A stretch of DNA of 49,271 nucleotides from Chlorobiota bacterium (lineage in GTDB: Bacteria > Bacteroidota > Ignavibacteria > Kapaibacteriales > NICIL-2). The position numbers were made by a program, and so were the translations under genes. Location of the stretch: assembly GCA_026416585.1 (NCBI GenBank), contig JAOAEV010000029.1:1-49271 (forward strand), read 5' to 3'. A model generated the notes under the pieces. The model was given only the letters and a program-made list of their open reading frames with translations. It was not told the origin of the DNA and searched no databases. Shown here in pieces: positions 1 through 49,271 of the stretch (its first letter is position 1; the number at the start of each line of letters is the position of its first letter).

Positions 1-723
1 ATTTTGGATCGCCGGAGTAAACGTTGTCGCCAAGACCGCTTTCAGTGCTGCATCATTGAGCATTTCGCTCGGTGAATCAGCAACGAATGCGCGCTTTGGT
101 TTTCCGTCCTTTCCAACAAGCACTTTGACAACAACTTTTCCTTCAATACCGGCACGACGAGCAATTTCGGGGTATTGCACGCGCCGCTGTAAATCAGCAT
201 AGTCAAATTCAGGTTCTTTTTCCACAAAAACGAATTCATCGGGATCAGGTTCTTGCTCCTTTTGCACACGGGCATCGGGGGCGATGATTGTGCCATCACC
301 AATGCCGAAACCTCCCATATCGATGCCCTCGCCTCCCTTCGACGTAGCACGTGCGACGTCTTCGACATTCGCAAAATCTTTTGCGTCCGGCGATAGCAGT
401 GTTTCTGGTACCGGAACTGGATTGCCTGCAACCGTTGGAGGTCCACCTGCAATTGCTACGTTCGTCGGAGGTGGTGGCGCAACCTCTGGTTGATTGGCTG
501 GTGGTGGAGGCAAATCCGATAACTTGATGCGAACGACAGGAATTTTCGGCTTAAGAGCAAGAGCTCGCTCGTGAAAGTAGTTGTAGAGGAAAAATCCAAG
601 AAAGAAGACCAGCAAAAGCAGTAAAGCAATACCGAACGCCCGATATGTGTAGCGTCGAATCCAGTCTTTCAGCTCGAAGGCACCATATGTCCGTTGCGGG
701 GTTGCGACAGTTGCAGTTGTCAT
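1..723 (-). CDS. tonB: TonB family energy transducer (C-terminus cut by window edge)
   Basis: Periplasm-spanning protein that passes proton-motive-force energy from an ExbB/ExbD motor to outer-membrane TonB-dependent receptors. The reading frame opens at ATG 723 and stays open to base 1 (241 codons), so the end is missing. Residues about 28-47 form one membrane segment near a short cytoplasmic N-terminus. A proline-rich stretch follows (LPPPPANQPEVAPPPPTN), then a C-terminal TonB domain with YPEIARRAGIEGKVVVKVLV, cut inside the domain. It starts 5 bases after the upstream ExbD gene and is the last visible member of the STAS-ExbB-ExbD-ExbD-TonB operon. The family call is firm; the receptor partners are not visible. 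Confidence 0.92.
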   Translation of the reverse strand, partial: MTTATVATPQRTYGAFELKDWIRRYTYRAFGIALLLLLVFFLGFFLYNYFHERALALKPKIPVVRIKLSDLPPPPANQPEVAPPPPTNVAIAGGPPTVAGNPVPVPETLLSPDAKDFANVEDVARATSKGGEGIDMGGFGIGDGTIIAPDARVQKEQEPDPDEFVFVEKEPEFDYADLQRRVQYPEIARRAGIEGKVVVKVLVGKDGKPKRAFVADSPSEMLNDAALKAVLATTFTPAIQN

Positions 724-728
724 AGATT

Positions 729-1280
729 TTATAACCCTTTGAGTTTATCGACTTCTTCCGGGCTGAGCTTGACAAACGCGAACTTGCGTTCACGCTTGAG
801 ACCTTCCGCTTGCAACTGGCGAACAATCTCGGCTTCAGCTTGGTTGAGTATGTCGAGCACCTGTACGATCGCACCATACGGAGCATCCGGCGACGGCTTG
901 AATGCTGTGATAAGTTTGTTTTTCCGCAATAAGTTTAGCTCGACTGCTTTTGCTCGCAGTTGACTGTACTCGATTGGCTGCGGATCGTCAGAGCCCATAC
1001 TGAAAAAGAGCTTACCATCGCCACGTACATAGAGTGTCAAAAGGTTCGCTTGGTTGACTTCCACGTTCTCTTCAACTTCTTTCGGTACGCTGATCTCCAT
1101 CACTTGCGGAGTGACCATTGTGGTCGTGTACATGAAGAACGTCAATAGCAAGAACACGATGTCAACCATCGGTGTCATATCAATGCGGAAGCCGATTCGC
1201 TTTTTCTTTTTACGCTTGCTGAATTTTTTACCGCGTCGCTGCCGTTCAGGCAGTTCTAAACCGCCGCCACCGCCTGCCAT
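729..1280 (-). CDS. exbD: ExbD/TolR family protein (second copy)
   Basis: Inner-membrane subunit of the proton-driven ExbB-ExbD motor, 183 aa. A basic, lysine/arginine-rich cytoplasmic start precedes a single membrane helix carrying the family signature RIDMTPMVDIVFLLLTFFMY; the Asp in PMVD is the conserved proton-pathway residue. A periplasmic domain follows with the ExbD-type end VRQLQAEGLKRERKFAFVKL. It lies between the other exbD copy and tonB, with gaps of 27 and 5 bases. It differs from the neighbouring copy in length and periplasmic sequence, so the two are paralogues that may form mixed dimers (inference). Confidence 0.93.
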   Translation of the reverse strand: MAGGGGGLELPERQRRGKKFSKRKKKKRIGFRIDMTPMVDIVFLLLTFFMYTTTMVTPQVMEISVPKEVEENVEVNQANLLTLYVRGDGKLFFSMGSDDPQPIEYSQLRAKAVELNLLRKNKLITAFKPSPDAPYGAIVQVLDILNQAEAEIVRQLQAEGLKRERKFAFVKLSPEEVDKLKGL

Positions 1281-1307
1281 GTGTTATCACGAAAACTGTT
1301 CAACATA

Positions 1308-1811
1308 TCATTGGCGCTTTTCTGTCACGAAATTGAATGCAGTAGCATTGTTTTTCCGAAGCACATCTATTGCGTCCTCAATCCATTTATATCGCACACG
1401 CCGATCGGCATCAATAGCAAATCGCGTTCGCGGACCAGTTATCCGAGTTTGCATAATCAGCTGATCGAGCAAATCCAGACCGATTTTTACCTGTGGTTTA
1501 CGTTGTTCAGATGTTAGGTTCATGCTTTCGTAAACCTGCCGCCGTTGGATTTCATTGACAATTGTGTAGTAGTAGCTTGTGTCGCCCGTCAGCGTATCAA
1601 TACCAACTTTGATTATGGCGATATCTTTGTCAGGTAGCTTCGAGGTATCCGCCGATGCGTACGGTCGCTTGATGACGAATTTTTGTTCTGCCTCAGCTTC
1701 GGTTTTGAACTTTGCGGTGAACATGAAAAACGTAAGCAAAAGGAACGTCACGTCCACCATTGGCGTCATGTCGATAACAAAACCAAGCCGTTTTTTCTTG
1801 ATCTTCGGCAT
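1308..1811 (-). CDS. exbD: ExbD/TolR family protein (first copy)
   Basis: Biopolymer transport protein of 167 aa, the first of two tandem ExbD paralogues downstream of exbB. The N-terminus MPKIKKKRLGFVIDMTPMVD leads into one membrane helix (VDVTFLLLTFFMFTA) with the conserved Asp of the ExbD proton channel. The periplasmic part contains an insertion-like stretch (residues about 75-105) not found in the neighbouring copy, then a typical ExbD end with RYKWIEDAIDVLRKNNATAF. Paired ExbD proteins behind one ExbB are common in Bacteroidota Ton systems. The start is ATG 1811. Confidence 0.93.
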   Translation of the reverse strand: MPKIKKKRLGFVIDMTPMVDVTFLLLTFFMFTAKFKTEAEAEQKFVIKRPYASADTSKLPDKDIAIIKVGIDTLTGDTSYYYTIVNEIQRRQVYESMNLTSEQRKPQVKIGLDLLDQLIMQTRITGPRTRFAIDADRRVRYKWIEDAIDVLRKNNATAFNFVTEKRQ

Positions 1812-1832
1812 AGTTAGGTGCCTCGGTAGAAA

Positions 1833-2615
1833 TTAGGCAACTTCTTTGACACGCACGGTAAGCAGTTCCATCATCGAGAGAATCGCTTCGTCGATCATGT
1901 AAACAAAGTTATCCACCCGTGTTGTAAAGAAGTTGAAAGCAACGATCGAGATGATTGCTGCTGCCAAACCACCGGCCGTGTTATAAAGAGCTTCGGAGAT
2001 ACCTATCGAGAGTTGTTGTGCCGACACCGTCCCACCGGATTCACCAAGTGCGCGGAATGCACGGATCATCCCGACGGTAGTACCAAGAAGCCCGATCATT
2101 GTAGCAATTGACGCTAACGTTGAAAGAATAACTAAGTTCTTTTCAAGAAGCGGTATTTCAAGATTTGTTGCTTCGTCAATTGCTCGCTGGACTTCACTGA
2201 GTTTTTTCTCGGCATCGTATTCAGGGTCGCTTTCGACTTGCTTGAAGCGTTCTAAGCCCGCACGCAGAATGTTTGCCACTGAGCCACGCTGCTTGTCACA
2301 CTCGGCAATCGCGTCGTCAATTTTTCCTTCTCCGATCAACTCGATGCATCGCTTAATGAACAGTGCGACATCTCCTGTACCACGTGCTTTGTTGATCGAA
2401 AGCATCCGCTCGATCGAAAACGTTACCGCAAGGAGCAAGCACGCCAAGAGCAGCCCTACCAGTGGACCACCTGTGTAAATCATCCCCAGTGTATTGACTG
2501 GCTGGGTAATATCACCGCCTTTGAAATTGCTCGGTGCCCCCAGGACAAAAAAGTATACGCTGTACGATACAATCAATGCCAGCGTGATGACCACGACATT
2601 GAACAGGTTCTTCAT
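1833..2615 (-). CDS. exbB: MotA/TolQ/ExbB proton channel family protein
   Basis: Stator-like inner-membrane protein of 260 aa that forms the proton channel of the Ton motor together with ExbD. It has an N-terminal membrane helix at about 5-26, a second at about 51-70 and a cytoplasmic helical domain (about 75-150). The conserved MotA/ExbB core then follows: helix about 158-187 with LASIATMIGLLGTTVGMIRA and helix about 203-230 with SEALYNTAGGLAAAI. The extra N-terminal helix is usual for the Bacteroidota-type ExbB. It starts 6 bases after the STAS gene and is followed by two exbD copies and tonB. Confidence 0.94.
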   Translation of the reverse strand: MKNLFNVVVITLALIVSYSVYFFVLGAPSNFKGGDITQPVNTLGMIYTGGPLVGLLLACLLLAVTFSIERMLSINKARGTGDVALFIKRCIELIGEGKIDDAIAECDKQRGSVANILRAGLERFKQVESDPEYDAEKKLSEVQRAIDEATNLEIPLLEKNLVILSTLASIATMIGLLGTTVGMIRAFRALGESGGTVSAQQLSIGISEALYNTAGGLAAAIISIVAFNFFTTRVDNFVYMIDEAILSMMELLTVRVKEVA

Positions 2616-2621
2616 AACGCG

Positions 2622-2987
2622 TCACGAATTAGTGGATGATGACTGAAGTGAATCAAGCGCTGATTTGCGATCACGATGGATGTCAAACACCATCGAAAGC
2701 TTGGTGATGACAAAGATATTCTCCAACGACTGACTCAAGCCACAAAGAAGAATTTTTCCACCCTGTTTGGTAATGCTCGAGTGCGCTGCTATCAACACAC
2801 CAAGCGCTGTTGAATTCAGATACGTCACATTAGACATATCCAGCACAATTGAGCGACTACCTGATTGAATCAGTCCAGTTAGAGCTGTACGGAGTTCATC
2901 GGTCTCTGTGCCTCCGATAAACTGCCCACGTAAGACGAGCAGATCGACATCTCCGACTCGCTCGTATTGAACACCGGCTGATAACAT
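2622..2987 (-). CDS. STAS-domain protein (anti-sigma-factor-antagonist-like)
   Basis: Small single-domain STAS protein, 121 aa from ATG 2987 (an in-frame GTG lies at 2993). The fold is recognisable from the strand VDLLVLRGQFIGG and the signature VLDMSNVTYLNSTALGVLIA; the Ser in NST is where SpoIIAA/RsbV proteins are phosphorylated. Such proteins usually bind anti-sigma factors or act as partner-switch modules, but no kinase or sigma partner is nearby. It is the first gene of the exbB-exbD-exbD-tonB operon, 6 bases ahead of exbB. A good promoter at 3019-3050 fits the ATG 2987 start. A direct role in tuning the Ton motor is only an inference. Confidence 0.88.
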   Translation of the reverse strand: MLSAGVQYERVGDVDLLVLRGQFIGGTETDELRTALTGLIQSGSRSIVLDMSNVTYLNSTALGVLIAAHSSITKQGGKILLCGLSQSLENIFVITKLSMVFDIHRDRKSALDSLQSSSTNS

Positions 2988-3018
2988 ACGCACTCATTTA
3001 CTAGTTCAAAATCGGCGC

Positions 3019-3050
3019 CAAAACTACGGTATCACACACATTTTGCACAA
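3019..3050 (-). promoter_or_regulatory. Bacteroidota-type promoter for the STAS-Ton operon
   Basis: On the minus strand, TAGTTTTG (plus-strand 3019-3026) matches the -7 consensus TAnnTTTG. TTG (3048-3050) lies exactly 21 bases upstream as the -33 element. The octamer ends 31 bases before ATG 2987. The promoter sits inside the 3' end of prmC, giving the Ton operon its own transcription start despite the 36-base gap. Confidence 0.6.
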
Positions 3051-3932
3051 GGCAAAATTGCGTAATGTTGTACAGCGCTGATCATATGTACCGACGATAT
3101 AGCGCTCAACACCTTCGTCATCGCATGCAATAACCGTCTCAGCACTTTTGAACATCCCAGCAACTATCTGCGCTTGGTCTATAGCACATTCTAAAGCAAA
3201 CATTCCCGCTTTCGTCAACAATATCGGGAGAAGTTCTGCATAGCGGCGAAAAAATCGTAAACCATCACCGCCATCAGTAAGGGCAATGCGTGGCTCATGA
3301 TGCAATTCTGGCTCCAAGATGACATACTCACCCGTTGCGATGTACGGTGGGTTAGACATCACCAAATCGTACTGCACATCGTTCGGCACAGCATTGAACA
3401 CGTCTTGTTTTTCAAAGATCACGTTTGCGATACCATTCTGCAGCGCATTCGAACATGCAACTGCGATCGCCTCAGCCGAACAATCCCAACCGACAACCTG
3501 TGCCGAAGGGAACATCCGCGCAAGCGCCAGTGCAATACACCCCGATCCTGTACCAATGTCGAGAATCCGCTGCGGCGCTGTACCGCTGTGATGATAAGTA
3601 GCAACGATCCGAGCCACTAATGTTTCGGTCTCTGGTCGTGGAATCAGTACGGCCGGTGTAACGGCGATCTCAAGACCGTAAAACTCAACAGAACCCAACA
3701 AATACTGCAACGGGATCCTACGCTCGGTTCGCTGATGAACAATGTATTCTAAGCGCTCAAGCACGTCGGCATCGAGCACATGCTCTGGGCGTGCATGAAG
3801 GTCGAGTGTACTGCATCCGCTGAGCCAATGCACGAGTAATTCTGCTTCACGGCGTGACTCCGCGATGCCTGCTGCACGTAGTCGTTGCTCAATTTGCCGA
3901 AATGTATCGCGCAGTGTCATTCTCACCGGCAT
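3024..3932 (-). CDS. prmC: Peptide chain release factor N5-glutamine methyltransferase
   Basis: Methylates the glutamine of the GGQ motif in release factors RF1/RF2 using S-adenosylmethionine, which improves translation termination. 302 aa. An N-terminal helical domain (about 1-90) precedes a Rossmann methyltransferase domain with the SAM-binding stretch [16 protein letters not shown] and the family-defining VMSNPPYI motif. The N-terminus overlaps the end of carB by 44 bases (3889-3932), so the two are probably translationally coupled. An alternative ATG at 3920 is possible. Nothing unusual is seen. Confidence 0.95.
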
Positions 3933-6900
3933 TGCTATCGAATACCTCCTGCAGTGAACGCACGTTTATCTGCCCCACTCGCAAGGCACGAATTGCTTCC
4001 AGCGAAGCCTCTGCGGCTGCCAAAGTTGTAAAAAACGGAATTTTGTGTTGCATCGCTGTCATTCCCATGATGAACTCGTCGTGACGTGCACGTTCACCAA
4101 GGGGTGTGTTGATCAAAATTTGCACGTCACCATTTTTGATGTGATCAATAATGCTCGGACGCCCCTCGTAATGTTTGAGAACAGTTTCTGCTGGAACACC
4201 ATGCCGACGGAGAAACTCTGCTGTACCGCTTGTCGCAATAATGCCAAACCCAAGTTCAATATATCCGCGAGCAATCGCAACAGCATGCTCAGTTTTATCC
4301 TCCGGTCGGAGGGAAAGGAACACTTTCCCTTCGAGAGGAACACGGCTACCTGTTGCCTGATGCGCCTTGAGGAGAGCAGCACCGAACGTTTCGTCGAATC
4401 CCATCACCTCACCTGTGGAGCGCATTTCTGGGCCCGGGAATACGTTTACTCGCTGGAACTTTGTAAAAGGAAACACAGGCTCCTTGATTGCAACGCCTCG
4501 CGGCTGGAGTATCCCACTACCCCATCCCAGCTCCCGCAGTGTTTTGCCGAGCATGATGTGAGTAGCAATCTCGACAATCGGCACACCGGTCGCTTTTGCA
4601 ATGAATGGAACCGTCCGCGATGCTCGAGGATTAGCTTCGAGCACATAAATCGTGTCGCCCTGGAGCGCATACTGTACATTAAGCAAACCACGCACACCGA
4701 GTGCACGGGCTAACCGCTCGGTATAGCCCACGATACGTCGCACTTGATCGGTGGCGAGATTATATGGCGGCACAACGCATGACGAGTCGCCCGAGTGAAT
4801 TCCTGCCTCTTCGATGTGTTGCATGATACCTGCAATCAGCACATCACTGCCATCGGCGATACAGTCGACATCGAACTCGTATGCATGTTCGAGAAAATGA
4901 TCCACAAGCACCGGATGCTCGGGAGAATGCTCGAGTGCCTCACGAGTGTATCGGCGGACTGTTTCTTCTCGGTAGCAAATCTGCATGGCACGCCCACCGA
5001 GAACATACGACGGACGCACCAAGACTGGGTAGCCGATCCGCTCTGCAATTTCAACTGCTTCATCTTCGCTCATCGCAGTACCGTATGCAGGACAAGGAAT
5101 GGCGAGCTGATCGAGAAGTTGACCAAAGCGCTTGCGATCCTCAGCCAAGTCAATTCCCTCCCACAGTGTCCCCAGCAATGGCACTTTAGCTTCGACTAAT
5201 GCACCAGCAAGCTTCAAGGGTGTTTGTCCACCAAGTGTAACAATAACCCCATCTGGCTGTTCGAGTTCGATAATGTTCATGACATCTTCAAAGGTTAGCG
5301 GCTCAAAATATAGTTTATCTGCAGTATCGTAATCTGTTGAAACAGTCTCTGGATTACAGTTGATCATGATTGCTTCCCAACCGAGTTTGTGTGCAGCCCA
5401 TACAGCACGCACGCAGCAATAGTCAAACTCGATCCCTTGCCCGATGCGATTTGGACCGCTGCCTAAAATGATCACTTTTTGCCGGGAAGATCGAACGGCT
5501 TCGTTTTCGTCGCTATAGGTCGAGTAGTGATATGGTGTCTCTGACTCGAATTCGGCAGCGCATGTATCAATCGTTTTGAAGGTAGGGACTATTCCCCACT
5601 GCTTGCGAAGTGCTCGAATTTCTTGTTCAGTACATCTGGCCATTACGGCTAACTGAACATCGGAAAAGCCAAGCTGTTTGAGACGACGAAGTACCGCAGG
5701 TGAAGTTCGCATGGACAAGGGACGCTCGTCATTGCTAACAGTTTCGCTCCACCCGTTGGCTGCTTCGACAATTTGTGCGCACTGGTCAATGAACCACGGA
5801 TCGTATCCGGTAAGCGTGTGAATCTCTTCGATACTCATCCCAACACGAAGTGCATCGCACAAATCGAATAGGGAGTGCGAAGACCGCTGTCCAAGCCGAC
5901 TACGCAAAAGCTGCATCTCGCTATCGCCAAGCGCAAGGCGCGAGCAATACTCCGGACGATCGAAACCGAAACCATAGCGTTTTTTCTCAAGCGAGCGAAT
6001 CGCTTTCTGCAATGCTTCCTTGAATGTGCGTCCAACAGCCATCACCTCGCCGACCGATTTCATCTGAACGCCAAGCCGATCTTCTGCCTCACGGAACTTT
6101 TCGAAATCCCACCGCGGAATCTTGACTACAACATAATCAAGTGCTGGTTCAAACGATGACGGCGTCCGGCGCGTGATGTCATTTTGAATTTCATCAAGAG
6201 TATAGCCGACAGCAAGTTTAGCTGCTATCTTGGCAATGGGGAATCCTGTTGCTTTTGATGCTAATGCGGAACTCCGAGATACACGTGGATTCATCTCGAT
6301 AACGACCATGCGTCCAGTCCGCGGATTGACCGCAAATTGGATATTCGAGCCACCCGTATCAACGCCGACAGCACGAATAATGCGGATCGCTGCATCGCGC
6401 ATGCGTTGATATTCGCGGTCCGATAGCGTCTGTGCCGGTGCAACGGTGATCGAGTCCCCCGTGTGCACTCCCATCGGGTCAAAATTCTCAATGGAACACA
6501 CGATAACCACATTGTCCGCACGATCGCGCATAACCTCCAGCTCGTACTCTTTCCACCCGAGAACGGACTCCTCAACCAGCACACGATGTACCGGCGATGC
6601 AAGCAGTCCATTGCGAAGTATTTCAGCAAATTCTTCCATGTTGTAAGCGACTCCTCCTCCTGTCCCGCCCAGTGTAAACGATGGACGGATAATAACCGGA
6701 AAACCGATGTCCTCGATCGCGGCTAACCCTTCCTCGACGCTGGTGACAAATGCACCACGTGGCATTTCCAATTCGCATGATTGCACCACACGAAGAAATT
6801 CCATCCGATCCTCCGCAAGTTGGATTGCACGGAGATTCGACCCGATGAGTTCAACCCCGTAGCGTTCCAGAACACCACGTTCAGCAAGTTCGACGGCTAA

Positions 6901-7191
6901 GTTCAACCCTGTTTGTCCCCCCATCGTTGGGAGCAACGCATCAGGACGCTCCTTGGCGATAATGCGCTCGAGTGTTGCGGCAGTCAACGGCTCGATGTAC
7001 GTCGCATCAGCAATTTCCGGATCAGTCATGATGGTAGCAGGATTCGAGTTGACGAGAACAACTCGAAAGCCATCCTGACGGAGTGCTTTGCATGCCTGCG
7101 TCCCACTGTAGTCAAATTCACATGCTTGACCGATCACAATTGGTCCAGAACCAACAATTAGAATCGAGCGTAAATCTGTGCGCTTAGGCAT
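3889..7191 (-). CDS. carB: Carbamoyl phosphate synthase, large subunit
   Basis: Makes carbamoyl phosphate from bicarbonate, ammonia and two ATP for pyrimidine and arginine synthesis. 1100 aa, close to the usual ~1070. The order is: first ATP-grasp half ([20 protein letters not shown] near the start), oligomerisation domain (about 400-550), second ATP-grasp half ([20 protein letters not shown]) and a C-terminal MGS-like allosteric domain ([16 protein letters not shown]). The stop/start overlap with pyrB is a single base (7191), and prmC overlaps its 3' end. The small glutaminase subunit CarA is not in the window, so it must be encoded elsewhere. Confidence 0.98.
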
Positions 7192-8117
7192 TACAGGGAT
7201 AGTATTTGTTCAACACAATCCGGTGCAAGTGTTTCGATAAGGAGCGCCATGCGTACCATTACACCATTAGTAACCTGGCGTTGAATCATGCTGCGCTCGT
7301 GTTCGATGAGCGCTGCATCGAGTTCGACATCAGCATTGACGGGACCAGGATGGCAGATGATCGCACGTGTTGCATCGAGATGCTCATAGCGAATTGAATA
7401 GCGGCGCCGATAATCTGCAAACGAGGGCACCAGTCCGCTGCTCATGCGTTCACGTTGGAGACGCAGTACGATCACCGCATCTGCCCATGCCATTGCTGAT
7501 GCTGCATCCGGCAAGCGTTCGATATCATCTCGAAGCAAATGTGGCATGAGTAATGGCGGCGCGCACACACCGATCTGCGCACCGAACATACGTAGTAGTG
7601 CGATATCGGAGCGAAATACTCTACTGTGGAGCAGGTCACCCACAATCGCAACGCGCCGACCCTCGATGCTCCCGAGCACATCGAGCAACGTCAAGACGTC
7701 GAGCAATGCTTGAGTGGGATGCTCATGACAACCGTCGCCAGCATTGATGATCGCTGCAGTATGCACAAATCGAGCAGCATAATCGGCGGCACCGCTGGCA
7801 CTATGGCGGATGATTATTGCATCGAACCCCATTGCGTCGAGTGTGCGGATTGTATCAGCCGTGCTTTCGCCTTTCTCAATGCTGCTTCCACTGGCACTAA
7901 ACGTCATGACTCTGCACCCAAGTGTGCATGCAGCCAGTTCGAATGACATACGCGTACGTGTACTCGGCTCGAAAAAGGCAAGAGCAACTGAGCGATCGAG
8001 TGTCGGCAACCGGTGGCAACGGTTTCGGATTGCACGTGCGAGCGCGAGAATCTGCTGGCATCGCTGCCAGCCCATTTGTTCAATGCCAAGTGCGTGAGAA
8101 GTCATTGATTCCTGCAT
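7191..8117 (-). CDS. pyrB: Aspartate carbamoyltransferase, catalytic chain
   Basis: Condenses carbamoyl phosphate with aspartate to carbamoyl-aspartate, the committed step of pyrimidine synthesis. 308 aa, the usual length for a catalytic chain. The carbamoyl-phosphate loop [15 protein letters not shown] and the [14 protein letters not shown] motif are intact. The stop codon overlaps the carB start by one base, so the product of CarB is used by the immediately adjacent gene. No regulatory chain PyrI follows. The start codon lies only 13 bases downstream of an intrinsic terminator (8131-8158), leaving no room for a conventional promoter in between. Confidence 0.97.
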
Positions 8118-8130
8118 CGGGATATATGCA

Positions 8131-8158
8131 AAAAAAAGCCGCCCCGAAGAGCGGCTTT
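8131..8158 (-). terminator. Rho-independent terminator after the HU gene
   Basis: On the minus strand, AAAGCCGC pairs perfectly with GCGGCTTT across an 8-base loop (TCTTCGGG) and continues into a run of seven T in total. It begins 10 bases past the HU stop codon and ends 13 bases before the pyrB start. Confidence 0.88.
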
Positions 8159-8168
8159 GAGCAACCGG

Positions 8169-8468
8169 CTATTTTTTCGCCTTCGGCACCTTGCCGGTGT
8201 TAACTACATCGGCAAGCGCTTTGCCGGGTTTGAAGCGAGCAACTTTGCGGGCCGGAATTTTAATTGGTTCGCCCGTGCGCGGATTTTTGCCTTTCCGTGC
8301 TGACCGTTTCGTGACGGAGAACGTCCCAAAACCAACGAGCGAAATGTTATTGCCCTTTGCAAGCGACGCCTGTATTGCATGCAAAGTTGCATTGAGGGCG
8401 TTCTCGGCTTGTGCCTTCGATAGCCCAGCGGTCTTAGCAATCGCCTCGACCAGTTCACCTTTGTTCAT
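8169..8468 (-). CDS. HU family DNA-binding protein
   Basis: Nucleoid-associated histone-like protein of 99 aa that bends and compacts DNA as a dimer. MNKGELVEAIAKTAGLSKAQ starts the helical dimerisation region. VGFGTFSVTKRSARKGKNPRTGEPIKIPAR is the beta-arm region with the DNA-intercalating proline within the NPRTGEPIKIPA signature. ATG 8468 is chosen over an upstream in-frame start because the canonical family N-terminus begins there and GGGGA lies 7 bases upstream. It has its own promoter (8512-8543) and terminator (8131-8158), so it is probably a highly expressed single-gene unit. Confidence 0.96.
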   Translation of the reverse strand: MNKGELVEAIAKTAGLSKAQAENALNATLHAIQASLAKGNNISLVGFGTFSVTKRSARKGKNPRTGEPIKIPARKVARFKPGKALADVVNTGKVPKAKK

Positions 8469-8511
8469 GGAAAATCCCCACGAATAGTGAAACATATCGG
8501 AAATTGCGCCG

Positions 8512-8543
8512 CAAACATACAGAGCATTCAAGCTACTTTGCAA
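8512..8543 (-). promoter_or_regulatory. Bacteroidota-type promoter for the HU gene
   Basis: Minus-strand TATGTTTG (plus-strand 8512-8519) matches the -7 consensus TAnnTTTG, and TTG (8541-8543) is placed 21 bases upstream. The octamer ends 43 bases before ATG 8468. The region lies in the 117-base gap between greA and HU, which otherwise holds only an A/T run near 8549-8558. Confidence 0.65.
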
Positions 8544-8585
8544 GAAGATTTTTTTTTAGAGCGTGATTTGATGCGGCTTTCAGGG

Positions 8586-9068
8586 CTATCGCGGTCTTTC
8601 GATATCCAGAATGCGATACCGAATTGTGCCTGCTGGGGTCTTTGTTTCAATTGTATCGCCGACCGTTTTTCCCAACAAAGCCTTTCCTAACGGGGATGTG
8701 ACAGAGAGTAGATTTTTTTCGATATCTGCCTCTTCTGCACTAACCAGGGTGAACGTCAATTCGGTGTGTGTACGCTCATTGAGCACACGCACGGTACTGA
8801 AGATGTACACTTTGTGGTCATCAGGAAGCTCTGACGGGTCAATAACCTTTGCATTCGCCAGCGTACGTTCGAGTTTGGCAATACGGATTTCGAGCAGCTC
8901 TTGCTCGTGGAGTGCAGCATCGTAATCAGCATTTTCCGAAAGGTCACCGTGCGAACGTGCATCTGCGATATTACGCGCAACTTCTGCACGTCTCTGTGTT
9001 TTCAAATGATGCAGCTCTTCCTGCAATTGCTGCATGCGCTCGCGTGAGATGTACACAAAGTCTGCCAT
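8586..9068 (-). CDS. greA: Transcription elongation factor GreA
   Basis: Binds the RNA polymerase secondary channel and stimulates cleavage of backtracked RNA. 160 aa from ATG 9068, the usual length; an upstream in-frame TTG at 9098 is less likely. MADFVYISRERMQQLQEELH begins the N-terminal coiled coil, whose tip holds the acidic pair in RSHGDLSENADYDAA. The C-terminal FKBP-like domain ends with TIRYRILDIE. It lies 34 bases downstream of the terminator that follows ribBA. No clear promoter is visible in that short gap. Confidence 0.95.
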   Translation of the reverse strand: MADFVYISRERMQQLQEELHHLKTQRRAEVARNIADARSHGDLSENADYDAALHEQELLEIRIAKLERTLANAKVIDPSELPDDHKVYIFSTVRVLNERTHTELTFTLVSAEEADIEKNLLSVTSPLGKALLGKTVGDTIETKTPAGTIRYRILDIERPR

Positions 9069-9101
9069 ATCCGACAATCCAAAGTCTTTAACATTCAATG
9101 C

Positions 9102-9138
9102 TAAAACAAAGACAGCCGCTCGAGACCTACCAGCGGCT
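9102..9138 (-). terminator. Rho-independent terminator after ribBA
   Basis: On the minus strand, AGCCGCT (plus 9132-9138) pairs perfectly with AGCGGCT (plus 9114-9120) over an 11-base loop and is followed by a T-rich tail (GTCTTTGTTTT). It starts 26 bases beyond the ribBA stop codon. Confidence 0.7.
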
Positions 9139-9164
9139 GCTTGGCGTGCAAAGATACGCCTTGC

Positions 9165-10382
9165 TCAAATGCCGTCGAGCAAATGCCCCATCTTAAGCTT
9201 TTTCGTTTCCAGATAGCGACGGTTAATCTCGTTGGGTTCAACGACGATCGGTACCCGTTCAACAATTTCCAGACCGAAACTTGCTAGACCGACACGTTTA
9301 GTTGGGTTATTGGTCAGCAGGCGCATTTTTCGCACGCCAAGGTCGTAGAGAATTTGTGCTCCGATACCATACTCGCGAGCATCGGGTTTGAAGCCCAAAT
9401 GCACATTGGCATCGACAGTGTCGAGACCGTGCTCTTGCTGAAGCCGATACGCTTGAATCTTTCCGACTAAACCAATTCCACGTCCTTCCTGACGCATGTA
9501 CAGTACCACACCCTTTCCCTCACGCTCGATCGCACGAAGTGCAGCGTGGAGTTGTGCTCCACAGTCGCAATGCAGCGAGCCGAATACATCGCCAGTCATG
9601 CATTCGCTATGCACACGTACCAACACCGGTTCATCTGATGCGATTATACCCTTGACCAATGCAATGTGCTCCTTGCTGTCGTGTTTATTGACATACACTT
9701 TGAAGTCAAACTCCCCGAATGCGGTCATGAGTTTTGTTTCAGCTTGCAGCTCGATGATCCGCTCTCGCTGAAGACGATATGCGATCAAATCGGCAATCGT
9801 CACGACTGCCAATCCATACTGGCGAGCAAACTCGATGAGCTGTTGTCCACGGAGCATTTCACCATCGTCGCCAATGATCTCGCAGATGACGCCAACAGGC
9901 TCCAGGCCCGCCAAGGCGCATAAATCTACGATCGCTTCGGTATGCCCGGCACGACGCAGCACTCCCTCATCGCGCGCAATGAGTGGAAATACATGCCCCG
10001 GACGCGCAAAGTCGGTAGGGTGCACAGCGGAATTGGCTAATGCTCGAATCGTCGCACTCCGGTCAGCAGCTGAAATACCGGTAGTTGTACCGTGAACATA
10101 GTCCACTGAAACAGTAAAACCCGTTCCATGCAATGCGGTGTTAGTAGCAACCATCGGTGTAAGAGAAAGGGCATCAGCACGTTCCTTCCGCATCGGTACG
10201 CAGATAAGCCCACGTGCATGATTGGTCATAAAACGAATGTGCTCTGGCGTACAAAGCTGTGCTGCACACGCGATATCACCCTCATTCTCACGCTCTTCGT
10301 CATCAGCGATGACAATGAGACGCCCGGCACGTAGCTCATCAATTGCACGTTCGATTGTATCGAATCCGAGCACTCTGCTCAT
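9165..10382 (-). CDS. ribBA: Bifunctional 3,4-dihydroxy-2-butanone-4-phosphate synthase / GTP cyclohydrolase II
   Basis: Supplies both precursors of riboflavin: RibB converts ribulose 5-phosphate to dihydroxybutanone phosphate, and RibA opens GTP. 405 aa, typical of the fusion. The N-terminal RibB half has VIADDEERENEGDIACAAQ and RAGHTEAIVDL. The C-terminal RibA half has VRVHSECMTGDVFGSLHCDC, whose cysteines (SECMTGD...HCDC) bind the catalytic zinc, and YMRQEGRGIGL. It lies 6 bases after yajC and ends before a terminator. No FMN riboswitch is visible upstream. Confidence 0.97.
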   Translation of the reverse strand: MSRVLGFDTIERAIDELRAGRLIVIADDEERENEGDIACAAQLCTPEHIRFMTNHARGLICVPMRKERADALSLTPMVATNTALHGTGFTVSVDYVHGTTTGISAADRSATIRALANSAVHPTDFARPGHVFPLIARDEGVLRRAGHTEAIVDLCALAGLEPVGVICEIIGDDGEMLRGQQLIEFARQYGLAVVTIADLIAYRLQRERIIELQAETKLMTAFGEFDFKVYVNKHDSKEHIALVKGIIASDEPVLVRVHSECMTGDVFGSLHCDCGAQLHAALRAIEREGKGVVLYMRQEGRGIGLVGKIQAYRLQQEHGLDTVDANVHLGFKPDAREYGIGAQILYDLGVRKMRLLTNNPTKRVGLASFGLEIVERVPIVVEPNEINRRYLETKKLKMGHLLDGI

Positions 10383-10388
10383 AGGCTC

Positions 10389-10742
10389 CTAATCGCTCGT
10401 TTTCTTTTCGACTGTCGCAATGGCAACCTTTTCGAACCGCACTCGAACGTTATCGGCAATTTGCACGACAACGGTTTTATCGTCCATGTCTGTGACAGTG
10501 CCGTGAATGCCCGCACTTGTAATCACACGATCACCGCGCTTGAGTTCATCAAGCATCTTTTTCATCTCGCGTTGACGCTTCTGCTGCGGTCGAATGATAA
10601 AAAAGTAAAACACCATAATAATCAACCCGAACATCACCACTGTCGAGATAAGCTGACCCGTCGGGTCAGGTGCGCCAGCAGGAGATTGCGCTACGAGCGC
10701 AGGTGCAATAAATGTTAGCAATAAAGCGACAAAACGATGCAT
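10389..10742 (-). CDS. yajC: Preprotein translocase accessory subunit YajC
   Basis: Small inner-membrane partner of SecDF/SecYEG, 117 aa. The N-terminus MHRFVALLLTFIAPALVAQ looks like a signal peptide or first helix. A second helix, LISTVVMFGLIIMVFYFFII, leads into the hallmark RPQQKRQREMKKMLDELKRGDRV and a small beta domain. ATG 10742 is preferred to an in-frame TTG at 10748. It sits between tgt and ribBA; the tgt-yajC neighbourhood is common in bacteria. SecD/SecF are not in the window. Confidence 0.95.
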   Translation of the reverse strand: MHRFVALLLTFIAPALVAQSPAGAPDPTGQLISTVVMFGLIIMVFYFFIIRPQQKRQREMKKMLDELKRGDRVITSAGIHGTVTDMDDKTVVVQIADNVRVRFEKVAIATVEKKTSD

Positions 10743-10785
10743 AGACAATCAGCCGAAATCGTTGAACATTATAGGCACTCAGCAT

Positions 10786-11931
10786 TCACCCTTGTTCGGG
10801 GTAATACTGCTCGAGAAATTCCTTAGACCATTGACGGAAGGTTCCGTCGAGTATTTTCTGCCGTGCAGTGCGCACCAGCCATCGGTAAAATGCAAGATTC
10901 TGCCACGTTGCAAGCGTTAGTCCCAATATTTCTCCACTGACAAATAAATGACGAAGGTATCCTAATGAATGAGCTTCAACACCGAGCTCGTTCCACGCTG
11001 GCTCGACGGGCTCGTGACTAAACTTAAAGCGCTGATTGCGAATATTTATCCGTCCGCGCGTGGTGAAGATTGTTCCATTACGAGCATTTCGCGTGGGCAT
11101 GACACAATCAAACATATCCACACCCAGTGCAATCGAACGTAGAATATTTGCTGGGGAGCCAACTCCCATCAGATAACGCGGTTTATCCAATGGAAGCAAA
11201 TCAGTACAGAAATCAGTGATTTCATACATCGTCTCGGCTGGCTCACCCACAGCTAATCCTCCGATTGCATATCCATCGAATGGTAGTGCACAAAGTTCCT
11301 CGATAGACTGTCGCCGTAGGTCTGGATATACGCTGCCCTGGATGATTGCATACAACTGCTGACGAAAACCGTACAATGGCGCGCTATTCTGGTGGACGTG
11401 GAGGCACTCACGTTCCCAGCGAATACTTCGTTGCAGTGCTGATTCAGCATCATGTCGTGTACACGGATAACCAACACATTCATCGAACGACATCATTACA
11501 TCGGATCCGATCGCGCGTTGAGTCGCAATCACTGACTCTGGTGTAAACAAATGGCGCGATCCATCAATGTGAGAACGGAATTCAACACCATCGTCAAGAA
11601 TGCGTCGCAATGCACCGAGCGAGTACACTTGGAAACCACCGCTATCAGTCAAGATGGCTCCCGCCCACTGTATCATTTGATGCAAACCACCCAAAGCACG
11701 AAGTGCATCGGTTCCAGGTCGAAGGTACAAGTGATATGTATTTGAAAGGAGGATTGAGTAGCCAAGTGCAGCTGCGATGCGATGATCGAGCGCTTTGATT
11801 GCACCTTGTGTTGCTACGGGCATGAACACCGGTGTTTCGACGAGGCCATGATCGGTACGCAGAATCCCGGCTCGTGCTTTTGTCTGCGGATCAATTGCAA
11901 CGACTTCAAACGTGTGCAGACGTACGTACAT
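10786..11931 (-). CDS. tgt: tRNA-guanine transglycosylase lacking the usual zinc ligands
   Basis: Exchanges guanine-34 for a queuosine precursor in tRNAs with GUN anticodons. 381 aa, full length. The first catalytic-Asp region LTDSGGFQVYSL and the nucleophile region VDMFDCVMPTRNARNGTIF are intact. The family's C-terminal zinc site (C-x-C-x2-C and a later His) is absent. Aligned by the flanking INIRN and YLRHL blocks, the three Cys positions read Trp, Glu and Val (EPAWNELGVEAHSLGYLRHL). The His of the usual IHNL is Gln (TWQNL). From memory, other Bacteroidota enzymes also lack this site, so it may be active without zinc. The start overlaps the VanZ-like gene by 26 bases. Confidence 0.94.
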   Translation of the reverse strand: MYVRLHTFEVVAIDPQTKARAGILRTDHGLVETPVFMPVATQGAIKALDHRIAAALGYSILLSNTYHLYLRPGTDALRALGGLHQMIQWAGAILTDSGGFQVYSLGALRRILDDGVEFRSHIDGSRHLFTPESVIATQRAIGSDVMMSFDECVGYPCTRHDAESALQRSIRWERECLHVHQNSAPLYGFRQQLYAIIQGSVYPDLRRQSIEELCALPFDGYAIGGLAVGEPAETMYEITDFCTDLLPLDKPRYLMGVGSPANILRSIALGVDMFDCVMPTRNARNGTIFTTRGRINIRNQRFKFSHEPVEPAWNELGVEAHSLGYLRHLFVSGEILGLTLATWQNLAFYRWLVRTARQKILDGTFRQWSKEFLEQYYPEQG

Positions 11932-12280
11932 ACCGTCGGATAACGTCTGTCAAACAAATCCCAACACATGCACCAAGCGCGTCAGCGCACCAATCGAGGG
12001 CATCAGCAGTGCGTCCTGGTACGATTGCCTGGTGTGCTTCGTCACTTGCAGCAAAGAGTAAAGCCAACGTTATGGCGACGATGATTTGGTGCCGCGGTGT
12101 TCGCATTATCGTTGTCATCGCAAGAAGCACTGTCCAGCCATATACAGCGTAGAGGACGAAATGATACACTTTGTCTGCAAACGAAAATGGCAGAGGAATT
12201 GTCCCGGGTTGCGCCGAGAGCGAAATAATTACGATACTCATTCCAATCGCTGGCAGCCAACGAAACAAGCGGCGCGTCAT
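11906..12280 (-). CDS. VanZ-like membrane protein
   Basis: Small membrane protein of 124 aa with about four helices. It shows the VanZ-like pattern: an N-terminal helix ending in SLSAQPGTIPLPF, then DKVYHFVLYAVYGW, and AASDEAHQAIVPGRTADALDWCADALGACVGI. The family is widespread and, apart from VanZ in teicoplanin resistance, has no settled function. Its ATG overlaps the nnrDE stop by 4 bases (ATGA), and its 3' end overlaps tgt by 26 bases, so it belongs to that transcript. There is no evidence here for glycopeptide resistance. Confidence 0.85.
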   Translation of the reverse strand: MTRRLFRWLPAIGMSIVIISLSAQPGTIPLPFSFADKVYHFVLYAVYGWTVLLAMTTIMRTPRHQIIVAITLALLFAASDEAHQAIVPGRTADALDWCADALGACVGICLTDVIRRYVRTSAHV

Positions 12281-13782
12281 CGAGCTTCGTCGAGCATTTG
12301 ACTTATTGCACTGAGAGAATCAATAAGGTGTGAAGCTCGTGTGGCAAGATGTCCGTTCTGCTCTGCGGCATAACGTCCTGCCAGAGCATGCAGGACAACA
12401 CCCATCCATGCAGCATCAATTTGCGTATAGCCTTGTGCCCATAGCGCTGCGATGATACCAGTGAGCACATCTCCTGTACCTCCAGTAGCAAGGGCTGGAT
12501 TATACCACGTTGCCCAGTATGTCCGCGTGTTATCACTGATTTGCACCGGAAAATCTTTCAGTACGACCGTCGCACCTGTTGCACGTGACAATTCGTGTGC
12601 GTGGTAGTGCGCGCTACTGGCTATTTCGCGTGTACGCACTTCGAGAATTCGAGACAACTCACCTCGATGTGGCGTGAGAGTGACACCACCGAGCGACATA
12701 TTTGCTTTCACTGTACGAAGGGCATCTGCATCGAGCACAAGCGGTATTTGACCACGGCAGTAGTCGAGTATTTTCTGGACTAGCTCGAGAGTCTCTGCTC
12801 GATCCCCAAGACCTGGACCAATAGCCGCCACAGTTGCTCGCGAAAGACGACTTTCGATCATATCCCATGCGTGCACATCAAGCACGGGACGCTCGTACCG
12901 ATGGGGCATGACTTCGGGAAATAAGGCGGGATGCACCGATGGCGTCACCAGCTCCACTAAGCCTGCACCAGCTGCGACAGCCGCATTAGCACAGAGTGCA
13001 GCCGCGCCTGGCATGCTACTGGAACCAGCGATGATAAGCACACGCCCGTAGTCGAACTTCGTGGTACGAGGTTTACGAGGGCGATAGACTGTACGGAAGT
13101 CGTTCTCGCCGATAAGCCATAGAGATGCATACTCATCGAGAACCGAGCTGGGTATGCCAATCTGAGCAACCTCGACCACACCGCAAACAGTAGGACCGTC
13201 ACCAAGCAATAAGCCATTTTTGAGCGCACCCATCGTGATAGTCAAGTCAGCTCGGAAACATGGTTCGAAAGCCGTTCCTGTGGCAGCATCAAGTCCGGTA
13301 GGTATATCCAATGCAATGCGGCAAGCATTGTGACGATTCGCCCAATCAACCAACGATGATATTGGTTGTCGTGGTGCACCGTGAGCACCCACACCAAGAA
13401 GTGCATCCACAACGACATCGAATTGGGACGATAATACCGACTCGTCACCGTTCCATTCGACAATCGGGATATTGAGTAACCGTGTAGCGGTTGCATTTAC
13501 TGCAGTTTCGGGCGACATTCGCTCATAGTCCCCACAAAACACGATTGTCACCAGAGCTACTTCAGACAGATGCCGAGCTAAGGCAAAACCATCTCCGCCG
13601 TTATTACCACTACCACAAAGAATTGCAACGCGACACTGCCGAGAAAGATTGTACCGCCTGCAGATAATCTCTGCAGCAGATCGAGCAGCATTTTCCATTA
13701 GTACAATTGCTGGAATTCTGAGCTGCTCGATAGCTGTGCGATCAGCATCGCGCATGCGCTCGGGCAGTAACACAGGCTGCAT
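12277..13782 (-). CDS. nnrDE: Bifunctional NAD(P)H-hydrate epimerase / ADP-dependent NAD(P)H-hydrate dehydratase
   Basis: Repairs hydrated, inactive NAD(P)H: the N-terminal half interconverts epimers and the C-terminal half dehydrates them using ADP. 501 aa from ATG 13782; the longer open frame to 13887 lacks family similarity and would run through the neighbouring gene. The epimerase half has ILCGSGNNGGDGFALARHL. The dehydratase half has IIAGSSSMPGAAAL, GPGLGDR, PLVLDADAL, TPHRGEL and ATGGTGDVLTGI, the ribokinase-like nucleotide site. It overlaps the VanZ-like gene by 4 bases and follows the flavoprotein by 8 bases. Confidence 0.95.
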   Translation of the reverse strand: MQPVLLPERMRDADRTAIEQLRIPAIVLMENAARSAAEIICRRYNLSRQCRVAILCGSGNNGGDGFALARHLSEVALVTIVFCGDYERMSPETAVNATATRLLNIPIVEWNGDESVLSSQFDVVVDALLGVGAHGAPRQPISSLVDWANRHNACRIALDIPTGLDAATGTAFEPCFRADLTITMGALKNGLLLGDGPTVCGVVEVAQIGIPSSVLDEYASLWLIGENDFRTVYRPRKPRTTKFDYGRVLIIAGSSSMPGAAALCANAAVAAGAGLVELVTPSVHPALFPEVMPHRYERPVLDVHAWDMIESRLSRATVAAIGPGLGDRAETLELVQKILDYCRGQIPLVLDADALRTVKANMSLGGVTLTPHRGELSRILEVRTREIASSAHYHAHELSRATGATVVLKDFPVQISDNTRTYWATWYNPALATGGTGDVLTGIIAALWAQGYTQIDAAWMGVVLHALAGRYAAEQNGHLATRASHLIDSLSAISQMLDEAR

Positions 13783-13790
13783 CGTTAGGC

Positions 13791-14516
13791 TCAGATATGA
13801 AACTGTTCGGTGAGGATGTGACTTGCCGATACACCACGTACCTTGAGAATAGCACGCATATCGTCGAGCATCGCTTTTCCGCCACAAAGGTAAAAGTAAC
13901 TTTCTGGATCAAAAGGAATATCAGTGATATGATCGGTAACACGACCTACAAGCCCTCTCCAATCATCGTCTGGCTGCGTAAGCGTGATTGCGTAGCGAAA
14001 TTTGTCGCTGTCGGCAGCAAATGTATCGAAAACATCTTGCCAAAAGATATTTGTACGGTGCCTCAATCCCCATAGCAGAGCGATCAACTGACCATCCTGC
14101 TTATAGAGCCACTCAGCAATTGGTCGCAACGATGCGATTCCGGAACCGGTCGCAACGAGAATATGGCGGTGAGTTTTCTCCGCCTGTGGCACCAATCTAC
14201 CAAATGGTAACACAACTTCCACCGGGGTTCCTATCGCAGCAGAATCGAGGAACGAAGAAGCAAGCCCACCATCGAGACGCTCGACAAGTAGGATTAGTTG
14301 CGTAGTAGCTGTATCCGGCAGATTGGTAATGCTGTAGCTACGTCGTTGACCATCAAGCACGATGTTCAAGTACTGCCCTGGCAAATAAAACACTGGATGT
14401 TCAAGTTCCAGGGCAACTTCGAAGTATTTTCCTCCGGGATCAGCGTTTCTCCGCCAGGCAAGACGAGCAATTGTGTGAATAGGTTTTTGCACGTGGATTT
14501 GATAATCAGTGAACAC
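13791..14516 (-). CDS. Ferredoxin-NADP reductase-like FAD/NAD(P)-binding oxidoreductase
   Basis: Flavoprotein of 241 aa that would move electrons between NAD(P)H and a small carrier. The FAD-binding barrel has YLPGQYLNIV and the RRSYSITN motif (RxYS). The NAD(P) domain has ILVATGSGIASLRPIAEWL, and the C-terminal YLCGGKAMLDDM and final EQFHI are typical of the family. GTG 14516, one base after the dedA stop, is taken as the start. An in-frame TTG at 14555 would overlap dedA. No iron-sulphur domain is attached, and the electron partner is unknown. Confidence 0.85.
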   Translation of the reverse strand: MFTDYQIHVQKPIHTIARLAWRRNADPGGKYFEVALELEHPVFYLPGQYLNIVLDGQRRSYSITNLPDTATTQLILLVERLDGGLASSFLDSAAIGTPVEVVLPFGRLVPQAEKTHRHILVATGSGIASLRPIAEWLYKQDGQLIALLWGLRHRTNIFWQDVFDTFAADSDKFRYAITLTQPDDDWRGLVGRVTDHITDIPFDPESYFYLCGGKAMLDDMRAILKVRGVSASHILTEQFHI

Positions 14517-14517
14517 A

Positions 14518-15165
14518 TCAATCGAGTGCTGCACGACGCTGTCGCACAAATTCAATGACCGCGGGCAAGGTCGAAATCACAATGATCGCGGCAATGACAA
14601 GTGTGAAATTGTTTCTCACAACTGGCATATTCCCGAACCAATAGCCGAGCACAGTAAAACTGACAACCCAGGCAATCGCACCGATAACATTGAACATCGC
14701 AAAGCGACGGTAAGTCATTTCGCCCAGCCCTGCAATAAATGGAGCGAACGTTCGCACAATTGGGACAAAACGCGCCAGCATGATGGTTTTTCCACCATGG
14801 TGCTCATAAAATGCGTGCGTACGGTCAAGGTGTTCGCGTCGAATCCACCGTTGCCACTGCGGATGTGTCAAAATAAAATGACCGCAGCGGTTGCCAACAG
14901 TATAGTTGAGAGCATCACCCGCGATCGCAGCAATGACGAGTGCTACAAGTATTATTTCCAGCTCCAGAGCACCAAGTGCACAAAGCGAACCGACTGCGAA
15001 TAGTAACGAATCACCAGGCAGAAATGGGGTCACAACGAAGCCCGTTTCGGCAAAGATCACCAGGAATAACACTACATATGCCCACCCGCCTCCCCACGTA
15101 ACCAAATCGGCAATGTGGCGATCTAAATGCAGCACAACATCGAATACGCTAGCGAGGAAATCCAT
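14518..15165 (-). CDS. DedA family (VTT domain) membrane protein
   Basis: Polytopic inner-membrane protein of 215 aa. DedA proteins are linked to undecaprenyl-phosphate or phospholipid flipping and to proton-dependent envelope homeostasis. It carries FAETGFVVTPFLPGDSLLFA, the AGDALNYTVGNRCG glycine motif and ARFVPIVRTFAPFIAGLGEM with conserved arginines, followed by a C-terminal helix. The gap to murQ is 45 bases. The following flavoprotein gene begins at its stop codon. The exact substrate cannot be read from sequence. Confidence 0.92.
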   Translation of the reverse strand: MDFLASVFDVVLHLDRHIADLVTWGGGWAYVVLFLVIFAETGFVVTPFLPGDSLLFAVGSLCALGALELEIILVALVIAAIAGDALNYTVGNRCGHFILTHPQWQRWIRREHLDRTHAFYEHHGGKTIMLARFVPIVRTFAPFIAGLGEMTYRRFAMFNVIGAIAWVVSFTVLGYWFGNMPVVRNNFTLVIAAIIVISTLPAVIEFVRQRRAALD

Positions 15166-15210
15166 GGAGCTAAACAGTACAAAAACATGTGTGGCGCAAG
15201 ACGAACGTAG

Positions 15211-16143
15211 TTACTGTGGATTATGTAATTGAACTGCACGACGAACACTTCCGCCAGCTTTTTCGAGAAGTACTTGTGCTCTGTCAGCATCGCAGGCTGC
15301 CATCGCCATAATCAAAGCAATTTTTACCTGACCTCCTGCGCGTTCCAGATATGCAGTGGCAGTATCGTAGTCACACCCAGTCAGGCGCATAACGATACCT
15401 TTGGCACGCTCGCGAAGTTTAGCGCTCAGGGGCTGCACATCTACCATGATGTTACCAAACGTCTTACCGATACGAACCATTACAGCCGTTGAGAGCATAT
15501 TGAGCACGAGCTTTTGCGCAGTACCAGATTTAAGCCGCGTCGAACCAGCAAGAATTTCCGGTCCGACATCCGGTGCAATGATACAGTCAGCAGCAATACC
15601 AAAACTTTCCACTTGAGCACGATCATTGGTTGTTATCAAAACAGTGAATGCACCACGCCGTTTTGCTTCTTCGAGCGCGCCAAGCACGAATGGAGTTCGA
15701 CCCGATGCACTAAGCCCACAGACGGCGTCAATATTGGTAACGTTTTCGGAGACTATCGCACGTGCACCAGCGTGTGGGTCGTCTTCGGCACCTTCTTGAG
15801 CGGCAAACACTGCTTGCGGACCTCCAGCAATAATACCACGCACCATTATCGGTGGCACACCAAATGTGGGCGGACATTCAGCCGCGTCGAGAATTCCGAG
15901 CCGACCACTTGTGCCAGCTCCCACATAAATCAAGCGACCGCCACGGCGAAAAGCATTTGCAATTGCTTCGACAGCATGAGCAATGAAGGGTATCTCCTGA
16001 CGCACTGCAAGTGCCACGCGACAATCCTCATCGTTCATCAATCGGAGGAAATCGTCAGTAGCAAGTGTATCCATTGCCTCCGAATCGGGATTGAGTTGTT
16101 CTGTCCGCAGTTGCGAGATTTGCTCAAATAGTCTACTACTCAT
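15211..16143 (-). CDS. murQ: N-acetylmuramic acid 6-phosphate etherase
   Basis: Cleaves the lactyl ether of MurNAc-6-phosphate to GlcNAc-6-phosphate and lactate during peptidoglycan recycling. 310 aa from ATG 16143; the longer frame upstream lies within mgtE. The SIS domain has RLIYVGAGTSGRLGILDAAE followed by CPPTFG, and GLSASGRTPFVLGAL. The C-terminal helical part ends with KAGGSVRRAVQ. The start overlaps the mgtE stop by 4 bases (ATGA). Mpl, another recycling enzyme, is encoded at the far end of the window; no MurNAc kinase or NagA is nearby. Confidence 0.96.
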   Translation of the reverse strand: MSSRLFEQISQLRTEQLNPDSEAMDTLATDDFLRLMNDEDCRVALAVRQEIPFIAHAVEAIANAFRRGGRLIYVGAGTSGRLGILDAAECPPTFGVPPIMVRGIIAGGPQAVFAAQEGAEDDPHAGARAIVSENVTNIDAVCGLSASGRTPFVLGALEEAKRRGAFTVLITTNDRAQVESFGIAADCIIAPDVGPEILAGSTRLKSGTAQKLVLNMLSTAVMVRIGKTFGNIMVDVQPLSAKLRERAKGIVMRLTGCDYDTATAYLERAGGQVKIALIMAMAACDADRAQVLLEKAGGSVRRAVQLHNPQ

Positions 16144-17519
16144 AGTAACGTGCCCCCCAAAATGAGCATTGCAACGACAAAATAAATGACAATACCGCTG
16201 ACATCTACCAACGTAGCGATAAATGGCGCGGACGAAGTCGCGGGATCGAATCCGAGCCGATACAGCGTCAGCGGCAACATCGCGCCTATTGTTGTTCCCC
16301 ACAGCACAATACCAATCAAACCCAGACCGACCGTCAGAGCAATCAAGAAGTGGTGGCTACCATAGATTGGACCAAAGAGTAACGTCCATAGCTCAATTCG
16401 AAAGAATCCAAGCGTACCCAAGATGGTACCAAGTGCCAAACCAGAAGCAAGCTCCCGCCGCAATACAAACCACCAATCACGAAATGTTATTTCCTGCAGT
16501 GCGAGAGCACGTGTGATAAGTGTTGCAGCTTGGGAACCAGAGTTTCCGCCAGACGAGATGACTAGTGGTAAAAAGAGCACGAGCACAACAGCTCGCTCGA
16601 TCTGTTTTTCGAAGAACGTCAGTGCTGTTGTTGTGAGCATTTCACTGAGCATCAGTGCTGTGAGCCACCCCGCCCGTTTGCGGATTAGGACGCCGACTGG
16701 TGTTGCTCGATAGCTGATGTCCAGTGCTTCCATACCGCCGAGTTTCTGGATGTCTTCTGTTGCTTCCTGCTCGGCAACGTCAAATACGTCGTCGAATGTA
16801 ACAATACCAACCAAAATCCCATTGGAATCGACCACCGGCAAAACTGAGAGGTCGAATTTCTCCATCATACGGACAGCTTCCTCTTGGTCATCGAATGCCG
16901 ACAGACTCGGTGTTTCTTCCATCAATTCCCCAATTGCTGCTGTGGGTTCAGACAGTATAAGCGTCCGCAAGCGAACAACTCCCAGCAAGCGCCCACGAGA
17001 ATCACACACATAGAGGCGATTAAGTGTTTCGCTGTCGTGTCCGTGTTGCCGGATATGCTCGAGAGCGTGTGCGACTGTCCATCCTGGTTCGAGCGCAAGA
17101 AAGTCGGGCGTCATCAATCGCCCAACACTTTCTTCTGGATAGCCAAGCAGCCATCGAGATTCGCGAAGATCCTCTGGATCGAGGAGATTCAAAAGACGAT
17201 TGGTGACGTGACCGGGTAATTCAGCCAGAAGGGCAGTACGATCGTCCGGAGGTAGGGCTGATAGTAGTTGGCGAGTTTCGGAATCTGTTAACTCGCGGAG
17301 GAGATTGACCTGTTGGTCCGGCTCCAGGTACGAAAAAACTTCATGAGCCAGCTCTTGCGGCAATGCACGGTAAAGCAGAACACGCTCGTGTTTTTCGACG
17401 TTGAGCATCAAGTCAGCAATTTCGGCCGGCGACCACGTTACCAGCACTTCTCGCAGAAGCGACCACTCTCGCTGCTCAATAAGTTCATGGATTTCGGGGA
17501 GAAGCAACTCTTTGAGCAT
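16140..17519 (-). CDS. mgtE: Magnesium transporter MgtE
   Basis: Magnesium-gated Mg2+ channel of 459 aa. The N-terminal superhelical domain has LLRELTDSETRQLLSALPPD. Two CBS domains (about 130-255) follow, with VGRLMTPDFLAL and FDLSVLPVVDSNGILVGIVT. The C-terminal five-helix pore contains LPLVISSGGNSGSQAATLI, the family's GGNxGSQ element. Full length and intact. Its start is divergent from rpsT across 118 bases. Translation appears coupled to murQ by the 4-base overlap. No M-box or ykkC-like Mg2+ riboswitch is evident in the short leader. Confidence 0.96.
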   Translation of the reverse strand: MLKELLLPEIHELIEQREWSLLREVLVTWSPAEIADLMLNVEKHERVLLYRALPQELAHEVFSYLEPDQQVNLLRELTDSETRQLLSALPPDDRTALLAELPGHVTNRLLNLLDPEDLRESRWLLGYPEESVGRLMTPDFLALEPGWTVAHALEHIRQHGHDSETLNRLYVCDSRGRLLGVVRLRTLILSEPTAAIGELMEETPSLSAFDDQEEAVRMMEKFDLSVLPVVDSNGILVGIVTFDDVFDVAEQEATEDIQKLGGMEALDISYRATPVGVLIRKRAGWLTALMLSEMLTTTALTFFEKQIERAVVLVLFLPLVISSGGNSGSQAATLITRALALQEITFRDWWFVLRRELASGLALGTILGTLGFFRIELWTLLFGPIYGSHHFLIALTVGLGLIGIVLWGTTIGAMLPLTLYRLGFDPATSSAPFIATLVDVSGIVIYFVVAMLILGGTLL

Positions 17520-17548
17520 CGCCGCGACTTGAATAAAAAACTACAGTG

Positions 17549-17556
17549 CAAAAATA
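17549..17556 (-). promoter_or_regulatory. Possible -7 promoter element for mgtE-murQ
   Basis: Minus-strand TATTTTTG matches TAnnTTTG and ends 29 bases before ATG 17519. No TTG is found at the 21-base spacing; a TTTG lies at only 15 bases, so the -33 element is poor. Confidence 0.35.
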
Positions 17557-17578
17557 GCCCGCAACTCTCCGCAAACTC

Positions 17579-17610
17579 TTGTAAAATGCTGACTCAAACA
17601 CGTATTTTTG
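17579..17610 (+). promoter_or_regulatory. Bacteroidota-type promoter for rpsT and tRNA-Arg
   Basis: TTG (17579-17581) is followed after exactly 21 bases by TATTTTTG (17603-17610), a full TTG-N21-TAnnTTTG match. The octamer ends 27 bases before the rpsT start codon. It probably drives both rpsT and the tRNA, since only 20 bases separate those two genes. Confidence 0.65.
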
Positions 17611-17637
17611 CAATCCGGAATTGTTACGTGAATTACA

Positions 17638-17916
17638 ATGGCACATCACAAATCAGCGCTCAAGCGAATACGACAATCTCGCAGGCGCAATCAGTATAAT
17701 CGCCAGTGGAAATGGCTCATCAAACGTGCAGCCAAAGCGGTTCAGCGGGCTACTTCTTTGGAGGAAGCAGAAAAGCTTCTGCACGTTGCAGCTAAAGTCA
17801 TTGACCGAAGTGCTGCGCGAGGAGTTATCCATCGCAATACGGCTGCAAATAAAAAGTCCTCGCTGGCACGTTTCGTTAATGCGCATTTTACAAAAACGTC
17901 ATCTTCGGTAGCGTAG
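17638..17916 (+). CDS. rpsT: 30S ribosomal protein S20
   Basis: Primary 16S rRNA-binding protein of the small subunit, 92 aa, almost entirely helical and basic. MAHHKSALKRIRQSRRRNQY is the canonical start. It continues with ATSLEEAEKLLHVAAKVIDR and GVIHRNTAANKKSSLARFVN. Length and motifs are normal. It is read away from mgtE and followed 20 bases later by tRNA-Arg and a terminator, forming a compact translation-related unit. Confidence 0.96.
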   Translation: MAHHKSALKRIRQSRRRNQYNRQWKWLIKRAAKAVQRATSLEEAEKLLHVAAKVIDRSAARGVIHRNTAANKKSSLARFVNAHFTKTSSSVA

Positions 17917-17936
17917 CACGCTCTCGAAATGCTATC

Positions 17937-18010
17937 GCACCCGTAGCTCAATTGGATAGAGCATCTGACTACGGATCAGAAGGTTTGGGGTTCGAATCCC
18001 TACGGGTGCG
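17937..18010 (+). tRNA. tRNA-Arg (anticodon ACG)
   Basis: 74-base cloverleaf. The acceptor stem GCACCCG (17937-17943) pairs with CGGGTGC (18003-18009), with discriminator G at 18010. The anticodon stem TCTGA/TCAGA encloses loop CTACGGA, giving anticodon ACG at 17971-17973. The T loop is TTCGAAT. The 3' CCA is not encoded. Decoding CGU/CGC/CGA requires A34-to-inosine editing by TadA. Confidence 0.96.
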
Positions 18011-18025
18011 CACAAAATTTTTTTG

Positions 18026-18050
18026 ATCCCTTCTCCACATGAGAAGGGAT
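18026..18050 (+). terminator. Rho-independent terminator after tRNA-Arg
   Basis: ATCCCTTCTC and GAGAAGGGAT form a perfect 10-bp stem with loop CACAT, followed by TTTTTAT. It begins 15 bases after the tRNA. The hairpin also lies just beyond the stop of the convergent YbgF-like gene and could mark its transcript end, although the T-run on that strand is not adjacent. Confidence 0.85.
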
Positions 18051-18067
18051 TTTTTATGAGCTCTTTT

Positions 18068-19039
18068 TCACAACATGAGCTGTTGAAGCTTGCGACGAGC
18101 GAGAATCGCAGCTTCGGTGTGGGGGTAGCGTTCAAGCAAGGAACGGAGCAACTGTTTCGCGCGTTCAACGTCCCCTTGCGCAGCTGCAATTTCTGCGAGC
18201 AGATAGTGGGTATCAGCAGCGCGCGGCGAGTTGCTCCCACGCAAACGAGCTAATGCTGATTCTACATCTTCTGCTGCACGGTTATATTGGCTAAGCATGA
18301 AGTAGGAAAGCCCCCTCCAGTACAAGTATTCCCCACTGTATGGTGAACTTTGTTCCAGCAAACGTCCCAAGTAGTCTATTGCAGCAGTGTACTTTTTTGA
18401 CCGGAAATTGATCATCGCACTATCAAAGAGCTGATCGCCCCCCTGTCGTTGTTTGTGCCGTTGCGCCGATGGTAGTGGTAAAGGTAGCTGTTCATTTTTC
18501 CGACGCGGTGCAACTTGCTCTCCACCGCGCTTTGGTGAGTGAGAGGGTTCGGCAAGTCGTCGCTGACTACGTATTGGTTGTGTCCGTGTCTCGACGGTAC
18601 CATCACCGCTATCGGGTAGTATCAACCCTGGTTTTGGCGGTAACCGTGGTAACGCACCAGGAGTAGTGCGAGGCAGTGGTGGTTCCTTTCCCCTCACAAC
18701 ATCAGGTTCACTGGATATAGAATCCAACGACTTTGAAGATCGAGTTGTCTCCAGCATGCGTCGCAGAGCCGCAAGGTGTACCTCGATCGTATCGAGACGG
18801 TTTTCTATCGTAACCTGTCGCCGAGCGATGTCATCCATGTAGGCTCGCAACGGTAGCAGGCGCGATTGGACGGTATCGCTCTGCGTTTCTGCAGTCGATG
18901 GCTTGCTTAGTTCTGCTGTCGTCGAAGCTTGGGTAGGCGCTTGCTTCTCTTTACTGACAGGACCAACTGCACGACAGCCACACGCAGCAAGGACCAGGAC
19001 ACCAAACGCAAGCCTCAACGTCACCGATCGAGCATGCAC
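18068..19039 (-). CDS. YbgF/CpoB-like TPR lipoprotein
   Basis: Predicted lipoprotein of 323 aa. The signal peptide RLAFGVLVLAAC ends in a lipobox with Cys about 20. A Pro/Ser/Thr-rich linker follows, then a coiled-coil stretch about 60-100 (MDDIARRQVTIENRLDTIEV), a low-complexity basic/proline region and three or so TPR units in the last 120 residues (FDSAMINFRSKKYTAAIDYL, then ADTHYLLAEIAAAQGDVERA). Coiled coil plus TPR is the layout of YbgF/CpoB, the Tol-Pal accessory protein, but no tol genes are adjacent. The start is GTG 19039 (or GTG 19024); no ATG is available before the signal peptide. Confidence 0.75.
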   Translation of the reverse strand: MHARSVTLRLAFGVLVLAACGCRAVGPVSKEKQAPTQASTTAELSKPSTAETQSDTVQSRLLPLRAYMDDIARRQVTIENRLDTIEVHLAALRRMLETTRSSKSLDSISSEPDVVRGKEPPLPRTTPGALPRLPPKPGLILPDSGDGTVETRTQPIRSQRRLAEPSHSPKRGGEQVAPRRKNEQLPLPLPSAQRHKQRQGGDQLFDSAMINFRSKKYTAAIDYLGRLLEQSSPYSGEYLYWRGLSYFMLSQYNRAAEDVESALARLRGSNSPRAADTHYLLAEIAAAQGDVERAKQLLRSLLERYPHTEAAILARRKLQQLML

Positions 19040-19054
19040 AGCGCAAAGGTAATG

Positions 19055-19348
19055 TTACAGTTCAAGTTCGTGCAATGTTGTGTACCGCACATCTCGTGCC
19101 ATCCGATTGATGCGGTTAATGTAATCATTGTAGTCCTCACGCTGAAGCAACCGCTCCTCGCTTGTATCGAAATCTTCCTGTGAGGGGTAGAGCGTCAGTT
19201 CGGTGTATTCGTGATTTTTTCCCTCGAAGACGTAGTATTCGATACCTTCTTCCGCATAGATCGAGCGGAGTCGGCGCACTACTTCACGGAACTCCGGTAA
19301 ATGCTCTGCATCGATGACGTAAGTCATCGAAAACAACACTTTGGACAT
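19055..19348 (-). CDS. Small conserved-looking protein of unknown function
   Basis: 97 aa from ATG 19348. I do not recognise the family. The pattern MSKVLFSMTYVIDAEHLPEF, then GIEYYVFEGKNHEYTELTLY, alternates strands and helices like a dimeric alpha/beta-barrel (ferredoxin-like) protein. The C-terminal third is rich in charged residues and tyrosine. It is soluble, with no signal peptide. It lies 44 bases after pdhB and 15 bases before the YbgF-like gene, so co-transcription is likely. No function is claimed. Confidence 0.6.
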   Translation of the reverse strand: MSKVLFSMTYVIDAEHLPEFREVVRRLRSIYAEEGIEYYVFEGKNHEYTELTLYPSQEDFDTSEERLLQREDYNDYINRINRMARDVRYTTLHELEL

Positions 19349-19392
19349 TACACGAGATGGGAAAAGTGAAAACGGATGCGAAAATACGCAGT

Positions 19393-20367
19393 TCAATACT
19401 TCAGAATGCTTTCGAGCGCTGAAGCAATGGACTGGGCATTCGGCAGAGCTGCTTGCTCGAGCGTTGGTGCAAATGGCGTCGGCGAATCGAATGCGGTGAC
19501 ACGAATGATCGGTGCATCAAGCCATTCAAAACAATTCTGTGCAATACGAGCAGCAACTTCTCCCCCAAAACCGCCTGTCAATACAGCCTCGTGCGCAATA
19601 ATCACACGCCCCGTTTTGCGCACAGATGTAAACACGGTTTCCTCGTCAAAAGGCACGAGCGTACGTATATCAAGCACCTCGACCGATACTCCACGAGCAG
19701 CAAATTGTTCTGCAGCCTCGAGTGCCATGTGTACCGCAGAACCATATCCTACCACGGTTGCATCGTTACCGCTGCGGACAATGCGTGCACGCCCGAGCGG
19801 TACCACATACTCACCCTCTGGGACATCTTCTTTGATCTTGCGGTAGAGCCCTTTGTGTTCGAAAAACAACACAGGATTATCGTCTCGTATTGCTGCGAGC
19901 AACAATCCCTTGGCATCGGATGGAAAAGCCGGACAGACAACTTTCAGCCCAGTTGCATGGACGAACCAATTCTCCGGATTACGCGAATGGAAAGGATTCG
20001 CGCCCACACCACCTCCACTCGGACCGCGGATAACAATCGGTACACCAATTCCCCAGCGGTAAGCTGTCGTGCCAGCAACATTAACAATCTGATTGAAGCC
20101 ATTAGTAATAAAATCCATGAATTGCATTTCCGCAACTGGACGTAGTCCATTGAGTGCAGCACCGATTGCGGCACCAATGATTGCAGCCTCCGAAATTGGT
20201 GCATCGAGCACTCGATCAGGACCAAACTCCTCGATAAACCCTTTTGTGACCTTAAATGCACCGCCATAGACACCGATATCCTCGCCTATGAGGAACACCC
20301 GCTCATCTCGACGCATTTCGTATCGAAGAGCATCACTAATTGCTTCCAAATACGTCATAATGGGCAT
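19393..20367 (-). CDS. pdhB: 2-oxoacid dehydrogenase E1 component, beta subunit
   Basis: Beta subunit of the thiamine-diphosphate-dependent E1 enzyme that decarboxylates pyruvate or a branched 2-oxoacid and passes acetyl/acyl units to E2. 324 aa, the usual length. It shows VFLIGEDIGVYGGAFKVTKG with the conserved Glu that activates ThDP, PISEAAIIGAAIGAALNGLR, VEVLDIRTLVPFDEETV and the C-terminal transketolase domain. The alpha subunit, E2 and E3 are not nearby. Pyruvate is the likeliest substrate, but sequence alone does not exclude branched-chain oxoacids. Confidence 0.9.
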   Translation of the reverse strand: MPIMTYLEAISDALRYEMRRDERVFLIGEDIGVYGGAFKVTKGFIEEFGPDRVLDAPISEAAIIGAAIGAALNGLRPVAEMQFMDFITNGFNQIVNVAGTTAYRWGIGVPIVIRGPSGGGVGANPFHSRNPENWFVHATGLKVVCPAFPSDAKGLLLAAIRDDNPVLFFEHKGLYRKIKEDVPEGEYVVPLGRARIVRSGNDATVVGYGSAVHMALEAAEQFAARGVSVEVLDIRTLVPFDEETVFTSVRKTGRVIIAHEAVLTGGFGGEVAARIAQNCFEWLDAPIIRVTAFDSPTPFAPTLEQAALPNAQSIASALESILKY

Positions 20368-20382
20368 GGAGCAGAGACGGAG

Positions 20383-20802
20383 CTATGTTTCGACAATTCG
20401 CGTGTGGAGTATAATGTAATTCCCATCGCGCGTGCGTCCCCATAGGAAAACTTCGACGGTGTACTCCCCAATCCAATAATGCTTCGGCGCCGTTACGTTC
20501 GCAAAGAACAGGTCTCGCGCCTGCTGATACTGTGCAGTATGGCGACGTTCTTGTTCATTTTGCCAAGGGTATGTTTCTATCACACCATCGAAAAAGTCTT
20601 CGGGTGGTACCTTTGAGATTGGACTATCCGACGGGATACCGAAGTAGTCCATCACTGCATCGACAGTAAGGGAACCACGTTCGGAAGTATCCCACATCAT
20701 AACGCCGATTGGAGCATCGGTTTCACTAGGATACATCAAGTCAGCTGTTAGCTCGTCGAGCCGACGGTAGAGTTCTGCTGCACTGGAGAACTGATTGGAC
20801 AT
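20383..20802 (-). CDS. NuiA-family (nuclease A inhibitor-like) protein
   Basis: 139 aa from ATG 20802; the longer frame upstream lies within the sigma gene. It resembles Anabaena NuiA, the inhibitor of the secreted non-specific nuclease NucA. Shared features are an N-terminal helix with ELTADLMYPSETDAPIGVMM, then EDFFDGVIETYPWQN, and the distinctive end YWIGEYTVEVFLWGRTRDGN with final TRIVET. No DNA/RNA non-specific endonuclease gene is in the window. It lies 7 bases after rpoD and 15 bases before pdhB. Whether it inhibits a nuclease or has another role in this lineage is open. Confidence 0.8.
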   Translation of the reverse strand: MSNQFSSAAELYRRLDELTADLMYPSETDAPIGVMMWDTSERGSLTVDAVMDYFGIPSDSPISKVPPEDFFDGVIETYPWQNEQERRHTAQYQQARDLFFANVTAPKHYWIGEYTVEVFLWGRTRDGNYIILHTRIVET

Positions 20803-20809
20803 GTACGTG

Positions 20810-21673
20810 TCAGCCCAAGTAGGTGCGAAGTTCCCTCGATCGCGAAGCGTGACGCAACCGACGAATCGCTTTTTCCTTGATTTGACGAACACGCTCGCGG
20901 GTTAAACTAAGTTTTTCGCCAATTTCTTCCAAGGTCAGTTGCGGGCACCCATCCACGCCAAAATAGTAGCGAATCACTGCCGCCTCGCGCTCCGGCAGAG
21001 TTACCAGAGCCTGATGGATTTCGTAGCACAGCGATTCGTGAATCAATTCCGAGTCGGGCGGTGGCTGCGATTCGTTTGGCAGGACATCGAGTAAGCGACT
21101 CTCTTCCCCATGAACAAACGGCGCGTCAATGGACAGATGCCGTCCAGAAATGCGCATAGTCTCAGCAATTTCATTGATGTTCATCTCAAGCTCTTCAGCC
21201 ATTTCGGCTGCTGTTGGCTCGCGTTCATATCGCTGCTCAAGCTCGCTGAATTTTTTGCTGATTTTGTTGAGCGCCCCGACTCGATTGAGTGGGAGACGCA
21301 CAATCCGCGATTGCTCTGCCAATGCCTGAAGAATACTTTGGCGAATCCACCACACTGCATAGGAAATAAATTTGAAACCGCGTGTCTCGTCGAAACGCTT
21401 GGCTGCCTTGATCAAGCCAAGATTGCCCTCATTGATCAAATCGCCCAGCGACAATCCTTGGTTTTGATACTGCTTGGCAACAGAAACGACGAAGCGAAGA
21501 TTGGCTTTGACAAGCTTTTCCAGGGCAACTTCCCCTTCAACCCCGCCTTTCCGAATTTTTCGGGCCAACTCGATCTCTTCATCTGAGGATAATAACTCGA
21601 TTTTGCCAATCTCTTGGAGGTATTTATCCAGCGACTGGCTCTCACGGTTCGTATACTGTTTCGTTATGCGCAT
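20810..21673 (-). CDS. rpoD: Principal RNA polymerase sigma factor (Bacteroidota RpoD type)
   Basis: Housekeeping sigma factor of 287 aa. [20 protein letters not shown] is the characteristic Bacteroidota start, lacking region 1.1. Region 2 has [20 protein letters not shown] and [14 protein letters not shown]. Region 3 contains [20 protein letters not shown]. Region 4.2 has the helix-turn-helix [20 protein letters not shown]. The -7/-33 elements found in this window are those recognised by this sigma type, which agrees with the call. There is no promoter-like octamer in its 66-base upstream gap, so read-through from ctpA is likely. Confidence 0.96.
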
Positions 21674-21739
21674 GCGCTGCTCTGCAGTAGTGGAACAAAT
21701 GCCCTACGCAAGTGCATGTTGACGGATAATAGAGCACAT

Positions 21740-21955
21740 CTATTGCTTATGGTTTCGACTTTCGTGAGTCACATCCAGTCGGCGGAAGCACAGCTTTTGC
21801 ATGATCGCCCGACGTTCGGCTGGTGTATAAAAAAGCCATTGCGCAATTTCCGTACGGGTCCGTTTACAGCCAATACACAGTCGCGTTTGATGATCGATGC
21901 GACAAATTTTTCGACAAGGCGTTTCGATTGTCGTGCTATCAGTGCTCTTTCCCAT
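21740..21955 (-). CDS. DUF1289 domain-containing small protein
   Basis: 71 aa from ATG 21955. The DUF1289 signature is clear: ETPCRKICRIDHQTRLCIGC, followed by TEIAQWLFYTPAERRAIMQ. Three conserved cysteines in CRKIC and CIGC suggest metal binding, which is the usual speculation for this family; its function is unknown. The start overlaps the end of the upstream protease gene by 17 bases. It is normally found as a short stand-alone protein, so the length is as expected. Confidence 0.85.
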   Translation of the reverse strand: MGKSTDSTTIETPCRKICRIDHQTRLCIGCKRTRTEIAQWLFYTPAERRAIMQKLCFRRLDVTHESRNHKQ

Positions 21956-23582
21956 ACTCGCTGCTGAGATATTTTCTGTAGGACAAATCATTGACGAGCG
22001 ACGTCGCGATTGCGACAATCGGGTCAGACAATTCGGTCATTTGGAGCAACTGACGATCACTGCAAAAGCGGCTTCGAATTTCTCTCTCGAGAACTTTGGC
22101 GATTGCTAGCCACCGTTCACGAATGAGACGAGCTCGTTCCATTCGGAGATCGTTTTGCAGGCGTTCGATAGTTCGTACGGTTCGCAGGCTCCACCCTTCT
22201 TGTCGTGCCAGCTGCGCCAATTCTTGCGAACGCGCAAGGAGAGCCGGTGTTTCAAGACGTTCTTTTTCGACAAACCGGATGAATGCGTCCAGCAAACGTC
22301 CGGTATCGAGTGTGACTGGTGGCATTTGCATCAAACTGGTAAAGTGGGTTGCAAACCACCAGATTGCCGACTGCCCAATCGCCCCAGGAACGCTATCGAG
22401 TTCTGCCGACTCAAGCACGATATCAGGAACGATACCAGTACCACTGAAAATCGGACGCTTTGAACGAAGAGTTGTAAATGCCCGCTGTGTCTCTCCATCA
22501 GGATTGCGATGAATCCAGCAATCTGGGCAGAAGTTAGCAACGCGTTGAATCGAGCGACCAGAGGGGGTGTAATACCGCGCAGTCGTCAATTTCAACGCTG
22601 CGTTGTATGGCAAGGATACCACCGACTGAACAAGCCCCTTGCCAAGTGTTGTATCACCAATAATAACAGCACGATCGTTATCCTGTAGAGCTCCCGCAAG
22701 AATTTCACTGGCGCTTGCGCTCCGACTATTGACGATGACTATCAGTGGCAGAACCGTATCCACATACGGCATTGAACGTGCAACATAGGCACGCACATTC
22801 GATTGATTCCGACTTTTGGTAACAACGATCGTATCACCTTCGCGAAGAAACATCTCCGCAATCGAGACCGCCGCATCAAGCAATCCTCCAGGATTATCGC
22901 GTAGATCGATCACCAAACCACGGAGGGATCGAGCACCAAGCAATGAATCGAGGGTCGTGCGAAATTCTTCCGGAGCACGACGCGAAAAGCGTTCCAGTCG
23001 TATTACACCAACCCCTTCAGGGGTAATCCCTGCGTACGTAACATTCCGCACGATGATCTCCTGGCGTTGCAGTTGGACATGGAGTGTGTCTGGACCCCGC
23101 AGAAGATGGAGTGTCACGGTACTGCCCTGGGGACCGCGTAAAAACCGTCGAGCGTATTCGGCATCGTGCCTATGAATTTTGACTGTATCGATGGCCACAA
23201 TGATATCACCAATACGTACCCCTGCTTTGTGTGCAGAGCTACCATCTGTTACACTCAATACTGTTAGAACACTGTCAACGCTCCCGACTCGAATCCCAAC
23301 GCCGATGTAACGACCCTGCAAGAGAAAATCCAGATCATTTGTGCGATCTTCGCGATAAAACTCTGTGTAGGGATCGAGCTTATTAAGCATATGCTCTATC
23401 GCTTCTTCCACAAGCTCGGATGGCTCAACAGTGTTGATATATTGCTCATGAACTTCGCGTACCACCATGCCGAATAATTCTACTGCTCGACTCAACTCCA
23501 AGTATCCGGGCTGATCAAAGCTAACCCACCCCAGCAGGATCAACGCCAGAGATAGTCCAGCAACGATGGTCGTGCGCTTCAT
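21939..23582 (-). CDS. Carboxyl-terminal processing protease (S41 family, CtpA-like)
   Basis: Periplasmic serine protease of 547 aa. An N-terminal signal/anchor helix (TTIVAGLSLALILLGW) precedes an N-terminal helical region. A PDZ domain (about 95-180; GRYIGVGIRVGSVDSV) follows, then the S41 core with VIDLRDNPGGLLDAAVSI. The catalytic Ser is in NSRSASASEILAGAL and the catalytic Lys in TTLGKGLVQ. The long C-terminal tail (about 380-547) is helical. Such proteases trim or degrade envelope proteins. It starts 2 bases before the glyS stop region and overlaps the DUF1289 gene by 17 bases. Confidence 0.94.
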   Translation of the reverse strand: MKRTTIVAGLSLALILLGWVSFDQPGYLELSRAVELFGMVVREVHEQYINTVEPSELVEEAIEHMLNKLDPYTEFYREDRTNDLDFLLQGRYIGVGIRVGSVDSVLTVLSVTDGSSAHKAGVRIGDIIVAIDTVKIHRHDAEYARRFLRGPQGSTVTLHLLRGPDTLHVQLQRQEIIVRNVTYAGITPEGVGVIRLERFSRRAPEEFRTTLDSLLGARSLRGLVIDLRDNPGGLLDAAVSIAEMFLREGDTIVVTKSRNQSNVRAYVARSMPYVDTVLPLIVIVNSRSASASEILAGALQDNDRAVIIGDTTLGKGLVQSVVSLPYNAALKLTTARYYTPSGRSIQRVANFCPDCWIHRNPDGETQRAFTTLRSKRPIFSGTGIVPDIVLESAELDSVPGAIGQSAIWWFATHFTSLMQMPPVTLDTGRLLDAFIRFVEKERLETPALLARSQELAQLARQEGWSLRTVRTIERLQNDLRMERARLIRERWLAIAKVLEREIRSRFCSDRQLLQMTELSDPIVAIATSLVNDLSYRKYLSSEYGKEH

Positions 23583-23584
23583 TG

Positions 23585-25021
23585 TTATGCGTCTTCGTTG
23601 GGGGACAACTTTGCGGAAAAATACTCAACCAATCGCTCTGTGGGGATACGCTCTTGCATCATACTATCGCGTTCTCTGACTGTTACGGTTCCATCGTCAA
23701 GCGTTTGCCCATCAATAGTGACGCAGTATGGAGTGCCGATTTCATCTTGCCGACGATAGCGCCGTCCAATGGCGCCGCTATCATCATATTGGGCTTTCCA
23801 TCGGCGAAGTAAGTCCCTGTAAATGGCGCGTGCCCGCTCCGGCATCCCTTCCTTATTGACCAATGGCAGGACAGCAATCTTGACAGGAGCCAAAAGCGGA
23901 TGGAATCGCAGAACTGTTCGTTTTTCCCTACCTCCGTCGGCAGTCGGTGCATCCTCTTCTGTGTAGGCATGGCATAAGAACGCCATTAGCGAACGTGTTG
24001 CACCCACAGATGTTTCAATGACGTATGGAATGTACTTTTCTCCAGTGAACGGATCGGTGTACTCCAATCGTTTCCCGCTGTACTCTTGATGACGACGCAA
24101 GTCATAATCTGTCCGTGAATGAACACCCTCGATTTCTCCCCAACCGAATGGGAATTTGAACTCGATATCTACCGCTGCTGTTGCATAGTGCGCCAGCTTT
24201 TCATGCGGGACGATTCGAAGAACTTCACGACTCATCCCCAATGACAGAAACCACTTGTACCGTTGCTCGAGCCAGTAGTCAAAATACTCTTGCTCTTTAC
24301 CTGGTGGGACAAAGTATTGCATCTCCATCTGTTCGAATTCGCGTGTGCGGTAGAGAAAGTACTTGGTATTGATTTCGTTGCGGAATGCTTTACCAATTTG
24401 CGCAATACCGAACGGAAGTTTCCGCCGGCTTGAATCGAGGACGTTCCTGAAATTGACGAAAATGCCCTGCGCTGTTTCTGGACGCAAATACACGATGCTA
24501 CTGGAATCTTGAATGGGACCGACGTGGGTAGTAAACATCAAGTTGAAATAACGTACCGGCGTCCAGTCGCGCGTACCGCTGACGGGATCAGGAATGTTTG
24601 CCTCGACAATGATGCGATAATAGTCGTCCGGTGAACTGGCTGTGCGCAGCTTCTCGCTGAGAGCATCAGCGTCTGCAGTCTTGCCCTTAGAGCGGAGACG
24701 GTCGATAAACTCTTCAATCAAGGTATCGGCACGGTAGCGAGCTTTGCTCGTGCGGTTGTCGATCATCGGATCCGCGAACTGTTCGACGTGCCCGCTGGCT
24801 TCCCATGTACGTGGATGCATCAAAATAGCTGCGTCGAGTCCCTCGACATCATCGCGCAGAGTCATGGCACGCCACCATTGCTCTTTGAGGTTGCGGAGTA
24901 ACTCGACGCCGAGCGGACCGAAGTCCCAACAGCCATTGAGACCGCCATAAATCTCTGAAGATTGAAACACAAACCCGCGACGTTTCGCCAGCGAGAGAAT
25001 CGTATCCATATTGACACTCAT
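23585..25021 (-). CDS. glyS: Glycyl-tRNA synthetase (alpha2 dimeric type)
   Basis: Charges tRNA-Gly. 478 aa, the homodimeric class II form rather than the GlyQ/GlyS heterotetramer. MDTILSLAKRRGFVFQSSEI followed by YGGLNGCWDFGPLG is the diagnostic start. Motif 2 is IGKAFRNEI...YRTREFEQMEMQYF. The C-terminal anticodon-binding domain contains KIAVLPLVNKEGMPERAR and GTPYCVTIDGQTLDDGTVTV. It lies 25 bases after a sugar-transport permease gene and 2 bases before ctpA. Confidence 0.97.
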   Translation of the reverse strand: MSVNMDTILSLAKRRGFVFQSSEIYGGLNGCWDFGPLGVELLRNLKEQWWRAMTLRDDVEGLDAAILMHPRTWEASGHVEQFADPMIDNRTSKARYRADTLIEEFIDRLRSKGKTADADALSEKLRTASSPDDYYRIIVEANIPDPVSGTRDWTPVRYFNLMFTTHVGPIQDSSSIVYLRPETAQGIFVNFRNVLDSSRRKLPFGIAQIGKAFRNEINTKYFLYRTREFEQMEMQYFVPPGKEQEYFDYWLEQRYKWFLSLGMSREVLRIVPHEKLAHYATAAVDIEFKFPFGWGEIEGVHSRTDYDLRRHQEYSGKRLEYTDPFTGEKYIPYVIETSVGATRSLMAFLCHAYTEEDAPTADGGREKRTVLRFHPLLAPVKIAVLPLVNKEGMPERARAIYRDLLRRWKAQYDDSGAIGRRYRRQDEIGTPYCVTIDGQTLDDGTVTVRERDSMMQERIPTERLVEYFSAKLSPNEDA

Positions 25022-25046
25022 GGAGTCTATCGAATGGTAATTGAAC

Positions 25047-25868
25047 CTATCCTTTCAATGCACCAGCTGTCAGTGCAGTCACTATCGTGCGCTGAAACAG
25101 CACAAACAAAATAACCACCGGCATGGCTGCAATACTGGCACCAGCCATTAAGTGCCCCCAATCAACCGACTGTTTGCCGAGATAAAATGCCAGTGCTACC
25201 GGCAACGTGCGATGTGATTCATCGTTTGTGAGAAGAAACGGAAAGAGAAAGGAATTCCAATTCGCCAAAAATGTGTACACCGCCAGAACTATCATCGCAG
25301 GTCGTGCAAGCGGTGCGACGATTCGAAATATAACGGCCAGCTCCGATGCACCATCAAGCCGAGCAGATTCTTCTAACTCAACAGGAATCGACAGCAAGTA
25401 TTGATGCATCAAAAAGATCCCGAATGGCGTCACCATCCATGGGACAATCAATGCCGCGTAGGTGTTGATCCAACCAAGCTCCACCATCATGCGATAAAGG
25501 GGAATCATCAGAACATGAGGTGGCACCGCAAGCATTCCAATGATCGTTATCCACACAAGAGTTTTTCCTCGTAGCGGCATCCGCACCAGTCCATACGCAA
25601 CTCCGAAAGAGAAGATAACGTTACCAATCGTCACCACACTCGCGACCAATATAGAATTGAAAAAAAATAGTCCGAATTGGTCACTGGAAAGCGTTTCATG
25701 ATAATTGCTTATTGTCCATGGTGCACTGACAAGCTGAACAATCGAGCGATACCGTTCGGGATATTCGTGCAACGAAACAACAATCATCCACGCCAACGGA
25801 AGTACCATTGCAACTGCTCCGAGTAATAGCACGCCTTGGACGAGTAGTGGAAGGAATTTACCTTTCAT
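25047..25868 (-). CDS. Carbohydrate ABC transporter permease (MalG type), orphan
   Basis: Inner-membrane permease of 273 aa from ATG 25868. It has about six helices and the cytoplasmic EAA loop EESARLDGASELAVIFRIVA followed by PLARPA, the contact site for the ATPase subunit. MLAVPPHVLMIPLYRMM and NWNSFLFPFLL are typical of the MalG/UgpE branch, which imports sugars or glycerol phosphate. No MalF-type partner, binding protein or ATPase is in the window. The gene sits between nadD (11-base overlap) and glyS. The other subunits must be encoded elsewhere if it is active. Confidence 0.92.
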   Translation of the reverse strand: MKGKFLPLLVQGVLLLGAVAMVLPLAWMIVVSLHEYPERYRSIVQLVSAPWTISNYHETLSSDQFGLFFFNSILVASVVTIGNVIFSFGVAYGLVRMPLRGKTLVWITIIGMLAVPPHVLMIPLYRMMVELGWINTYAALIVPWMVTPFGIFLMHQYLLSIPVELEESARLDGASELAVIFRIVAPLARPAMIVLAVYTFLANWNSFLFPFLLTNDESHRTLPVALAFYLGKQSVDWGHLMAGASIAAMPVVILFVLFQRTIVTALTAGALKG

Positions 25869-26466
25869 ATTGCAGCGCATAAAGCCGATGCCGACGGATA
25901 TACCGATGCACATGATCGTGAACCATATACCGAATAGAACGACCCTCTAAGCGATACTGGCGAATCATACTGGAAGAAATAGAGATAAGCGGCATATTCA
26001 GCCGTATGATGCAACCGCCATGACGTTCCAGCTCCTTTTGGGTAGCATCGAGATCAACACCAGGACGGGGTGCCACAACTAACACAACCTGGCGTAGAAT
26101 GTCCTGCCAACGATGCCACTGAGTAAATTGAGCAACTTGATCCGCACCAATGACCATATAAAACTGATCCGATGGGCGGCGCACACGAAGGTACTCGATG
26201 GTCTTGATGGTGTATGAAATATCCTTCCTCTGAATCTCGATATCAAGGGCTCGAAGCCGTGGATTAGTTCGCGCAACGATTTGTGCCATTTGCAGTCGTT
26301 GATACGGCGTTGCATGTCCTCCGTCAGCACGTAGTGGCGACTGATAGGCTGGAATCAAGTAGCACACATGCAACTTGGCTTGCTCAATAAAGTGTTCAGC
26401 AAGAATGCAGTGTCCGATGTGGATAGGATCGAACATGCCGCCAAAGATGCCGACACGGATGCTCAT
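25858..26466 (-). CDS. nadD: Nicotinate-nucleotide adenylyltransferase
   Basis: Transfers AMP from ATP to nicotinate mononucleotide, the penultimate step of NAD synthesis. 202 aa. The nucleotidyltransferase start RVGIFGGMFDPIHIGHCILA contains the GxFDPxHxGH motif, and the second signature is in PLISISSSMIRQYRLEGRSI. YMVIGADQVAQFTQWHRWQD is the conserved mid-region. It follows nuoF by 18 bases and overlaps the ABC permease by 11 bases. Full length and intact. Confidence 0.96.
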   Translation of the reverse strand: MSIRVGIFGGMFDPIHIGHCILAEHFIEQAKLHVCYLIPAYQSPLRADGGHATPYQRLQMAQIVARTNPRLRALDIEIQRKDISYTIKTIEYLRVRRPSDQFYMVIGADQVAQFTQWHRWQDILRQVVLVVAPRPGVDLDATQKELERHGGCIIRLNMPLISISSSMIRQYRLEGRSIRYMVHDHVHRYIRRHRLYALQYER

Positions 26467-26484
26467 GCTGTCGGGTGTGTGTAA

Positions 26485-27810
26485 TTAAGTTGGCAGCAGA
26501 ATATCTTTCGATGCGCGACGGCCATGAACAACGTTGAGAGGCACAAACGTACGACGCGGTTTGACTCGAGCTGCAAAATCATCCCAGAACTTTTTCAAAA
26601 ATCCCTGAACAGGCCATGCTGCAGCATCACCAAGGGCACAGATTGTATTGCCTTCGATTTGATTGGCAACGCTGAGAAGCAAATCGAGATCCTCTCCTGT
26701 TGCATCTCCATCAACAATGCGCTTGAGAATCTTTTCCATCCACCCACACCCTTCCCGGCATGGCGTGCATTGTCCACACGATTCATGGTGATAGAAGTGA
26801 ACAATTCGCAACAGCACGCGTGGTATGTCGGTGTCTTCGTTCATAACGATCACCCCCGCTGTACCAATGAACGTTCCGTACTTCTTCAGATCCTCGTTAT
26901 TCATAACCACATTCTCAATTTCATCACCCCGAAGTGGTGGCATCGACGATCCACCAGGGATCACAGCCTTGACTTTTTTATTGCCAGTTACACCACCACC
27001 GTATGTGTAAATGAGATCGGTCAGCAGAACATCGGTTGGCAATTCGTACACACCCGGGTTATTGATGTGTCCACTCAATCCATACAGCAGTGTACCCGGA
27101 TGACCCTGCGCGCCAATAGATGCATACTGATCACCGCCCAATGTAATGATGACCGGGACAGTTGCAATTGTTTCGACGTTATTGATCGTTGTTGGCATAC
27201 CCCATAACCCTTTTTGCGCAGGGAATGGTGGTTTATATCGGGGATACCCCCGATCACCTTCGAGCGAGTTCATCAGTGCAGTCTCTTCGCCACAGATGTA
27301 CGCGCCCGCTCCCTTGTGCACGACAATATCGATCCAGTAGTCACCCCCAAATGTTTCTATCATTTTTTTTCCAACAAAGCCGCGATCGTATGCTTCCTGG
27401 AGAGCGCACTCCATTGAACGGATCCATTTGTGATATTCACCGCGGATATAGATGAACGCTTTTGAAATCCCCATTGCATATCCGGCGATGAGAATACCCT
27501 CAATCAGCTGGTGCGGATTGTATTCGAAAATTTGACGATCTTTGAATGATCCCGGTTCGGATTCGTCACCGTTGACAGCCAGATATTTTGGCTTATCGTT
27601 GCCTTTCGGCATAAAACTCCATTTGAGTCCTGTCGGGAAACATGCTCCACCACGTCCTCGTAAGCCAGATTTTTTCACTTCCTCGATAACTTGTTCTGGA
27701 GTCATCGTCAATGCCTTACGGTACGCTTGGTAGCCACCATGCGCACAATATGTATCAATTCGCTCAAGACCAGGAATACGGGGAAGCACTAAGTGTGGAA
27801 TCGTATACAT
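26485..27810 (-). CDS. nuoF: NADH-quinone oxidoreductase subunit F
   Basis: NADH-oxidising flavoprotein subunit of respiratory complex I, 441 aa from ATG 27810. The FMN/NADH site shows SGLRGRGGACFPTGLKWSF, where the usual GAGFP reads GACFP (a Gly-to-Cys change), then NGDESEPGSFKDR. AYICGEETALMNSLEG is normal. The N3 [4Fe-4S] cluster Cys residues are in ESCGQCTPCREG and NTICALGDAAAWP. No nuoE or nuoG is adjacent, which is unusual for this normally clustered subunit. Distant relatives such as HoxF are possible but less likely. Confidence 0.93.
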   Translation of the reverse strand: MYTIPHLVLPRIPGLERIDTYCAHGGYQAYRKALTMTPEQVIEEVKKSGLRGRGGACFPTGLKWSFMPKGNDKPKYLAVNGDESEPGSFKDRQIFEYNPHQLIEGILIAGYAMGISKAFIYIRGEYHKWIRSMECALQEAYDRGFVGKKMIETFGGDYWIDIVVHKGAGAYICGEETALMNSLEGDRGYPRYKPPFPAQKGLWGMPTTINNVETIATVPVIITLGGDQYASIGAQGHPGTLLYGLSGHINNPGVYELPTDVLLTDLIYTYGGGVTGNKKVKAVIPGGSSMPPLRGDEIENVVMNNEDLKKYGTFIGTAGVIVMNEDTDIPRVLLRIVHFYHHESCGQCTPCREGCGWMEKILKRIVDGDATGEDLDLLLSVANQIEGNTICALGDAAAWPVQGFLKKFWDDFAARVKPRRTFVPLNVVHGRRASKDILLPT

Positions 27811-27838
27811 GTGTCTGTTGACCAGCACGATGAACGCA

Positions 27839-27846
27839 CAAAAATA
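27839..27846 (-). promoter_or_regulatory. Possible -7 promoter element for nuoF
   Basis: Minus-strand TATTTTTG matches TAnnTTTG and ends 28 bases before ATG 27810. There is no TTG at the 21-base spacing, so support rests on the octamer and its distance to the start codon. Confidence 0.3.
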
Positions 27847-27875
27847 CACCCATGGAACCGGGATTACGACATAGG

Positions 27876-28448
27876 TCAACGTTCAAGCAGTAACCGGAGT
27901 TCTGAGACTGACAACTGTCGCCACTGCCCAATAGGCAGCGCAAGATCGTTGAGCCGTAGTCGACCGATCCCCTCACGTATCAACCGAATGACCGGATGCC
28001 CAATCGCCGCGAACATTCGACGCACTTGGCGATACTTTCCCTCTACCAGTACAATTTCAATCCATACATCGTCGAAGCTCTTTCGGATGCGCACAGGTGG
28101 AACACGAGGCGGGACCACAGGCTGTGGGTCAAGTATACGGGATCGTGCCGGTAGTGTTCGATAACCGCCAAGAACAATCCCTTGCTCGATTTGAGCAAGA
28201 CTTTCCGCTGATGGTAATCGCTCTACGAGTGCCCAATACGTTCGAGGGTGCCGCTCTGAAGGTTCGAGTAGCTTAGAGACAATCCATTTCTCCTCACTGA
28301 GGATAAGGAGTCCCTCACTATCCAGATCGAGACGTCCAACAGGGTAAACCCTCGGCGGAAACTGAAATTCTGACAATGTCCGATGTGTTGGATGCTCCGG
28401 TGTGAATTGGCTGAGCACGCCATATGGCTTGTTGAACGCGATGACCAT
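27876..28448 (-). CDS. Pseudouridine synthase, RluE/RsuA family without S4 domain
   Basis: Isomerises uridine to pseudouridine in rRNA. 190 aa. It begins directly with the catalytic domain (VIAFNKPYGVLSQF) and lacks the N-terminal S4 RNA-binding domain of RsuA/RluB, the layout of RluE, which modifies 23S rRNA. The catalytic motif is YPVGRLDLDSEGLLIL, with the Asp in GRLD as nucleophile. EGKYRQVRRMFAAIGHPVIR is also typical. It lies 9 bases after the OmpA-like gene and 65 bases before nuoF. RluE is the best guess; the modified site is inferred. Confidence 0.88.
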   Translation of the reverse strand: MVIAFNKPYGVLSQFTPEHPTHRTLSEFQFPPRVYPVGRLDLDSEGLLILSEEKWIVSKLLEPSERHPRTYWALVERLPSAESLAQIEQGIVLGGYRTLPARSRILDPQPVVPPRVPPVRIRKSFDDVWIEIVLVEGKYRQVRRMFAAIGHPVIRLIREGIGRLRLNDLALPIGQWRQLSVSELRLLLER

Positions 28449-28457
28449 CGAGCCTTA

Positions 28458-30647
28458 CTACTGACGATCCAGGTACGCGCGCGATGGACGTGGATGCTCA
28501 ACTTCAATTTTCACTGTTCGCGCATGGAAGCGGCCCTCTGGGCGATTGTTGTCATAGTTGCGCATATCAGGTCCGATTCCCAACGCCCTATCAATTGGAT
28601 ACTCCAGCAGTTTGGCAACTGCATCCGCCCGCTGTTGCGATAGTTCGAGGTTGTAACGCAGAGAACCGGTTCGATCTGTCGAACCAATGATCGATACGAT
28701 AGAACCTGTTGAGAGTCTCTTCCGCACGTATGTGATGACTGCACGACTTTGTGGCGAGGGCGTCGCCTTCCCAGCGTCGAAGAGCATGATAATGTAGCGA
28801 TCTACTTCCGTCACTTCTTGCCGAGATCGTAGCTGTTCGAGCGATTCCACTGCCAGTGGAATCGCTCGAACATATTCGTGCACACCTTTTCCTTCCTGCT
28901 CAATGCTCATTCGTACTACCAGCGGTTCGTGCTGTGAGCGCTGAAGTCGTCGCATCATGTCATTATCAAGTTCAATATCGAGAAGCTTTGGGCACTCCTC
29001 CATACCACTGTTTTTATACAGCACGCGTCGTGCTTGTTCGACCGATACATTCCAACGAACAATTGGCGTTGGACTAACGACATGCACCGAAAGCCGTAAG
29101 TGTGTCGAGCTACTTTGGAGCATCGTATCGCGCATCATAACTGGCTGCATTAATTCGTTGTCATCCGAGTAGAGTTCGACACGTTGATTTTCAGCGATTC
29201 CATCATCATGCCGCTCAGACGACATTTTCTGGGGAAGACCGACTGGTAGTAGTTTCACGCGTGACCGTTCAATACCCCACGTTTCTTCAAAATAGCGTGC
29301 TATCGTCTCTGCGCGCGATTGTGCCAGCAACTGCCAATGAGGGATCTGTTGCATTTCTCGACGAGATATACAGCCTTTGATACGGAGTCTAGTATTCGGA
29401 TTCTGTCGCAGACCGAAGCCGACGATGTTGAGCACATTGTAATAGGTGTTCATCTGATCGAGATCCACAACTGGCTGATAGTGGTCAGCATCGTATCGCG
29501 TTAACTGGTGGTAATGAAGATCAAGAGAGCTTGAACCGTAATCGAAAAAGAGATAGGGCAAAATTGGATGAAAATCTGTCCACACGATTTCGCGACATCG
29601 CAGGGTATCAAGTGCAACAAGCGTGGAATCGGGCATGCGTTCGTAGAGCTCGAGCGTCAGCGACGCAGTTTGGACATCTTTCTGTTTGGGAATACGCCGC
29701 TCATAGAGTTCTCGCCGATGAACGAACTCATACCGTGCTTGGTCGGTCTCGTTCACCACAGTACGATATTCAATGGAAAGTGCTAGGACCGTATCCGTCG
29801 CAAGCTCAGGATAAGTTTTGACGACTGTATCCCGCTCGATAAGCGTATCGCGTACAGTCGGTTTTGACGTCGGGATAGTAACCTTGACCGAAACACCGCC
29901 GCAAATCCAGTAAGACCGCCACTTCATCGAATACGCATGACCTACTACAGGGATGTTAATAAACATTTCCGGTACGATCGCAAATCGTTTCGCGATTGGG
30001 ATGTTGTACGAGACACCAGCGATCGTACTGGCTTCATGTTTCCGGGCAACGGGAATGTCAGCTTCGATAGTGCGGCGGACGACATCTCCTCCAACGAATA
30101 CAACTGATGCTCCGGGAACCTCAATAGATTCAGTCTGACGGAATTTTGCCGCATAGACCCACGCCAAACGCCCACCAAGATGAAAACGAATATTGTCATG
30201 GAACGGCGGCGTGTATTCAATCATCGCATTTGCACCAAACGAGGCAAATGATGCTGTGATCCGATGTGCAATAAATCCATCTGTCGGAATACCTGCAACC
30301 AAAAACCGCTGCTGTTCGAGCGCTGCAAGCCTGGCAGATTGCAAGGCAAAGCCAAGTCGCAACGCGAAGTGAATCGATGCGGTCGTTTGATTTGCAGTGA
30401 TGAGCGACGACAATGGAGAATTGACTAATGCCCCGAAAGATATTCCATCCCCCCACGCATCGTCGAATGGTACTGGCGGCTTATCAACGTCTCCTATTTG
30501 TGTAAAACTTCCTGTACGATGGCGTGTTAGCGCACCATGAGCATAAATTCCAAATTGAATGGGATTAGTGGTGTCGATAACAATCTGTCCCATCAAGGTT
30601 ATTGTTAGCCCGATCAGTAGAACAGCTGATAGGATTGCCGACTTCAT
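28458..30647 (-). CDS. OmpA family protein with two OmpA-like domains
   Basis: Outer-membrane/periplasmic protein of 729 aa. The signal peptide is MKSAILSAVLLIGLTITLMG. Residues about 25-270 look like an outer-membrane beta-barrel or beta-rich region. A first OmpA-like domain (about 360-490) starts LPYLFFDYGSSSLDLHYHQL and has AQSRAETIARYFEETWGI. A linker with beta-sandwich character follows. A second OmpA-like domain (about 615-720) has YIIMLFDAGKATPSPQSRAV, GSTDRTGSLRYNLELSQQRA. OmpA domains bind peptidoglycan. The ATG overlaps the upstream T9SS gene's stop by 4 bases. A perfect 39-base palindrome (28834-28872) encodes residues about 592-604 in the linker. Confidence 0.85.
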   Translation of the reverse strand: MKSAILSAVLLIGLTITLMGQIVIDTTNPIQFGIYAHGALTRHRTGSFTQIGDVDKPPVPFDDAWGDGISFGALVNSPLSSLITANQTTASIHFALRLGFALQSARLAALEQQRFLVAGIPTDGFIAHRITASFASFGANAMIEYTPPFHDNIRFHLGGRLAWVYAAKFRQTESIEVPGASVVFVGGDVVRRTIEADIPVARKHEASTIAGVSYNIPIAKRFAIVPEMFINIPVVGHAYSMKWRSYWICGGVSVKVTIPTSKPTVRDTLIERDTVVKTYPELATDTVLALSIEYRTVVNETDQARYEFVHRRELYERRIPKQKDVQTASLTLELYERMPDSTLVALDTLRCREIVWTDFHPILPYLFFDYGSSSLDLHYHQLTRYDADHYQPVVDLDQMNTYYNVLNIVGFGLRQNPNTRLRIKGCISRREMQQIPHWQLLAQSRAETIARYFEETWGIERSRVKLLPVGLPQKMSSERHDDGIAENQRVELYSDDNELMQPVMMRDTMLQSSSTHLRLSVHVVSPTPIVRWNVSVEQARRVLYKNSGMEECPKLLDIELDNDMMRRLQRSQHEPLVVRMSIEQEGKGVHEYVRAIPLAVESLEQLRSRQEVTEVDRYIIMLFDAGKATPSPQSRAVITYVRKRLSTGSIVSIIGSTDRTGSLRYNLELSQQRADAVAKLLEYPIDRALGIGPDMRNYDNNRPEGRFHARTVKIEVEHPRPSRAYLDRQ
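28834..28872. repeat. Perfect inverted repeat inside the ompA-like gene
   Basis: Arms of 19 bases (TGTTCGAGCGATTCCACTG at 28834-28852 and its exact reverse complement at 28854-28872) flank a single C at 28853. The palindrome is entirely within the coding frame and encodes VRAIPLAVESLEQ on the minus strand, just before the second OmpA-like domain. Arms this long and perfect are rare in a coding region. Confidence 0.9.
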
Positions 30648-32674
30648 TGGAACACCACCGGGACGATAAGTGAACTTTTCCCCGACACGATGCGAAGGAA
30701 ATACAAACCACTGGCATAATCTGCTCGGACAAGCGGAATTTGCCCGTCAGTAAGTTCTGACGGTGTCGGTGTAATTGCACAGTGACGCGTGCCCATCGCA
30801 TCATACAGCTCCATGATAACAGATTCACCTTTGCCAAGGCCTGTAAGAATGACCGTGCCGTATCGGTCTATCGGATTAGGAACGACACGCACAGTAAGTG
30901 TGCCCGCATTCGGGCTGACCAGACGCACTCCCCACCGGTCTTGCCAGATATCATTAACAACAATCGTTCCTCCGACCTGTTCATATCGAGACATTATAGC
31001 ATTGCCTGATGCATCAAGCCATACAACGGAATCTATTTCGATGGGAAACGCCGGTAATTCGCCCAATGCCGATAAAAGCCGCAGTTCTGCTAAGGTCATC
31101 CCAACAGCGCTTGCACCGGCTGGCACATCCGATTCAATCCATTCCACATGATAGCTTCCAATCATACTACTTTGGAGCGCGCGATCAAGAGGAGTCGCAA
31201 CTGTCGAATTCCATCGAACTCGCACACGGACTCGTTCGGGCGGGTTCGTCTGCAACAGCTGTGGCGGATACACAATGTCTTCCAAACTGATTCGGACAAT
31301 GAATGTATCTCGTGAACTCACTGTGTCATCGGTAATTCGCCACCGGGCAAACAAGTAGGGATACCTTCCTGCATTGAAATCTCCACATGTAGCATACGCG
31401 TATTTCTCACCGAACCCGATAATCCACGGTGCAAATGCTCCCGAATCGCTCTGTACTGTATGCATACCATCGCCGCTACGGCGATGCGCTGCAACAAGCG
31501 ACGTTCCTGAGATCGACATCATCGTACTGACCCAGGCTGCACCATCGAATTTCATCGTTGCCAATGCAATACTATCGGCAACCACTGCGACGTACTGTTC
31601 TGAAAATGTTCGGTACACACCCCGACGAAGCTGTGGCAATTGAAGGACAACTCTCGATAACCACGAACCGATCGGTGGCATCACCGTCATACAATACCGA
31701 TTCGTTTTATCGTCCGGATTGTGTACCACCACAAGTGATATCGGTTGTGTTGCATCAATTAGCGTTGCCTCCCCAATAGCAAAGCGCGTACACTGTCCAG
31801 CACTGAGCACGCTTGTTTCACCGTTGGTCAGCCTCACAACAGTCGAATCACTTACAGCCGCAACAATGGCGTAATCCGTTCCAACTGCTCCAGAGCCTGC
31901 TGGTTTTGGGTAAGTTGGTATAACATAGCGAGTATTCCAGTACTCAGCTGCCAGGAGCTGTTCAACTGTGCACGCACTATCATACAGCACGTGGGCAATA
32001 ACACCAACAGGACGGGAGGATTGCACGATAATCCCCATCGCCTGGCTTTCGTGTACACCTTCAGACTCAATAGTCAGCTGCTCGTTTTCATGAAGCAGAA
32101 GACGAACCTGTTCGCCAGCTTCCAGGGTTGTTTTTCCGATGTACACTGAATGGTCGGCAGCGGTAATGAGAACTGCCGTTGCCCCAGAGGCAACAATTGT
32201 CGTCCGAATGATTGCTCTGCTGGTAGTTCCGATCGGTAATGGATTTGTCGGGATAATGTATGTTCTCCCCCATGCTTCAACTGGCAAGATCGTCGCAGCC
32301 TCGCTTTTGAGACTGTCGTCCACAAGTGCGAGAACATGAATCGGATCATTGGAGTGTATCCGTACGACCCCACAGGCAAAACCATTTTGCGCATCTATCA
32401 TGTGGTCGCGCGGTACCGGGACAAGCATGTTCCGCCGCGTATCTGGAAGTTCGAGTTCCATACGATACGACTGCTTATCGCTACAGGAAGTCCACTCTAT
32501 GGTGCAGCGTGTTGGGGTTGCTGGAAGCAGGAATAGGTACAGTGTATCGTTGCCTACTCGATCGGCAATGCCGGCGAATGGAACAACGAAATCCGTGCCC
32601 CATACCGAGCTATCCGCATAGACGCTCGCTCCAAGCGAAAGGAGAGTGATAAGCTGTGTGATTTTTCCGACCAT
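30644..32674 (-). CDS. T9SS-exported protein with IgGFc-binding-like domain
   Basis: Secreted or cell-surface protein of 676 aa from ATG 32674; the open frame extends upstream into the glycosyltransferase gene but without signal-peptide features. The signal peptide MVGKITQLITLLSLGASVYA is followed by a long region resembling IgGFc-binding N-terminal domains (TYIIPTNPLP, EQLLAAEYWNTRYVIP). Charged beta-rich modules come next, and a type A T9SS C-terminal domain fills the last ~80 residues (VRVVPNPIDRYGTVILTGL ... ASGLYFLRIVSG). The 4-base overlap with the OmpA-like gene indicates coupled expression. The ligand is unknown; binding to IgG should not be assumed. Confidence 0.82.
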   Translation of the reverse strand: MVGKITQLITLLSLGASVYADSSVWGTDFVVPFAGIADRVGNDTLYLFLLPATPTRCTIEWTSCSDKQSYRMELELPDTRRNMLVPVPRDHMIDAQNGFACGVVRIHSNDPIHVLALVDDSLKSEAATILPVEAWGRTYIIPTNPLPIGTTSRAIIRTTIVASGATAVLITAADHSVYIGKTTLEAGEQVRLLLHENEQLTIESEGVHESQAMGIIVQSSRPVGVIAHVLYDSACTVEQLLAAEYWNTRYVIPTYPKPAGSGAVGTDYAIVAAVSDSTVVRLTNGETSVLSAGQCTRFAIGEATLIDATQPISLVVVHNPDDKTNRYCMTVMPPIGSWLSRVVLQLPQLRRGVYRTFSEQYVAVVADSIALATMKFDGAAWVSTMMSISGTSLVAAHRRSGDGMHTVQSDSGAFAPWIIGFGEKYAYATCGDFNAGRYPYLFARWRITDDTVSSRDTFIVRISLEDIVYPPQLLQTNPPERVRVRVRWNSTVATPLDRALQSSMIGSYHVEWIESDVPAGASAVGMTLAELRLLSALGELPAFPIEIDSVVWLDASGNAIMSRYEQVGGTIVVNDIWQDRWGVRLVSPNAGTLTVRVVPNPIDRYGTVILTGLGKGESVIMELYDAMGTRHCAITPTPSELTDGQIPLVRADYASGLYFLRIVSGKSSLIVPVVFQ

Positions 32675-32751
32675 CGTCCGATCGAGAAAGGTTGTGATGG
32701 GGTAGGGCTGACCAGCGATACTGGCCATGAATAAAAAACCTTCTCTGGAGA

Positions 32752-33876
32752 TTATCGGTGCATTTGTGGATTTGCTGTAATCATCCGGCACAGGTTCAGC
32801 ATTTTATCTGCCGAGTGATCCCATGAAAAACGCTGCGCCCATTCGATAGCACCAACCGATAACCGCAGGCGGAGCTGCGCATCGGTGATAAGCCGTACCA
32901 ATGCACGACCCAATTCATCGATATCCCCGAATCGGTAGAGCAAACCACTTTCGCCGCTTGCGACAGCATCTCGAAGTCCCGGCACATCCGCAGCAATCAC
33001 AGGCGTTCCGCACGCATTTGCTTCAATAGTTGTGATACCCCACCCCTCTTTCATCGACGTATTGACCACAACCCAACTGCGGCTCAGATGTTCGATTTTT
33101 TCCGTTTCCGTTACGTGTCCTCTCCACTGTACCCGATCGGCAACACCAAGACGAGTCGCCAAACGTTGTAACGCCGGTACGTAGTCCCCCTCGCCAACAA
33201 AACATAAACGAGACTCGGGAACCATAGTTGCGATCTGTGCAAATGCCCTCACAAGGTGATCAGGACATTTGTAACGTTTGATGCGTCCAAAATATGTGAT
33301 GAGTGGATAGGGTGCTTTTTCGCCAACGCGAAAAGGATAGTTCTCAATGGTGATTCCATTGTGAATGACAGTCAGTTGCCCTGGCGCAAACCCACGCCAG
33401 ATGAATTCTTGACGAGTGCTTTCCGAAACGACAGCAAAGTGGCAGCGACGATAGACCAGAGGTACAAGCTGCTCCGCCAGATATACATATGCACCTCGTA
33501 TCGGGTCAACTTCACGGAATATCGAGCGACCGAAAAAGTGATGTGCAACGCATAAAAGAGGCTCCCGAACGTATGCAGGTGTCCAGAATGGAATTTTATT
33601 CAGATCGTCAATGACGATGTCCGGTGCAAAGCGTTTTGCCAAACGCCGATACTCGGCTGGAACGATAAAGTTGAACCATGCACGACTTCCCCGCCGCACA
33701 ACGAGGATACCATCGTCGAGCATTTCTTCATCCAATGCTTCCGGATAACGACATGCCAGTAGGACAACACGGTGCCCTCGTCGAGCAATTCGCGAGAAGA
33801 TCTCATGCAGATGGGTTTCGGCACCTCCGGCGTAGGGATTAGTGCGGTCTTGCCAGTTGATAATCAGGATTGTCAT
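32752..33876 (-). CDS. Glycosyltransferase family 4 protein
   Basis: GT-B-fold enzyme of 374 aa that transfers a sugar from a nucleotide-sugar donor, probably in surface polysaccharide or glycolipid synthesis. The N-terminal acceptor domain has NPYAGGAETHLHEIFSRIAR. The C-terminal donor domain has LITYFGRIKRYKCPDHLVRA, LCFVGEGDYVPALQRLA, and the GT4 signature KEGWGITTIEANACGTPVIA with its conserved E-x7-E. It follows secG by 27 bases; no other polysaccharide genes are next to it. The donor and acceptor cannot be told from sequence. Confidence 0.92.
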   Translation of the reverse strand: MTILIINWQDRTNPYAGGAETHLHEIFSRIARRGHRVVLLACRYPEALDEEMLDDGILVVRRGSRAWFNFIVPAEYRRLAKRFAPDIVIDDLNKIPFWTPAYVREPLLCVAHHFFGRSIFREVDPIRGAYVYLAEQLVPLVYRRCHFAVVSESTRQEFIWRGFAPGQLTVIHNGITIENYPFRVGEKAPYPLITYFGRIKRYKCPDHLVRAFAQIATMVPESRLCFVGEGDYVPALQRLATRLGVADRVQWRGHVTETEKIEHLSRSWVVVNTSMKEGWGITTIEANACGTPVIAADVPGLRDAVASGESGLLYRFGDIDELGRALVRLITDAQLRLRLSVGAIEWAQRFSWDHSADKMLNLCRMITANPQMHR

Positions 33877-33903
33877 TGTATCGCCGGGTCGGCACAGATG
33901 GCG

Positions 33904-34227
33904 CTATTTCTGAGCCGGTGGCGCCGGAGCTGTTGGTGCTGGAATGTCCGCTGGTGCTTCGACCCCCTGCATGCGTGGACGATTTTCTTCACCAACGGGC
34001 AAAAAGAATTTGTTGACCGCATATGAGATCACAAATAACATCGCTGCCAAGACGATTGTCGCTTTAATGATGAAATCCGCCGCACGCCGCATACCCATCA
34101 TCGAGCCAAATTGCCCCCCCAGTGCGCCCAAACCTGCAGCGACATCGCCTTTTCCTGGTTGAATGAGCACAACAGCAATCAATAGCACGCTCACTAAGAG
34201 CGCAATAATCATCAAAATCGTATACAT
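33904..34227 (-). CDS. secG: Preprotein translocase subunit SecG
   Basis: Small helper subunit of the SecYEG translocon, 107 aa from ATG 34227 (an in-frame GTG at 34257 is less likely). Two helices, MYTILMIIALLVSVLLIAVV and ATIVLAAMLFVISYAV, flank the conserved loop LIQPGKGDVAAGLGALGGQF. The C-terminus is an unusual Ala/Pro-rich tail (PADIPAPTAPAPPAQK). The gene is divergent from uvrC. Confidence 0.95.
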   Translation of the reverse strand: MYTILMIIALLVSVLLIAVVLIQPGKGDVAAGLGALGGQFGSMMGMRRAADFIIKATIVLAAMLFVISYAVNKFFLPVGEENRPRMQGVEAPADIPAPTAPAPPAQK

Positions 34228-34258
34228 TTGTAGCGCTGAAATTGGTATGTATTGCACA

Positions 34259-34266
34259 CAAAATTA
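34259..34266 (-). promoter_or_regulatory. Possible -7 promoter element for secG
   Basis: Minus-strand TAATTTTG matches TAnnTTTG and ends 31 bases before ATG 34227. No TTG is present at the 21-base position. The rest of the 77-base secG-uvrC gap shows no other clear signal. Confidence 0.35.
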
Positions 34267-34304
34267 CGCTACAGCCGCACGCTTGATCGTTCTTCACTGC
34301 AGCA

Positions 34305-36176
34305 ATGGATACCAAACACTCACACCATTCTCTTCTGGAGACCGTAGCAGTGCTACCTCATGAGCCAGGCGTGTATCTTTTCAAAGATGCACGGGGAACT
34401 ATTCTGTACGTGGGCAAAGCAAAAAACATTCGTAACCGTGTGCGGCAGTACTTTGATAACTCACGCCCACATGATGCAAAAACGATTGCGATGTTACGCC
34501 GAGCCACTAACCTTGATTGGATCGTGACCGACAGCGAAGTCGAGGCACTTTTGCTGGAAAACAACCTTATCAAAGAACACAAGCCACGCTACAACATTCT
34601 GCTCAAGGACGACAAAACCTATCCTTACATTCGCGTAACCAACGAAGAATTCCCACGCATTTTTCCCACTCGAAAAGTCATTCGTGATGGGAGCCGTTAC
34701 TTTGGCCCTTACACCGATGCTCGCTACATGCATTTGTTGTTGAAAACTATCCGATCGTTATTTCCTACTCGAAGCTGTTCACTACCGCTAACGGAGGATG
34801 CTATCGCGCGGGGGAAATTCAAGGTTTGCTTGGACTACCACATCGGTAAATGTGAGGGTCCATGTGCCGGCTTGATCAGTCGTGAGCACTACAATACCCA
34901 TATCGAGGCTGCAGTCAATCTCCTCCGCGGAAAAACGAAAGCAATCGAGCAGGAATTGACCGAGCAAATGAATCGCTATGCCGAGCAGTTCAAATTTGAA
35001 CAAGCTGCAATGGTCCGTGACCGATTAGAAAAACTTCGGCTCTATACGGCTCGGCAGAAAATTGTTACAACCGATATGGTCGAACGAGACATCGTCGGAT
35101 ATGCTGAAGAGGAAGGGCATGCCTGCACCGTTGTGTTGACTGTTCGCGAGGGGAAACTCATCGGCAAACACCAATGGATTGTACCTACAGCCGGGAACGA
35201 TTCCACAGAAATTGTGCGTGTCGTTCTCGAGCGATGGTATCTTGAAGCTGGTGAAATACCCGATGAAATCGTCCTCCCGTTCGAGTTAGGAGAAGTTACT
35301 GACATTCTCCTTCAATGGCTCAGTACACAGCACAGTCACGCAGTCGAGCTTAGCGTGCCCAAAATTGGCGATAAGAAACGGCTTGTAACACTCGCATGCA
35401 CAAACGCCGAGTACCAACTTCGCGATTATCTTCTGCACAGATCAAAACGTGAGCAAGCACTTCCACGCTCGGTCGCTGCACTCCAGCGCGATTTGTCACT
35501 TACAAGCCCACCTGTCCGTATCGAATGCTTTGATAATTCGCATCTCCATGGAAGCGAGTACGTGTCGTCCCTGGTCGTATTTATCAACGGGAAACCCCGT
35601 AAAAGCGAATACCGCCGCTACCGCTTACAAACCGTCGACGGGAACAATGACGTCCAGGCAATGGCAGAAGTCATCAAACGCCGCTACACACGTGTGCTTG
35701 CTGAGCAACAGTCTTTGCCAGATTTGATTGTCGTTGATGGTGGAAAGCCGCAGCTCTCAGCAGCAATGACTGTGCTGGAGAACCTTGGAATCACCGGTCG
35801 TGTGGCTATCGTTGCTCTGGCAAAGCGGTTGGAAGAAGTTTTTCTTCCCAACCGCTCTGAATCGCTTTTGCTACCGCGGACATCATCAAGCCTTCGTTTG
35901 TTGCAGCAGCTGCGTGATGAAGCGCATCGCTTCGCAATCGAATATCACCGACTTCTCCGCACCAAACGCACTCTCCACACCGAGCTGCTCGCAATTCCTG
36001 GTATTGGAGAAGCAACAGCACGAAAGCTACTCCGCCATTTTGGGTCAGTTGCTAATATCAAAACTGCATCGTTGGAAATGATTGCGGCGATTGCGGGTCC
36101 TCGCGTTGCCGAACGTATCCGATCGCACTTCAGCTCTGACGGTAACAATGACGCTTTCATCATCGAGGAACTCTGA
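34305..36176 (+). CDS. uvrC: Excinuclease ABC subunit C
   Basis: Makes both incisions flanking a DNA lesion in nucleotide excision repair. 623 aa, full length. The N-terminal GIY-YIG nuclease (about 20-100) has EPGVYLFKDARGTILYVGKA. The UvrB-binding UVR motif (about 215-245) has FKFEQAAMVRDRLEKLRLYT. The RNase H-like second nuclease has RIECFDNSHLHGSEYVSSLV and LIVVDGGKPQLSAA. The C-terminal helix-hairpin-helix pair has IPGIGEATARKLLRHFGSV. Its stop overlaps the next gene's ATG by one base (TGATG). Confidence 0.97.
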   Translation: MDTKHSHHSLLETVAVLPHEPGVYLFKDARGTILYVGKAKNIRNRVRQYFDNSRPHDAKTIAMLRRATNLDWIVTDSEVEALLLENNLIKEHKPRYNILLKDDKTYPYIRVTNEEFPRIFPTRKVIRDGSRYFGPYTDARYMHLLLKTIRSLFPTRSCSLPLTEDAIARGKFKVCLDYHIGKCEGPCAGLISREHYNTHIEAAVNLLRGKTKAIEQELTEQMNRYAEQFKFEQAAMVRDRLEKLRLYTARQKIVTTDMVERDIVGYAEEEGHACTVVLTVREGKLIGKHQWIVPTAGNDSTEIVRVVLERWYLEAGEIPDEIVLPFELGEVTDILLQWLSTQHSHAVELSVPKIGDKKRLVTLACTNAEYQLRDYLLHRSKREQALPRSVAALQRDLSLTSPPVRIECFDNSHLHGSEYVSSLVVFINGKPRKSEYRRYRLQTVDGNNDVQAMAEVIKRRYTRVLAEQQSLPDLIVVDGGKPQLSAAMTVLENLGITGRVAIVALAKRLEEVFLPNRSESLLLPRTSSSLRLLQQLRDEAHRFAIEYHRLLRTKRTLHTELLAIPGIGEATARKLLRHFGSVANIKTASLEMIAAIAGPRVAERIRSHFSSDGNNDAFIIEEL

Positions 36177-37783
36177 TGCCGACTCCGTTGGAGTACGTTT
36201 ATCGGAGTTTAGAACGTCTCCGGCACATCCAACGCAGTGCACGGTACTACATTCCTGCCGTATGGATTCCCCCTCACCGGTGTGGTGGAATACGACTTCT
36301 TCATTGCCCCGCTGAATATTACCACGCAATTGTCGGCGATATTCTTCGCTATTCGCCACGTTCAGACCGTTCTCGATCGCTCGGACGTGACGATCTAGTC
36401 TATGCAATGTTGATCCGCCACACAACAGCCTGGGATCACGATCTGAGTGGCACAATTAGCTACACGCTCGGACGCGACCACTGGCGGCAAACAGGGTCGT
36501 TTCTCAAGTCTATCGCACTGCTGCCATACTTGCGTTGGCTTGGCGTGACAACGCTATTGCTCTTGCCGCCGACCGAACATGGACGCGCACGAGTAAAAGG
36601 AACGCTCGGCTCTCCCTATGCGCCGCGCAATCACTGCGCATTGGAAGAGACACTCGCCGAACCAATTCTCGACCTTGATGCATCAATCCAGTTTGCAGCA
36701 TTCGTCGAAGCGTGCCATCGAATGAACATTCACGTCATCGTCGAGCTTGCACTGCGTGTAGCAGCGCTTGACTGCCATCTTATTCCTGAACATCCGGAGT
36801 GGTTCTACTGGGTCCGACTCGATGATAATGATGATGGTGTGTTAGTGCCACCAACATTTTCATCAGAGCAATTGGCAACGATTCATCAATGTATCAAACG
36901 AAATGAATTTCATTCTCTACCGGAACCTGCTTTATCATACAGGGAACGGTTTGTCGAACCACCGCAACGTGTCTGGCAACGCAGCGACGGGACATTTGTC
37001 GGTCAAACGAATGATGGATTCTTGTGTACTGTACCCAATGCCTTTGCTGATTTTCCACCTGACGATACCCAACCCCTCTGGACGGACATCACCTATTTCC
37101 GACTCCACACCCATCCAGCATATAACTACATCGCCTACAATACTGTTCGCTACTACAGCGAGGAATTGCGTGGTTGGGAGAATCACTCTTTATGGGAATA
37201 TCTCGCATCCGCGGCAACCACGTTCATTCGGCATGCTGGCTGCGACGGCATTATGCTCGACATGGGGCATGCATTTCCGATTGAGTTACATCAGCAGATA
37301 CTTTCATCAGTACGCCGCGTAACGGACAACACAATTCTTATCGAGGAATGTTTTGACCGGACCACCCAGACTGCGCGAACCCTTGGCTATGATGCTATTG
37401 TGGGAGATGTGTGGCATCATGCTCGGACCCCATCTGATCTTCGCCAGTATGCATTGCAGACTTGCGGAACGGACATACTCCCCTGTTTCGCTGCCGCTGA
37501 CACGCATAACACTCCACGAATCGCACAACAGGGTCTATCCGTAGCGTTGTTTGCGGTATCGGTATGCTCGCACCTACACAGAACAGTGCCATTTATCACC
37601 AGTGGAAGTGAGTTTGGAGAAACCGAGCCAATCAATACAGGTCTGGACTTTTCACCCGAGGAAGCTGCACAATACCCAAGTGACCAGCTTCCACTTTTTT
37701 CGGGGCGAACGTTACGATGGCATACACCCGACTGGCGCATCCTCAATTTTGTACGAATGCTCTACGCGAAGAACGCGCCCTAA
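36176..37783 (+). CDS. GH13 (alpha-amylase)-like protein with altered catalytic motifs
   Basis: 535 aa, resembling the GH13 (beta/alpha)8 barrel: YLRWLGVTTLLLLPPTEHGR, GSPYAPRNHCALEETLAE, MNIHVIVELALRVA, then GCDGIMLDMGHAF (Asp362, nucleophile position), ILIEECFD (Glu390/391, acid/base position) and AAADTHNTPRIA. Two invariant positions differ: the Arg two residues before the nucleophile is Met, and the third carboxylate of the usual NHD appears as Asn in THN. The protein stops after the eighth barrel helix (ILNFVRMLYAKNAP), so the usual C-terminal beta domain is absent. It may be a divergent glucanotransferase, another GH13 subgroup or a non-catalytic protein. It sits in a uvrC-led operon. 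Confidence 0.75.
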   Translation: MPTPLEYVYRSLERLRHIQRSARYYIPAVWIPPHRCGGIRLLHCPAEYYHAIVGDILRYSPRSDRSRSLGRDDLVYAMLIRHTTAWDHDLSGTISYTLGRDHWRQTGSFLKSIALLPYLRWLGVTTLLLLPPTEHGRARVKGTLGSPYAPRNHCALEETLAEPILDLDASIQFAAFVEACHRMNIHVIVELALRVAALDCHLIPEHPEWFYWVRLDDNDDGVLVPPTFSSEQLATIHQCIKRNEFHSLPEPALSYRERFVEPPQRVWQRSDGTFVGQTNDGFLCTVPNAFADFPPDDTQPLWTDITYFRLHTHPAYNYIAYNTVRYYSEELRGWENHSLWEYLASAATTFIRHAGCDGIMLDMGHAFPIELHQQILSSVRRVTDNTILIEECFDRTTQTARTLGYDAIVGDVWHHARTPSDLRQYALQTCGTDILPCFAAADTHNTPRIAQQGLSVALFAVSVCSHLHRTVPFITSGSEFGETEPINTGLDFSPEEAAQYPSDQLPLFSGRTLRWHTPDWRILNFVRMLYAKNAP

Positions 37784-37790
37784 TTTCGCA

Positions 37791-40079
37791 GTGGCACCAA
37801 CACTCCACCAACATGGCGTGAAAGCAATTCTCAGTTTTCTTCGAAACGAATACGTTCGTGCGACGTGTTGTTTTTTGCTAACGACCTTTGTTTTCTTCCG
37901 TCCGAACATTCTCCACCGGGCATATTTCTGGGATGACTTTATCGAGCAAGTGTATCCCAACCGTGTGTACGCTGGTAAATCGTTATCCAAGGGAGAATTT
38001 CCGCACTGGAACCCTTATAGCTTTTGTGGAATGCCTTTTCAAGCAGATGTTCAAACGGCGCTTTACTACCCACCACACATGCTATTCGACCGGTTTATCG
38101 GTGCACATAATCAGAACGGTGCTTATTACCTTCAACTGCTCATCATCCTCCACTTTGTCATTGCACAGTTGACAATGTACACGCTGGCACGGCGGCTCGG
38201 AATCTCCCCTACCGCAAGCGGCATCGCAGCTGTTGCATACGCTTTCTCTGCACCCTTGGCTTTACACACCCACCATCCGATGTTCATCGAACACCTGGCG
38301 TGGCTGCCACTTGTGCTTGTACTACTGCTTCGTATTTCGCAGACAGGCTCGATTGCCGCTATCGGTTGGGCAGGAATTATCGGTGGCATGATGTTGCTTT
38401 CGGGTGCTCCACAGATGAGCTTGTATGTGTTGACGTTTGCTACGTTCTATGTCCTGTGGTGGAGCATCACGTCGAATGATCGTTGGAAAATTAGAGTCAC
38501 CAGGCTCATCTCAGCACTAATAGCGCTTGTCATCGCGGTTGGAGTCTTTGGGATTCAGTACCTGCCATCACGACTGCTTGCGAGTCAGTCAGAACGGGCA
38601 ACTCTGAACTACGAGCAAGCAACGGAAGGTTCGCTCGAGTACTCATCGCTGCTGACGGCGTTTGTTCCCAAAGCATTTGGCATTGTGACACCACCAGGAG
38701 CACCTAATCGGACGCCATACTTTGGTTCCGAGCAAGCGTACTTATACTGGGATACAGCGTTTTATTTCGGCATCGGAATTCTTGTGTTGGGTTTGTGGGC
38801 AGCAATAGCATTTTGGCGCGACAGTACGTTGGTACGTTTCCTGAGTATATCGAGTGTCGCAGCATTCCTTTTTGCGCTGGGTTCGAATGGATTCCTGTAC
38901 TCGCTGATTTATCATCTTCCTTTCTTTGGGCAGGTACGTATCCCAGCACGCATGATGTTTGTCGTGGTGTTCGCTGTATCGTTGCTTGCCGCTTACGGAT
39001 GGGACCGCCTGCGAACATCATTGCGACCTACTCAACAACGCTTGCTTTATGCGATTATATCAATTGCTGCTATTATTGTCAGTGCCATTGGTCTTGGCGG
39101 GCTTGTTTCCGCTCCAGAGCGAATCGGAGCGATCATTCGTTCAGAAGCATGGGGGCAATTCATTTTTCTGTTGCTTATTGCAACCGCTGCAATCCTGGCG
39201 ACGCGTGGTGTGCGTACGACGTGGTTGGGTTTCGTTGTTGCGATTGTTGTGTTCGCTGATCTCTTCACAGCACATGCATCATTCAGCTATGGACGACAAG
39301 ATCCGAGCGCAGTGTACCGTGCTGCACTCTCCGATGAATTGCGGCGTATTCTGGAGCCTCAACCACCATCAGACATTTTTCGTGTCTCGATGCGCCGACC
39401 GGAGATCATTGCTCTCAAGCGCAATCAAGGTCTTGTCGATGGGATCATGCTTTTCGAGGGATACAATCAGCTTTTACTGGCTCGTCGTCATCCTGCGGTG
39501 TCGTCAGCCGAGACAGTAGCTGACCTCTTAGCTATTCGATGGGCAATTGGCAAAGACTCGATCGGACGATGGTCTTTTTTGGCTCGTTCGACAGCGTACC
39601 CGATGGTGTGGCTCGTTCATGATGTACGTATTGTTACTCCTGATCAAGTCGCTCAGGTCATGCAGCATGATACGACGCTGAATTATCGATCCACCGCCGT
39701 CATAGAACACGAACCTCCCATCCGAATCGAACCAGCATCATCAGGCGATAGTGTCGCTATCATTGCCTATTCCAATGCTGCAGTGCGCTACCGTGTTCGG
39801 TGTTCTGCACCAGCATTGGCAGTAATGAGCGAAATCTTTTACCCCGAATGGAATGCCTATCTCGACGGTGAACGAACGCCGCTGCTACGAGCCAACTACT
39901 GTCTCCGTTCCGTTGCAGTCCCTGCTGGAGAACATACAATCGAACTCCGCTATGAAAGCTCGCACTTTACAGCAGGATCTCTGATCACAGCAGCAGCATT
40001 GGCCGTTGCACTTGCACTTGTCGGAGTCGACAACATCCGCCGAATACAGCGTCGCAGATTTTCAACAGAGCAGCGATGA
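37791..40079 (+). CDS. YfhO-type GT-C membrane protein
   Basis: Large polytopic membrane protein of about 762 aa with some eleven or twelve helices. It matches the YfhO family, thought to be GT-C-fold glycosyltransferases that decorate lipid- or teichoic-linked polymers. AYFWDDFIEQVYPNRVYAGK followed by FPHWNPYSFCGMPFQADVQT holds the acidic first-loop motif. A long extracytoplasmic domain (about 560-720) precedes the last helix. No ATG is suitable: GTG 37791, 7 bases after the previous stop, is chosen, and GTG 37818 is possible. The 4-base ATGA overlap couples it to the HAD gene. Confidence 0.83.
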   Translation: MAPTLHQHGVKAILSFLRNEYVRATCCFLLTTFVFFRPNILHRAYFWDDFIEQVYPNRVYAGKSLSKGEFPHWNPYSFCGMPFQADVQTALYYPPHMLFDRFIGAHNQNGAYYLQLLIILHFVIAQLTMYTLARRLGISPTASGIAAVAYAFSAPLALHTHHPMFIEHLAWLPLVLVLLLRISQTGSIAAIGWAGIIGGMMLLSGAPQMSLYVLTFATFYVLWWSITSNDRWKIRVTRLISALIALVIAVGVFGIQYLPSRLLASQSERATLNYEQATEGSLEYSSLLTAFVPKAFGIVTPPGAPNRTPYFGSEQAYLYWDTAFYFGIGILVLGLWAAIAFWRDSTLVRFLSISSVAAFLFALGSNGFLYSLIYHLPFFGQVRIPARMMFVVVFAVSLLAAYGWDRLRTSLRPTQQRLLYAIISIAAIIVSAIGLGGLVSAPERIGAIIRSEAWGQFIFLLLIATAAILATRGVRTTWLGFVVAIVVFADLFTAHASFSYGRQDPSAVYRAALSDELRRILEPQPPSDIFRVSMRRPEIIALKRNQGLVDGIMLFEGYNQLLLARRHPAVSSAETVADLLAIRWAIGKDSIGRWSFLARSTAYPMVWLVHDVRIVTPDQVAQVMQHDTTLNYRSTAVIEHEPPIRIEPASSGDSVAIIAYSNAAVRYRVRCSAPALAVMSEIFYPEWNAYLDGERTPLLRANYCLRSVAVPAGEHTIELRYESSHFTAGSLITAAALAVALALVGVDNIRRIQRRRFSTEQR

Positions 40080-40762
40080 TCGAAGCAGTCATTTTCGATC
40101 TGGACAATACACTCGTAGACTTCATGGCAATGAAGCGCGAAGCCGTTGATGCTGCCGTGATAGCCATGATAGACGCAGGTTTGGATCTAACATTCGAGAA
40201 AATTCGATCGCACATTGACCAGATTTATCGCGAGCAAGGCATTGAATACCAACGAGTATTTGACCAGTTACTACAGGAGTGTCTCGGTCGAGTTGACTAT
40301 CGCATTCTTTCAGCCGGAATTATTGCATATCGGCGTGCACGAGAAGCTGCGCTCAAACCTTATCCGCATGCAACTGCAACACTGATGGCGCTGCTTCGTC
40401 GTGGTATTCGACTTGGTGTGGTTTCTGATGCACCAGCACGCGAAGCATGGCTGCGGCTCTGTTATATCAACTATCATCACCTGTTCGAAGCAGTCGTAAC
40501 CTACGACGACACAGGTGAGAGGAAGCCAAGCCCCAAACCATTTTTGGCAGCACTGGCACAACTTGGCATAGCACCAAAAAACGCCATCATGGTTGGTGAC
40601 TGGGCAGAACGCGATATGGTCGGTGCAAAAAATGTCGGGATGCTCACGGCATTTGCCAAATACGGTGATGCCTTTGGCAATCAAAACGTGGTTGCTGATT
40701 TTGTGCTCGACGACATCAGTGATCTATTGACCGTTATTGACTCGATCAACACTCGGACATAG
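40076..40762 (+). CDS. HAD-superfamily phosphatase
   Basis: Hydrolase of 228 aa with all four HAD motifs: AVIFDLDNTLVD (nucleophile Asp), LGVVSDAPAREAW, RKPSPKPFLAAL (Lys) and IMVGDWAERDMVGAKNVGM (acidic pair). The alpha-helical cap at about 15-95 places it with phosphoglycolate-phosphatase-like C1-cap enzymes. The substrate is unknown. It overlaps the YfhO gene by 4 bases and precedes def by 5 bases. Confidence 0.9.
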   Translation: MIEAVIFDLDNTLVDFMAMKREAVDAAVIAMIDAGLDLTFEKIRSHIDQIYREQGIEYQRVFDQLLQECLGRVDYRILSAGIIAYRRAREAALKPYPHATATLMALLRRGIRLGVVSDAPAREAWLRLCYINYHHLFEAVVTYDDTGERKPSPKPFLAALAQLGIAPKNAIMVGDWAERDMVGAKNVGMLTAFAKYGDAFGNQNVVADFVLDDISDLLTVIDSINTRT

Positions 40763-40767
40763 GAACG

Positions 40768-41337
40768 ATGATCTTACCAGTCTATCTATACAATCATCCT
40801 ATCCTTCGACAGAGAGCTGAAGCCATCAAAGAAACGGATGATGAACTAACGTCCTTCGTGTCGAACATGTTCGAGACGATGTACAATGCCAACGGAATCG
40901 GGCTTGCTGCAAACCAAGTCGGTTCGCGTCGGGCTGTTATTGTTGTGGATATCGGACAGTTGGAAGAGAATGGAACGACTCAACCATTGTGTTTACTCAA
41001 TCCACAAATAATCGTCAGCTCCGATCAGCTCGTTGAATACGAGGAAGGATGCTTGAGCGTACCGGGTATCCGCGAAATTGTCTTTCGCCCCGATAAAGTC
41101 ACGGTCGAATACGATGATCTTGCATTGAGCCACCATCGGATTGAAGCCGAGGGTATGCTCGCTCGTGTTCTCCAGCATGAGATTGACCACCTCAATGGCA
41201 TCTATTTTTTCGATCGTATCTCACCAATGCGTCGTACACTACTCAAAAACAGACTCAAGCGCATCGAGCGTGGCAGCGTGTCGTGTGACTACCCATGCAT
41301 AGCGGCAGGCTCGACTCCTATCATTCCGGCACGCTAA
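40768..41337 (+). CDS. def: Peptide deformylase
   Basis: Removes the N-formyl group from new proteins using a metal (usually Fe2+). 189 aa. All three motifs are present: NGIGLAANQVG, EEGCLSVPGI (Cys metal ligand) and LQHEIDHLNGIYFFDRI (His ligands and catalytic Glu). AGGAA lies about 6 bases before the ATG, one of the few clear Shine-Dalgarno-like sites here. It ends the uvrC-GH13-YfhO-HAD-def run and converges on the biotin carrier gene with only 9 bases between the stops; no hairpin is visible there. Confidence 0.96.
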   Translation: MILPVYLYNHPILRQRAEAIKETDDELTSFVSNMFETMYNANGIGLAANQVGSRRAVIVVDIGQLEENGTTQPLCLLNPQIIVSSDQLVEYEEGCLSVPGIREIVFRPDKVTVEYDDLALSHHRIEAEGMLARVLQHEIDHLNGIYFFDRISPMRRTLLKNRLKRIERGSVSCDYPCIAAGSTPIIPAR

Positions 41338-41346
41338 GCCATTTAG

Positions 41347-41874
41347 CTACTGCATACCATCGAGTTCTATTATGCAGAGCACATCTCCTTTTTCAACCGC
41401 CGTCCCGGCGGTGACGCTGACTGCACGAACAATCCCTGTTGCCGGAGCACGCAAGAGATTCTCCATTTTCATTGCTTCGAGCACAATAAGATTTTCGCCC
41501 CGACGGACGGTTGCTCCACGAGCAACATTGACAGCTTTGACCAAACCCGGCATCGGTGCCCGCACTTGTAGGATCGAATGATCAGCCCGTGAGCTACGTC
41601 GAATGCGTTTCCGGAATTCTGCAAGGCGTTCAGGATAACAATGAATCTCAAACGTGTATCCCCGAATGGTCAAATGAACTTTTCCGGTTGGGGTACATTC
41701 GACGACAACCGGGATTGCGACCGTTCCATCTTTGATTTGCCAGAGATGAGGTATGTTCGTCGGTTCGATGGTGAAGCGTCGTCCCTCAACAGTGACAGTA
41801 GAACCTTCAACCACTGCCATAACTTGCTCAGCTCCAAGACAGTCGCCAACGACATTGTATGTGGTCATAGGCAT
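41347..41874 (-). CDS. Biotin/lipoyl-attachment protein (carboxylase carrier subunit)
   Basis: 175 aa from ATG 41874 (ATG 41868 also possible). The C-terminal 75 residues form a biotinyl domain: VRAPMPGLVKAVNVARGATV and VLEAMKMENLLRAPATGIV, with the biotinylated Lys in EAMKMEN. The N-terminal ~95 residues are a beta-rich region as seen ahead of carrier domains in propionyl-CoA- or methylcrotonyl-CoA-type carboxylases. No biotin carboxylase or carboxyltransferase is adjacent, so its partner enzyme is unknown. It is divergent from the TPR gene at 42003. Confidence 0.88.
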   Translation of the reverse strand: MPMTTYNVVGDCLGAEQVMAVVEGSTVTVEGRRFTIEPTNIPHLWQIKDGTVAIPVVVECTPTGKVHLTIRGYTFEIHCYPERLAEFRKRIRRSSRADHSILQVRAPMPGLVKAVNVARGATVRRGENLIVLEAMKMENLLRAPATGIVRAVSVTAGTAVEKGDVLCIIELDGMQ

Positions 41875-41905
41875 ATTGCACACGAGAGGTTCGGTTTCGC
41901 TGACA

Positions 41906-41913
41906 CAAAATTA
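41906..41913 (-). promoter_or_regulatory. Possible -7 promoter element for the biotin carrier gene
   Basis: Minus-strand TAATTTTG, the same octamer as upstream of secG, ends 31 bases before ATG 41874. No TTG is found 21 bases upstream. The surrounding 128-base divergent gap shows only a near-match GATATTTG (41957-41964) for the opposite gene. Confidence 0.35.
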
Positions 41914-42002
41914 TTCACACAGAGCACTGGCACACTACTTGTGCAGCATGATTAGCGATATTTGCTTACGTTGACCAATAGTCGCCAAACTCTTTTTTTC
42001 AA

Positions 42003-43442
42003 ATGGTGCGCTGGTCAGTACTCACGATTGCACTTGCATGCACCGCTGCTTTCGCTACAGTGGGAGGCGACAGCATCGTTCGTGTCATCCAGATTTCTTC
42101 CCAGGAACTTTTGATAGTTCCCACAGCATCGACACTGCGCTATCGGGAGGATGTGTCTTCACCGCCTGGCCGTATTCGGATCGAACTTTTTGGCATGCAC
42201 CCCGCTGACTCGATTCGTGAAGTTACATTCCCAAGCAGTTCGGTATTCTCATCCATGTATCTGCGGAATAAGTCGAACGGTAGTCTCGTGCTGATCGAAT
42301 GCAAATCTCCAGTTGGTCATGTTGTGGCTGTGCTGCCTTATTCAAAGACACTGTACATACGAGCTGTTGACTGGAATGACCCAGGTCAATGCTATATGGC
42401 GTGGGGTATTGCTGCATGGGAAAGTGGTCAATATGCACAAGCACTTCGTTTTTGGCGTTCAGCTCTCGGTCGTGGTGTAAGGGATGCCGCTGTTTGGCTC
42501 GGTATCGCTGAGGCGCTTCAACGGCGATATAAAGAAGCGTTGGAGATACTCGGCACTTCCAGTGCGAATACTCTCCTGCCTGATGCTGATGCTGCACGAG
42601 CAATCGCATTCGCTGCTGAAGGACGAGAAGAGAATGCGGCACCGCATCGCCTTCGTTATCTCCAAGCAATCGGTCGGCAACCGATAGAGCCAGCAGCGCC
42701 GATAATCCAGAGCATATCAACTGAATCGAACGCACCGTCTCTTGTGGACATTTTCCAACAGCAGATCGAAGAGTCTCGCCCCGCGAATCCTGCGTCGCCC
42801 CTCACACCTCCTACTTCGAACACCGTCAGTTCTGATAGTGATTTGTTTGCGCAACTGCGGCAACTACAACAACGGAAAACTGACACCACGAATGCTGTAG
42901 TCTCACCTGCGGGAAGTCTGGGTGGCGGATTTACAACACTTCTGCTTGCTGGTGGTGCACTACTCCTGCTTACAGGCGTAATACTGCTGCGTAGTTACCG
43001 GCGATGGCGTAACCAGCGGATCGAGACGCTCTCTACTGCCATTCATACGATGCAAGCATCAACTCAAACCGCAACACAGAAGCAAGAAGGTTCCGCGTCG
43101 GCTGATGCGGCGACGTTCGATCAATTGCTTAAGCTCGTCAACACCGTACACGCAACACCTCAGCATAACCAACAGCAAACAACTGACGATCAGTCGGCAC
43201 TGTTCGACTTTGACGATGAGACCTACATCGAGCACGAAAAACGAAAAAACTCCGCCGAACCAGCCATAGACGAACGACTGCTCTATCAGTCAGAGGCAAA
43301 TTACCAGCTCAGTTCAGAATCCCCAACAGCAGCATCGGCACCGCTATCGGAGCAGGAGCGTGATTTGCTGCGCATGCTCGAAAAACTCAGCCGAGAATTT
43401 GATGCCGACGGCGACGCGAATGCAGGTAGTCAACCTCGATAG
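42003..43442 (+). CDS. Membrane-anchored TPR-containing protein of unknown function
   Basis: 479 aa. The signal peptide or anchor is MVRWSVLTIALACTAAFAT. A beta-rich domain (about 25-120) follows, reminiscent of but not clearly an AMIN domain. TPR-like helices (about 130-225) contain AWGIAAWESGQYAQALRFWR. After a Ser/Pro-rich linker, one membrane helix (about 312-333, TTLLLAGGALLLLTGVILLR) and a long polar, acidic, probably cytoplasmic tail (about 340-479) complete it. This order of N-terminal beta domain, TPR, helix and acidic tail is loosely like FimV-type hub proteins. It precedes the mini T9SS protein and PorV-like gene. No function is assigned. Confidence 0.68.
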   Translation: MVRWSVLTIALACTAAFATVGGDSIVRVIQISSQELLIVPTASTLRYREDVSSPPGRIRIELFGMHPADSIREVTFPSSSVFSSMYLRNKSNGSLVLIECKSPVGHVVAVLPYSKTLYIRAVDWNDPGQCYMAWGIAAWESGQYAQALRFWRSALGRGVRDAAVWLGIAEALQRRYKEALEILGTSSANTLLPDADAARAIAFAAEGREENAAPHRLRYLQAIGRQPIEPAAPIIQSISTESNAPSLVDIFQQQIEESRPANPASPLTPPTSNTVSSDSDLFAQLRQLQQRKTDTTNAVVSPAGSLGGGFTTLLLAGGALLLLTGVILLRSYRRWRNQRIETLSTAIHTMQASTQTATQKQEGSASADAATFDQLLKLVNTVHATPQHNQQQTTDDQSALFDFDDETYIEHEKRKNSAEPAIDERLLYQSEANYQLSSESPTAASAPLSEQERDLLRMLEKLSREFDADGDANAGSQPR

Positions 43443-43444
43443 GC

Positions 43445-43452
43445 TATCTTTG
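43445..43452 (+). promoter_or_regulatory. Possible -7 promoter element for the small T9SS-CTD gene
   Basis: TATCTTTG matches TAnnTTTG and ends 33 bases before ATG 43486, immediately after the upstream stop codon. No TTG is found at the 21-base spacing. Confidence 0.3.
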
Positions 43453-43485
43453 TCTTAGTGAACAAATACTTGATAAGTTACAACG

Positions 43486-43944
43486 ATGAAGATTGTCACG
43501 ACTGTTTTGCTCATAGGTTGGATTGCTGTTGCATCAGTACTTGAGCTGGTACCGTGCATATATGCAGCGGGCAGTTCCCATACTGCCGTAACCAATCACA
43601 GTAAAGCAGCGTTGAGACTTGCTTTCCAGGCCACACGGCTATCGAAGCAGCTTGTCAACGACTCGGTTCGGCGCAGTTCGCGAATTGTAGGAACCTCCCT
43701 CGACGTAACCAGTGATGCTCTGACGATCCGAGTCGAAATCACCGACAGCCAATCGTGGCTTGATGTAGCGCTATACAACATGCTCGGTAAACGTGTCAAG
43801 GAAGTCTTTCGTGGACCAGTTCAGGCGGATGAGACGAGTCGAGACTTTTCTGTCAACATTAGCGACTTACCGAACGGCTTGTACATCGTCACGGTTCAGG
43901 GTCCGAGCGTGCGATTAGCAGATAAGGTGTTTATCTCTCGGTAG
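43486..43944 (+). CDS. Very small protein with T9SS type A C-terminal sorting domain
   Basis: 152 aa. The signal peptide MKIVTTVLLIGWIAVASVLE... ends near AAG. Only about 40 residues of low-similarity sequence follow before a type A sorting domain (about 70-152): SDALTIRVEITDSQSWLDVA, LYNMLGKRVKEVF, LPNGLYIVTVQGPSVRLADK. T9SS domains direct export through the outer membrane and are normally attached to much larger cargo. A cargo this small suggests a surface peptide or a sorting adaptor (inference). The PorV/PorQ-like gene starts 10 bases later. Confidence 0.8.
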   Translation: MKIVTTVLLIGWIAVASVLELVPCIYAAGSSHTAVTNHSKAALRLAFQATRLSKQLVNDSVRRSSRIVGTSLDVTSDALTIRVEITDSQSWLDVALYNMLGKRVKEVFRGPVQADETSRDFSVNISDLPNGLYIVTVQGPSVRLADKVFISR

Positions 43945-43954
43945 TCAAACGATT

Positions 43955-44953
43955 GTGAATGTCCCGCTGTCGTTAATCCTGCTGGCTATTGCTTGTCCGT
44001 GGGTATGGTGCCAGGAACGCGCATCGCTGTTACCGATGTCGTTTGTACTGAATGCTGTTGGTGCACGTGCTGCGGGACTTTCAGGGGTGCAAGTAGCCTG
44101 CGCAGATGACCCCACTGCCCTGTTTAGTAATCCAGCGTGCCTTGGCTACACTGCCACAGCAAATACGATGTCTGTAGCAATTACGCCAATGTCCTGGGGC
44201 CGTTCACAGATCAGTGCTGCCGCTGCCTTTGGAATGGGTAACGAATTCCAACTCGGTGTTGGCATCGTCGGATTCAATGCAGGGACCGTCACACGACGTG
44301 ATGCACTTGGTACTGAACTCGGCACAAGTCGTATTTGGCAAGGGTACGGTAGTCTTGCTTTTTCGTATCTGTTCAGCAAGCAATCGAGCGTTGGCTCTGC
44401 ATTGCGTCTGCTTGGAACCACCGCACCAGATCCTGCCCAGAGCGGGATTGGGACGGCTCTCGACGTTGGATATATCACATCGCTTCTCGATAGAGCTACC
44501 GTTGGCATCACTATCCAAAATCTCGGTGTGATGAATATCGGGAGTGAACGTTTCGCCCTTCCATGGCTCCTCCGATTGGGAGTGTGCACTCGAATCCCTT
44601 TCGAGACACACAGCAGAGAGGTCGTCTCACCAACATTGGCGACAGCGGATACCGTCGTTATTGAAAGCATTGAGGGTATCCTCCTCGGCATGGAAGCACA
44701 TCTGCGTGCAAAAGCAACAACGCCGACAATTGTTTGCGGCATTGATGCGGTCATCCATAAACTTTTCGCTGTCCGTACGGGCATCGCTATGTATGGAGAC
44801 TCGAATGGTGTACCCCGTCTGTTTCCGGGTTCACAACTGAGCGGTGGCATATCCTTGAGCCTTCCCAACGGTATGCGGTTCGACTATGCTCTCGCACGTG
44901 GTCAAACGACCGTACTCCTTCATACACTGTCTATCGTCGCGGCGTTCAACTAA
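43955..44953 (+). CDS. PorV/PorQ family outer-membrane protein
   Basis: 332 aa beta-barrel protein of the FadL-like PorV/PorQ (UPF0164) group, which includes the T9SS shuttle PorV. The signal peptide is NVPLSLILLAIACPWVWC. The family pattern is clear: NAVGARAAGLSGVQVACADD, PTALFSNPACLG, repeated amphipathic strands ending with AVRTGIAMYGDSNGVPRLFP, GGISLSLPNGMRFDYALA and a final aromatic AAFN. GTG 43955 is the only suitable start, 10 bases after the T9SS-CTD gene. The TAATG overlap with the next gene is one base. Whether it is PorV, PorQ or a porin-like relative is undecided. Confidence 0.85.
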   Translation: MNVPLSLILLAIACPWVWCQERASLLPMSFVLNAVGARAAGLSGVQVACADDPTALFSNPACLGYTATANTMSVAITPMSWGRSQISAAAAFGMGNEFQLGVGIVGFNAGTVTRRDALGTELGTSRIWQGYGSLAFSYLFSKQSSVGSALRLLGTTAPDPAQSGIGTALDVGYITSLLDRATVGITIQNLGVMNIGSERFALPWLLRLGVCTRIPFETHSREVVSPTLATADTVVIESIEGILLGMEAHLRAKATTPTIVCGIDAVIHKLFAVRTGIAMYGDSNGVPRLFPGSQLSGGISLSLPNGMRFDYALARGQTTVLLHTLSIVAAFN

Positions 44954-46083
44954 TGCTCCGCCGTGCCTTCGCTTTGCTGCTCGCTGCTCTCGTAATCATT
45001 CTGAGTTTTCCGTATGCGGCAACTCCCGTTTACGATCTTGTGCCGTTACAGCCACAAGCAGGATCTCAATGGTTCAATCCATATTCCAGCACTGATAGCA
45101 CATGGCTTAAGGCAAATGTTCACCTCCACAGTTACGCTTGGTTCGGGACAACTGATGGGCGACGCAACTCTATTGCGGCAATTGATTCAGCATACCGTGC
45201 ACTCGGGTACACCGTACTGGCACTGTCGAACTACCAGCGGATAGATTCGCTTGGATATCGTTGGCCGCACATTCCTTGCTACGAACACGGCTACAACATT
45301 CAAAAGACGCATCAGCTTGTCCTCGGAGCACGTTCGGTGGTTTGGTTCGATTGTCTGTTGCCGCAGTCGGTCTTTGTCAAACAGTGGATACTCGATCTTT
45401 TACGCCCCACAGCCGAAGTACTGATCGCTGCACATCCTTCGTTTGGACGTCCGAGTTATCGATTGAGTGATATGACACTGCTCAGTAATTATGATTGCCT
45501 TGAGGTATTCAATCACTACCGTACATCCCTTGCGCACTGGGACTCAGCACTATCGAGCGGGATCATCGTTTGGGCAGTAGGCAATGATGATTGCCACGAC
45601 GTCACACGTGAAGGCGAAACAGGCGTGTGTTTGACTGTAGTAGCAGTGCCGCAACACTGGATACCTCAGAATCTCTACCAAGCCTATCGTGAGGGACGAA
45701 CAATCGCTGTACGAACCCGCCATGCGCAGCTTCCAGTGGGTGTACCGCACCAACGCATCGCGGGCGATAGCCTGATTGTCGAAGCGCAAAGCAATGCTGA
45801 TTCGATTCGATTCATCTCTGATGGCGGGCGTACAGTAGCACAAGCACACAACACCAACCGCGCTTCATGCTTCATTGATCATCGCTTGCACTACATCCGT
45901 GCAGAGATTTTCAGTGGTGAGACGATGTATGCGCTCAATCCCATTATCCGTACTGCAAATGGGCAACCTGCTCGCCACCGCCGCTTGATCGAGAATCTCC
46001 CGCTCACCGTGTTATACCGCGTGTTGTGGGTGCTCATCTATGCGAACGCTCTTATCACATTACGACGATGGACAGCTCGATGA
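44953..46083 (+). CDS. Membrane-anchored PHP-like protein with one altered metal motif
   Basis: 376 aa. An N-terminal anchor helix (about 5-22) and a C-terminal helix (about 350-370) bracket a PHP-like hydrolase domain. Metal-site features include NVHLHS (His57, His59), AHPSFG (His161) and GNDDCHD (Asp212, His215). The usual TDH element reads SNYQ (92-95), so one His ligand is replaced by Tyr. ALSNYQRID and EHGYN look like a specific subfamily. PHP proteins are phosphoesterases; here the substrate is unknown and the domain probably faces the periplasm. It overlaps the PorV-like gene by one base and the GT39 gene by four. Confidence 0.72.
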   Translation: MLRRAFALLLAALVIILSFPYAATPVYDLVPLQPQAGSQWFNPYSSTDSTWLKANVHLHSYAWFGTTDGRRNSIAAIDSAYRALGYTVLALSNYQRIDSLGYRWPHIPCYEHGYNIQKTHQLVLGARSVVWFDCLLPQSVFVKQWILDLLRPTAEVLIAAHPSFGRPSYRLSDMTLLSNYDCLEVFNHYRTSLAHWDSALSSGIIVWAVGNDDCHDVTREGETGVCLTVVAVPQHWIPQNLYQAYREGRTIAVRTRHAQLPVGVPHQRIAGDSLIVEAQSNADSIRFISDGGRTVAQAHNTNRASCFIDHRLHYIRAEIFSGETMYALNPIIRTANGQPARHRRLIENLPLTVLYRVLWVLIYANALITLRRWTAR

Positions 46084-47720
46084 AGCATTGGATTCGACAA
46101 CCTGGTTTGTTACTTGCAGCCTTTGTCATTGTAACAGTTCTGCCATTGTTAGGGAATGCATATCTGTTTGACTGGGACGAAGTGAACTTTGCAGAATGCG
46201 CCCGCGAGATGATTGCCACGGGTGATTATCTTCATCCGACAATTGATTTCATGCCGTTCTGGGAAAAGCCGCCACTGTTCTTTTGGTTACAAGCGGCAGC
46301 AATGCACATGTTCGGCGTTAATGAATTCGCCGCACGCTTCCCCAATGCACTTATCGGGATAATCAATGTGCTCTTTATCCTCTGGGTTGGACGCCGATGG
46401 ATAGACCAACAGTTCGGGATAGTGTGGGCGCTGCTGTGGATCGGCTCGTTGTTGCCACAATTCTACATGCATTCAGGGTTGATTGACCCAACCTTCAATC
46501 TTGCGATGTTCGCAACAATTGTTTTTGCCCTCGAAAGCCAACGTGCAGCACGGCGATGGCTGTGGCTTTCACTCTCCGGCATCTCTCTTGGGTTGGCTAT
46601 CTTGACTAAGGGACCTGTAGCAATGCTATTGGTTGGTTTGCCGCTGATAATCGTGTGGCTCAAGCGCAATGGATGGAAACGAGCTGTGGGGGATAGTGCA
46701 ACGGTACTCGTATTAAGCCTACTACCTTTTGTGGTATGGCTCCTCAGCGATCGAAGTGAGTATGGGCAATGGTTTGTACGTTCATTTGTTGAATACCAGC
46801 TACGGCTACTCACAACAGGCGATGCCGGGCATAGCGGACCGGTGTATTATCACGTCGTTGTGCTGCTGCTCGGTTGTATTCCAGCATCATGGATTGCACT
46901 GGCTGCGGTACGGACACGCTATCGCCACCATATCCCTACTGAACAGACACAGGCACTGGGACTGTTGCTCATAACAGTGGTTGTTGTGTTTTCGATTGTT
47001 CAAACCAAGATTGTGCACTATTCTTCGCTGGCATACTACCCTTTGACGTATTTCGCAGCAGTAGTGCTCAGCCGTTGGTGGCATCAGTGCACCGAGCGGT
47101 GGTTACTGTTTGTCACAATACTTGGCTCGTCTCTATTGGCTATTGCACTCATTGCAACTCCGCTTGTCCTATCGAATCAGGCATTGTTGCTCCGCCTGGT
47201 ACGTGACGATTTTGCGCGGAGTATCGTCGAGACCACAATTCCCCACTGGAGCGGTGTTGAATGGGCTGCCGGTGCCCTGGTAGCCACAGCAGTCGTCATC
47301 GCTGCTGTTTTCATCAAACGCATGCCGCGCGCTGCGGTTGTGGTACTTTTGATCGGGAATGCCCTAGGCATCTCGGCATTCTTGCGAATCGTTGCACCAC
47401 GGATCCAGGACTTTACACAGCGTCGCTTCGTTGAATTTTGTCGTGCATACGTACAGCGCGACGTAATTCTCCAACCTATCGGATTCAAAACATACGTCCA
47501 TCTTTTCTACGGCAGGCGACAAGCAGAGCGCAGCCCGCGAGGTCTTGGCATCCCTGCGGCTCAATGGGAACAGTTTCTACTCGATGGAGATGTTCCGTGC
47601 AACGTTGTATTCATCGCCAAGCGCACGAAAGCAGCCGATCTGCTCCGGCGTACTGATTTGGTTCAACTTGATGACCCGAATTCTCCATGGCTTTTCTTGC
47701 TCCGCCCACACAAAAAATAG
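46080..47720 (+). CDS. Glycosyltransferase family 39 (ArnT/PMT-like) membrane protein
   Basis: GT-C enzyme of 546 aa using a polyprenyl-phosphate-linked sugar donor on the periplasmic face. The first loop has the catalytic acidic motif YLFDWDEVNFAECAREMIAT, then DFMPFWEKPPLFFWLQ. About twelve helices follow with ILTKGPVAMLLVGLPLIIVW and a short C-terminal soluble part. ATG 46080 gives a 4-base ATGA overlap with the previous gene; ATG 46068 is also in frame. ArnT-type enzymes modify lipid A, but the acceptor here is unknown. Confidence 0.9.
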   Translation: MKHWIRQPGLLLAAFVIVTVLPLLGNAYLFDWDEVNFAECAREMIATGDYLHPTIDFMPFWEKPPLFFWLQAAAMHMFGVNEFAARFPNALIGIINVLFILWVGRRWIDQQFGIVWALLWIGSLLPQFYMHSGLIDPTFNLAMFATIVFALESQRAARRWLWLSLSGISLGLAILTKGPVAMLLVGLPLIIVWLKRNGWKRAVGDSATVLVLSLLPFVVWLLSDRSEYGQWFVRSFVEYQLRLLTTGDAGHSGPVYYHVVVLLLGCIPASWIALAAVRTRYRHHIPTEQTQALGLLLITVVVVFSIVQTKIVHYSSLAYYPLTYFAAVVLSRWWHQCTERWLLFVTILGSSLLAIALIATPLVLSNQALLLRLVRDDFARSIVETTIPHWSGVEWAAGALVATAVVIAAVFIKRMPRAAVVVLLIGNALGISAFLRIVAPRIQDFTQRRFVEFCRAYVQRDVILQPIGFKTYVHLFYGRRQAERSPRGLGIPAAQWEQFLLDGDVPCNVVFIAKRTKAADLLRRTDLVQLDDPNSPWLFLLRPHKK

Positions 47721-49150
47721 AGCGTCTATACTTTCTTGGTATCGGTGGTATCGCAATGGGATCCGTTGCAATTGCATGCAACGAACTTGGCTATACGGTC
47801 AGTGGCTGCGATAGCGGCGTTTATCCGCCCATGAGCCAAATGTTGGAACGATATAGCATCTTGTATTCCCCGCTCTACTCACCAGAACACATGGTCGCAT
47901 TTGCACCAGATGCAATCATCGTTGGCAATGCGATAAGTCGTGGCAATCCCGTACTCGAGGTTGCATTAGAGCAGAATTACCCGCTGCTTTCGATGCCCGA
48001 ATTGTTACGATGGAGTTTTATGACATCGAGCCATCGTATCGTCGTCAGTGGGACTCACGGGAAGACTACAACCACCAATCTCATTGCGTGGATTCTCGAT
48101 CGGTGTGGCGAACCGCTTGGGTATCTAATTGGTGGCATCACAGATCAGCTTGGCAATAGTTGCCGTCCTGCACCCACGGGTGGTTACTTTGTGCTCGAAG
48201 GCGACGAATACGATACAGCATTCTTCGATAAGCGTAGCAAGTTCCTTCACTCAATGCCACAATTGCTGGTGATTACGAGCATTGAGTATGACCATGCGGA
48301 CATCTTTCCTTCATACGAGAGCGTACTTTCAGCGTTCGAGAAACTTGTCCAGCTTGTTCCACGCAATGGGCTTATTGTGGCATGTGCCGACGATGCCGGA
48401 GCAATGGCAGCAACCAACTCCGCACCAGCACCTGTCGAACAATACAGCGTCGGCGGCAAGGCTGAGTGGGAGGCAACAATCCGTGGTATCAATGCTGAAG
48501 GCACAACATTTCGCATCGCGCATCGGAACGCAGTCTGTGGAGATGTATTCATTCGGATGCATGGGGTACACAACATTCGGAATGCCACAGCCGCCATCGC
48601 AATTGCGCATGCAATTGGGCTTGATTTTCAGCAGATTGTCGATGCCCTTGCCTCGTTTGTGCCCCCAAAACGACGCTTCGAAGTTCTCTGTGAATGGAAC
48701 GGTGCAATCGTCGTGGATGATTTTGCACATCATCCGACTGCCGTTCGTGCAACAATTGCAGCGACACGTCTACGATATCCAGATCGTCGCGTGGTGGTGT
48801 GTTTTGAACCGCGGTCGAATACGTCAGCTCGTTCGATCTTTCAGGAGCAGTTCGCTGATGCGTTCTCTGAAGCAGACCGAGTGGTCCTTTGTCCCCTGTA
48901 TCGGGACGAGCGTTATCCTCCAGATCAACGACTTGACCGTATCCGGCTGTGTGATGAACTTTGTCATCGTGGTGTTGAATGCTACGTCATTCCAAGCAGC
49001 GAACAATGGGGCTCTGAAGCATTTGTGTTACTTCGTTCTCTGATCGAGAAAGACGATGTGCTTTTGCTCTTGAGCAATGGCAACATTGGTGGATTGCGTC
49101 AGGCAATTATCGCAGATGCTACCAGCGGAACCCAAACACAGCTGTTGTAG
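47687..49150 (+). CDS. mpl: UDP-N-acetylmuramate:L-alanyl-gamma-D-glutamyl-meso-diaminopimelate ligase
   Basis: Recycles the released murein tripeptide by joining it directly to UDP-MurNAc. 487 aa, a Mur ligase with three domains: UDP-MurNAc-binding LYFLGIGGIAMGSVAIA, ATPase VVSGTHGKTTTTNLIAWI, and C-terminal VVDDFAHHPTAVRATIAATR. The signature EGDEYDTAFFDKRSKFLH distinguishes Mpl from MurC. The start overlaps the GT39 gene by 34 bases. With murQ (15211-16143) it points to active cell-wall recycling and to a meso-diaminopimelate peptidoglycan. Confidence 0.93.
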   Translation: MAFLAPPTQKIERLYFLGIGGIAMGSVAIACNELGYTVSGCDSGVYPPMSQMLERYSILYSPLYSPEHMVAFAPDAIIVGNAISRGNPVLEVALEQNYPLLSMPELLRWSFMTSSHRIVVSGTHGKTTTTNLIAWILDRCGEPLGYLIGGITDQLGNSCRPAPTGGYFVLEGDEYDTAFFDKRSKFLHSMPQLLVITSIEYDHADIFPSYESVLSAFEKLVQLVPRNGLIVACADDAGAMAATNSAPAPVEQYSVGGKAEWEATIRGINAEGTTFRIAHRNAVCGDVFIRMHGVHNIRNATAAIAIAHAIGLDFQQIVDALASFVPPKRRFEVLCEWNGAIVVDDFAHHPTAVRATIAATRLRYPDRRVVVCFEPRSNTSARSIFQEQFADAFSEADRVVLCPLYRDERYPPDQRLDRIRLCDELCHRGVECYVIPSSEQWGSEAFVLLRSLIEKDDVLLLLSNGNIGGLRQAIIADATSGTQTQLL

Positions 49151-49271
49151 GAATTAGCCGCACACATGGTGACGGAAGCCGCACAAGATTGAGCACTCGT
49201 AATAGACCACGCAGTAGTGGACTGCTTGTCGGTATAGCTTCAAGATTGTAGTCGAGCGCTAACCAAAGCTC
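49119..49271 (-). CDS. Possible C-terminal end of a leftward gene (partial)
   Basis: An uninterrupted frame runs from the right window edge to a TAG at 49119-49121, giving 50 codons (… LDYNLEAIPTSSPLLRGLLR …). It overlaps the end of mpl by 32 bases in the opposite direction. The other two minus-strand frames in this stretch contain early stops. The translated piece is not recognisable, and at 50 codons chance is not excluded. The 121 bases after mpl hold nothing else that I can identify. Confidence 0.3.
   Translation of the reverse strand, partial: ELWLALDYNLEAIPTSSPLLRGLLRVLNLVRLPSPCVRLIPTTAVFGFRW

Follow-up and report, generated by a model that had tools for sequence, protein, structure and literature searches.

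How can a long, perfect inverted repeat come to lie within a gene that still encodes its protein? The question is raised by a 39-base palindrome at 28834-28872 of the window, by which we mean the whole stretch of DNA analysed, contig C62 with its 49,271 bases, taken from a 2.06 Mb draft genome in 131 contigs. The earlier note on this stretch had described 19-base arms around a single base, fully inside an intact reading frame, and both the form (19+1+19) and the location, in a minus-strand frame of 729 codons, were confirmed. Where the host gene occurs in named records, these are metagenome assemblies under the labels Candidatus Kapabacteria, Candidatus Kapaibacterium and Chlorobiota.

Results

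The palindrome and its host gene

The letters of the palindrome are TGTTCGAGCGATTCCACTG C CAGTGGAATCGCTCGAACA, with 19 of 19 pairs flanking the one C (Table 1), and the site lies in the middle of the contig. The host CDS is intact from its ATG start, and the palindrome makes up its nucleotides 1776-1814, beginning with the last base of the Tyr592 codon and ending with the middle base of the Gln605 codon, inside YVRAIPLAVESLEQ. Its centre falls on codon position 1, with position 1 pairing with 1 and position 2 with 3. According to a study of Nematomorpha, a centre on position 1 is phase 1, which has the weakest constraint of the three registers and is the commonest among the Nematomorpha repeats longer than 30 bp (PMC6649704). 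The assignment of the gene to the OmpA family in the earlier note stands, with a Pfam OmpA match at residues 623-681, 18 residues beyond the palindrome; the "first" of its two OmpA-like domains found no confirmation, since Pfam detects this one stretch in the whole protein. The predicted structure of the protein is poor (mean pLDDT 43, pTM 0.27, residues 599-617 under pLDDT 50), and the strand at 588-596 and short helix at 603-607 of this low-quality model were given no weight.

Table 1. Coordinates of the palindrome and its host gene in the window
Feature	Position	Strand	Details
Palindrome arm, left on + strand, TGTTCGAGCGATTCCACTG	28834..28852		Coding sense: downstream arm, codons A(part)-V-E-S-L-E-Q(part)
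Palindrome central base	28853..28853		C on +, G on -; first base of Ala599 codon
Palindrome arm, right on + strand, CAGTGGAATCGCTCGAACA	28854..28872		Coding sense: upstream arm, Tyr592 last base + codons V-R-A-I-P-L
Host gene, OmpA-family protein, 729 aa	28458..30647	-	ORF; PF00691 E 2.7e-12; three orthologues 63-67% identical

Chance expectation

Using the base composition of the window and a pair probability of 0.25, 19 pairs with a spacer of 1 are expected 1.8e-7 times per window and 7.4e-6 times per 2.06 Mb; allowing spacers of 0-8 raises the latter figure to 6.6e-5. When the synonymous codons of the host CDS were shuffled 1000 times with protein and codon set kept constant, arms reached 13 at most. 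The runner-up arm in the 49,271-base window, with a spacer of up to 8, is 10. The claim that chance formation is very unlikely is thus borne out (about 7e-6 per genome, 0/1000 codon shuffles above 13), and a chance origin of the palindrome is excluded. A 12-base direct repeat of part of the arm at 30311-30322 was also considered; by rough arithmetic about 0.3 such repeats are expected per 3 kb, and we rejected it as chance-level.

Copies and inverted repeats elsewhere

The palindrome occupies a single place in the genome. The search for further copies of an arm that the earlier note proposed, run over the whole genome with up to 3 mismatches, returned the two arms of the palindrome itself and two matches scattered elsewhere, each with 3 mismatches. 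The 35-base core was found with up to 3 mismatches in one of the eight family genomes and, in a wider search, in one of the 395 phylum genomes drawn, the sole carrier being the palindrome's own genome both times. A dispersed repeat, a REP-like element and a binding-site family were rejected on this distribution.

Inverted repeats with a spacer of up to 8 were then surveyed in five genomes of the genus. From the own genome it took in the window and 20 further stretches, together 360,090 of 2,060,340 bases; G003 and G004 contributed 20 stretches each, and G005 and G002 10 each, with G001 left out. The palindrome is the longest in the 1,560,090 bases surveyed. No other arm reached 17; the nearest rivals have arms of 16 and 15 (spacer 7) and 14 (spacers 0 to 8), and the runner-up with a spacer of up to 3 has an arm of 14. 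In the sampled part of the own genome it is the one arm longer than 14. Three Markov controls of 360 kb each, made for the own-genome sample, gave longest arms of 12, 10 and 11. Compared with this 10-12, the arms of 13-16 found elsewhere in the genus suggest that inverted repeats are mildly in excess across it. The survey contains 15 other repeats with arms of at least 12, five of which lie outside any stop-to-stop frame of at least 150 aa.

Several of the surveyed repeats deserve mention in their own right. In G004, two palindromes that start GTAGGGGCGAC and end GTCGCCCCTAC lie within 700 bases of each other (L088, 11430-11458 and 12078-12105), the first overlapping the repeat with the 16-bp arm; presumably the pair resembles a REP-like dispersed element. 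A 13-kb contig of the own genome (C129) carries similar short palindromes around TGAAC...GTTCA (L065, 4672-4747 and 11141-11320), possibly part of a repeat. In contig C78, also of the own genome, a palindrome with a 13-bp arm and a spacer of 2 (L050, 11525-11552) lies in the probable start region of a gene, which we take to be glyceraldehyde-3-phosphate dehydrogenase-like, and is a candidate regulatory dyad. Within a 294-aa ORF on contig C127 there is an inverted repeat with 12-bp arms and a spacer of 4 (L055, 18497-18524), a possible weaker counterpart of the 39-base palindrome.

Comparison with orthologues

Clear orthologues of the host protein are present in three of the five other genomes of the genus; the best matches in G001 (86% complete) and G004 are 28-31% identical. 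A wider contig search returned three loci (L037-L039), which coincide with L004-L006 and add nothing new. In the two genomes of the family that lie beyond the genus we found no orthologue spanning the site, the best match (L040) covering residues 5-426 only and the others being 26-30% identical. The three orthologues align across the palindrome site with no gap, yet of the 19 positions just 6, 7 and 8 are paired in them. About 5 pairs are expected there from base composition, against these 6-8 at 62-65% nucleotide identity. At equal length, the arms are therefore far more complementary in the window than in any of the three. By its ungapped alignment and the few pairs in the orthologues, the palindrome is neither an insertion nor a conserved hairpin, and its symmetry arose by substitution, amino-acid changes included. 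The earlier note had named non-palindromic codons in orthologues as a sign against function, and the outcome of the alignment speaks against function.

Codon choice alone would not have sufficed. With any synonymous codons, the congener peptides could reach at most 15, 16 and 16 of the 19 pairs. Even with the window's protein fixed, random synonymous codons at the same site would give the palindrome with a probability of 8e-7. Of 9960 placements across eight window genes, the host included, no more than 2 are able to encode such a 39-base palindrome. Together these figures indicate that amino acids changed as well.

Which residues changed can be read in part from the 14 codons concerned. Among the four sequences, Y592, V593, A595, A599 and S602 occur only in the window, and I596, P597, L598, V600 and L603 never vary, so that with five of 14 codons encoding invariant residues the stretch is under some constraint. 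V593 and A595 belong to the upstream arm; L603 is common to all three congeners, Q605 to two, and E604 and R594 to one each. As V593 and A595 are confined to the window and L603, E604 and Q605, on the downstream arm, are common with congeners, it is the outer part of the upstream arm that looks altered. A599 and S602, on the downstream side, are likewise window-only: residue 599 is variable, and residue 602 is S in the window and T in all three congeners. The first base of the S602 codon is paired with an A, which belongs to an ATT codon common to all four sequences. Copying in one direction from the downstream arm therefore leaves some bases unexplained, and calls for a further event or point mutation in addition. 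Distant homologues are indel-rich and poorly alignable at the site, which yields no polarity for the change but suggests that the protein probably tolerates change there. The orthologues differ from the host gene at about 35-38% of nucleotides, a divergence at which clustered change is inseparable from ordinary substitution.

Discussion

Origin of the palindrome

We consider it likely that the palindrome arose by mutation within the lineage of the window, through one or a few events of template switching, that is, of quasipalindrome correction. During copying of the gene, a short and imperfect inverted repeat, probably at ATTCCAC / GTGGAA in the IPLxVE codons, would let the nascent strand fold back. 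A brief self-templated extension would then turn one arm into the exact reverse complement of the other, and the outer part of the upstream arm (the VRA codons) was most likely rewritten from the downstream arm (the SLEQ codons). The result may have been tolerated since the altered residues vary among orthologues anyway and the codon register is the least constraining one. Of the explanations offered in the earlier note, template switching fits best, the palindrome being lineage-specific, ungapped and accompanied by amino-acid changes; the weaker repeat that would have been perfected is putative, with 6-8 pairs in the orthologues, barely more than the 5 or so expected. That A599 is also confined to the window slightly lowers our confidence in the template-switch reading.

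A functional mRNA hairpin, selected in the window species for slowing ribosomes before the OmpA domain or for shielding the mRNA from decay, is an unlikely alternative, although the fold itself is strong. An 18-pair stem with a 3-base loop is predicted in RNA, the 99-nt segment having an MFE of -35.3 kcal/mol (z -4.3) with none of 200 shuffles as stable, and the same hairpin is predicted in DNA at -21.5 kcal/mol. This agrees with the strong hairpin claimed from the letters alone, and its place, 18 residues ahead of the Pfam OmpA stretch, would suit a pause. However, ribosomes generally unwind such stems, and none of the three orthologues found keeps the hairpin. No terminator-like site was detected in 28400-29300 on either strand and no T run adjoins the arms, which disposes of an intrinsic terminator. 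No Rfam family exceeded its gathering score at the palindrome either; the lone match with E up to 1, a miRNA model, scored 21 bits (E 0.3) where the gathering score is 90, and was judged a chance hit. A conserved structured RNA was rejected on the low number of pairs in the three orthologues. The structured pause site put forward earlier is thus not supported on present sequence evidence, and beyond the strength of the stem nothing that we found favours a function in the window species.

Stepwise independent substitution by drift, with no template switch, is distinctly improbable. The divergence of the orthologues would have allowed many substitutions to accumulate, and S602 is at odds with copying in one direction. 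Against this stand the probability of 8e-7 at the site, codon shuffles that peak at an arm of 13, and, for spacers of up to 3, a next arm of 14 in 1.56 Mb. Still less probable is a site in DNA that a dimeric protein binds and that falls within the gene by coincidence. Perfect dyad symmetry is what such a site might show, but 19 perfect pairs are rarely needed by binding sites, the arm search recovered little beyond the palindrome itself, and the 35-base core is missing from the seven other family genomes and the 394 other phylum genomes drawn. The palindrome-binding protein proposed earlier accordingly gains no support from the searches.

An artefact of assembly or amplification, in the form of a fold-back chimera in the reads, is comparably hard to credit. 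The genome is a draft in many contigs, but a fold-back chimera would extend the reverse complement past the arms. Instead, both flanks lose symmetry after 19 bases and run on as open-frame sequence homologous to the three orthologues, and the site, mid-contig, would presumably fit within an ordinary read. Insertion of a mobile palindromic element of the Rickettsia type, suggested by the palindrome's place within an intact ORF, is next to inconceivable, being refuted, barring an exact replacement of the same length, by the ungapped four-way alignment, with no further copy in the own genome or in the 394 others drawn from the phylum.

Hairpin nuclease genes in the lineage

SbcD, part of the SbcCD hairpin nuclease, was found above the curated cut-off in none of the six genus genomes and none of the eight family genomes (G000-G007), three of the eight having weak matches only. 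For SbcC, the model matches short N-terminal segments in the genus, which score under the cut-off. In a sample of 61 genomes of the order, the family's eight included, SbcD passes the cut-off in 23 and has no passing match in 38, so that its absence is not peculiar to the family. A divergent SbcCD could also escape detection, since among 14 control genomes the SbcD model matched in 13 and passed the cut-off in 8, and the SbcC model passed in only 1. That absence of SbcCD favours such palindromes is speculation. A broader proposal, in which loss of SbcCD in the lineage permits unusually frequent or long in-gene template-switch palindromes that reshape proteins, with the 39-bp case as one visible instance of an ongoing process, we regard as quite unlikely, its probability being lowered by the many other order genomes that share the absence.

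Comparison with known systems

If the template-switch reading is true, the palindrome would be a clear bacterial example of a copying slip that alters several neighbouring codons and leaves a perfect hairpin in a gene, and a well-marked case in a lineage that has been little studied and is known through metagenome assemblies. The underlying process has already been established for both E. coli and yeast, and in that respect the palindrome is neat but unremarkable. Dutra and Lovett 2006 and van Noort 2003 reportedly deal with quasipalindrome-associated template-switch mutation in E. coli. In that organism, template switching at imperfect inverted repeats is described as yielding perfect or more perfect repeats (PMC7202029). 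A short inverted repeat that is perfect, or closer to perfect than before, results in both cases; in E. coli, however, the states before and after are tracked in reporter strains, whereas the window offers the after state alone, from which we infer the event. The portions of PMC6060812 and PMC7999016 at hand give no rate for comparison.

Palindromes within genes are known from further settings. Rickettsia palindromic elements, as described in PMC6649704, are palindromic DNA within intact genes and resemble our case in this respect, but they are inserted, whereas the window palindrome is ungapped and present in one place only. The same source reports numerous coding palindromes of up to 284 bp in the mitochondrial genes of four species of Nematomorpha (PMC6649704). 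The likeness lies in a perfect repeat with both arms translated in the phase 1 register; the Nematomorpha repeats are numerous and long, in contrast to the single 39-bp case in the sampled 360,090 of 2,060,340 bases here. Template switching has also been put forward as a source of RNA hairpins, in the account of PMC8794818. For yeast, PMC8604942 describes the coding gene REG2, in which a 5-bp arm became a 16-bp arm with five amino-acid replacements and template switching was inferred. REG2 shares with the window palindrome a perfect short inverted repeat in a coding gene with adjoining amino-acid replacements; the yeast case, of 16 bp, is polarised by close strains, and the one described here is bacterial, unpolarised and 19 bp long.
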